Shown in pieces: positions 1-35,793 of a stretch of DNA of 35,793 nucleotides. The notes under the pieces were generated by a model. It was not told where the DNA came from. It was given only the letters and a program-made list of their open reading frames with translations, and searched no databases. Source of the stretch: a virus; the IMG/VR virus record IMGVR_UViG_3300013233_000312, positions 1-35,793 of that record; one strand, given 5' to 3'. How positions within the stretch are numbered: the stretch's first letter is position 1; each line of letters starts with the position of its first letter. Made by a program: the position numbers and the translations under genes.

Positions 1-28
1 TTTGTGGCCTTGATTTTCTACGCCTTAT

Positions 29-640
29 TTAAAGCCCTACTACCAGCAGAAAATCTTCTTTCACTTTCTGCTTAATGGCTTCCAGACTGTCAAGGTCAGG
101 CACATCACTCAGCAGCACCTCTAAGATGTCGTTGTCATCCAACCCAGCTTTAGCTACTCGCCCATGCTCCTGTCGGATCTCATTTAAGGCACATTTAGCC
201 GCGTACAATTTAGCTATGTCATCCACACCACAACGTGTGGCCAAGGCGCAGATGGCCTCTATGGTCTCTTCATGGATGAAGCTCTTGTACACAATGTCGT
301 CACATAGGTCAGAGGCCGTCACCGAGTCCGTGTAGGCTAAATCCAGCTCGACCAACTCAGCAGCGTCTACGTTGTCTTGTAGCGCCTGAGACAGGCTAAA
401 GTGCAAGATGTCGATGATCTCTAAGTGCTGCTGGATCTGAGACCGACCAGAGGCAGGCTTCCAGTGACAGCCACCTAAGTCATCTTGCAGCTCTGCTGCC
501 TCCATGTAGGTGTAGCGGTACCAAGGACGATCAGCCTTGCGCCAAGTCGTAGAGGGGTCAATCTTATCTTGGGTCTGTTGGTTTAGCTTGTCCTGCATGG
601 CCATCATCTCGACCACTTGATCTAAGGTTAGCTTCTTCAT
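29..640 (-). CDS. dimeric (all-alpha) dUTP diphosphatase
   Basis: Predicted to hydrolyse dUTP to dUMP and PPi, keeping uracil out of phage DNA and supplying dUMP for dTTP synthesis. The 203-aa protein shows the helical NTP-pyrophosphatase signature: QDKLN near residues 16-20, W40-YRYTYMEAAELQDD with E47 and E50, then EIIDILHF with E74 and D77 (the ExxE...ExxD metal-binding pattern). This belongs to the dimeric dUTPase/MazG-like superfamily, not the trimeric beta-fold. The start at 640 gives an ATGA overlap with the upstream gene's stop, typical of translational coupling; an in-frame ATG at 658 would add six residues (MGWYQP). It is the last gene visible on a leftward transcript from the promoter at 1190-1218. 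Family call fairly sure; substrate inferred. Confidence 0.85.
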   Translation of the reverse strand: MKKLTLDQVVEMMAMQDKLNQQTQDKIDPSTTWRKADRPWYRYTYMEAAELQDDLGGCHWKPASGRSQIQQHLEIIDILHFSLSQALQDNVDAAELVELDLAYTDSVTASDLCDDIVYKSFIHEETIEAICALATRCGVDDIAKLYAAKCALNEIRQEHGRVAKAGLDDNDILEVLLSDVPDLDSLEAIKQKVKEDFLLVVGL

Positions 641-1158
641 CGGTTGGTACCATCCCAATAAGCCCGTGCTTCTGCTGGGGTGGCAAAGCTCAAGCCGTCA
701 GGCCGAGGTGTGTGTACAATGATGGCCTCTTCTGACAGCGCGCGCAGGTCACGGGCTTCATCCACGTTGATGTCCTCTTCCAGCAACATCTGAGTGATCT
801 CATCCTGACGCTTCTTCAAAGCGCGTTTCTGCGCTGCGTAGACATTGATGCCGTGGCTACAGGCATGCGCGTAGCCGGTGCGGCCACCTTTTTTGACCCC
901 GAAGTGTGCCAGCCCCATCTTGGCCTCATCGGCTGCTGTAGTGCCTGGTAGTGCAATAGGCTCATAGCATTGATGATAAGAACACCACAGGTGAATGATT
1001 TGGCCGTTAGCCGATTTAAGCACCACTGCTTTATTAGAGCGTTGAGCTTTCATTAGCTCCACGGCGTTCTCATACATAGCGGCAACGGTTAGCCCACGGC
1101 GCATACTCTCTAATAGCAGTTCGTTGATCTCGTTATAGCGTTTTAGTACGGTAGCCAT
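637..1158 (-). CDS. hypothetical protein with Cys/His cluster
   Basis: I do not recognise this 173-aa protein. It is the first gene of the short leftward operon and is coupled to the dUTPase gene by an ATGA overlap. Residues about 58-105 hold a Cys/His-rich segment (WCSYHQCYEP, then HFG and HACSHG) that could bind zinc, followed by a basic helix (QKRALKKRQDE) and an acidic helical C-terminus. The gene lies just downstream of a good sigma70 promoter and has AGAGGA upstream of the ATG at 1158, so it is probably expressed early. A nucleic-acid-binding or host-takeover role is possible but only inferred. Confidence 0.7.
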   Translation of the reverse strand: MATVLKRYNEINELLLESMRRGLTVAAMYENAVELMKAQRSNKAVVLKSANGQIIHLWCSYHQCYEPIALPGTTAADEAKMGLAHFGVKKGGRTGYAHACSHGINVYAAQKRALKKRQDEITQMLLEEDINVDEARDLRALSEEAIIVHTPRPDGLSFATPAEARAYWDGTNR

Positions 1159-1189
1159 CTGTTAAATCCTCTTAGTTAAGTGAGGCTGC

Positions 1190-1218
1190 ATTATGCCAGT
1201 GTCTACTAGCTACGTCAA
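1190..1218 (-). promoter_or_regulatory. leftward sigma70 promoter for dUTPase operon
   Basis: Reading leftward, TTGACG (1218-1213) is followed by a 17-bp spacer and CATAAT (1195-1190). One mismatch in each hexamer and ideal spacing make this a strong host-type promoter. Expected start is near 1183, with a 25-nt leader before the ATG at 1158. Confidence 0.8.
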
Positions 1219-1254
1219 CAGCTATTCACTCTTACCTTTACAGAGTCAGTGCAG

Positions 1255-1269
1255 AGTTTAACTTAAACT
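1255..1269. repeat. 15-bp perfect palindrome between divergent promoters
   Basis: AGTTTAACTTAAACT is a perfect 7-1-7 inverted repeat. It lies between the leftward promoter (1190-1218) and the -10 of the rightward early promoter (1294-1299), directly upstream of where the rightward -35 should be. That is a natural place for an operator. Related AGTT(N)AACTTA words occur near 4417, 27270 and 34451, also in or at the edge of gaps between genes. Confidence 0.5.
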
Positions 1270-1270
1270 A

Positions 1271-1299
1271 TTTCCTTTTTACTTTTGTTTGTGTATACT
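1271..1299 (+). promoter_or_regulatory. rightward early promoter
   Basis: A good -10 box TATACT lies at 1294-1299, 28 nt upstream of the first rightward gene. No convincing -35 is present (TTTCCT at 1271-1276 with a 17-bp spacer), so activity may need an activator or the T-rich upstream tract. The -10 context GTGTATACTGGCCG resembles GCGTATACTAGCGG at the SSB promoter, suggesting a shared early class. Confidence 0.6.
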
Positions 1300-1327
1300 G
1301 GCCGCTCACTTGGCGTAGGAGGTACAG

Positions 1328-1510
1328 ATGACCCTTTATAAGAGAGCAGCAGCGTATTATGACGATGCTGTAGCACGACAAGCGGCGGCGCTCATGGATG
1401 ACCACGACGAACGCATTTTAGATGCCGTCTATGAGATTGCCGACCGCATCTTACAAGAGCAACTATTTGATAAACAAGAGGAATTAGGCTATGACACAGA
1501 TGAAAACTAA
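1328..1510 (+). CDS. small acidic hypothetical protein
   Basis: First gene of the rightward early operon; 60 residues, mostly helical and acidic at the C-terminus (EELGYDTDEN). A strong GGAGG lies 5 nt upstream of the ATG. No family is recognised. The size and first-gene position are typical of phage early proteins that bind host targets, but nothing in the sequence shows such a role. It overlaps the next gene by 20 nt in another frame. Confidence 0.7.
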   Translation: MTLYKRAAAYYDDAVARQAAALMDDHDERILDAVYEIADRILQEQLFDKQEELGYDTDEN

Positions 1511-1781
1511 AGTGAACTTATTATTCCAAGGCTCAGATCAAGAGGCTAAGCTGTTGCAAGTGACGTACTCGCACATATCAAGTAGCCCCGACCCAAGCCT
1601 CATCATTGCTCACCCCAAGCAGCCGGTAGATCGGCGGTTCTGGTGGTGTTCAGATCTTGAAGACCACATCGTATCCATTGGTTCAAGCCATTGGCTGCGC
1701 CATAAGAGTGTCCCTATGCCCCGCGAACCACTGGGTGCGTCAGAGTTTAACCAATGGCTCCACAGCCAGTTCGATGTATAA
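1491..1781 (+). CDS. small hypothetical protein
   Basis: A 96-aa protein of unknown function, rich in Trp, His and Ser in its second half (RRFWWCSDLEDH, SSHWLRH). Its start overlaps the end of the preceding gene, with GAGGA eight bases upstream of the ATG at 1491; a second in-frame ATG at 1500 is possible. No membrane segment or signal peptide is seen. Kept as real because it fits the operon's tight packing and has a ribosome binding site. Confidence 0.65.
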   Translation: MTQMKTKVNLLFQGSDQEAKLLQVTYSHISSSPDPSLIIAHPKQPVDRRFWWCSDLEDHIVSIGSSHWLRHKSVPMPREPLGASEFNQWLHSQFDV

Positions 1782-1791
1782 GGAGTAACTA

Positions 1792-2115
1792 ATGAGAAAC
1801 CAAACATCAACAAGAGCGCGGCGCAAGCTGATCGGCTACGATACGTTGACCGAGTGCGTTGCTAGGGTGCGTGTGGGCATCCCACTAGCCTTAGTTATTA
1901 GGCAGCTTGACCTGCCAATCAGTCGCCCCGTAGCGGCTGCCTTAGTGGGCTACTTTAAGGAGGCTAGAGGGGCTGATAGTGTAACTGTGCGGGACGCTAT
2001 AGACAAAAGCCTATTCCCTTCATGGATGAAGGCTGATTCCGGCGTGGCAGAAAGCCCTAAAGGGCTGGCCTACCACGGCACATTCCCTTATGGGGCTTGG
2101 GAGGACGCGCAGTGA
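1792..2115 (+). CDS. hypothetical basic, helical protein
   Basis: A 107-aa protein with a basic N-terminus (TRARRKLIGYDT) and a helical core (residues about 16-57) that has a faint helix-turn-helix look (IPLALVIRQLDLPISRPVAAALVGYF). It is preceded by AAGGAG and ends overlapping the GTG start of the primase-helicase gene (GTGA). A DNA-binding or primase-accessory role is plausible from position only. No family recognised. Confidence 0.65.
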   Translation: MRNQTSTRARRKLIGYDTLTECVARVRVGIPLALVIRQLDLPISRPVAAALVGYFKEARGADSVTVRDAIDKSLFPSWMKADSGVAESPKGLAYHGTFPYGAWEDAQ

Positions 2116-4361
2116 TACAGAATCTAATGCCCTACATCACGAGGGGCTACCACACAGTCCCCTTGAGCGGTAAGTTAGCTAGGGACAGCAAAGGCAAAAA
2201 ATCCATCCCCAGCTTTGAGCTAGGTTGGCGAGAGAAGTACACAGGCACCAAATCAACAAAGGCGGCCACTTTAGGTGGGCTGTTGACCGGTAAACTTAGT
2301 GGTGTTGTGGCTGTTGATTGTGACAGCCAAGCAACCACGGACTTGTTTAAACAACTTGACCCTTATAATGAGGTGGTGTTTGTCAGTGAAGGCAAACAAG
2401 ACAGTGACGGCAACGACATAAGAGCCGCCACCTACCTGTACCAGTACGAAGGCGCTCCTACAGAGTCGTTCTCACGCAATGACAACGTGCTTAAATTAGA
2501 CTACTTTGCCGATGGGGGGTTCGTCTACGCGGCTACAGAAGCCAATAAGACCAAGCGCAACATCGAAGCAGCCGTGCTGGACAAGTTGCGACCAATGCCC
2601 CAAGCCATTAAGGACGTTCTGTTAGCTGTCATGCCGTCTAAAACAAGCGCGGACGCTATGGCCGTGGCTAATAAAACGTGGGATCTTAACCTAAAGCCGC
2701 AAATTGAGCAGATGGTCGCAACAGGCAAGCCTAACCGCAGTCTGTTTAAGATCCTCACACCTAAAGACTTTCGTGACTTACCAGCGTATCAGCAGGTGGG
2801 CTGGTTGCACCCCGCCGATGTGCCAGACGGACGTGGCAGTGAGTACATGAGCAAGGTGTCAGCTATCTTAGGTGCCGACTGCTCTGTGGACGAAGAGCTG
2901 TACCTCTCAGGGATGTTTTGCATCAATGGCATGTTTAAGCAGCCAATGCCCACTAAACGCCTTGAGGCTACCATCACCGATCCTATGGTGGAGGGGCGCG
3001 CCGCCGTCAACGGCGAGGTTATCTGGCAGTTTGATGAAAACTGGGAGGCCAGCCGCTTAGCCATCGCAACAAAACGGCATGAGCTGGTAGAGGGCTTCTA
3101 TGACCCCAGCCGCATGGCCTACTATTTAGTTAATCAGGTGCAGAGTAAGTATCTAAGGTTCGATAAATTCGATGGCCTGTACCAGCACATTGAAGCCATC
3201 GCTGCCAGCATCCCTAAAAAAGCCAACATCAAAGCGTCTATGCCTTTGGTCGATGTTAGCTCTAACCCCCGCCGAGAGTTCGGGTTCTATGGTGCCGATG
3301 TGGACAATTTCAACACCTTTGTGCAGACCCCTGAACTGGCGGTATTCCGCAACCCAGCAGCGTACAGTGTGAATTACAAAGAGCCTATTTACACGCTGAA
3401 ATACCTAAAGACGCTGATCCCGTGCGATACCATGCGCGATTACATCTTAGGTCATCTAAAGTACAAGCTGAATACGTTCGATTACTCACCTGTGGTGCTG
3501 TATTTGATGGGCGTAGCAGGCTCAGGCAAAGACACGCTGTTTAAAATCATCCAGCGGCTTATCGGAGAGCCATCCACCGCCGCCCCAACAGCCAAAAGCT
3601 TCACCGAGCTTTATAACCCCTACATGCTGGATACCTATTTTGTGCAGCTTGATGAGTACGGCGACCAACTCTCGCACAAGTCAGAGCAGGACGCTGTGTT
3701 AGGTAAGCTTAAAGCCTACACAGGTAAGCGAGCTGTGGACGTGCGGCTTATGCGGACGGACAGTTTCCAGCATCTACATAATGTCACGTTTATTCTGACC
3801 GCTAACCGCAACCCACTGGTGCTAGATGCCGATGACCGGCGTGTGGCTTACTGCAACACGCCCAACAAGTTAGGTAACGAGGGTTGGGTGGAGCAGCTTG
3901 GTGGGCTGTCTGTGTTAATGGACACAATCGAAAAAGAGTCGTTAGACTTTAGCTACTGGCTGGCAGAAGAGGCTAAATCACTGACAGCCGATGAGTACAT
4001 GGAACCCCCTGCAACCGCAGAGAAGAAAACCCTCATTGCGTCGATGTTCTCGGCAGGCCGCAAACTTGAGTACATGCTAATGAATGAGATGTACACAGAG
4101 TTGGACGCGCTGGCGAATGACTACGGGGTGCCGGACTTGATGAAGCAGGCCAACGCTGGCTGCATCACCGAGGACGCGCTGTTTGAGTTATACCTAGAGC
4201 TAACAGACGATGCTGGGACGATGCGTGGCCTGACAAAGAGCCTAGCGGACATTCCGCGCAAGCGCACAACAGTCAAAGGGGCGAGAGCCTTTCTGTACAT
4301 CCCAGCGCACCTAGACCGCTGGCACAGACGGCGTTCAGTAGGCGCAACAAGCGCAATATAA
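2112..4361 (+). CDS. bifunctional primase-helicase (AEP primase + SF3/D5-like helicase)
   Basis: Replicative primase-helicase expected to unwind DNA at the fork and make primers. The N-terminal part holds an archaeo-eukaryotic primase-like motif, VVAVDCDSQ with D69 and D71. The C-terminal part is a superfamily 3 / D5-type ATPase: Walker A GVAGSGKDT near residue 466, Walker B FVQLDEYGD near 512 and sensor LTANRN near 562, followed by ADDRR. I choose GTG at 2112: GGGAGGA sits 6 nt upstream and the start overlaps the previous stop as GTGA. The longer TTG frame at 2097 would bury that ribosome binding site. About 749 aa, normal for such fusions. It replaces the T7-type gp4 and fits a phage lacking a separate helicase loader. 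Confidence 0.9.
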   Translation: MIQNLMPYITRGYHTVPLSGKLARDSKGKKSIPSFELGWREKYTGTKSTKAATLGGLLTGKLSGVVAVDCDSQATTDLFKQLDPYNEVVFVSEGKQDSDGNDIRAATYLYQYEGAPTESFSRNDNVLKLDYFADGGFVYAATEANKTKRNIEAAVLDKLRPMPQAIKDVLLAVMPSKTSADAMAVANKTWDLNLKPQIEQMVATGKPNRSLFKILTPKDFRDLPAYQQVGWLHPADVPDGRGSEYMSKVSAILGADCSVDEELYLSGMFCINGMFKQPMPTKRLEATITDPMVEGRAAVNGEVIWQFDENWEASRLAIATKRHELVEGFYDPSRMAYYLVNQVQSKYLRFDKFDGLYQHIEAIAASIPKKANIKASMPLVDVSSNPRREFGFYGADVDNFNTFVQTPELAVFRNPAAYSVNYKEPIYTLKYLKTLIPCDTMRDYILGHLKYKLNTFDYSPVVLYLMGVAGSGKDTLFKIIQRLIGEPSTAAPTAKSFTELYNPYMLDTYFVQLDEYGDQLSHKSEQDAVLGKLKAYTGKRAVDVRLMRTDSFQHLHNVTFILTANRNPLVLDADDRRVAYCNTPNKLGNEGWVEQLGGLSVLMDTIEKESLDFSYWLAEEAKSLTADEYMEPPATAEKKTLIASMFSAGRKLEYMLMNEMYTELDALANDYGVPDLMKQANAGCITEDALFELYLELTDDAGTMRGLTKSLADIPRKRTTVKGARAFLYIPAHLDRWHRRRSVGATSAI

Positions 4362-4364
4362 AAT

Positions 4365-4419
4365 AGTTGTTGCGGACAACTCAAAAAAGCGTATACTAGC
4401 GGACACTCCATTACGGAGT
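4365..4419 (+). promoter_or_regulatory. rightward promoter with overlapping palindrome, upstream of SSB
   Basis: TTGCGG (4370-4375), 16-bp spacer, TATACT (4392-4397) form a sigma70-like promoter in the 99-bp gap before the SSB gene. The -35 is embedded in an inverted repeat AGTTGT-N5-ACAACT (4365-4381), a likely operator. The leader then carries a second small hairpin, ACTCC-ATTAC-GGAGT (4405-4419), and the ssb start codon is 41 nt further on. Extra transcription here would raise SSB and polymerase dosage relative to the first operon genes. Confidence 0.65.
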
Positions 4420-4460
4420 TAACTTAAAACGAACTAACAGACCTTAAAAGGATCTATCTA

Positions 4461-5132
4461 ATGGCTAAATACTACGGTACGAAAATCAAAACCCCAGTGG
4501 GTGACTTGGCTTGGGTCAACATTGTTGACGGGCAGAGCTACATGGGCGGCGCGGAGAAGTTTCAGGCTACGCTGGAGTTGAAAACAGATTCCGAAGAGTG
4601 CCAAAGCTTGATTAAGCTAATCCGCGAAGAGTGGAAGGAGAACAAAGCTAAAGGCGCTAAGAACCCTAAGATGCCATTCAGCGTGAAGCGCCGTAAAACC
4701 GATGAAGAAGATGAAAACGGCGACCCCGTGTATGAGGACACCGACTACACCAAATTCACCGCGTCCACCCGTAAGTTCAACGCTAAAGGTGACTTGCAGA
4801 AGGTGCAGGTGTTCAATGCTAAAGGCGCACCCGTCTCTTTAGGTACTCAGCAAATTGGTAACGGTAGCCGTGGCTTGCTTATGGCCACTTGCAAAGTCTA
4901 CACAATCCAAGATCCAACTACTAAGGTGATCGGTAATTGTGGTGTGAGTCTGTACTTGTCAGGCATTCAGTTAGCTAAGTTCATCCCTTACGCTGCCGAT
5001 GCCGTGGAGGCTCCTACAGCTCTTGACGAAGGCGACTTTGACGGCGTGGAGCCTGAGCTTAAAGAAGAGGCAGGCAGCCCCACCACAGCTACCCGTCGTG
5101 ACGAAGACGATGCACCTACTGTAGAGCTTTAA
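4461..5132 (+). CDS. single-stranded DNA-binding protein (T7 gp2.5-like)
   Basis: A 223-aa protein that opens MAKYYGTKIKTPVGDLAWVNI and contains an OB-fold-like beta-rich core followed by a long acidic C-terminal tail (residues about 190-223, ending DEDDAPTVEL). That tail is the hallmark of phage SSBs of the gp2.5 type, where it contacts the polymerase and helicase. The charged insert KRRKTDEEDENGDPVYED falls mid-protein. Its place between the primase-helicase and the DNA polymerase supports the call. An AAAAGGA ribosome binding site precedes the ATG, and the gene has its own promoter. The family assignment rests on architecture and context, not on a strict motif. Confidence 0.75.
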   Translation: MAKYYGTKIKTPVGDLAWVNIVDGQSYMGGAEKFQATLELKTDSEECQSLIKLIREEWKENKAKGAKNPKMPFSVKRRKTDEEDENGDPVYEDTDYTKFTASTRKFNAKGDLQKVQVFNAKGAPVSLGTQQIGNGSRGLLMATCKVYTIQDPTTKVIGNCGVSLYLSGIQLAKFIPYAADAVEAPTALDEGDFDGVEPELKEEAGSPTTATRRDEDDAPTVEL

Positions 5133-5185
5133 CCCAACAGACTGCTGCCGCTGCGGTGGCAGTCTCTAAACTAGGAGTTACGAAA

Positions 5186-6880
5186 ATGAAAAAAACACCT
5201 TACATGCGGGTTCCTCTCGCACAGATTAAGCCAGACGCTTCAAAAATACTCTGCTTTGATGTAGAGACAGACGGGTTCTATGGGGCAGTCCAGTTAGCTC
5301 AATTTTATCAGGAAGGCGACCACAGCGTACTTATGGTAGCTACGCCTGACCCGTATCAATTAGCGGGTGTCTTAGCCACCTTCATCGAAGATGGCGGCAG
5401 CATAGCCTGCCATAACGCCAGCTATGAGATAAGTACAATTCAACGGCAGACCGGCGTAACACTGGACGTTACAGGGTTCGTTGACACGTTTTATCTAGCC
5501 CGTCAATCCCTACCACGACTGGGGTCATTTAGTTTAGATAAGGTCATGACGCACGTCTTAGGCACCGACCCGTACGAAGCTCAAGGGCTGGACAAAAAGA
5601 CGCTGCAAAAAAGCCGATGGACTGGGGAGTTATCAGCAGACCAACTAACCTACGCCGCGACCGATGTTTATTACATGCCAGAAGTGTTAGCAGCCGTGTC
5701 GGATGTTAAAGACTCCTTGACCTATAAGCTGGATATGCTGTCCGTGGCCGCTGCTTTGCCCATGCAGCAGTGCGGTATGCCCTTCTTAGCCGGTGAAGCC
5801 AGAGCCTTCATTGCCGAGGCCGAGGGGAATTTAGCGCCTTTAGTTAGCTACCTGCCAGAAGGCTTAAATGTTAATAGCTATAAGCAGGTAAGGGCGCTTC
5901 TAGGCACTGACCAGTCCGACGGGCTGTTCTTAGCGTCCTTAGCAGCCGCTGGTGACACCACAGTGCAGGCTATTATCGAAGTCAAGAAGCTAAAGAAGCA
6001 GATCAGCACCACCAAAAAGTACCTAAAGGCATCGGTCGGTGGGCGAATTTACGGTGTCTTTAGCCCTTCCACACGCTCTGGCCGGTTTAGCTGCAAAGAA
6101 GACAACCTGCAACAGATCCCAAGGGCATTGAAGAAGCTCTTCGGCGTTACACCTGACTCAGGTATGGTGCTGGTGTACAGCGATTACAGCCAGTTGGAGC
6201 TGCGTATTGTTGCGGCCATTACTGGCGACTCCGCAATGGTTGAGGCGTACCGCAACAACGAAGATCTCCACACCCTCACAGACGCTATGGTTGTTAGCAG
6301 GGGTGGCGAACGTACAGGAAGGTCTCGCACAATTGCCAAAGGCTGTAACTTTAACCTCCTGTACGGTGGGGGCGCTGGGATGCTTGGTAGCATTCTTCTT
6401 AAGCAGGCTGGGTTAGTCATCCCAGAGCAAGAGCTACGGAACAACAAACGCAAGTGGCACAATTTATACCGTGGCGTGACCCGATGGCAGCAGAAAGGCA
6501 TCAAAGACCACGAGCAAGGGCTGCTAGGGTCTACGCTGCTGGGGCGGCTGTATAAAGGGGATCGGATGACCGATCAGCTCAACATTGAGAACCAAGGCTC
6601 AGGAGCAGAGGTGGCTAAGCTAGCTCTGCATTACATGCACAAAGCAGGCATAACCCACAGTTTAGGTGACTTTATCCACGATTCGTACATTGCCATCGTA
6701 CCTAAAGGAGAGGCCGAAGCGACCGCGACCATCATGGGGGAGTGCATGCAAAAAGCGTGGTTCCAAGTCATCGCTAACGCTAAGGTGACAGACTTACCTA
6801 TGCCTGTGGACGTGTTCATCGGCACTAATTGGGGTGCTATTGAAGCAGGCCAATTCGACAAACAGATTTCATTCGCTTAG
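5186..6880 (+). CDS. family A DNA polymerase with 3'-5' exonuclease
   Basis: Replicative Pol I-type polymerase of 564 aa, compact compared with T7 gp5 (704 aa). Exonuclease motifs: CFDVETDG (about residues 23-30), CHNASYE and YAATDVYY. Polymerase motifs: A at YSDYSQLELR (about 332-340), B at RTIAKGCNFNLLYGGG (about 380) and C at IHDSY (about 497). Motif C has Ser where E. coli Pol I has Glu (HDE). The residue aligned with E. coli F762 is Phe. The start at 5186 follows AGGAGTTAC with good spacing; an upstream in-frame start at 5156 has no such site. It follows the SSB gene and precedes the dNMP kinase in the replication operon. Confidence 0.93.
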   Translation: MKKTPYMRVPLAQIKPDASKILCFDVETDGFYGAVQLAQFYQEGDHSVLMVATPDPYQLAGVLATFIEDGGSIACHNASYEISTIQRQTGVTLDVTGFVDTFYLARQSLPRLGSFSLDKVMTHVLGTDPYEAQGLDKKTLQKSRWTGELSADQLTYAATDVYYMPEVLAAVSDVKDSLTYKLDMLSVAAALPMQQCGMPFLAGEARAFIAEAEGNLAPLVSYLPEGLNVNSYKQVRALLGTDQSDGLFLASLAAAGDTTVQAIIEVKKLKKQISTTKKYLKASVGGRIYGVFSPSTRSGRFSCKEDNLQQIPRALKKLFGVTPDSGMVLVYSDYSQLELRIVAAITGDSAMVEAYRNNEDLHTLTDAMVVSRGGERTGRSRTIAKGCNFNLLYGGGAGMLGSILLKQAGLVIPEQELRNNKRKWHNLYRGVTRWQQKGIKDHEQGLLGSTLLGRLYKGDRMTDQLNIENQGSGAEVAKLALHYMHKAGITHSLGDFIHDSYIAIVPKGEAEATATIMGECMQKAWFQVIANAKVTDLPMPVDVFIGTNWGAIEAGQFDKQISFA

Positions 6881-6889
6881 GAGATTATT

Positions 6890-7447
6890 ATGAGTACATT
6901 GGTTATTTTTGAAGGTTGTGACAACAGCGGCAAAACAACAGTGGCCAAGGCCGTTGCCAAACACCTAGGGTATACGTACCAGCACGGGGGCGCAGCCACC
7001 CCGCACACCCGCACGGTCTACGCCGAGCATCTAAGTTTGGTCGGGCAGCCTGTTGTGCTGGATCGCACCCGCCTGATCTCCCACCCTGTCTACGACTGTA
7101 TCTTAGGTGATGGTGAAGCGGCAGAGTTACATAGAGCAGCCGTTTTGATGGAGGCTTTAGTGGTCACGAACAATGTTATTTTAGTTTTGTGCCTGCCGCC
7201 TAAAAGTGTTGCTTTGGATATGTCTACACACATCGTCAAAGCGCACGATACAGAGGCGCACTTAAAGGCCGTGGCGCAGCATAAAGAGGCTTTGTATATG
7301 GCTTACGAAGATCTAAACAACCACTTCCACTCCATAGAGAACCCCATCGTGGGAGCGCAGCCTGCGTACCTCACTTACGATTACACCAAAGCGTCCCTGC
7401 AAACTCTGTCGGAGGCTGTAGAGCTTATGGTGCAGGCTAATGACTGA
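6890..7447 (+). CDS. deoxynucleoside/thymidylate kinase-like P-loop kinase
   Basis: A 185-aa P-loop protein opening MSTLVIFEGCDNSGKTTVAK, with the Walker A motif at residues 9-17 in the form typical of thymidylate kinases (FEGxDxSGKTT). A DR motif follows (VVLDRTRLISH, D58-R59), also typical of dTMP/dNMP kinases. It probably phosphorylates a dNMP to dNDP, feeding the polymerase encoded just upstream. The exact nucleotide is not readable from sequence. GGAGATTATT precedes the ATG. The start of the next gene overlaps its last eight bases. Confidence 0.8.
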   Translation: MSTLVIFEGCDNSGKTTVAKAVAKHLGYTYQHGGAATPHTRTVYAEHLSLVGQPVVLDRTRLISHPVYDCILGDGEAAELHRAAVLMEALVVTNNVILVLCLPPKSVALDMSTHIVKAHDTEAHLKAVAQHKEALYMAYEDLNNHFHSIENPIVGAQPAYLTYDYTKASLQTLSEAVELMVQAND

Positions 7448-8255
7448 CTATGAGCTAAAGACAGACCTTGTGATCCGACCAAGCTCTCTGTCCACATCAC
7501 TTAGTTGTGGGTGGAGCTGGTTCAATACGCACATGCTTGGCAGGCAGTCCATGCCAAGTAACCGCGCTGCCATCGGTACCGGTGTCCATGCCGGTGTGGA
7601 GCGGCTGTGGTTGGAGGCACAAAAGACAGGGCGCTTAGGCTCTGGCCTCACAGAATACGTCGATGCTGCCCAAGAAGAGTACAAAAAAGCCGCCGAAGAG
7701 GTGGTGCTTGACGAAGGCGAGACCGTTAGCGGCGCTCAAGAGGAGGTAGAGGCGGGGGTCAAATCTTATTTAGGTGACATTGCGCCCTACGCTGATATTC
7801 CCGATGACGTAGAGGTGCGGTACACGGTAAAAGTGCCAAACAGCCCGATCATTAAAGCCATCAGCGGCACCTTAGATTATCGTGCCGGTGGTGTGATCTC
7901 CGATGTTAAGACCTCAAAGCGTAAGCCTGTTCTTAATAACTACGACTTGCAGCAGACCACCTACAAATTGTTGGTGGAGGCTAATGGCATCCCAGTAGAG
8001 CGTAACCTAATCCACGGTGTTGTGTTCAAAAAGACCGGCGTAGAGGGCAGCATTTTAGAGCTGCCCCCAGAACAGGCCGATGAGCGGATGGCGTTCACCA
8101 AAGTTACGCTTAAGAGCCTGATAGCCAGAGCCAATGCCGTAGCCGAGGGCGTAGACCCTAAGCTGGTGTTCAGCGGCAACCCTAAACATTACCTGTGCAG
8201 TGAAAAATACTGTGCCTTGTACAAAGAGTGCGGATTCCGCAAAGGTTGGGATTGA
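7440..8255 (+). CDS. PD-(D/E)XK exonuclease of the Cas4/RecB family, Fe-S type
   Basis: A 271-aa nuclease expected to resect DNA ends during recombination-dependent replication. Visible: RPSSLST near the start, GTGVHAGVE with H50 and E54, ISGTLDYR with D146, ISDVKTSKRKP with D155 and K157 (the PD-(D/E)XK core) and YDLQQTTY, a QxxxY-like motif. One N-terminal Cys (C23) and three C-terminal Cys (C253, C258, C264 in YLCSEKYCALYKEC) match the four-cysteine iron-sulphur layout of Cas4/AddB-type nucleases. It overlaps the kinase gene and sits before the helicase and ligase genes. It is not evidence of a CRISPR system: no array or other cas gene is present. Confidence 0.85.
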   Translation: MTDYELKTDLVIRPSSLSTSLSCGWSWFNTHMLGRQSMPSNRAAIGTGVHAGVERLWLEAQKTGRLGSGLTEYVDAAQEEYKKAAEEVVLDEGETVSGAQEEVEAGVKSYLGDIAPYADIPDDVEVRYTVKVPNSPIIKAISGTLDYRAGGVISDVKTSKRKPVLNNYDLQQTTYKLLVEANGIPVERNLIHGVVFKKTGVEGSILELPPEQADERMAFTKVTLKSLIARANAVAEGVDPKLVFSGNPKHYLCSEKYCALYKECGFRKGWD

Positions 8256-8257
8256 TT

Positions 8258-8644
8258 ATGAGAATTTTTGAAGGTGATACATCTTCTTGGGGCAGTAAGG
8301 TAAATTTCGTCGATGACGCTGGCGTGTTCGTGGGGTTCGACCTAGAGAAGTCTTGTTGTGAGGAGGCTGGGTGGTGCCTTGCTACCGCTATCCTCCCATT
8401 TAATGAGGCCACTGACGCGGCTTTTGAGCCAGTGCAGGACGTAGACAAATACTCTTTTGACCGCGACTTCTTCGTATCTGTAGCAGACCCAGCTCTAGAT
8501 GAAGGCAATATGGTTGTGTTCAAGCTGCAAGCTTCGGCGCTGCCTGATTTATACCTGCACATCTACAATGCACATAATGGGTACTACGGGCATGGCGTTA
8601 CCGTTGAGCATGATGGGGAGGTTGTCAGAGATGAAACCCTTTGA
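8258..8644 (+). CDS. conserved hypothetical protein (SCCEEAGW motif)
   Basis: A 128-aa protein with a pattern I know from uncharacterised phage and bacterial proteins: WGSKVNFVDD, then FDLEKSCCEEAGW with paired Cys, DRDFFVSVADP, EGNMVVFKL and a C-terminal HIYNAHNGYYGHGV. No activity is known to me. The ATG at 8258 comes three bases after the nuclease stop, with GGGA upstream; the frame extends upstream but would overlap the nuclease gene. Its end overlaps the helicase start by 14 nt. The Cys pair and conserved His might bind a metal, which is inference. Confidence 0.7.
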   Translation: MRIFEGDTSSWGSKVNFVDDAGVFVGFDLEKSCCEEAGWCLATAILPFNEATDAAFEPVQDVDKYSFDRDFFVSVADPALDEGNMVVFKLQASALPDLYLHIYNAHNGYYGHGVTVEHDGEVVRDETL

Positions 8645-9938
8645 TTATCAAGTAGCTATGTACAAAGAGGCGCTGCCGATCTTGAAGAAGTACGGCCTTG
8701 TGTATCTATCAGCGCAGGAGCGCGTGGGTAAGACCCTCACCTCTATTTTAGTTGCCGAAGCCTGCAAAGACAGCGTAACTAAGGTGTTGGTGTTGACCAA
8801 ACGCAAAGCCGTGGCTGGTTGGGAGGAGACCCTAGCCGCCTACCAACACAACAAAGAGTACACAGTCACAACGTATCAGATGCTGGCTAAGCAGATCGTC
8901 AAACCGGATTTAGTTATTATTGACGAAGCTCATGCGTATCTAGCTGCGGTGCCGAAAGCGTCAAAAACTCAGCAGGCGGTGCGGAAGGCTTGCTTGGGGC
9001 TGCCGATCATCTTTATCTCAGCCACCCCCCATGCCCAAGGCCATCACCAACTGTTTCACCAGTTGCAAGTGTCCAGCTTTAGCCCTTGGGCGAAGTTCAA
9101 AACCTTCTACGCTTGGTTCCGGACGTATGGCATACCTAAAAGCATTCAGGTACACGGCAAGACGATCAATCAGTACACCACCACCAAGGCGGATTTGTGC
9201 CGCCAAGGTGTCGCCCACTTGTTTGTCACTCGCACAAGAGCGGCGCTAGACTTCCCGCATGAGCCTAACGACAAGCTGCATTTTGTCCCGCTCTCAGAAG
9301 AGACCAAAGCCCTCTACAATGCGCTGCTGAAAGATAAAATGCTTGTCGTTGACCCGATAGAACGATCTTTTGTGGCTGATAGCTCTATGAAGCTTAGGGC
9401 ATCGCTGCACATGTTGGAGGGGGGTGTCTTAAAATGGCGGTTCCCTTGTGAGACACCTACCCAGATCAACCAAGCCATTAAGCAGCTCCCCGCGACGGTG
9501 TGTAATACAGTTATGACTACAGAGACGTTAGATGGTGTTTCTATGCCTAGCGTGTATTTAATGCTTGATAGCCTAGAAAAGGTAGAGTACATTAAGCGTC
9601 ATTGGGGCGACACGAAAGATTTAGTTATCTTCTACCAATACAAAGCTGAATTATTCAAGCTGCAAGATCACTTCAAGAAGGCTCAACTGCTCCAAGGCAC
9701 ATCGTATGCCGAAGGAGTGGAGCTAAGTCACATAGACACTTGTGTGGTGTACAGTATGGACTGGTCAACAGCACGATACGTTCAGCGCCGAGCGCGGCAG
9801 GCAGGCTTCAACAGAGATAAGCCAATTGTCGTGCATTACTTACTTGCAGAGGGTGCAGTATCCGCGCAAGTTTACAACACAGTGGCGGTCAACAAGAAAA
9901 ATTTTGTTGACTCCATGTTTGAGGAGTTACCACTATGA
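8631..9938 (+). CDS. SNF2-like DEAD/H-box helicase/translocase
   Basis: A 435-aa superfamily 2 ATPase. Motif I is SAQERVGKT (residues 28-35), a variant of the SNF2 DEMGLGKT form; motif II is DEAH (98-101); motif III is SAT (130-132); motif VI is QRRARQAGF (from Q385). The order and spacing fit SNF2-type translocases that many phages encode beside a VRR-NUC nuclease. It may remodel forks or recombination intermediates. The ATG at 8631 lies 14 nt inside the previous gene with GGGAGG upstream; the longer open frame from 8499 is not used, because it reads antiphase through the preceding gene. Coupled by ATGA to the ligase gene. Confidence 0.85.
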   Translation: MKPFDYQVAMYKEALPILKKYGLVYLSAQERVGKTLTSILVAEACKDSVTKVLVLTKRKAVAGWEETLAAYQHNKEYTVTTYQMLAKQIVKPDLVIIDEAHAYLAAVPKASKTQQAVRKACLGLPIIFISATPHAQGHHQLFHQLQVSSFSPWAKFKTFYAWFRTYGIPKSIQVHGKTINQYTTTKADLCRQGVAHLFVTRTRAALDFPHEPNDKLHFVPLSEETKALYNALLKDKMLVVDPIERSFVADSSMKLRASLHMLEGGVLKWRFPCETPTQINQAIKQLPATVCNTVMTTETLDGVSMPSVYLMLDSLEKVEYIKRHWGDTKDLVIFYQYKAELFKLQDHFKKAQLLQGTSYAEGVELSHIDTCVVYSMDWSTARYVQRRARQAGFNRDKPIVVHYLLAEGAVSAQVYNTVAVNKKNFVDSMFEELPL

Positions 9939-11176
9939 AACTACAGAAATTACTCACGAAGCTGTCCACCTTGACCGGGGCAGCTAAGGTTCGTTGTTTA
10001 GCTGCTGGCTTGAAAGACCCTGAGCTAGCTCTTGATACCGTCATGACTTTGACGTACGCCCCCACAAGAACCTACGGGGTGACGCTGCCAGTACCTAAGA
10101 GCTTTAAGGGCGTGAAGCCACTCAGCACTGCCGACTACCGGCTGCTTGACTCACTGGCAGACCGCCGAGCATCAGGAGATTACGCCAAAAAACGTGCCGC
10201 CGAAGCAGCGGGGCTAAACCCCCTCATGGCGTTCATCATCAACCGAGACCTACGCATCGGCATGGGGGTGGCTTCAATCAACAAAGCCTACCGCATCGAG
10301 CAAGGCCGAGACTTAATCAAAACATTTAAATGTCAGTTAGCTAAGAAGGCTGAGCCAGCTAAGATGACGTACCCTGTGTGGGTGGAGCCTAAGCTTGACG
10401 GGGTACGGGTGCTGGCGCGGCTGGGGCAGCGTGTAGAATTGTACACACGCCAAGGTAAGCAGATTTATCTGCCAGAGCTTGAGCAATGGCTACAAGACGC
10501 TAATTTAGATGGCCTGCTTGACGGGGAGCTTATCTACAACGATGGGGCTACATCAGCAGACCGATCTAAAATCAGCGGTGCTGTATTGACGGCTATGCAC
10601 GAAGGCTATGTTAATGAGAGCAAACTCACTTTTAAGGTGTTCGATTATCTGACCGTCAGTGAGTGGGTGTTGCAAGTAGGCAGCGAGGAGTACGAAGACC
10701 GCCGCGAAGAGGTAGCTCGCATCATCAAGCACTTAGGTACTGATAAGGTGTCACTGGTCCCTGTGACTAAATGCCACACCCCTGCCGAGGTTAACGCCTG
10801 TTACGAAGCCGCAATCACCGCAGGCACCGAGGGCATCATTGTCAAGAGACCTAAGCATGTATACGCCTTCAAGCGTTGTGCTGATTGGGGCAAGATGAAG
10901 GCAGTTAATACGGCGGATCTGCGCTGTGTTGGCTTCAAGGTCGGCAAAGGTAAGTACCAAGGTCAAATTGGCGCACTGGCCTGTGAAGGTGTCGTGGACG
11001 GTGTTCAGGTGTCGGTGCATGTTGCTGGCCTGACTGACGAACAGCGCAAAGCCCCAATGACAACCTTCTTAGGTAAAACCATTGAAGTGGCCTACAACAG
11101 CGTCACTACAGAACGGGTTACAGGTAATAAGAGCCTGTTCTTACCTAGATTTGTTTGTGTGAGGATCGACAAATGA
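9935..11176 (+). CDS. ATP-dependent DNA ligase
   Basis: Seals nicks between Okazaki fragments. The 413-aa protein has the nucleotidyltransferase motifs in order: motif I EPKLDGVR with the AMP-accepting lysine K153, TRQGKQ, LDGEL, FDYL, EGIIVKRP and WGKMKA, followed by a C-terminal OB-fold. The N-terminal 140 residues resemble the extra domain seen in larger phage ligases. Start by ATGA overlap with the helicase stop; its own stop overlaps the VRR-NUC start the same way. The length is normal for the family. Confidence 0.92.
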   Translation: MKLQKLLTKLSTLTGAAKVRCLAAGLKDPELALDTVMTLTYAPTRTYGVTLPVPKSFKGVKPLSTADYRLLDSLADRRASGDYAKKRAAEAAGLNPLMAFIINRDLRIGMGVASINKAYRIEQGRDLIKTFKCQLAKKAEPAKMTYPVWVEPKLDGVRVLARLGQRVELYTRQGKQIYLPELEQWLQDANLDGLLDGELIYNDGATSADRSKISGAVLTAMHEGYVNESKLTFKVFDYLTVSEWVLQVGSEEYEDRREEVARIIKHLGTDKVSLVPVTKCHTPAEVNACYEAAITAGTEGIIVKRPKHVYAFKRCADWGKMKAVNTADLRCVGFKVGKGKYQGQIGALACEGVVDGVQVSVHVAGLTDEQRKAPMTTFLGKTIEVAYNSVTTERVTGNKSLFLPRFVCVRIDK

Positions 11177-11484
11177 GGAGTGAGACCCAAGAGCAGGCCA
11201 GCATTGTCCGATGGCTTGAGGCAAACGGCTTTGTGGCGGTCAGAATCGTGGCCGCAAGCAAAGCTGGCGTAAGTGACATTGTGGCCTGTACACCTAAAGG
11301 TGCTTTCTTAGCTGTTGAGGTTAAGCGGGAGGATGGCGGCAAAGTGTCGCCATTACAGCAGCGGTTTTTGCAGTCTGTGACAGCAGCTACAGGTACGGCG
11401 TTTGTTGTGAGCGGCTACACTCACTTCTTAGATTTGATGGAGCAGACGTACCCAGAGCTGTTCTCAGGGTACCGAGGCTACTAA
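11173..11484 (+). CDS. VRR-NUC domain nuclease
   Basis: A 103-aa stand-alone VRR-NUC protein of the PD-(D/E)XK superfamily. Visible: E7 in the first helix, GVSDIVAC with D35, and AVEVKRED with E49 and K51, then SPLQQRF. Such proteins are thought to cut branched DNA, and in phages often sit beside an SNF2-like helicase, as here. The ATG at 11173 overlaps the ligase stop, with GAGG eight bases upstream. It is the last gene of the rightward operon; its TAA overlaps the TAG of the convergent late gene and no terminator is seen between them. Confidence 0.85.
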   Translation: MRSETQEQASIVRWLEANGFVAVRIVAASKAGVSDIVACTPKGAFLAVEVKREDGGKVSPLQQRFLQSVTAATGTAFVVSGYTHFLDLMEQTYPELFSGYRGY

Positions 11485-11807
11485 CCCAAAAGCTTAATCA
11501 AGGTAGTGGCCACTGCGCTGCTACCGACCCCAGCTAAACCCAAGCCCATTACCAAGCCAGAGCCACGGTTCTTTAGCTCTTTTATATTCGCTAAGGCAGG
11601 CATTACGGTGTCGGTCAACAACTTTCTAGTTTCAGTGTTGGCCTTACAATTACCCTCCATCTGTTTAGTGACATCCCGAAGCACTAATTTAATTTCGGCT
11701 ACGTCCTTAGCCGTTTCGGAAGCTGCTTTTTGCAGCACATCCATCGTTTTGCCATCATATTGTCGCCGTAATTCCAACTCAAACAGGCGTTCGTCAGGGG
11801 TACTCAC
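11481..11807 (-). CDS. coiled-coil protein with C-terminal membrane segment (holin-like candidate)
   Basis: Last gene of the leftward late operon, 108 aa from a GTG at 11807 with GGAG nine bases upstream (a longer frame begins at a TTG at 11822). The body is a charged helical region with coiled-coil character (residues about 15-80), followed by one hydrophobic Gly/Ala-rich segment GLVMGLGLAGVGSSAVATTLIKLLG at the very C-terminus. This layout recalls XhlA-type lysis proteins and other tail-anchored phage proteins. It could aid lysis, but the M15 endolysin lies elsewhere, so the role is uncertain. Confidence 0.6.
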   Translation of the reverse strand: MSTPDERLFELELRRQYDGKTMDVLQKAASETAKDVAEIKLVLRDVTKQMEGNCKANTETRKLLTDTVMPALANIKELKNRGSGLVMGLGLAGVGSSAVATTLIKLLG

Positions 11808-11824
11808 TATTAAGGTCTCCAAGG

Positions 11825-12424
11825 TTAAGGTTTGTGTCTGTCTAATTCTATGATCTCGATCCAGCAGCCGATGATTGAGGTGACTGAGTACCTAAATTGG
11901 TTGGTGGCCACCCCCGACAATGCCCTTAGCTCAATGACTTTTTGGGCTGCTGCTGTGTCTACAATTGCGTTGCACATATTGATATGGCTGTTGCGCTTCT
12001 GCTTAGCTGTAGCGTAGGAGCAGCCTTCATTGCCGATGGGCAGCCCTGTGGTCACATCATATATTTGGAACCTGTGGAACGGGTCTTTGGTGACAGGCCG
12101 CTTGTGCGAGTAGCCTTTAACCAGATAGATGCCACCTTGAGCTAAGGTGATCCGACCGACCGACGGGGTGTTAGTCAAAATAGAGTAGGGTGAGACCGTA
12201 TCCACGGTGATCTCTGATAGGTTGCCACTTGTTACCAGCGGTGCGTCAAATTGGACGTGATCGCCTATACCTGCGGGGATCGCAACCAGCGGTGCTGCTG
12301 GCTCAGACATAAAATAGTTCTTAGGCGTTTTAGCCCACATATTTTGACTTGTGTACGTCCATTGTACGCCTTGGTTGTCTCTGTACCTAAGTCCTGCGGT
12401 GGGGTTTGGGGTTGCTTGCGCCAT
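11825..12424 (-). CDS. fibre-tip protein, third of three paralogs
   Basis: A 199-aa protein, paralogous to the two genes upstream. It begins MAQATPNPTAGLRYRDNQGVQWTY, a divergent copy of the shared N-terminal P-x-x-G-x-x-Y-x-D module, followed by GIGDHVQF, VTVDTVSPYS-like and SVGRITL, the core shared by all three. The beta-rich C-terminus looks like a small jelly roll of the C1q/TNF type seen in receptor-binding tips. It most likely binds the host surface or caps the fibre. Coupled to the preceding gene with GGAG before the ATG. Confidence 0.65.
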   Translation of the reverse strand: MAQATPNPTAGLRYRDNQGVQWTYTSQNMWAKTPKNYFMSEPAAPLVAIPAGIGDHVQFDAPLVTSGNLSEITVDTVSPYSILTNTPSVGRITLAQGGIYLVKGYSHKRPVTKDPFHRFQIYDVTTGLPIGNEGCSYATAKQKRNSHINMCNAIVDTAAAQKVIELRALSGVATNQFRYSVTSIIGCWIEIIELDRHKP

Positions 12425-12427
12425 TGG

Positions 12428-12997
12428 TTAAATCTCCAAAATCATCAAAGAACAGCCGCCATAATTTATATCCCCAAAGAAGGGCGCAATGGGCAGCCCT
12501 GAGATTTTCCGGATCTCGATTACTTCGGGGGTCAGCCCTGTCTGGATTACAGCGGTTGCAGGGGCTTGCATCGTGTTAACCACCTTATCTTTACCGAACT
12601 GCATCCCAGTGTTGCCTGTAAACGAGGCAGTGGTCAGGTTATACACACCAAAAACTATCTGGTTGTTAACACCGGCTGCTTGGGCGTTCTCCACCCAAAA
12701 AGCCTCAATCTGGTAGCTTTTATTAGGCTTCAAAGTGATGCGACCGACAGAAGCGCCAGCTAAATTCGTGTAGATGCTGGCCGTGTCCAACACGATACTT
12801 GTGCCAGAACTCTGCTGGATCGTAGCGAACGGGATGTGGTCGCCAATAGCCGCAGGAACTAAAGGTGCGATACCACGCGAGGCCAACAAGTAACCGAGCG
12901 GTTGCTTCTCCCAAGCTGCGCCGTTCCATGTATACGAGTACCCCCTGTCGTCATCGTACGGGGTGCCTATGATGGGTGTTGCAGGTGCTTGTGCCAT
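12428..12997 (-). CDS. fibre-tip protein, second of three paralogs
   Basis: A 189-aa paralog. N-terminal module MAQAPATPIIGTPYDDDRGYSYTWNGAAWEK, then AIGDHIPF, LDTASIYTNLAGASVGRITL and a beta-rich C-terminus ending GGCSLMILEI. The GASVGRITL core is identical to that of the first paralog. The ATG overlaps the previous stop as TAATG. The repetition suggests local gene duplication followed by divergence, as expected for receptor-binding proteins under host-range selection. Confidence 0.65.
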   Translation of the reverse strand: MAQAPATPIIGTPYDDDRGYSYTWNGAAWEKQPLGYLLASRGIAPLVPAAIGDHIPFATIQQSSGTSIVLDTASIYTNLAGASVGRITLKPNKSYQIEAFWVENAQAAGVNNQIVFGVYNLTTASFTGNTGMQFGKDKVVNTMQAPATAVIQTGLTPEVIEIRKISGLPIAPFFGDINYGGCSLMILEI

Positions 12998-13572
12998 TAC
13001 AATTCCCTCACTTCAATGTATGAGCCTTTAGCTAAGACTGTGGTATCGAAAGTAGGTGCGCCGCCGGTCAGCAGCATGGTTAGCTGCAATTCAACCTGCA
13101 CAATACCACCAAACGTATCAACAAACGCCGAGGCTGGCACGAAGCCGTTGTTAGCATTAAAAGCACCGCTGTGGCTTCGGCCTTGTCTGCCAATAAGTGT
13201 CGGGGCGGTCGCTACTGTGGAGAACTGGAATTTAACCGTATCCTGAGGGACTACAGCCCCATCAAGCATCCACATTCCCGTTAGTTGGAATCGCTTACCG
13301 CTTAGCGTAATGCGCCCCACAGAAGCCCCAAACACGTTGGTGTACGGTGAGACCGTATCGTACCCGATCCCAGAGCCTTGCGACTCTGTAATTACAGTTA
13401 GATCTAAGTGATCTCCTACTATGGGGTTAATAGCAGGCCGAGAGACCCCCGCACTGGCGGCAAGCAGGTACGCCTTCTTAGCAGGCTCCCACGTTGTACC
13501 GTTCCATACGAACGTCTTGTGCAGATCGGAGTATTCATCCCCAATGGCAGGGGCAGAGGGTGCTTGAGGCAT
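12997..13572 (-). CDS. fibre-tip protein, first of three paralogs
   Basis: A 191-aa paralog beginning MPQAPSAPAIGDEYSDLHKTFVWNG, with VGDHLDL, YDTVSPYTNVFGASVGRITL and a predicted jelly-roll C-terminus ending SYIEVREL. I take the ATG at 13572, which overlaps the fibre stop as TAATG and has GGAAGG seven bases upstream; an upstream in-frame start at 13587 would lie inside the fibre gene. The N-terminal module matches the last residues of the upstream fibre protein, so the two may interact or share an ancestor. Confidence 0.65.
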   Translation of the reverse strand: MPQAPSAPAIGDEYSDLHKTFVWNGTTWEPAKKAYLLAASAGVSRPAINPIVGDHLDLTVITESQGSGIGYDTVSPYTNVFGASVGRITLSGKRFQLTGMWMLDGAVVPQDTVKFQFSTVATAPTLIGRQGRSHSGAFNANNGFVPASAFVDTFGGIVQVELQLTMLLTGGAPTFDTTVLAKGSYIEVREL

Positions 13573-14792
13573 TAGACGGCCTTCCAAAAGCTGGCTAAAG
13601 GTTCGATGACGTAGGTGTATTTGATACCTGACGCTTGATCGTAGAGTGTGTCACCGCCAACAGGGTGTGTGGGAAGTGTAGCTGCTAAGCTGGCGACAGT
13701 GAAGTGTTGCACCTCAACAGCCCAAGCACCCCAAGTTTGCAGGAAGGTGTTAACCAGCTTGCGATGGTAGACCCGCGTGAAGTGGTCAGCGTACAGCTCA
13801 AGCACGGTGCGGCTGGCTTGGTCATCCTGCACGGTGAATTCAGAGGTGGCCGACATACTAGGAGCTAAGTTAAGACGGGTGCCAGCCGAGCCTGCTAGGA
13901 GGTACTGGTGGGTGTCAAGAGCAGCAGGCGCAGCATCAAAATCGTAAACCGTCACACCAGCTACCGATGGCGCAACACGGATAACATCGCCGACCGGCTG
14001 TTTATAAGTGGAGCTGCTGTTAAACCCCCAAGTGTTCGTGGTTGCGTTGTTTAGCTTGAACTCTAACGTGGCGCTCTCACCGGCTGGCACTGATACTAAG
14101 CCGACAGCGTTGCCAGCAGCATCGACAAAGGACGGCTGGAAGTTGAAGTCTGACGCTGTGTTAGTAAGGGAGTTGTTAACTAAAATAACCCGCAAGTTTT
14201 TGGCACTTACGGAAGCGTTCAGAGGGGCAAAAATCTGGACTGGCGCATCCACGGTGTTCGTTGCTGTCACTTCCAACCACTCATAAGCTGAGGTGGCACT
14301 GTAGCCTGTGGCCGGTGCGTCGGTAACAGCAAACCGGCTGGTAGCGTTGGAGATATTCGCCCAATTAGCTGCTGTGAACGCGGCATCAGTATTGGCTGTA
14401 GTCGTAGACCACAATGAGCCTTGATACTCCACAACATCACCGACTGCGTAAGCATTACCGCCTACCCAAGCCGACACACCGCCACCGCCAGACGCTACGG
14501 CTTGCAGCAGCCACCGGCCTACGCCGTGCGCTGGGGTGATGACCGTGGTGCCATCAGCAACAGCAGTGCTGGCCGCATCATAAGCAAAAGAACCTAAAAC
14601 AGCCCCCTGCACAATTCGGGCATGGGTGTACTCGACAGGGAGGGCAATCAGATCGGCTACAGAGCTAAGTAACCACTCTAGGCCGATGGGATCGACGTTG
14701 ACCGTAGCACCGCCACGGATTTGAGTGGTTGGGGTCAGCCCGATAAGAAAATCCTGCCGAGTTGCTAAAGCTTTTTCAATTGTGGTGGCCAT
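13572..14792 (-). CDS. tail fibre/receptor-binding protein with carbohydrate-binding-like module
   Basis: A 406-aa tail protein. Residues 66-98 (LGSFAYDAASTAVADGTTVITP...GRWLLQ) are typical of the head-binding or linker parts of phage tail fibres and spikes. Residues 109-144 (WVGGNAYAVGDVVEYQG...TAANW) resemble the carbohydrate-binding module family 5/12 of chitinases. The rest is beta-rich, and the last 34 residues (PVGGDTLYDQASGIKYTY) match the N-terminal module of the three following genes. It lies right after the large ejection protein gene, with AAGGAA before the ATG. Adhesion is inferred from modules and position; no enzymatic site is visible. Confidence 0.75.
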   Translation of the reverse strand: MATTIEKALATRQDFLIGLTPTTQIRGGATVNVDPIGLEWLLSSVADLIALPVEYTHARIVQGAVLGSFAYDAASTAVADGTTVITPAHGVGRWLLQAVASGGGGVSAWVGGNAYAVGDVVEYQGSLWSTTTANTDAAFTAANWANISNATSRFAVTDAPATGYSATSAYEWLEVTATNTVDAPVQIFAPLNASVSAKNLRVILVNNSLTNTASDFNFQPSFVDAAGNAVGLVSVPAGESATLEFKLNNATTNTWGFNSSSTYKQPVGDVIRVAPSVAGVTVYDFDAAPAALDTHQYLLAGSAGTRLNLAPSMSATSEFTVQDDQASRTVLELYADHFTRVYHRKLVNTFLQTWGAWAVEVQHFTVASLAATLPTHPVGGDTLYDQASGIKYTYVIEPLASFWKAV

Positions 14793-14801
14793 TCTTGTTC
14801 C

Positions 14802-17738
14802 TTAGAGTTTATACGCTGCGCCATCGTTGCCTAAGACAACGACGAAACCTTCGTCAGTCAGGACGCGGCGCATAGCAGGGGTGATTGATTTAGGGGTTAG
14901 TTTAGGCAGCCCGTAGCGGACTGTAAACGTGTCTTCGGTCATGATGCGGTGCTTAGGTACCAGTGTTGCTTTTGGGTGCGGGGTCACTGACGGGTCTAAG
15001 CGGCCTGTACCATTAGGCAGCAGCAAAATTGGGACAGTGCGGCTGGCCGCTTCAACAGATCGGGCATGAGCCGCTGCTGCTTGCAACTGGCCAATCATAC
15101 TAACAATCTCAGGGTCATGAGCTAGTTTACCTATGACAGACTTAGACAGATCCGCATTCAAAGGGTCGCGCAGTAGGCGGCCTAGGTGATGGACAGCTAA
15201 AAGAGTCTTGGTGCGCTCTGACGTGTTGAACCGGCGCATCGTTGTAGCGATACGTCCGACGATGTTGCGCCGTAAATACCCCTCAATTGTGATAGCCAGT
15301 GTGGTGTCATTAGGGTTATCAAGCGTGGCCTGCCCCTTTGCACGAACAAATGCCAGATCATCTTTCAGCACATCTGACAGCTCTTTGATAGCGGCTTTGG
15401 TGCGTTGGGCTATCGGGGATTGAAACTCGATACTCAGAGCCTTCATCACTGACTCATATTCGATAGCGCCACTGGGAGCTGTAGCCTTCGTGACAGCCGA
15501 GGCAATCATAGCCTGCTCTAAGTCAGCCACCACTTTTGGTGGGAGCTGCGCCGTCATTTTAGGGTAGATTTTGTTCATGTTGGTGGAGTCACGCAAGACA
15601 GCGGCGGCTGCTTCCTCTATAGACAAATCCCCTTTCAACAGTGATGTAGGCAGCTTCTCGCTCAACAGGGAGGAGTGGCTGTTGTACACACGCTTAGCTC
15701 TCTCCCACTGAACGCCCCAGTCCTTCATAGCAGGGGTGGCTTTAACTAGGATGTCTATACGATCATCAATAACTTCAATTACTTGCTTCAACTCAACACC
15801 TAAAGCTGTAGTCCCACCGGCACTGGTGAACGCGTCGGCATTTAGCTTTTGGCGCAGTTCCAGCAAACCTCTAAAGTCGTTGCCGCCGGTAGGGACAGCT
15901 TTTAGCAGGTCCCCAACCGCTTTGACCTGTGCCGAGGCTGTGCCAGTGACTAGGCGGACGTTCTCACCGTGCATAGGGGCTTTTACGCCGCTGGCCTGTG
16001 ACGGCGTGACCCAAAAAGGTCGGGCTACTTTGTCTACGGCTTTGGTGTTGCCTGCTGCTTTGGCGTAAGCCTCCATAGCTAGGTCTTGCGGTTGGAACTG
16101 GTAGAAAGTAGGCGCGGCTGCTGCCCCATCCAATTTAGCTTTCTCGAAGTAAGTGCCGACCCGCTTCTTGTGCAGCTTGAGCGCGGCGACTAATTGCTCA
16201 GGAGCCGTCTTAGAATCTAGTCCCTGCACTACGTTGTGAAGCTGCGTCATGTTGCGGTCGATAAGGCTTGTTACATTAGCTTTGGTGCCTTTGGCGTTAA
16301 TATCAGCCGCATGGATCAGCCTGTGGCCTTGTTTCTGTGTGACAGCTAAAGCAATGAGGCGCTGTTCCTTAGGTGTAAATTTATCTAGGTTGTGGCCGGT
16401 CGCCGCTGTGTACCTTGCGACCAATTCGGCCTTGTCCTGAGCAGACATTGGGAACGTCCGATCCATAAAATCCAAGGCGTGGGTTACTTGGCGGGCATTG
16501 GCTTTAGTGTTGTACTTCTTAGCCACATACATCACCCCTTTGAAGGGCGCTAAGGCTACCGCCGGTACTTTGGTCAGAGCTTTAACACCGGCCATACCTA
16601 AAACAGACATAACAGCGTTTTGGGTGAACGCGCCAGAGGCTTTGTGCAGCGCTAGGTTGGCGCTGTACTCTTCGTTCGTCTTAGCCAAAGCAATGCTGTA
16701 ATCAATCTGGGAGCCAGCAGCAGCGCCGAAGCTAGTAGACACAAGCAGCGCGGCTGCTTCTGGGACACCGGTAGCCATCATTGCGCCAGCAGCCCCAACA
16801 CCGACTAAGCCTAAAGCATAGAATGCTGGGTTAGCTTTGATCTCATCCCACATATCAGCCGAGACTCGCGTCTTACCACCAAATTTGTCCGTTAGGGTGT
16901 ACTCACCCTCTTCTAGAGTGATGTTAAGCCCATCTTCTTGCAACTTAGCAGCCACAAACTCTCTGTTTTTGTTTACAAACTCAGCCGCGTCATTAGCTAA
17001 GTCATCACTGACTAAAGAGCCTAAAGAGTGGGCGACAGAAGCAAAATTCTTGGTTACTTCCAGTGTGGCTATGCGGGACGCTGCATCGGCTGCGTCATCC
17101 TGAAACGCCTGCTTGTAGTAGACAGCATTCACACCGGCCTTGGTGCGGGGGTCTACGCCCATCTCAGCAGCTAATTGAATGACAGCGTTCTTCTGGGTAT
17201 CTTTGTTGTTGTAGAAATACGCCGAAGGGTTATCGAGCAACCCCCAATAATCTAAGGGTAGTTGTGTGTCGGTAACTGATTCGTCAGGGGTGGCTACATC
17301 AGAGATTCGGATAGCCGCGTAGTCAATAGGCTGCGCTTGTGCTAGCGCAATTTCTTCGGGTGCGTACCCCTGTCCGCGCAGTTGGGCGGCTTCGGCATCC
17401 AAAGGAGCTGGATCGAACGCTGGGGCTTCTGCCTGTGCGCTGCTGGCTGCTTGCGGTTCTTTGGTCGCTAAGTACGCTTCTACTTTAGCTCTATCAAACC
17501 CCGTGGAATCCATCAATTGCTGTACTTTATCAACAGCAGGAGCAGCGGTATCAACAGCAGGAGTAGCAGTATCAACAGCAGGAGTAGCAGTATCAACAGC
17601 AGGAGCAGCAGGAGCAGCAGTATCAACCGCAGGAGCAGCAGTATCAACAGCGTGGGCTTGTTGCTTAGTAGCTAAGTAAGCCTCCACCTTAACTCGGTCA
17701 AACCCCGTGGCATCCATCAATTTCTGAACCGTGTCCAT
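14802..17738 (-). CDS. large internal/ejection protein
   Basis: A 978-aa protein, by size, Ala-richness and position an internal virion protein ejected with the DNA to form the channel across the cell envelope, as for P22 gp16/gp20 or T7 gp15/gp16. Residues 4-25 and 72-93 are two near-identical helices-with-loop (VQ(K/Q)LMD(A/S)TGFDR(V/A)KVEAYLATK), separated by AVDTA(A/T)P repeats at 30-70. A Gly/Ala-rich hydrophobic stretch near residues 305-345 could cross membranes. No lysozyme or transglycosylase motif was found. The ATG overlaps the portal stop as TAATG. Confidence 0.75.
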   Translation of the reverse strand: MDTVQKLMDATGFDRVKVEAYLATKQQAHAVDTAAPAVDTAAPAAPAVDTATPAVDTATPAVDTAAPAVDKVQQLMDSTGFDRAKVEAYLATKEPQAASSAQAEAPAFDPAPLDAEAAQLRGQGYAPEEIALAQAQPIDYAAIRISDVATPDESVTDTQLPLDYWGLLDNPSAYFYNNKDTQKNAVIQLAAEMGVDPRTKAGVNAVYYKQAFQDDAADAASRIATLEVTKNFASVAHSLGSLVSDDLANDAAEFVNKNREFVAAKLQEDGLNITLEEGEYTLTDKFGGKTRVSADMWDEIKANPAFYALGLVGVGAAGAMMATGVPEAAALLVSTSFGAAAGSQIDYSIALAKTNEEYSANLALHKASGAFTQNAVMSVLGMAGVKALTKVPAVALAPFKGVMYVAKKYNTKANARQVTHALDFMDRTFPMSAQDKAELVARYTAATGHNLDKFTPKEQRLIALAVTQKQGHRLIHAADINAKGTKANVTSLIDRNMTQLHNVVQGLDSKTAPEQLVAALKLHKKRVGTYFEKAKLDGAAAAPTFYQFQPQDLAMEAYAKAAGNTKAVDKVARPFWVTPSQASGVKAPMHGENVRLVTGTASAQVKAVGDLLKAVPTGGNDFRGLLELRQKLNADAFTSAGGTTALGVELKQVIEVIDDRIDILVKATPAMKDWGVQWERAKRVYNSHSSLLSEKLPTSLLKGDLSIEEAAAAVLRDSTNMNKIYPKMTAQLPPKVVADLEQAMIASAVTKATAPSGAIEYESVMKALSIEFQSPIAQRTKAAIKELSDVLKDDLAFVRAKGQATLDNPNDTTLAITIEGYLRRNIVGRIATTMRRFNTSERTKTLLAVHHLGRLLRDPLNADLSKSVIGKLAHDPEIVSMIGQLQAAAAHARSVEAASRTVPILLLPNGTGRLDPSVTPHPKATLVPKHRIMTEDTFTVRYGLPKLTPKSITPAMRRVLTDEGFVVVLGNDGAAYKL
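17464..17737. repeat. duplicated 66-nt segment flanking a 21-bp minisatellite
   Basis: Inside the 5' part of the ejection-protein gene, nucleotides 17464-17529 and 17665-17730 are diverged direct copies of the UBA-like segment. Between them, units of 21 bp starting GTATCAACAGCAGGAG begin at 17548, 17569, 17590 (this one enlarged by 9 bp), 17620 and 17641, with a degenerate unit near 17527. They encode the AVDTA(A/T)P repeats. The unit purity suggests recent slippage or recombination and likely length variation between relatives. Confidence 0.85.
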
Positions 17739-19591
17739 TATAACCCCTCATTCGTATTTGTGGGCAACTTAGCCGTTTTGCTCTTCTGAGAGCTTTGGTT
17801 AGACAGACCTAAACCAGCTTCCTGTGCCTGCTGTTGCTGTTGCGGGTCTGCGCCTAAGCGTTGCGCCGTGCTACGCAGAATCTCGGCAAGCTCAGGGCTG
17901 TATTTTGTCTTGGTTGTCCGTAGCAGCAGCGCAGCCATCTCAAAGAAGCCCGCTGGATTGACTTGGGCAGTCATCTGGCCGATAGAGCCGGACATCATTG
18001 TTTCAAGCAACAGTTGCGTTCTTTCGTCATCGTCGTGCGACGCTACGCTCTGGATCGTAATATCTAAAGATGCGAACGACAGATCAGAGTCGGGGGTACT
18101 CACAGGTGCGTAAATTAGCTTACCGTCTTCGGTCAGCTCTGGCTCCCCATCAGCGGGGTTAGTAGCCAGATCCATGATCGGCTCCATGATCGGTTCGCCG
18201 GTCTGCTGATCGTGGTAGCCCGACCACTTCTCCATCGGCTTGTTTAGTTCTAAGAACCTAGCTCCTGTCACTTCATCAGCAATGGAGACCACACGGCTGG
18301 CTGTGTAATACTGCTTAACTAAAGAAAGCGTGTCCTGCCCAAGCAGCTTATAGAACAACTCAATCCGTGTGGTTAAGTAGCGCATCGCCATAATGGCACT
18401 GTTCTGTTGTAGCTTAACCTTGCGGCCACTGTCAGAGGCGAAGGCTTGGCCAAGGAACGAGTCATTAATGCTTAAGGTCTGCTTGATCCGGTCAAGGGCG
18501 CGGTCGATAACAGCGTACAGTTCCAACACATCCCGTGACATATTCTCAACTTGGATGCCTGTCAGCTTACGGACAGGAATTACGCCACTCACGCGGTTAA
18601 CAGCAGCCTCAAATTCGGCTATGTTGTCTACAGCGCCGTCTTGAACAAAGACTTTCTGGCTGTTAACAATGAGTTGCAACTTAACTAAGGCTTGGTTGAT
18701 AGCCTTCTGGGTCTCTACGACTTCGCGGAAAATGCCGTAGTGTTCCACTTTATCGCTGCTGTGTAGCTTGACTACACGGTAATTCCAGCGCAAATCTCTG
18801 TAGGTGATCTCATCGCGCTGTAGCTCAACATCACCCGACCAATAAATCGACCACCGCTTGCCTTCATCATCCTCAATGACAGTATGGCAAACTAAATAAT
18901 TGTCGAACACACGGTAGCGGCCTGAGAAGCCTCCGCTGTGCTGGTACTCGAATTCTGCTTCGTCGATATTCAGAAAGTTGTAGTGGGTCTCTAGTTTGTC
19001 GGAGGTACCGGCACCGAAGGTTGCGTCCACGGACTCTTTAGGCATCCACTTGAAGCGGTGCAAAAATCGGGCATCGCTGTAGTCTTCTTTCTGGCTGAGC
19101 GGGTCTAAGACAATTTCAGTGGGTGGGACATAACTAATCTCAATGTCATAGAGTGGGCGGCCAAATTTGTCAAAGTCGTCTGCATCGTCGCCGTCTTTTT
19201 TGACCGGTTGGACGTAGCTGCACATCACGCCGGATAAAATGGCAGACAGCTTTACTTTGTCGCCTTCTATGTCCATATTGTTTTGGTTGAAGATGTAATC
19301 TAAGACATCGGTAGCAGCAGCGGCAGTGGTAATGTCAGACTCTTGACGAGGCACCGCCTGCACCTTGTTCGATACCGTGGAGTAGTAGCCCACCAACATA
19401 CGAGCAAACATCTTGATGACGTTAAACGTCTCTTGTGGCTGGCCGTTGCGGATGAGTTTACTTAGTTGCTCTGGCGACCACTGGCGATTGTGGTACATAT
19501 CAATGATCTCAGCCATCTCTATGCGAGAGTCGGAGTACATATCGTAGCCCATCCAGAACGAATCTTTTAGGGTCTCAATATCTGTTTTCAT
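17738..19591 (-). CDS. portal protein (P22-type)
   Basis: A 617-aa portal expected to form the dodecameric DNA channel at one capsid vertex. The opening (WMGYDMYSDSRIEMAEIIDMYHNRQWSPEQ, GQPQETFNVIKMFARMLVGYYSTV) and the middle (DIEISYVPPTEIVLDPLSQKEDYSDARFLHRFKWMPKE) match the P22-like portal family as I know it; the C-terminus is Gln-rich (DPQQQQQAQEAG). It overlaps the preceding gene by ATGA and the next by TAATG. Its position among the ejection genes, far from the terminase and capsid genes, is unusual. Confidence 0.85.
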   Translation of the reverse strand: MKTDIETLKDSFWMGYDMYSDSRIEMAEIIDMYHNRQWSPEQLSKLIRNGQPQETFNVIKMFARMLVGYYSTVSNKVQAVPRQESDITTAAAATDVLDYIFNQNNMDIEGDKVKLSAILSGVMCSYVQPVKKDGDDADDFDKFGRPLYDIEISYVPPTEIVLDPLSQKEDYSDARFLHRFKWMPKESVDATFGAGTSDKLETHYNFLNIDEAEFEYQHSGGFSGRYRVFDNYLVCHTVIEDDEGKRWSIYWSGDVELQRDEITYRDLRWNYRVVKLHSSDKVEHYGIFREVVETQKAINQALVKLQLIVNSQKVFVQDGAVDNIAEFEAAVNRVSGVIPVRKLTGIQVENMSRDVLELYAVIDRALDRIKQTLSINDSFLGQAFASDSGRKVKLQQNSAIMAMRYLTTRIELFYKLLGQDTLSLVKQYYTASRVVSIADEVTGARFLELNKPMEKWSGYHDQQTGEPIMEPIMDLATNPADGEPELTEDGKLIYAPVSTPDSDLSFASLDITIQSVASHDDDERTQLLLETMMSGSIGQMTAQVNPAGFFEMAALLLRTTKTKYSPELAEILRSTAQRLGADPQQQQQAQEAGLGLSNQSSQKSKTAKLPTNTNEGL

Positions 19592-21186
19592 GAAAGGCTC
19601 CCAAAGGCTGCATCAAGCGCAGAGGTGTCGGAGTCAGACAGCTTAGCCGCCTTAGCCTTCTTGATCTCAGCCGCCTTAGCTAAGGTCTCAAAATGTTTCA
19701 TAACCTGCGCGGGGGTGTCGTCGGGGTGGTCTTCCATATAATTAACCGTTTTGACCCGCGTGTCCAGTGCCTTGATCGTGTCAGCTAAGGAGGTGTCCAA
19801 AGCGCCGATGTAGTAGTCACCTAAGTATTTAGGTTTGTCTAAGCGGAATGCGGTGGCCTGCTGCTGCGCTTTCACGAGTTGTTCTTTTAGCTGGGTGAGA
19901 ACAGTACCTAACCGAGCGTCAGAATCCAGCACCTTCTTGAACTGCGCCAACTCACCGACCGTCTGTGAAGCCCCGTACAGTGAGTGAGCTAAGCTTGCGC
20001 TTAAGACCGCGAATGCTGTAGCCCCTTCGGTGTCCGTCTGATCCACACCCTCAAACATCATGCCCTTGTAAGTGTGTACGAAGGAGTCAAAGAAACCTGT
20101 GTTAGATGCGTTCAGGTTGCCAGTGGACTCTTGGGCGAGGCCGGACAGCACTTGGATCTCTTTCAGATCTTTTAGCTGCGCCCCTGTGGGTTTAATCCCC
20201 AACTCTTTGCTGATCGCTAAGACCCCCGACTCAACCGTCTGGCGTACTTTAGGGTCTTGCATATCAACGGTGTCTAAGGTGCCTTTGATACCGGCATCAA
20301 CTAACTTTTGCTCAATAGAGGTACGCATAGCGTCCACTTTACTCAGTGTGGTTTTGAGCTGTGGCTTGTTTTTCCCTGCGGCTTTGGCTTGTGCGTTAGC
20401 TAAAGCAGCTTCTTGTTTCTTGCTGGCATCCGCTAACTCTCGACTACGCTTAGTTGCGTCTTGCTGCTTGCGCGTGTCCGTGTACGCTTGGTTGAATTCT
20501 GGGGTGCCTACTGCGCCTGCTGATTGTGATGAAATAGCGGCATCACGTTCAGGGGCAGACCCTAAAGTGGATAGGATCTTTTGCACCCGCTCTGCCTCTT
20601 TCAGCTTGCGGTCGGCCTCTGCCTTATCCATACGGGTTCCGTAGTCGTGCATGGCGTGAAACGCATCCATAGGCACAATCACTTGGCCGCCTACTTTTTT
20701 GGTGACTTTAATCAAGCCTCTGAGCGCGTCAGGGTGGCCAGCAATAAGCGCAGGATCTAAACCACTCTTGACCATCAGAGCTGTGTCGGCTTCTGTGACG
20801 CTATCAAAGTGGGCAATGTCTTCGTAGCCTACGCCGCCGTTGATTTTTGTCAGCCGCGTTTGCAGGTTGTTCATGCTGGTAGCATCACCTGTGTCTGAAT
20901 ATTGTTTGAAAGCTTGAGCGGCTGCATCGTTGCTCAGAGCTTGTGCTTGCACCCTGATTTGTTCGTCTTGGTTCTTGAGCTTCTGCTGCATGGCCTCCAT
21001 CCCATCTGGGGTTTGGGCGTAGTCAGCTTGGGTGTTGATTTGGTGTGTAGCTAACTTAGCTTGGGCTTCGGCCTGAGCTGCTTTGGCTCTCTCAGCTTTG
21101 GCTTGTGGGGTGTTTTGTTTAGCTTGGTCTTTCACAAAACCAGAGGCACTTCGGGCAGCCCCTAAACCAATATAAGGATTTGCCAT
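19588..21186 (-). CDS. internal virion/ejection protein, Ala-rich
   Basis: A 532-aa, strongly helical protein rich in Ala, Lys and Gln with long coiled-coil-like stretches (QAKAERAKAAQAEAQAKL; SKKQEAALANAQAKAAGKNK). No enzyme motif is seen. By position between the 212-aa protein and the portal, and by composition, it is most likely one of the internal proteins ejected into the host, comparable in layout to the P22 gp7/gp20/gp16 set. The start overlaps the previous stop as TAATG; the stop overlaps the portal start. Family assignment is inferred. Confidence 0.65.
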   Translation of the reverse strand: MANPYIGLGAARSASGFVKDQAKQNTPQAKAERAKAAQAEAQAKLATHQINTQADYAQTPDGMEAMQQKLKNQDEQIRVQAQALSNDAAAQAFKQYSDTGDATSMNNLQTRLTKINGGVGYEDIAHFDSVTEADTALMVKSGLDPALIAGHPDALRGLIKVTKKVGGQVIVPMDAFHAMHDYGTRMDKAEADRKLKEAERVQKILSTLGSAPERDAAISSQSAGAVGTPEFNQAYTDTRKQQDATKRSRELADASKKQEAALANAQAKAAGKNKPQLKTTLSKVDAMRTSIEQKLVDAGIKGTLDTVDMQDPKVRQTVESGVLAISKELGIKPTGAQLKDLKEIQVLSGLAQESTGNLNASNTGFFDSFVHTYKGMMFEGVDQTDTEGATAFAVLSASLAHSLYGASQTVGELAQFKKVLDSDARLGTVLTQLKEQLVKAQQQATAFRLDKPKYLGDYYIGALDTSLADTIKALDTRVKTVNYMEDHPDDTPAQVMKHFETLAKAAEIKKAKAAKLSDSDTSALDAAFGSLS

Positions 21187-21824
21187 TAGAAAATACCGCC
21201 TGTTGCGTTCGTGATAGCCGCCTTAATGATAGGGTCTTTAGCTGCTTGGTCGAACACTGTCCCGACCGCATCGGTAGCCGCTTGCGTAGCTTTACCTGCC
21301 GCTTGGTTGTAGTCATTAGCTAAATTAGCTTGCGTGGTGGCTTGGGTGTTGAGGACAGACTGCACATTATCGGCGGGGTTGCGCTGCATACCTAGCTGTA
21401 AGAAACTCTGCTGTTGGGCTGCTACTTGTGCTGGGGCTTGCTGTCTGATTTGCGCTCTGCCTTGTGCGCCTTGCAGAGCTGATTGCAGTTCTACACCCGC
21501 CGATAGGCCAGAGGATTCTAGCCCACGTTGAGCTAGGTTTTGGCGCAAGGCAGTCATGGATTTGTTCTTCTCTTGCTCAAACTGCTGCAAGGACTGCGCG
21601 GTGTAGTCGCCTACGTTCAGGTTGTTGTAGTAGTTGGATAAATTGTCTTCCAAACCACCGTAAGCCTGTTCCCAGTCTGCAAGCTGCTGTTTTGAAAACG
21701 CCAGTTGGTCAGCGGCCAGCGCATCGGCCTTAGCCTGCTGTTTATCAGCGGCATTGCTTGCTTGGTTTGCTTGGTAAATGGAGTACACACCCATTGCAGC
21801 AGAAAGTAGTAAAGATGCAGCCAT
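21186..21824 (-). CDS. internal virion protein (gp7/gp14-like)
   Basis: A 212-aa protein with a hydrophobic N-terminus (MAASLLLSAAMGVYSIYQAN) and a Gln/Ala-rich helical body containing NKSMTALRQNLAQRGLESSG, a segment I associate with small podovirus internal proteins that enter the host envelope early in DNA ejection. It is preceded by its own sigma70-like promoter (21853-21882) and by AGG eight bases from the ATG. First of three consecutive ejection-type genes, with the portal interspersed. Function inferred from family resemblance and context. Confidence 0.7.
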   Translation of the reverse strand: MAASLLLSAAMGVYSIYQANQASNAADKQQAKADALAADQLAFSKQQLADWEQAYGGLEDNLSNYYNNLNVGDYTAQSLQQFEQEKNKSMTALRQNLAQRGLESSGLSAGVELQSALQGAQGRAQIRQQAPAQVAAQQQSFLQLGMQRNPADNVQSVLNTQATTQANLANDYNQAAGKATQAATDAVGTVFDQAAKDPIIKAAITNATGGIF

Positions 21825-21852
21825 AACAAAAACCTACATATTGATTAGGCTT

Positions 21853-21882
21853 ATTATACTGCTAAACAGAGCTTGACTGCAA
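21853..21882 (-). promoter_or_regulatory. internal late promoter before ejection genes
   Basis: Leftward TTGCAG (21882-21877), 18-bp spacer, TATAAT (21858-21853), placing the start near 21846 and leaving a leader of about 20 nt before the ATG at 21824. The -10 box and its flank, GTATAATAA, are the same as at the scaffold promoter (29965-29970), which also has an 18-bp spacer. It would boost ejection-protein and portal expression within the long late operon. Confidence 0.65.
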
Positions 21883-22119
21883 TACCGAAAGTAGTGTATT
21901 TAAGGTTTGTTGGAGGGTGTTAGTTAGATCGGCTAGTGCCTGCACGTCAGCTTGAGTATAAACAGCACTCATAGTTGGGGCAGTCCCGCTAACTTGCGTA
22001 GGGTAAGTTTGCTGGCTCTTAGAGGTGAGTACATTCACCTGAGTAGACAGACTATCTAAGAATAAGCGCAGAGATTCATTATCTAAGAGGTTATCTGGCG
22101 TGTCGAAGGAACTAGGCAT
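21862..22119 (-). CDS. small hypothetical structural-region protein
   Basis: An 85-aa protein, Ser/Thr/Leu-rich and mostly helical (LRLFLDSLSTQVNVLTSK; ALADLTNTLQQTLNTLLSVLQ), with a heptad-like C-terminal half that could form a coiled coil. It overlaps the 3' end of the nozzle gene by eight bases. No recognised family. Between the nozzle and ejection genes it could be a small tail or head-completion component, but that rests on location alone. Confidence 0.55.
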   Translation of the reverse strand: MPSSFDTPDNLLDNESLRLFLDSLSTQVNVLTSKSQQTYPTQVSGTAPTMSAVYTQADVQALADLTNTLQQTLNTLLSVLQSSSV

Positions 22120-24151
22120 TAGCAGAAGCCACCTCTACCTCAACATCATAGATCGTCCCTGTACCTGATAACCTAAGTTGCATCGCGGAACCCCGTGTAA
22201 GCTCTGCTGGCACTTGCAGATAGGCAACGGCAAACGTCTTTGCAGAGTTAAAATTAACATCTGGGATTGAATCATCATCAATGTAAGCCCCAACAGATAT
22301 GGAGCCTGTGTAGGAGATACGAACCCGTTTGAACACTTTAGCCTGCCCAACATCAACAGCAAGCAGTCTGGGGAAGAATGTCCAACTAAGTGGGGTGGCT
22401 GCGGCGAATAGCTGGTACAACGTGGTGCCTTGGACAGCGTACACATCAGCGCCTTTGACAGCTAAGCTGCGTGTGTTCGTCCCGTCCTTATAGTCCTGCA
22501 CGACATTAAACTCTAAGTCCACGGTACGGGTAGCACCGGAACCTTCCAGCAGGTAATACACCCTATCAACTAAAGCAGAGTCTACTGGGAACGGGTTATA
22601 CCGGCCTAGTAGGTGCCGTGTGAGGGTTTTTGGTGTCGTACCCGCCGAGGTGTAGAGGCCGTTGTGACCAAGCCAAATAGCCGTGCCTTTAGCGGTCTGG
22701 ATCGTATCATGGCTCAAGCAACCCACATCGGCGCACAGCTCTCTTGTGGAGAACCGCGTGTGGCTCTCGCCGGTAATGAGGTGTGTCTTGTTTTCAGTAA
22801 AAACGAGAACACCCCCTACGACAGCAGCCAAACCTGTGACAGCTTGGGAGTATTCAATGAAGTAGAAGGCAGGCCAAGAACCCCAATCACCTACCTTGCT
22901 GTAGAACACCTTAGAGCCGGACGCGCCGAAGAGTACCGCGTTTGACTCGATGACGTACTTAATGTCAGTGGGTGGTAAGCCGTTGTTTAGGTCTAAGAGC
23001 CTGCCATCAATAGCGTCATCAGCCGCCACATCGACATAATCAGAAGCAGCCCCAAAAAGCTCAGTAACTAAGGTTGGTACGGTCAGAGAGCCGCCCAGCC
23101 GATATAGGCGTTTCACTACGTTGGTAGTCGGGATAGGGATGCCTGACAAGACAACACCCTGCTCACGCTGAAACGTCCATGTAGCCGGAGGTACAGGGGC
23201 TACCGTGGTGCGAATGTCAGGGGCGCGTGTTAGTGTGGTGTTGGCTATCACCTGCGGGGGTGACTCATAACCCGTCTGGGGGTCGTAGAACGTCAAGTAG
23301 TAGGTAATAGCACCTTGAAAGCCGCTAGCCCTGTTGATCGGCGTAGGCTGGACTGTACCCACTGCCGACAGGTCATAGATACCGTCATGATGCCAAGAAA
23401 CGGCTGCATTGAGCGGGTCAACGATAGAAGCTAAGAAATACCACTCGCCCCTGTACATGCGGTAAAGCTCTACAGAGTTGGCGAACTGTGTAGGCACAAA
23501 GGTGGCGTATTCGTACAGAGTGCCTGCATTAAAGCCCACTTGGTAATACTGCCCATTAGATGCTGGGGCTGGTGTGGCTGGTACGGTGCGATAGATGGGG
23601 TCGCCGCGCATATTGTAGGTAATACCGCCTATCACCTGAGTCAGCACAGGCACGGCAGCATACTGCAAGTCAGGGTAGCCGTCCGATATTGCGTCCTGCT
23701 GGATCGTAGTACCGGCCACTGTGGCAGCGGTCAGCGTGATAAACGAAGCGGAGGTGCCGTAGTTGTTGAGCTGTGCTGGTAAAGTGCTTGTGTGAGGTGC
23801 AGCAGGTATATCAACCACAAGGGCTGTAGCAGCCCCTGTAGGCGGTTGTAACCCAACAGGCTTATCCTGAACGCCGTTTGTCCACCGTAGCCCTGCCACA
23901 CGATCCGTATAAACTAAGGTGTTATGCCCTTCGGCGTAGTCGGCTTTAGCGGCAGTGAACCGCCATTGGCTCAAAGCTGTTGAGTAATAAGCAAAGTCAG
24001 CAGGTGCCGGTTGGGCAGGCGTTTTGCCCTTCAAAGGAGCTAACACACCGCTCTGGTAGTCTACGTTTTCAGACGCACTGCCGTAGCCGTCAGGTATCAG
24101 GTGGGGCGCTAGCAGGGTGTTAAGCCCTTTGGTGAAGTTAGAGAGCCTCAA
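22112..24151 (-). CDS. tail nozzle / stabilisation-like protein
   Basis: A 679-aa beta-rich protein starting MRLSNFTKGLNTLLAPHLIPDGYGSASENVDYQSGVLAPLKGK, a form typical of podovirus nozzle proteins (P22 gp10-like / tail tubular B-like). Repeated blade-like segments occur (VVGGVLVFTENKTHLITGES; TIQTAKGTAIWLGHNGLYTSAG), suggesting a beta-propeller. It would plug and extend the short tail below the adaptor. The start codon is TTG, overlapping the adaptor stop as TTGA; no ATG in a better position is visible. The following genes encode ejection proteins, as expected. Confidence 0.75.
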   Translation of the reverse strand: MRLSNFTKGLNTLLAPHLIPDGYGSASENVDYQSGVLAPLKGKTPAQPAPADFAYYSTALSQWRFTAAKADYAEGHNTLVYTDRVAGLRWTNGVQDKPVGLQPPTGAATALVVDIPAAPHTSTLPAQLNNYGTSASFITLTAATVAGTTIQQDAISDGYPDLQYAAVPVLTQVIGGITYNMRGDPIYRTVPATPAPASNGQYYQVGFNAGTLYEYATFVPTQFANSVELYRMYRGEWYFLASIVDPLNAAVSWHHDGIYDLSAVGTVQPTPINRASGFQGAITYYLTFYDPQTGYESPPQVIANTTLTRAPDIRTTVAPVPPATWTFQREQGVVLSGIPIPTTNVVKRLYRLGGSLTVPTLVTELFGAASDYVDVAADDAIDGRLLDLNNGLPPTDIKYVIESNAVLFGASGSKVFYSKVGDWGSWPAFYFIEYSQAVTGLAAVVGGVLVFTENKTHLITGESHTRFSTRELCADVGCLSHDTIQTAKGTAIWLGHNGLYTSAGTTPKTLTRHLLGRYNPFPVDSALVDRVYYLLEGSGATRTVDLEFNVVQDYKDGTNTRSLAVKGADVYAVQGTTLYQLFAAATPLSWTFFPRLLAVDVGQAKVFKRVRISYTGSISVGAYIDDDSIPDVNFNSAKTFAVAYLQVPAELTRGSAMQLRLSGTGTIYDVEVEVASANA

Positions 24152-24972
24152 AAGCCCATACCATTGTAGTGAACCCGCTGGTGATCGTCACCTAAGTTAC
24201 TCTTAGCTGATTCAACTTCGATGGCTTTAACGTCGCCGTAATACTGCTTAAGCTCTTCGGCACCAAAGGCGCGGTTCTCTTGGTTGGTGTCGGCTCTCAA
24301 AGCTTGGCCAGCGACCCAATACTCTAAAGCTTGGTCTAGTGTTTCAGGGGTCTCTGGGTCATCAGCTAAAGAAAGCACGGGCAGGGCGTAGCGTTCATAG
24401 ACAAGCACCAAAGACTCTTGAGCCACGACATTGCCTGTAAACACCCCGTAAGGTGTGGTGGTGTTCACGCCGTCAGTAGTTACCCCACTGATAATGCCGT
24501 AAAGCTGCAACGGCGTGGTGCCAGAACTGATTGACACATCAAACCCTGTAGGTGATGGCGCTATCGTGTAGGCTGATTGAGCGGACGTGTTTAATGGGAT
24601 CGGGTAGACCCGCAACTGCCGTGAGTTGATCTTATCGTAGACGACGTAAGTTATTGAGTTTTCAGTGGTTGTTACACGCCACCGAAGCCCAAACCGCGCA
24701 TCAATTTGGCGGCTGCTTGTTAGAGGAAGCTCTTTCTCTCGATAGATTAGAGCTTTTACTTCAATCAAATTAGCAGGCAGCGTGTAAGTAGACTGCCCAT
24801 TAGCTAAAGGAATTAGTATTGTGTCAGTTAGAGTGCGGGTACGGCGCACAACATCACGAATGCCTGAGTTGAGTAGGCGCAGCAAGTGGACATCTGACCA
24901 CCGCTGATTATTGACTACCGTATCATTGAGGCGGTAGCGGACATTGGTAATGATCTCTTGAGAACGTGCCAT
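24148..24972 (-). CDS. head-tail adaptor (connector) protein
   Basis: A 274-aa protein with the pattern of podovirus adaptor proteins: N-terminal helices (IITNVRYRLNDTVVNNQRWSDVHLLRLLNSGIRDVVRRT) followed by TYTLPANLIEVKALIYREKELPLTSSRQID and a late helical part (ETLDQALEYWVAGQALRADTNQENRAFGAEELKQYY). I place it in the gp4/DUF6682-like adaptor group. It would ring the portal and join it to the nozzle, encoded immediately downstream. The overlap with the TTG start of the nozzle gene indicates coupled translation. Confidence 0.8.
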   Translation of the reverse strand: MARSQEIITNVRYRLNDTVVNNQRWSDVHLLRLLNSGIRDVVRRTRTLTDTILIPLANGQSTYTLPANLIEVKALIYREKELPLTSSRQIDARFGLRWRVTTTENSITYVVYDKINSRQLRVYPIPLNTSAQSAYTIAPSPTGFDVSISSGTTPLQLYGIISGVTTDGVNTTTPYGVFTGNVVAQESLVLVYERYALPVLSLADDPETPETLDQALEYWVAGQALRADTNQENRAFGAEELKQYYGDVKAIEVESAKSNLGDDHQRVHYNGMGF

Positions 24973-24975
24973 ACC

Positions 24976-25398
24976 TTAACCTAAATTATACGCGCCAGAC
25001 TTACGCCCGACTTCTGTGTAAGTGACAACAACAGCGAAGGAGCAGAACTCCTGCACACCCGAAAACGTAACAGCAACTGAAACTAATTTAGGTGCAGTGC
25101 CTATTACTGCTTCTTCACCGAAGGGCTTGTAGTTAGCGCAGCCAAGCACTTGTAGATCGTGGGCTGCTGTGATCGGCTGGCCGCCGATATTAACCTGCGC
25201 CGCCGATGTTGTCGCGTCCGACTGCGTGAACACAATGACCTTGATCTCATCTATGACCGACCTCGCTGGGAGATAACCTAAGTTGAGGGTGTCACCTGAC
25301 TGATAGGGCGTTAGATGGGCATCAACCTCAAAGACAGCCGCAGCCGTGACCCGCTGCGCTGCATTATCTCCTTGGAGGATCAGGTCAATGGAGGCCAT
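24976..25398 (-). CDS. head protein paralog 5 (decoration-like)
   Basis: A 140-aa member of the five-gene family that follows the capsid gene. It shows the family plan: MASIDL start, RVTAAAVFEVDA strand, NLGYLPARSVIDEIKVIVF (the LP..(A/S)(I/V)I motif) and a C-terminal VVVTYTEVGRKSGAYNLG. It has three Cys, unlike its relatives. Start overlaps the previous stop as TGATG. Likely a capsid decoration, cement or head-fibre subunit; inferred from position and copy number. Confidence 0.65.
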   Translation of the reverse strand: MASIDLILQGDNAAQRVTAAAVFEVDAHLTPYQSGDTLNLGYLPARSVIDEIKVIVFTQSDATTSAAQVNIGGQPITAAHDLQVLGCANYKPFGEEAVIGTAPKLVSVAVTFSGVQEFCSFAVVVTYTEVGRKSGAYNLG

Positions 25399-25820
25399 CA
25401 GTTCGTCAGGAACCCTGAGACGCTAGGAGCGATATAGCGCACGGTCAGCACCACTTTACCTGCGGATACCGGAGCCGTTACAGTGACCCCAATAGGCATA
25501 TCTTCTGCGGTTGTGCGGTAACTCGGCTTCCCCGCAACGCTAACAACCGTTTTCTGGATACTGGCAGTAGATACCGTGCCAGCGGGGGCTAGGATCAAGC
25601 CTGACGGGAACTTAACCATAAGCAGTGCTGTCGCAATCGAGCCTGTCACTTGGAGCGTAGCCTGCCCCAGTGACGTAATAATGGAGCCGCGAGGGATCGC
25701 CCCAAGCCAAGCTCGATCTAAGGGGTTTAGGGGGTTCTTAGCGAAGTCAATAACGAACCGAGCATTCCGAAACTCGCGGTTTTCGTTGCCTGATTCGCGG
25801 CTAATATCAATAACGGCCAT
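25398..25820 (-). CDS. head protein paralog 4 (decoration-like)
   Basis: A 140-aa family member: MAVIDISRESGNENREFRNARFVIDFA, then WLGAIPRGSIITSLGQATLQV, and a C-terminal LTVRYIAPSVSGFLTN. All landmarks of the family are present. TAATG overlap with the previous gene shows coupled translation. Beta-rich, no Cys, no membrane segment. Probable surface component of the head. Confidence 0.65.
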   Translation of the reverse strand: MAVIDISRESGNENREFRNARFVIDFAKNPLNPLDRAWLGAIPRGSIITSLGQATLQVTGSIATALLMVKFPSGLILAPAGTVSTASIQKTVVSVAGKPSYRTTAEDMPIGVTVTAPVSAGKVVLTVRYIAPSVSGFLTN

Positions 25821-26296
25821 TACAGAGCCTCCGGTGTGGCGTAGCCACTAAGCTGTGAGGGTAGACTGTAGGTGACGACAATCTCAGTAATGCCTGCAAA
25901 GCTGGCAGGGGGTACAGGGGCGGGTAATGCAGGCATGGCTAGTGCTAGTTGTGCGCCGCCCGTAAACAAGGCAGGCATCCCAGCCGTGGCAATAACAGCA
26001 GCAGGGGAAGCTGTGGGTTTGCTGAGCTGCACTACACCAAATACAGCCGTAACAGTGTTGAAAGTATCGCGGAGGCGAACCAAAGACACGTTCCCCAGCG
26101 CGGGTGGGGTCATAGGCTGTGGGGTATAGTAAGTGAACGAAGTGATTATAGCCTCTTGCGGGAGGGTACAAAGAACTAAGATAGGGGAGGCTGTCAGGTC
26201 TGTTTTAGCGGCTACAGTAGCCCAATCAATCGTGATGACTTTAACCTGCGAACCTAGACGGTCATTCTGGGGCGCGCCTTTGCGTGTGTTAGCCAT
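25820..26296 (-). CDS. head protein paralog 3 (decoration-like)
   Basis: A 158-aa and the most divergent family member: MANTRKGAPQNDRLGSQVKVITIDWA, then VLCTLPQEAIITSFTYY and C-terminal ITEIVVTYSLPSQLSGYATPEAL. It carries a Pro/Ala-rich insert before the C-terminal strand (AMPALPAPVPPASF). TAATG overlap with the upstream gene. The insert may form an exposed loop with a distinct partner. Confidence 0.65.
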   Translation of the reverse strand: MANTRKGAPQNDRLGSQVKVITIDWATVAAKTDLTASPILVLCTLPQEAIITSFTYYTPQPMTPPALGNVSLVRLRDTFNTVTAVFGVVQLSKPTASPAAVIATAGMPALFTGGAQLALAMPALPAPVPPASFAGITEIVVTYSLPSQLSGYATPEAL

Positions 26297-26745
26297 TAGA
26301 GCTGTACCTCATTAGTATAGCGGCCTAAGCTGCGGTTCGGGTCAATGTAGGTGACGCTAATATCAAACTCGCCGACTGTCTGGGGGGTTAGTACAGCAGG
26401 GAGGAACACCCGCAGTTCAGACACACCTAAGTTCGGGGCTAGCAGGTTCGTCGGGGCGGCCACATAAGTAAGCCCAGAGGCCATAGCGTTGAAGTTGCCC
26501 AACACACCTACAGCAGTACCCCCAAAGCTTTGGATAAACACTACGATATTACGGGCAACATTAGGTAATGCACGGACAACGACACCAGCGAACAGAATAT
26601 CGGCACCCTGCGGTAGCAGAGCCACATCAATGTAACCAAACGCCAGAGGGTCTATAAGCCCATCAGAGAACTTAAAGTTAAACACCTTGGTGACAATAGC
26701 CGGTTCAGACTGATTATCACCCTTTGAGAGATTATAAACCGCCAT
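26296..26745 (-). CDS. head protein paralog 2 (decoration-like)
   Basis: A 149-aa family member: MAVYNLSKGDNQSEPAIVTKVFNFKFS, then VALLPQGADILFAGVVVRAL and C-terminal FDISVTYIDPNRSLGRYTNEVQL. The C-terminal YIDPN...G.YTN matches paralog 1 closely, so these two are the nearest pair. AAGGAA precedes the ATG, and only eight bases separate it from the gene before. Confidence 0.68.
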   Translation of the reverse strand: MAVYNLSKGDNQSEPAIVTKVFNFKFSDGLIDPLAFGYIDVALLPQGADILFAGVVVRALPNVARNIVVFIQSFGGTAVGVLGNFNAMASGLTYVAAPTNLLAPNLGVSELRVFLPAVLTPQTVGEFDISVTYIDPNRSLGRYTNEVQL

Positions 26746-26754
26746 AGCTGTTCC

Positions 26755-27231
26755 TTAGAAACCGTTGGTGTAGGTGCCGTCTTTGTGGTTAGGATCTAAG
26801 TACTCAACAATCAAGTCAAATACAGGGAAGACCGTAGCACCTACTGGCATGGTGGTAGCTACAGACACCTGTGGCTCTGTGCCGTGCTGCTCTAGGGTGG
26901 CGATAGTCGGGGGGAGGTCAACAACCTTTGCAGGCACCACAGCAACACCTTGGAGTCCAAAAGGTAGGCCAGCCCAAGTAGTGCCAGACGTGCGCTCAGT
27001 AACCGTAAGAGCCGCGTTCACCCCCGCGTTAGCTGGGTCAACTAGAGCTGTCCGAATAACAGCCTTAGCACCTAAGACAATAGCATCAACAGGTAAGGTA
27101 CCTAAATTGATAGTATGTGCGCCAGCCACTTGCGCGGTCGGGAAGTCGTTAAAATCAAAATGAAACACGGCGGCTTTGACACGGCGCTGTGCTTGATTGT
27201 CGTATTTGCGAGAGGCGTTAACAATAGCCAT
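26755..27231 (-). CDS. head protein paralog 1 (decoration-like)
   Basis: A 158-aa protein immediately downstream of the capsid gene and the first of the array: MAIVNASRKYDNQAQRRVKAAVFHFDF, INLGTLPVDAIVLGAKAVIRTA and C-terminal FDLIVEYLDPNHKDGTYTNGF. I choose the ATG at 27231, with GGAG nine bases upstream; a TTG at 27246 in frame is less likely. The gene after the major capsid protein commonly encodes a decoration protein. No similarity to a named family is recognised. Confidence 0.7.
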   Translation of the reverse strand: MAIVNASRKYDNQAQRRVKAAVFHFDFNDFPTAQVAGAHTINLGTLPVDAIVLGAKAVIRTALVDPANAGVNAALTVTERTSGTTWAGLPFGLQGVAVVPAKVVDLPPTIATLEQHGTEPQVSVATTMPVGATVFPVFDLIVEYLDPNHKDGTYTNGF

Positions 27232-27275
27232 AAGTCTAATCTCCAATAGGGAGCCGGTTAAGGCTCCCAGTTAAC

Positions 27276-28421
27276 TTAGTTGAGTTGCAGATCAACCGCG
27301 ATACAACCAAAGTCGGTGTTAGCAACCTTGGCTTGTTTGTAGTCGGTTTGCTCAACAGTCAGGTTAGACTTACGAGCGCCCATCCAGAACTCTACAGCAG
27401 ACTCAGAAGTGATCCCGAAGTCAGTAGAAGGCTGGAATTTGTAATCAGGCTGTTTGCCCATAGCCAACTGCAACGCACCTGCACCTAAGATAAGGCCACG
27501 AGAGTGGAGCGCAGGGGCAACGGGGTTGAAGCCGGTTTGACCTGACCAAATAGCCGTTGCAGGGGTAGCGCCAGAGTATTGACGCAAACCTGAAATCTCA
27601 ACTTCTGATTGGTTCATACCCCAACCGGAGACTGCACCATCAGTGGCACCGAAGAAGCTAGGAGCCTCAACAATCAACAAGTTACCGACACGACCAACGA
27701 CACCTTGCAACAGACGGTTGCTTGAGCCACGGACATCCGCATTACTTACGATGGTCTGCCAGCCAGCAACATCTTGGCGCAGTTTAGCCAGCATAGGAGC
27801 GTCAGCAATGAGCAGCCACACAGGGCGACCGTCCGCAGTCATATAAGGGTCTGGGGGACGGCGCATCCCACCAACGTAACCTTGAGAGGTTTTGAGGGTT
27901 TTCTCAATATCCGTCAAGGTGCCGAAGTTAAAGGTTACACCTAAGTCAATAACATGGGAGGGTGCTTGAGCAGCGCCGCCTACCAGCAAGTTGCCTTGGC
28001 CGCTGTCAAACAAAGCTTGGTCTTTAAAGCGCACAAACAGGTCGCCCAATTTGTTGCGGCTGTCTGAGTGCTGGGTCAAAGCTAAGTTACCAGCCTCCAC
28101 GCCGTCGAAGGCATCGCCGTTGCCTGCAACCAAACGGTAGCGGTCTACGGTCAAAGTCTCACTGAACTGGCGTTTGGTCTCACCGGTACCGTAAGCGGCT
28201 TCTTTGTTTTTGCGCGCGCGGCCTGACAAGTTACCACTGTAATCGAAGGTTACAGTATGGCCTTCGGTAGCATTGGTGTTGATTGACTGGTAGACAATGC
28301 TGTTACGGCTGTTGCCAGTAAACGGGGAGAAAAAGCTTCTTGATGCGGCTTGGATCAAGCCTTCTCGCATCCACTTTTTGCGGATCAGAGCAGAATTTAG
28401 TGCTAGTTGTGCGGTGGCCAT
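27276..28421 (-). CDS. major capsid protein (HK97 fold, DUF4043/N4-gp56-like)
   Basis: A 381-aa protein forming the icosahedral head. The N-terminal part (LIRKKWMREGLIQAASRSFFSPFTGNSRNSIVY... EGHTVTFDYSGNLSGRARKN) and the following VDRYRLVAGNGDAFDG... are characteristic of the DUF4043/N4-gp56 family of HK97-fold capsid proteins. GAGGA lies seven bases before the ATG. It is separated from the upstream endolysin gene by 171 bp holding an inverted repeat, the largest gap within the late operon. The scaffold gene lies further upstream, beyond the lysis genes. Confidence 0.9.
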   Translation of the reverse strand: MATAQLALNSALIRKKWMREGLIQAASRSFFSPFTGNSRNSIVYQSINTNATEGHTVTFDYSGNLSGRARKNKEAAYGTGETKRQFSETLTVDRYRLVAGNGDAFDGVEAGNLALTQHSDSRNKLGDLFVRFKDQALFDSGQGNLLVGGAAQAPSHVIDLGVTFNFGTLTDIEKTLKTSQGYVGGMRRPPDPYMTADGRPVWLLIADAPMLAKLRQDVAGWQTIVSNADVRGSSNRLLQGVVGRVGNLLIVEAPSFFGATDGAVSGWGMNQSEVEISGLRQYSGATPATAIWSGQTGFNPVAPALHSRGLILGAGALQLAMGKQPDYKFQPSTDFGITSESAVEFWMGARKSNLTVEQTDYKQAKVANTDFGCIAVDLQLN

Positions 28422-28592
28422 TAGGCATTCCTCAAATAATCTAAGAGTGTGGGAGGCTCAGAGCTATTTGTCGTTGCTGATTACGCTAGTAGAGCAACTA
28501 AAATCAGTCTGGAGCTACTAGCATGTGTGGCGCGAAGCGGAATACCCATGCGATTGCTGGATACTAACACAACTAAACAAAGAAAGGTAGGT
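28422..28592. other. 171-bp gap with inverted repeat before the capsid gene
   Basis: Between endolysin and capsid genes, where the operon otherwise has overlapping ends. It holds an 8-bp inverted repeat GCTAGTAG (28485-28492) / CTACTAGC (28515-28522) with a 22-nt spacer, and the capsid ribosome binding site. No run of T follows the repeat on either strand, so it is not a standard terminator. I found no good promoter and no ORF. Confidence 0.5.
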
Positions 28593-28934
28593 TTATTTTG
28601 CACCCCAATGGGTTATGGAATAGTGGTTGCCGTCACCGAAGCGCCCACCCCATCGGCAGAGCTTATGCTGCTTCTCCCACCAAACACCTAGCTCTTTGTG
28701 GCCTGCTTTGGTTGTTACCAACTGCTGCCGGTACATCAGGTTGAGGTCGATGGCCAGCTTGAGCTTATGGCAACTGTTTTTGTGGCTGTAGCCTAGCTTA
28801 ACCCCAAAATGCCCATGCACCCTAGGGTCTCTGAACAGATCACCACCACGAATATCAAAACCTAAAGAATGCGCTTTGTCGATCAGGCGTGGCAAGAGCC
28901 GCATAAACAGCTCTTGTTTTTCACCCAGCGTCAC
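28593..28934 (-). CDS. M15-family endolysin (peptidoglycan peptidase)
   Basis: A 113-aa zinc peptidase of the VanY/T5-endolysin type, expected to cut the peptide part of peptidoglycan (L-alanyl-D-glutamate or D-Ala cross-links). Visible: FDIRGGDLFRDPRVHG near residue 26, YSHKNSCHKLKLAIDL with H56 and D63, and WGGRFGDGNHYS with D101 and H104. Start codon is GTG at 28934, overlapping the previous stop as TAGTG. There is no signal peptide, so export needs a holin, for which the two tiny upstream membrane genes are candidates. The length is typical of single-domain M15 endolysins. Confidence 0.88.
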   Translation of the reverse strand: MTLGEKQELFMRLLPRLIDKAHSLGFDIRGGDLFRDPRVHGHFGVKLGYSHKNSCHKLKLAIDLNLMYRQQLVTTKAGHKELGVWWEKQHKLCRWGGRFGDGNHYSITHWGAK

Positions 28935-29065
28935 TACACTACCTTCTCAGCCTGCATAACTAAACCTAGAGTGTCTGCTGGGATGTTGACACCAACCAGA
29001 GCCAGCAAGACAGATACAGAAGCCCATGTGGACGGCTCAGACAGTCGTGCGATAACAGAACCCAT
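28934..29065 (-). CDS. tiny membrane protein, holin candidate
   Basis: A 43-aa ORF read directly from the sequence: a short N-terminal head (MGSVIARLSEPSTW), one hydrophobic segment (ASVSVLLALVGVNIPADTL) and an amphipathic tail. The PSTWAS...LLALVGV pattern resembles small phage holin-like proteins. AAGGGG sits seven bases before the ATG at 29065, and its stop overlaps the GTG of the endolysin gene. An out-of-frame ATG at 29069 stops after ten codons and is rejected. Position and topology support a lysis role. Confidence 0.6.
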   Translation of the reverse strand: MGSVIARLSEPSTWASVSVLLALVGVNIPADTLGLVMQAEKVV

Positions 29066-29068
29066 ACA

Positions 29069-29176
29069 TTAACCCCTTGAATGGCGCAGGAACCAATTGG
29101 TTCCTGCTACAGTAAGAACAAAACCCACAAAAGCAGGTAGGACATAGAAACAATACAACAAACCTTTAGCTAACAC
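29069..29176 (-). CDS. tiny membrane protein, lysis cassette candidate
   Basis: A 35-aa ORF from GTG 29176 with AGGAG six bases upstream. One membrane segment (GLLYCFYVLPAFVGFVLTVAG) is followed by a basic tail NWFLRHSRG, consistent with an inner-membrane protein whose C-terminus stays in the cytoplasm. The stop lies four bases before the next start. It could be a pinholin or antiholin partner of the 43-aa protein, but no motif decides. Too short for a confident family call. Confidence 0.5.
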   Translation of the reverse strand: MLAKGLLYCFYVLPAFVGFVLTVAGTNWFLRHSRG

Positions 29177-29193
29177 AACAGACTCCTCTAAGG

Positions 29194-29943
29194 TTAAAAA
29201 ATTTCGTTTTTGTAGTTGGCATCTGCATCCAACTCTTGTGCGGCTTCTTCTGGCGAACTGCCACCGGCTGCTTTACCTAAGTTATGCTGCTTAGCTGGCT
29301 CTTTGGGGGTCTGCACCACCGCGTCAAGGGACAAGAATTTCTTAGACTTAGCTAAAAAATCTTCAAACGACAAAGAGCCGTCTTCCAAGCCGCGTTTATA
29401 AGCTGCTGGCAGGTCATTGTTAACCATATCGTCCGTCAACACCACGCCAGTATCGGCTTCAAACTGCTTATACAACTCAGTGCGACCACCTAAAGAGGCT
29501 GATTGGGCAGACTTCTCTGACAGCTCATCTAACTGCTCTTTAAGGGTGGCTTTGTTGGCCTTCTCCAAAGCGTTCACCTTCTCTCGCCAAGCGTCTGGGT
29601 CTTCCATCTTCATTGACTCAAGCTGTAGCACCTGATCGTCGGTCAACGACATAGGCGAGGCTTCCACGACTTTATCTTGCAGGGCGGCACGTTCCGCTTT
29701 CAGCGCGGCTAACTCTTGCGCCTGCTTGAGGTAGGCTGATCGGGTGTCACGGCGGCGCTTAACTTCCATTGCGGCATAGGCCACTTCTTCGGGCAACTCG
29801 GCATCGGCAGGCAACTGTGCTACGCCTTTGTCGTCCACGGTCATTGAGTCAACAACAGCGGCCACTTTGTCTGCAAAGGATGCCTCTTCTTTGGTCTCTG
29901 TAGGCGCAGTTTCTTCTTCGTTTTCGGTGTTATCTGTAACCAT
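29194..29943 (-). CDS. capsid scaffolding protein
   Basis: A 249-aa, acidic, strongly helical protein: acidic N-terminus (TDNTENEEETAPTETKEEASF), a central coiled coil (KRRRDTRSAYLKQAQELAALKAERAALQDKV; REKVNALEKANKATLKEQLDELSEKS) and a C-terminus ending KQHNLGKAAGG...NYKNEIF. This composition is typical of phage scaffolds that guide capsid assembly and leave. I use the ATG at 29943, preceded by GGGGA; the longer frame to 29994 runs back through the promoter and is rejected. It is the first gene of the leftward late operon. Confidence 0.78.
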   Translation of the reverse strand: MVTDNTENEEETAPTETKEEASFADKVAAVVDSMTVDDKGVAQLPADAELPEEVAYAAMEVKRRRDTRSAYLKQAQELAALKAERAALQDKVVEASPMSLTDDQVLQLESMKMEDPDAWREKVNALEKANKATLKEQLDELSEKSAQSASLGGRTELYKQFEADTGVVLTDDMVNNDLPAAYKRGLEDGSLSFEDFLAKSKKFLSLDAVVQTPKEPAKQHNLGKAAGGSSPEEAAQELDADANYKNEIF

Positions 29944-29964
29944 AAGTAAATCCCCAAAAAGGTT

Positions 29965-29994
29965 ATTATACATCGGCAGTTGACAGTAACGCAA
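29965..29994 (-). promoter_or_regulatory. leftward late promoter (scaffold-capsid operon)
   Basis: Reading leftward, TTGCGT (29994-29989), 18-bp spacer, TATAAT (29970-29965). Expected start near 29958, 15 nt ahead of the scaffold ATG. Its -35 lies inside the spacer of the opposing rightward promoter, so one polymerase should exclude the other. A perfect -10 and the 18-bp spacer are shared with the promoter at 21853-21882. Confidence 0.75.
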
Positions 29995-30008
29995 CTAAAT
30001 AATATAAT
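29980..30008 (+). promoter_or_regulatory. rightward consensus sigma70 promoter (packaging operon)
   Basis: TTGACA (29980-29985), 17-bp spacer, TATAAT (30003-30008): a perfect match to the sigma70 consensus with ideal spacing, followed by an AT-rich discriminator. Expected start near 30015, about 19 nt before the first packaging gene. Such strength is unusual for terminase genes, which are normally expressed weakly, and suggests regulation by a bound protein. Confidence 0.9.
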
Positions 30009-30033
30009 ATATTTTTACTTGGAGTTAAACCTA

Positions 30034-30234
30034 ATGGCAAGTGTCTCATATTGTTTTTCAGTTAGTCAGGAAGATGCGCGGAATGATGTAGCTGATCTCA
30101 AGCGCCGTGCAGCCGCCCGTGGTCAAGCCTTTAGCTACCATATGGTACGCGCAATCCGCGCTTATGTTGCATCGGAAGCGTTCCGTGCAGGCGTTGTGGA
30201 GGAGGTCGAAGAGGCTTCTAACAGTGCTGAATGA
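30034..30234 (+). CDS. small ribbon-helix-helix-like protein, putative regulator
   Basis: A 66-aa protein, first gene of the packaging operon. The pattern SYCFSVSQEDARNDVADLKRRAAARGQAFSYHMVRAIRAYV reads like a beta strand followed by two helices, as in Arc/MetJ-type ribbon-helix-helix proteins, with an acidic tail after it. GGAG lies before the ATG at 30034; the upstream in-frame ATG at 29980 would start inside the -35 box and is rejected. It sits directly downstream of the overlapping divergent promoters and could bind them. The fold is my inference from pattern only. Confidence 0.6.
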   Translation: MASVSYCFSVSQEDARNDVADLKRRAAARGQAFSYHMVRAIRAYVASEAFRAGVVEEVEEASNSAE

Positions 30235-30730
30235 CGTAGATCGGATCAGAGCCGCCGCGCTCACACTTGGGGGCAAGACCCCCAGAGAAGCTGCGGATAT
30301 GTTGGACGTAAGCTACTCCGAAGTGGTCAAGGTCTCTAAGGTAGCAGCTAAGGTACACGCGCAAGGGCTGCTACACGAATACTTCGACCTTGACGAACAG
30401 ATGACAGCGCATATTTTAGAGGACGGGGCAGCCGCTTCGGTGCCTGACAGCATAATCGTCAACCCGCTGGATATGGTCGAGTCAGTCGAGCCGGTAGCGC
30501 AGGTTTTAATCCAACACGACCCTGACATTAAGCTGGAAGATGCGTTAAAGAAAGCGGCTGTTAGGCTAACACAGCGTATACACGATCAGGCTAGCGGGAT
30601 GTTGTCTGTGGATGAATGTATCATAGCTGCCGAGACCCTATCTAAGCTGCAAAACGCCTTTTTCAAAGAAACTAAAGATACCTCAAAGCAGCCTAAGAAA
30701 TTAGCCTTTGAGCAATACCTAAAGGATTGA
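30224..30730 (+). CDS. terminase small subunit (putative)
   Basis: A 168-aa protein, probably starting at GTG 30224 (GAGG nine bases upstream), overlapping the preceding gene by 11 nt. Residues about 8-38 (AAALTLGGKTPREAADMLDVSYSEVVKVSKVAAK) form a helix-turn-helix expected to recognise viral DNA; a helical central region and a C-terminus with KETKDTSKQPKKLAFEQYLKD follow. The position two genes upstream of the large subunit is classical. The longer frame to 30107 reads through the previous gene and is not used. Confidence is from HTH and context. Confidence 0.72.
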   Translation: MLNDVDRIRAAALTLGGKTPREAADMLDVSYSEVVKVSKVAAKVHAQGLLHEYFDLDEQMTAHILEDGAAASVPDSIIVNPLDMVESVEPVAQVLIQHDPDIKLEDALKKAAVRLTQRIHDQASGMLSVDECIIAAETLSKLQNAFFKETKDTSKQPKKLAFEQYLKD

Positions 30731-30736
30731 GTTGCT

Positions 30737-30934
30737 ATGCTGTCTACTGTAATTATCGTGTTTGGGTGGCTTGCGTTAACTGGCTCCATTGCTGTCTTAG
30801 CCGCCTTCCATACCATCGCCCATTACGACCATTTCGGGCGCTCCCACGACCGGCTGCTTGATTGTGGCTATATCTTATGGCTGCTGCTCTGGTTGCTTGC
30901 CTCTAAAGTGTTCTGGCTGGCGCTGCTAACTTGA
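30737..30934 (+). CDS. small two-segment membrane protein
   Basis: A 65-aa protein with two predicted membrane segments (VIIVFGWLALTGSIAVLAAF, and YILWLLLWLLASKVFWLALL) separated by a short charged His-rich loop (HYDHFGRSHDR). AAAGGA precedes the ATG. Its TGA overlaps the TTG start of the terminase large subunit gene. Two-segment topology fits a class II holin, but it is placed between terminase subunits instead of beside the endolysin, so the role is open. Confidence 0.6.
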   Translation: MLSTVIIVFGWLALTGSIAVLAAFHTIAHYDHFGRSHDRLLDCGYILWLLLWLLASKVFWLALLT

Positions 30935-32574
30935 ATATCACCGAGAAGGAGTTCTTAAGCCTTTTCAACAACCGCCGCGATCTGTGGGAGCTGCTCAACA
31001 CCACACCTAAAAGTGAGGGCGATTTTGTTAAGCGGTACCTGCCCTCTAAGCTCTGGCGGATGAATAATCTATACAAAGTGGTCAACCGCGACGGGGATCT
31101 TGTGGACTTCAAGATGAACCGCGCTCAGTTTATTGTCCACTCCTACCTGCTGAAACACAGCCGCCTTATTATCCTCAAAAGTAGGCAGCAAGGCATATCT
31201 ACCTATTTCTTGATTGCCTTCAACGACGATGCCCTATTTATCCGCAACCTAAAGTGTGGCTTGATGGCGCAGGGGAAGGCCGAAGCCTCTTCTCTGCTTG
31301 AGCGTGTACAAACCCTGTGGGATAACTTAGACCCTGACGTGGTAGAGCTGCTGAATAGGTCGGTGGCAGTCAAGAACACCACCGAGCGCAGCTATAACAA
31401 CAACTCTTCGATGTTTATCAGAACGTCCTTTAGATCCGCTACACTGCAACGGCTCCATATCTCAGAGTTTGGCAAGATAGCCAACGAAAACCCCCGTAGA
31501 GCCAGAGAAACTAAGACAGGGACGTTACAGACCTTGAAGGCGGGTAATGTGGGGGCGATTGAGTCAACAGCAGAAGGCGCGAACGACTTTAAGACAATGT
31601 GGGATAACGCGGTAGCGGTCAGGGCGCAGGTGGAGCAGTTAGCGGGTAAGGATTTTCTACCTGTCTTCCTGCCGTGGCATGACGATCCAGATTGCTTAGA
31701 GTCGGTCACACAGCCCATAACTAAAGAAGCGCGCGATTACTTTGCCGTCCTCAAGGAGCAGCATGGAATTGTGTTGACCCCTGAGCAGCAGAACTTCTGG
31801 GTGGCTCAATACAGGGAGCTTGAGGGTGACATCCACCAAGAGTACCCCGCTACCCCTGATGAGGCGTTCAGCGCCGCTAAAGACGGCAGTTATTGGGCTA
31901 GGTTGTGGTTGCGGCACGTCATCCGTAACAGCCGAATTACACCTAACTTATACGACCCCGCGCTGCCGGTTTATGTGGCGGCTGATTTGGGTAGCAATGA
32001 CCTCACTGTGTTGCTGTTGTTCCAATACTTTGAAGGCTCCCAGAGCGCCCCATCGCTGCGTATGGTGGGTGAGTACACCAACTCTGGTGAGTTTATCGGC
32101 TTCTACGCTGATTACCTAATCCATCAAGTAATGGATCGACGCGGCTGGGATGTGGCTAAGGTGGCGCTGCCCCATGATGCTTGTGTGGTGGATTTGTCGT
32201 CAGAGGACAGAATGACCCGCGAAGATATTTTTAACAGCCGTGGGCTAACTCAGACGGACATACTACCTAAATTAGGTTTGGTGAACAGCATTGAGAGTGT
32301 CAGGGCTTGGATACCGTACATGCACATAGATCGAGAATGTGGCTATGTGGCGGAGTGCGCTATGAAGTATTCTAAGAAGTGGAATGAGGCTACAAGCACT
32401 TGGGACGCTAAGCCGCCTAGATCAGAATGGAACCACGGCGCGGACGCTATGCGGTATATGGTGCAGTTTGTGGAGCAGCATCTGGCCAGCCCTGCTGCTA
32501 TGAGTTATGTCTATGAGACCTCCAAGGTGCGCTCTGCTAAGAAGAACGCCCCAGAGACCTATATAGGGATCTAA
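30931..32574 (+). CDS. terminase large subunit (packaging ATPase-nuclease)
   Basis: A 547-aa motor that pumps DNA into the procapsid through the portal and cuts it. ATPase: variant Walker A LKSRQQGIST (residues 82-91) and Walker B LHISEFG with E179. Nuclease (RNase H fold): YVAADLGSND with D352, and NHGADAMRYM near the C-terminus. The start is TTG at 30931, overlapping the previous TGA (TTGA); no ribosome binding site is obvious, so coupling is likely. It ends two bases from the convergent zinc-ribbon gene with no terminator visible. Confidence 0.92.
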   Translation: MNITEKEFLSLFNNRRDLWELLNTTPKSEGDFVKRYLPSKLWRMNNLYKVVNRDGDLVDFKMNRAQFIVHSYLLKHSRLIILKSRQQGISTYFLIAFNDDALFIRNLKCGLMAQGKAEASSLLERVQTLWDNLDPDVVELLNRSVAVKNTTERSYNNNSSMFIRTSFRSATLQRLHISEFGKIANENPRRARETKTGTLQTLKAGNVGAIESTAEGANDFKTMWDNAVAVRAQVEQLAGKDFLPVFLPWHDDPDCLESVTQPITKEARDYFAVLKEQHGIVLTPEQQNFWVAQYRELEGDIHQEYPATPDEAFSAAKDGSYWARLWLRHVIRNSRITPNLYDPALPVYVAADLGSNDLTVLLLFQYFEGSQSAPSLRMVGEYTNSGEFIGFYADYLIHQVMDRRGWDVAKVALPHDACVVDLSSEDRMTREDIFNSRGLTQTDILPKLGLVNSIESVRAWIPYMHIDRECGYVAECAMKYSKKWNEATSTWDAKPPRSEWNHGADAMRYMVQFVEQHLASPAAMSYVYETSKVRSAKKNAPETYIGI

Positions 32575-32576
32575 GG

Positions 32577-32822
32577 TTAGGCCAGCTTGTACTGGATGCG
32601 GATGGCCTCAACGAAGTTGGTAAACATCTCCGCCTTGGTTGAGTTTGGGTGGTCAGTCGTTAAGATGGCCACCTCTTTAGCAGCTAAGGAAGGCATAGCA
32701 GCACAAGCTCTCAGCCGCCACACGCATGTATCACAAAGCACAGCTTCCTTATGGGACTCACCTTGCCGCCAATCTAAATGGCTGTTGATCCCATAACTGT
32801 GGCATAAAACACAACTTCTCAT
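32577..32822 (-). CDS. zinc-ribbon-like small protein
   Basis: An 81-aa protein with two CxxC pairs near the N-terminus (CVLC at 4-7, then CDTC about residues 30-33) forming a plausible treble-clef or zinc ribbon, and a helical C-terminus. The ATG at 32822 has GGAG six bases upstream; an in-frame start at 32834 would place that site inside the gene. Its initiation region GGAGTTACTTATGAG is complementary, 14 of 15 bases, to the predicted small RNA at 33333-33387. Function unknown; last gene of the leftward accessory operon. Confidence 0.65.
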   Translation of the reverse strand: MRSCVLCHSYGINSHLDWRQGESHKEAVLCDTCVWRLRACAAMPSLAAKEVAILTTDHPNSTKAEMFTNFVEAIRIQYKLA

Positions 32823-32838
32823 AAGTAACTCCAACTAA

Positions 32839-33315
32839 TTAAGGTTTAAGGGCTGTGTGGCAGCCGCTGCAAACAGCGGCTTCTTCAACAGCTAAGGTAG
32901 GGTGCAGGCACCAGCCGTAGCGGGGTGTCGCACGGACGAATTGGCCTGTGTCGCTGATTAAGCAGACGTCCACTGGCATGTTGTAGCGGTTGACCACGGC
33001 CACGAGCTGCTTGTAGTGCTTAGAGGCGATGCCGGACTTGGTGATTAGCACCACCCCTGCACGTTTATTGGTCTTTAGGCTGTAATGTAATGCCTGTGTG
33101 ACCGACTCAGCCCACTTGGTATCGAAATCAAACTCAATGGCTCTGTTGTCGGTCAGGCAGTCAACCCGTGTCTTATCATCTAACCTAAATTCAGTGGCAC
33201 CGTGGGCTTTAGCGCACCACTTGAATTGGTAGTGCTTCTCTTTAGGGGCTGCATGAGCCAAGGCGGTGGCTGCGGCCACAACAAGTAAGGTGAACAAAGT
33301 TAAAAATCGAAACAT
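32839..33315 (-). CDS. secreted PD-(D/E)XK-like protein with CxxCH motif
   Basis: A 158-aa protein with a clear Sec signal peptide (MFRFLTLFTLLVVAAATALAHA, cleavage near 20-23). The body has FRLDDKTRVDCLTDNRAIEFDFDTKWAESVTQALHY, with D52, E61, D63/D65 and K67 arranged like a PD-(D/E)XK nuclease core followed by a conserved QALHY. I recall relatives with this block as uncharacterised exported proteins. The C-terminus has CSGCH (149-153). It would act in the periplasm. A role against superinfecting phage DNA is possible but unproven; activity may be lost. It lies directly after the terminator at 33333-33359. Confidence 0.65.
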   Translation of the reverse strand: MFRFLTLFTLLVVAAATALAHAAPKEKHYQFKWCAKAHGATEFRLDDKTRVDCLTDNRAIEFDFDTKWAESVTQALHYSLKTNKRAGVVLITKSGIASKHYKQLVAVVNRYNMPVDVCLISDTGQFVRATPRYGWCLHPTLAVEEAAVCSGCHTALKP

Positions 33316-33332
33316 AATAAGGTCTCACAAAT

Positions 33333-33359
33333 AAAAAAGCCCCAAGGGAGACTTGAGGC
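33333..33359 (-). terminator. rho-independent terminator, leftward
   Basis: Leftward GCCTCAAG - TCTCC - CTTGGGGC (8-bp stem with one G-T pair, 33359-33339) followed by six T. It ends transcripts from the genes at 33467-34215 and from the promoter at 33394-33422. Genes at 32577-33315 must rely on read-through or an unseen promoter. Confidence 0.88.
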
Positions 33360-33387
33360 AATCACGGCACAGAGGAGTTACTTCTGA
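33333..33387 (-). ncRNA. predicted small RNA with anti-ribosome-binding-site loop
   Basis: A strong promoter and a terminator only about 55 nt apart enclose no ORF, the hallmark of a small RNA. The 5' part can fold as CAGA (33386-33383) - loop AGTAACTCC (33382-33374) - TCTG (33373-33370), then a short linker and the terminator hairpin. The loop is complementary to the GGAGTTA-type ribosome binding sites used by several genes of this phage (see findings). An alternative is a transcription attenuator for the downstream secreted protein gene. Confidence 0.55.
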
Positions 33388-33393
33388 GCCGGT

Positions 33394-33422
33394 AGTATGG
33401 CAGTATTGCCGGTTGCTGTCAA
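33394..33422 (-). promoter_or_regulatory. strong leftward sigma70 promoter
   Basis: TTGACA (33422-33417), 17-bp spacer, CATACT (33399-33394). Perfect -35, ideal spacing, -10 with two mismatches. Expected start near 33387. The only things between it and the terminator at 33333-33359 are about 30 transcribed bases, so its main product should be a short RNA. Confidence 0.75.
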
Positions 33423-33466
33423 GTTGGTGAATTTAATAATCCACGTTTTTGATGTGCTTAGCGTTC

Positions 33467-33958
33467 CTATGGGGCTGTTGTTCCTGCTCCTTTGGTTCCC
33501 GCAGCCGATTTAGCGCCAGTGCCTACGTTAGTTGCAGATTTGCCGTTACCTCCGTTATTGAGATTTGTGATAACTGCCGTAGTTTGGGCGGCTGGGGCGG
33601 ATACAGTAGCTAAAGCTGCTTGTGTGGCGTTGTTAGCGGCTGCTTTTTTAGCGGTTTTTGTGGTGCCTTGAGCCACTCCAACCACCGTGCTGCCGCCGGT
33701 GATCTTAACTTCGTGGACGGTGTGTTTTACGCCGTCAATATCGACGGTGTGGATCGTCGGTTTACCTAAGTGCTTGTTTATCGTAGTCTTATCGGCTTCG
33801 ATGTGTTCTTCATACTCAGGCTCGCCGTTTGGGAGCAGCCTTTTACGCTCTGTCGCTTCGTCGTCTACCTCTTTTTGGTGCTTAATCTCCTCCTCAGAGC
33901 GTTTTTGCTTGCTACGGCTGCGTTTGCGGCTTGTTTTGTTGTCTTTCTTAGAACCCAT
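33467..33958 (-). CDS. low-complexity basic hypothetical protein
   Basis: A 163-aa protein with a highly basic N-terminus (KKDNKTSRKRSRSKQKR), an acidic-charged stretch, a short structured part (residues about 60-118: KPTIHTVDIDGVKHTVHEVKITGGSTVVGVAQGTTKTAKKAAANNATQAAL) and an Ala/Gly/Thr-rich tail. The structured part faintly recalls a double-stranded RNA-binding domain (see findings). Start overlaps the previous stop as TAATG. Nucleic-acid binding is plausible from charge. No family can be named. Confidence 0.55.
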   Translation of the reverse strand: MGSKKDNKTSRKRSRSKQKRSEEEIKHQKEVDDEATERKRLLPNGEPEYEEHIEADKTTINKHLGKPTIHTVDIDGVKHTVHEVKITGGSTVVGVAQGTTKTAKKAAANNATQAALATVSAPAAQTTAVITNLNNGGNGKSATNVGTGAKSAAGTKGAGTTAP

Positions 33959-34215
33959 TATAGGTCTCCTTGGTGTTCATCTAGGGGTTGATTGAGGTCT
34001 CTGTACACCTTGTAGGCGAAACCTGCGGCGAATAATACCACAAGTGGGCTGAACAATGCGCTCAGACCGCCGAGAACGGCCACTACAACGACGATCTGCA
34101 AAACCCGCTGGCATAGTAGCCCTACGCCTCTTAAAAGGCCGTAGAGGGATTCTTCGTGGATGCAGAGCCAAATGACGGTGGCCAGTGTGATGTAGAAGGG
34201 TGTGTAACTGTGCAT
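33958..34215 (-). CDS. small membrane protein
   Basis: An 85-aa protein with hydrophobic segments at residues about 7-21 and a long one at about 38-68 (VLQIVVVVAVLGGLSALFSPLVVLFAAGFAYKV), ending in an acidic tail (YRDLNQPLDEHQGDL). The ATG at 34215 follows GAGGAGTTA, which is complementary to nine bases of the predicted small RNA. First gene after the AT-rich region, so its promoter should lie in that region. Function unknown; an envelope or superinfection-exclusion protein would fit. Confidence 0.6.
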   Translation of the reverse strand: MHSYTPFYITLATVIWLCIHEESLYGLLRGVGLLCQRVLQIVVVVAVLGGLSALFSPLVVLFAAGFAYKVYRDLNQPLDEHQGDL

Positions 34216-34877
34216 AACTAACTCCTCGGTGGTTGAGACCTAACAATACCTAAAGGAATGGTGTGGCGCAAGAAGTAATTTAGCTTATAGCGTAAATAAC
34301 CCAGCTAGCCAAAAGTTCCCTTACGATTGTGCAATCAGGCACGTTTTTCTGGATGGCGAAATAGCTGTATATAATAAATAATTGTAATTTGAATAAAAAA
34401 AAAGACATTGTGTTTGTTTTAAAGCGCACTTTTGGATAACTATTTATTTTAGTTCAACTTAAGCCCTTACATCGCCTATATTGATTAGTTTCTGACCAAT
34501 CCAATTACTTTAGCTCCTATTAGCCATTAGTAAATTTAATGGTGGTATTAGCAGAACTTGGGGTATTTTCAAATTTATTTTACAATGTAATCGCCTATTT
34601 TAACCTATCTCGCAAAGGCGACCTTTTAGCCCTTTAAGTCTGATCGTTAGCCTCGCATAGTTATCGAATTAGGCCGCTAACGAATAAAATAATTACTTTG
34701 GTGCCTATTTAGCAGCTTAAGAGTTGTATTACAAGTTTAAATCTCTGGGATTTGTTGTCTGTTATATGAGCCTTGCGACTAAATATGCAAAAACACCCAT
34801 TTAGGAACCCGAATAGCTTTTTACGATAAATCCGTTATATAACTAATTTTATCTAATTTCAATTATTTTGCAGGCAA
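34216..34877. other. AT-rich gene-free region
   Basis: About 660 bp with no credible ORF and a much higher A+T content than the rest. Contents: word repeats TCGCCTAT (34473, 34591) and GCCTATTTA (34703), TAGCC words, an AGTTCAACTTAAG motif (34451), an inverted repeat CGTTAGC (34645-34651) / GCTAACG (34676-34682), a small AAAGG-CGA-CCTTT hairpin near 34615, and TATAAT near 34370 on the + strand with a weak -35. Candidate for a replication origin or a control region for the genes at 33467-34215. No promoter is convincing enough to call. Confidence 0.6.
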
Positions 34878-34901
34878 TAAAAAAGCGGCTAAAAAGCCGC
34901 T
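34878..34901 (-). terminator. rho-independent terminator, leftward
   Basis: Leftward AGCGGCT - TTTT - AGCCGCT (perfect 7-bp stem, 34901-34884) followed by T-rich sequence. It closes the operon 34923-35793 just after its last gene and isolates it from the AT-rich region. Confidence 0.9.
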
Positions 34902-34922
34902 CTGTTGAGGTGTTGGTGGGAG

Positions 34923-35135
34923 CTAAGTGTGGGCAGCTAGGTACGACAGCACGAACCGGATCTGGCGCAGCATATTCTCTGGCGTGTCGGGCTGTTTTGG
35001 TGGCAGCTTAATGTCGAAGGATGCGGCGACCGCCGAGGCCAGCAGCGCAAGAGCTAAGTCACGGGTCTCTGTTAGGTCTTTGGTCTTGTCTGTGATCTCC
35101 GCAGCGCACATACTACAATGGTAGGTTGTCTTCAT
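34923..35135 (-). CDS. small hypothetical protein with CxxC
   Basis: A 70-aa protein starting MKTTYHCSMCAAEITDKTKDL, with one CxxC pair near the N-terminus and a helical, Ala/Leu-rich body. One pair is not enough for a zinc site in a monomer, but a dimer could share a metal. GTGAGA lies before the ATG in a leader repeated upstream of the neighbouring gene. Last gene before the terminator at 34878-34901. No recognised family. Confidence 0.55.
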   Translation of the reverse strand: MKTTYHCSMCAAEITDKTKDLTETRDLALALLASAVAASFDIKLPPKQPDTPENMLRQIRFVLSYLAAHT

Positions 35136-35140
35136 TTTGT

Positions 35141-35163
35141 TCTCACTTGTTGGTTGTTTTGGT
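35141..35163. repeat. 23-nt direct repeat, copy 1 (gene-boundary leader)
   Basis: An exact 23-nt match to 35415-35437. On the coding strand it covers the last codons (TKTTNK), stop codon and GTGAGA ribosome binding region before the 70-aa gene. A shorter piece (ACAACCAACAAG) recurs near 35668-35679 inside the HTH-repeat gene. Confidence 0.85.
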
Positions 35164-35409
35164 TGTGTACTCGTCCAGCTCTCTGATAGTCCTAGCTACG
35201 GCGCGGGCTACGAAGCCTGTAGAGGCATCAGCGGCTACGGCGAGGTCGCTATATTCAATGTTGAGGGTAGTAAATGCGACCCCAAGGTCTGAGCTAGTTA
35301 CAACAGCGAGGCGCAGAGCGTTCTGTCTATCCGGCCTTCGATGCATCTCATACTGCGTGCCTGCGTCTGCCACAGCTTTAGTGGCCAGCTTGACTACAAT
35401 ATCTCTCAT
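35143..35409 (-). CDS. small hypothetical protein
   Basis: An 88-aa protein (MRDIVVKLATKAVADAGTQYEMHRRPDRQNALRLAVV...) of mixed helix/strand character with no recognised motif. GTGAGACC lies before the ATG. Its C-terminal TKTTNK and stop are part of the 23-nt repeat. In an accessory operon of small unknown genes ending at the terminator at 34878-34901. Confidence 0.55.
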   Translation of the reverse strand: MRDIVVKLATKAVADAGTQYEMHRRPDRQNALRLAVVTSSDLGVAFTTLNIEYSDLAVAADASTGFVARAVARTIRELDEYTTKTTNK

Positions 35410-35414
35410 ATCGG

Positions 35415-35437
35415 TCTCACTTGTTGGTTGTTTTGGT
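35415..35437. repeat. 23-nt direct repeat, copy 2 (gene-boundary leader)
   Basis: An exact copy of 35141-35163. Here it is noncoding: it lies between the stop of the HTH-repeat gene and the start of the 88-aa gene and supplies the GTGAGA ribosome binding region. Confidence 0.85.
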
Positions 35438-35448
35438 GGGCTTCTGAC

Positions 35449-35793
35449 CTAAAGGATCTGGAAGCCGTTAATGGCTTTGTACTGGTTAGGTGCAGTGGCC
35501 GCCCGTGGGTGGTACTGGCGCGTTTTGCTCACGAGGTCGGCTCCTGTAGCGCCATTGGAGAGCCTTTGGTAGATCATGCGCTCTGAGACCCCGTATGCCT
35601 CTGCTAGCTGCGCCACACTCATGGGAGGCTTAGCAGGATCGACGGTGTAGAAGTTTTTAGGTCTTCTCTTGTTGGTTGTAGGGGCGACGATGGCCATGCC
35701 TGTCACGCCATCGCGTACGCGCCGCATGATGGTTGTCCTACTGACCCCGTAGAGGTTGGCCAACTCGCGGGATGTCCGTGGTGCTAGGCCGTT
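35449..35793 (-). CDS. double helix-turn-helix protein, 5' end outside the window
   Basis: Open to the window edge, so the N-terminus is missing; the TTG at 35763 is not needed as a start. Two similar HTH units are visible: SRELANLYGVSRTTIMRRVRDGVTGMAIV and SVAQLAEAYGVSERMIYQRLSNGATGADLV, each with LAxxYGVSxxxIxxR and G(V/A)TG, joined by a basic linker (NKRRPKN). Probably binds repeated or palindromic DNA. It could be a phage regulator or an HNH-like homing-endonuclease DNA-binding tail; no nuclease motif is inside the window. Confidence 0.6.
   Translation of the reverse strand, partial: NGLAPRTSRELANLYGVSRTTIMRRVRDGVTGMAIVAPTTNKRRPKNFYTVDPAKPPMSVAQLAEAYGVSERMIYQRLSNGATGADLVSKTRQYHPRAATAPNQYKAINGFQIL

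Follow-up and report, generated by a model that had tools for sequence, protein, structure and literature searches.

A putative phage small RNA predicted to pair with the translation start regions of its own genome

Most known phage small RNAs have one phage gene, or the host, as their target. The sar RNA of P22 and the c4 RNA of P1 and P7 pair at or near the translation start of a phage gene and block translation, VpdS of phage VP882 is a trans-acting RNA of about 50 nt that affects both phage and host mRNAs, and DicF of the Qin prophage, at 53 nt, prevents translation through base-pairing (PMC12197685). The Betaproteobacteria toxic small RNAs (RF02278) include ncS03, ncS05, ncS27 and ncS62 of Burkholderia cenocepacia and are related to S17 of Bordetella; they are homologous double hairpins of 57-92 nt with CU-rich unpaired stretches, and overexpression of members inhibits growth (PMC5688073; PMC11722255).

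We analysed the whole IMG/VR virus record IMGVR_UViG_3300013233_000312 (35,793 bases), referred to here as the window, in which terminase, major head protein and DNA polymerase were recognised by PHROGs. A sequence-only reading of this DNA had described TTGACA-17-CATACT with a good terminator after only about 30 transcribed bases and no open reading frame, and this arrangement was confirmed on the minus strand. The whole unit, from promoter through terminator, spans 33422-33331, with about 30 transcribed bases ahead of the terminator, and no open reading frame was found within it. It lies between a two-gene operon (34215-33467) and the gene for a putative secreted protein, which is followed by a Zn-ribbon-like gene. 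The features of the unit are listed below.

33422-33394, minus strand: sigma-70-type promoter TTGACA-17-CATACT, 10 of 12 consensus positions, with TG ahead of the -10 (TTGACA 33422-33417, 17-nt spacer, CATACT 33399-33394)
33331-33391, minus strand: predicted small RNA of about 55-60 nt, from promoter/terminator spacing and fold
33365-33391, minus strand: 5' hairpin with arms CGGC-U-CAGA and UCUG-U-GCCG around the loop AGUAACUCC, which is the antisense of GGAGUUACU
33374-33382, minus strand: loop AGTAACTCC, the proposed pairing seed
33359-33339, minus strand: stem of the intrinsic terminator, GCCUCAAG and CUUGGGGC around the loop UCUCC, plus U6, so that CUCC is shown in this loop too

Folding of the predicted RNA gives a two-hairpin structure at -23 kcal/mol, with a z of -3.8. 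By the usual distance from the -10, the likely +1 is at about 33389-33385. The true start may therefore remove part of the outer CGGC arm and make the 5' hairpin weaker; with a later start the anti-Shine-Dalgarno stretch is kept, either in a weaker hairpin or single-stranded. We consider it likely that this is a real transcription unit. The promoter spacer region (33394-33416, minus strand) carries a short inverted repeat, GGCA-ATAC-TGCC, and CGG-TATT-CCG is found within the spacer at the same place in the nearest relative introduced below; these repeats are possible operators. A 38-codon hydrophobic open frame opposite the small RNA (33397-33513, plus strand), whose ATG has GGAG 19 nt ahead of it, is probably a chance frame. 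The adjoining 163-aa protein (33467-33958, minus strand) matched a double-stranded-RNA-binding motif below threshold (Pfam dsrm, E 0.03), and a dsRNA-binding role for it was dropped because there was no confident model (pLDDT 54) and no relative of it in the nearest related genome.

That related genome, IMGVR_UViG_3300023500_000010 (G001, L001), shares 68% identity in the terminase, 83% in the major head protein and 71% in the polymerase. It was the only close relative found in searches with the terminase, capsid, polymerase and secreted protein; the more distant terminase relatives include Edwardsiella phage KF-1, Pseudoalteromonas phage PH1, Vibrio phage VPMS1 and Dickeya phage Amaethon, among others. 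Short units were counted by requiring a terminator within 130 nt of a TTGAC-type promoter, with neither AACTCC nor a CTCC terminator loop required. The window has one such unit versus 0.01 per dinucleotide-shuffled record, and the relative also has exactly one, versus 0.03 per dinucleotide shuffle. In both units the body contains AACTCC, and the terminator loop CTCC. Among the 178 terminator-like sites of the loci, a redundant set, CTCC terminator loops are confined to three distinct places: the window unit, the relative's unit and L027. A looser scan over all loci (1.04 Mb) listed seven units. No similar unit was found among about 80 more distant relatives, only two genomes carry it, and an exact search for the loop in viral contigs returned two matches, neither of them flanked by a promoter or terminator.

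The exposed stretch of the predicted RNA is complementary to start regions of the phage's own genes. We used our own script to call gene starts and tried several metrics. The predicted targets are as follows.

32818-32832, minus strand: start region GGAGTTACTTATGAG of the Zn-ribbon-like gene (32822-32577), 14/15 complementary, -8.6 kcal/mol net; the best predicted target
34213-34231, minus strand: start region of the membrane-protein gene (34215-33958), 16/19 complementary, 9 contiguous
9921-9930, plus strand: GAGGAGTTAC ahead of the DNA ligase gene (9935), 10/10
5173-5181, plus strand: AGGAGTTAC ahead of the DNA polymerase gene (start 5186), 9/9
1781-1796, plus strand: AGGAGTAACTAATGAG, start of gene 1792-2115; a weaker predicted target
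30021-30027, plus strand: GGAGTTA ahead of the RHH-like gene (30034), 7 bases; a weak predicted target

The match to the Zn-ribbon gene spans the Shine-Dalgarno sequence, the spacer and the start codon. All of the complementarities in the sequence-only reading are present (14/15 for the Zn-ribbon gene, 9 bases for the membrane protein, 9 for the polymerase and 7 for the RHH gene), and its target list is extended by the DNA ligase start (10/10) and gene 1792, which it had missed. By interaction energy, pairing of the terminator loop with GGAGA-type starts is weak. A perfect consensus promoter, TTGACA-17-TATAAT, was observed upstream of the RHH-like gene (29980-30008, plus strand), whose start word is GGAGTTA.

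The complementarity of the window RNA to its own translation-initiation regions exceeds chance, with one other metric, the exact-block metric, negative. None of 2000 shuffles of the 5' part did as well against the phage's starts. Against random genomic 34-mers the P values were 0.006 for the best target, 0.001 for the second and 0.0003 for the sum of the top five, and with genomic 34-mers centred on CTCC as background they were 0.005 (best), 0/185 (second) and 0.005 (top five). When TAACTCCT was kept, the best match gave P 0.0175 and the second 0/400. Interaction energies with accessibility, with the loop alone randomised, gave P 0.008-0.017 when loops were random; holding CUCC constant gave 0.008-0.025, and holding ACUCC constant 0.017-0.033. 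A test of this kind against all starts had been proposed in the sequence-only reading, and in this simplified form with randomised loops the signal held, at P about 0.01-0.03 even with CUCC kept. Non-structural gene starts score above structural ones in the window (P 0.02). Applied to the window RNA, the exact two-block metric over a longer leader was without signal (P 0.15-0.66), and the window evidence thus depends on the single mismatches allowed within the extended match.

These results bear on whether the unit could be an accident or a fossil, that is, an inverted copy of a start region lying between promoter-like and terminator-like sites, with a terminator that merely ends the 34215-33467 operon. 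Consistent with this, the plus strand resembles a start region in which CTG replaces ATG (GGAGTTACTTCTGAG), GGAGTTA is a common start word in this genome, and start regions match one another nearly as well. Chance is disfavoured by the rarity of the unit, by a counterpart in the relative that shares its motifs, and by the energy and genomic-background tests; we regard this origin as quite improbable. The caution that GGAGTTA is simply a common binding-site word was right as far as it goes, since the bare word AACTCC occurs 12 times against 16.5 expected and so shows no enrichment, but it does not extend to the unit and the extended complementarity, both of which are beyond chance.

The relative's RNA reads AACUCC-UUAAGAC-GUGUGUGAAU. 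The leader of the relative's gene 424, AUUCACACAC-AAAC-GGAGUU, is collinear with this RNA and complementary to it over 16 pairs, and other early leaders in this genome have CACACAC plus GGAGUU or GGAGU. Scored against its own leaders by the AUUCACACAC and GGAGUU blocks, the relative's RNA gave P 0.001-0.005 for the best match and 0/1000 for the sum; an ungapped test gave P 0.003-0.02 versus shuffles and 0.01-0.05 versus genomic 34-mers. The energies of its top targets were not significant when the AACTCC segment alone was randomised (P 0.13-0.43), and the signal in the relative comes mainly from GUGUGUGAAU against the CACACA block, a simple repeat common to several leaders. The non-structural bias was not significant in the relative (P 0.11). 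Both its -10 (TAAGCT) and its 5' hairpin are weak, and its fold does not stand out (z -1.0). The fit of this counterpart to its own leaders suggests that both phages may use a tiny RNA against their own early genes.

Crossed tests gave weaker results: the relative's RNA had no strong best match on the window, with a raised average score, and the window RNA had one good match on the relative, at the gene start at 5267. Aligned with each other, the two units score above shuffled sequences (P 0.001 global, 0.0075 local), whereas MAFFT did not bring their motifs into register, so that sequence homology of the units is alignment-dependent. From the shuffle test, common descent of the two units is likely. 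At either end of the relative (L090 about 370-1510; contig 37300-41800), several short genes share a promoter-leader unit, TATAATGACC-(AT)TCACACA-CAAAC-GGAGTTA, in a cassette-like repetition. In the window, genes 35135 and 35409 (34923-35440, minus strand) have a near-identical leader, CAACCAACAAGTGAGA, possibly a second leader cassette.

The position of the unit in the relative also bears on attenuation, in which the promoter would drive the secreted-protein gene along with the Zn-ribbon gene, and some signal would allow read-through of the terminator. In the window, the terminator ends about 24 nt upstream of the secreted-protein start on the same strand, and the promoter scan listed no other minus-strand promoter directly upstream of that gene. 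In the relative, however, the unit comes after the orthologous secreted-protein gene (54% identical) and has only the end of the convergent terminase gene behind it. The absence of a regulated gene directly downstream in this one close relative argues against an attenuator. In addition, an unsystematic look at the window RNA revealed no competing antiterminator fold, and an attenuator leaves the complementarity to distant starts unexplained. We consider attenuation decidedly unlikely. The sequence-only reading had offered both an anti-ribosome-binding-site regulator and an attenuator; the energy test and the relative's counterpart favour the former, and the place of the relative's unit, downstream of the secreted-protein gene, speaks against the latter. 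The putative secreted protein itself is conserved (window 32839-33315, minus strand; L001 7886-8416; 54% identical) and had no match in Pfam, NCBIfam or PHROGs. By eye only, its RVDCLTDNRAIEFDFDTKWAE resembles a PD-(D/E)XK nuclease core.

We favour the explanation that the unit probably encodes a free-standing, trans-acting small RNA directed against ribosome binding sites, mainly those of the phage's own, mostly non-structural, genes. From the computed unit, its rarity, its complementarity and its counterpart in the nearest relative, we infer transcription, repression and timing as follows. Host RNA polymerase would start at TTGACA-17-CATACT and stop about 55 nt later at the terminator. The RNA would expose AGUAACUCC in its first loop, or single-stranded if the start is further in, and UCUCC in the terminator loop. 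AGUAACUCC would then pair with GGAGUUA(CU), which serves as start signal for the Zn-ribbon, membrane-protein, ligase, polymerase and 1792 genes. This pairing would cover the Shine-Dalgarno sequence, and in the best case the start codon too, and block ribosome entry. A likely use would be to turn down early and replication genes as infection proceeds.

A wider proposal, which we put forward only tentatively from the two genomes, is a self-targeting regulon in which one RNA that copies the phage's own start leader in inverted orientation would repress the early and replication genes that share the start word, with RNA and leaders changing together between relatives. The corresponding RNA/leader pairs are the loop GUAACUCC with GGAGUUAC in the window, and AACUCC...GUGUGUGAAU with AUUCACACAC...GGAGUU in the relative. 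If true, an RNA matched to a shared start word would be a simple post-transcriptional off-switch for an early gene set, and this would suggest that small RNAs can arise through inverted duplication of a leader.

How the predicted RNA compares with RF02278 bears on a further explanation, that it is a real small RNA whose main targets are host mRNAs and that it acts as an anti-Shine-Dalgarno RNA, lowering host translation like the Burkholderia RNAs. The window RNA shares their anatomy of a short double hairpin with CUCC exposed, and both phage units gave full-length, sub-threshold alignments to RF02278 (15.5 and 15.7 bits versus a gathering threshold of 50 bits); no Rfam family reached its gathering threshold. 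An RF02278 search of the whole records gave no match at E up to 10, which indicates likeness rather than membership. In both phages the complementarity also extends past the Shine-Dalgarno core into phage-specific spacer and leader sequence. Host mRNAs are unlikely to be the main targets.

Compared with the known systems, the RNA predicted here to act on the phage's own starts is like RF02278 in its fold, a short double hairpin with CU-rich exposed, unpaired stretches, and differs in being phage-borne and in its extended complementarity to starts of its own genome. As in RNAs of the VpdS and sar kind, the window unit has its own promoter and intrinsic terminator without an open reading frame, and start-region complementarity beyond chance (the exact-block metric being negative). 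The sar and c4 RNAs act on one antirepressor gene in temperate phages, whereas multiple targets are predicted for the window RNA and we noticed no lysogeny genes in the window. VpdS is Hfq-bound and VP882 is temperate; the likeness of VpdS to the window RNA is one of description. DicF has host ftsZ as its target, whereas the predicted targets of the window RNA are the phage's own translation starts.
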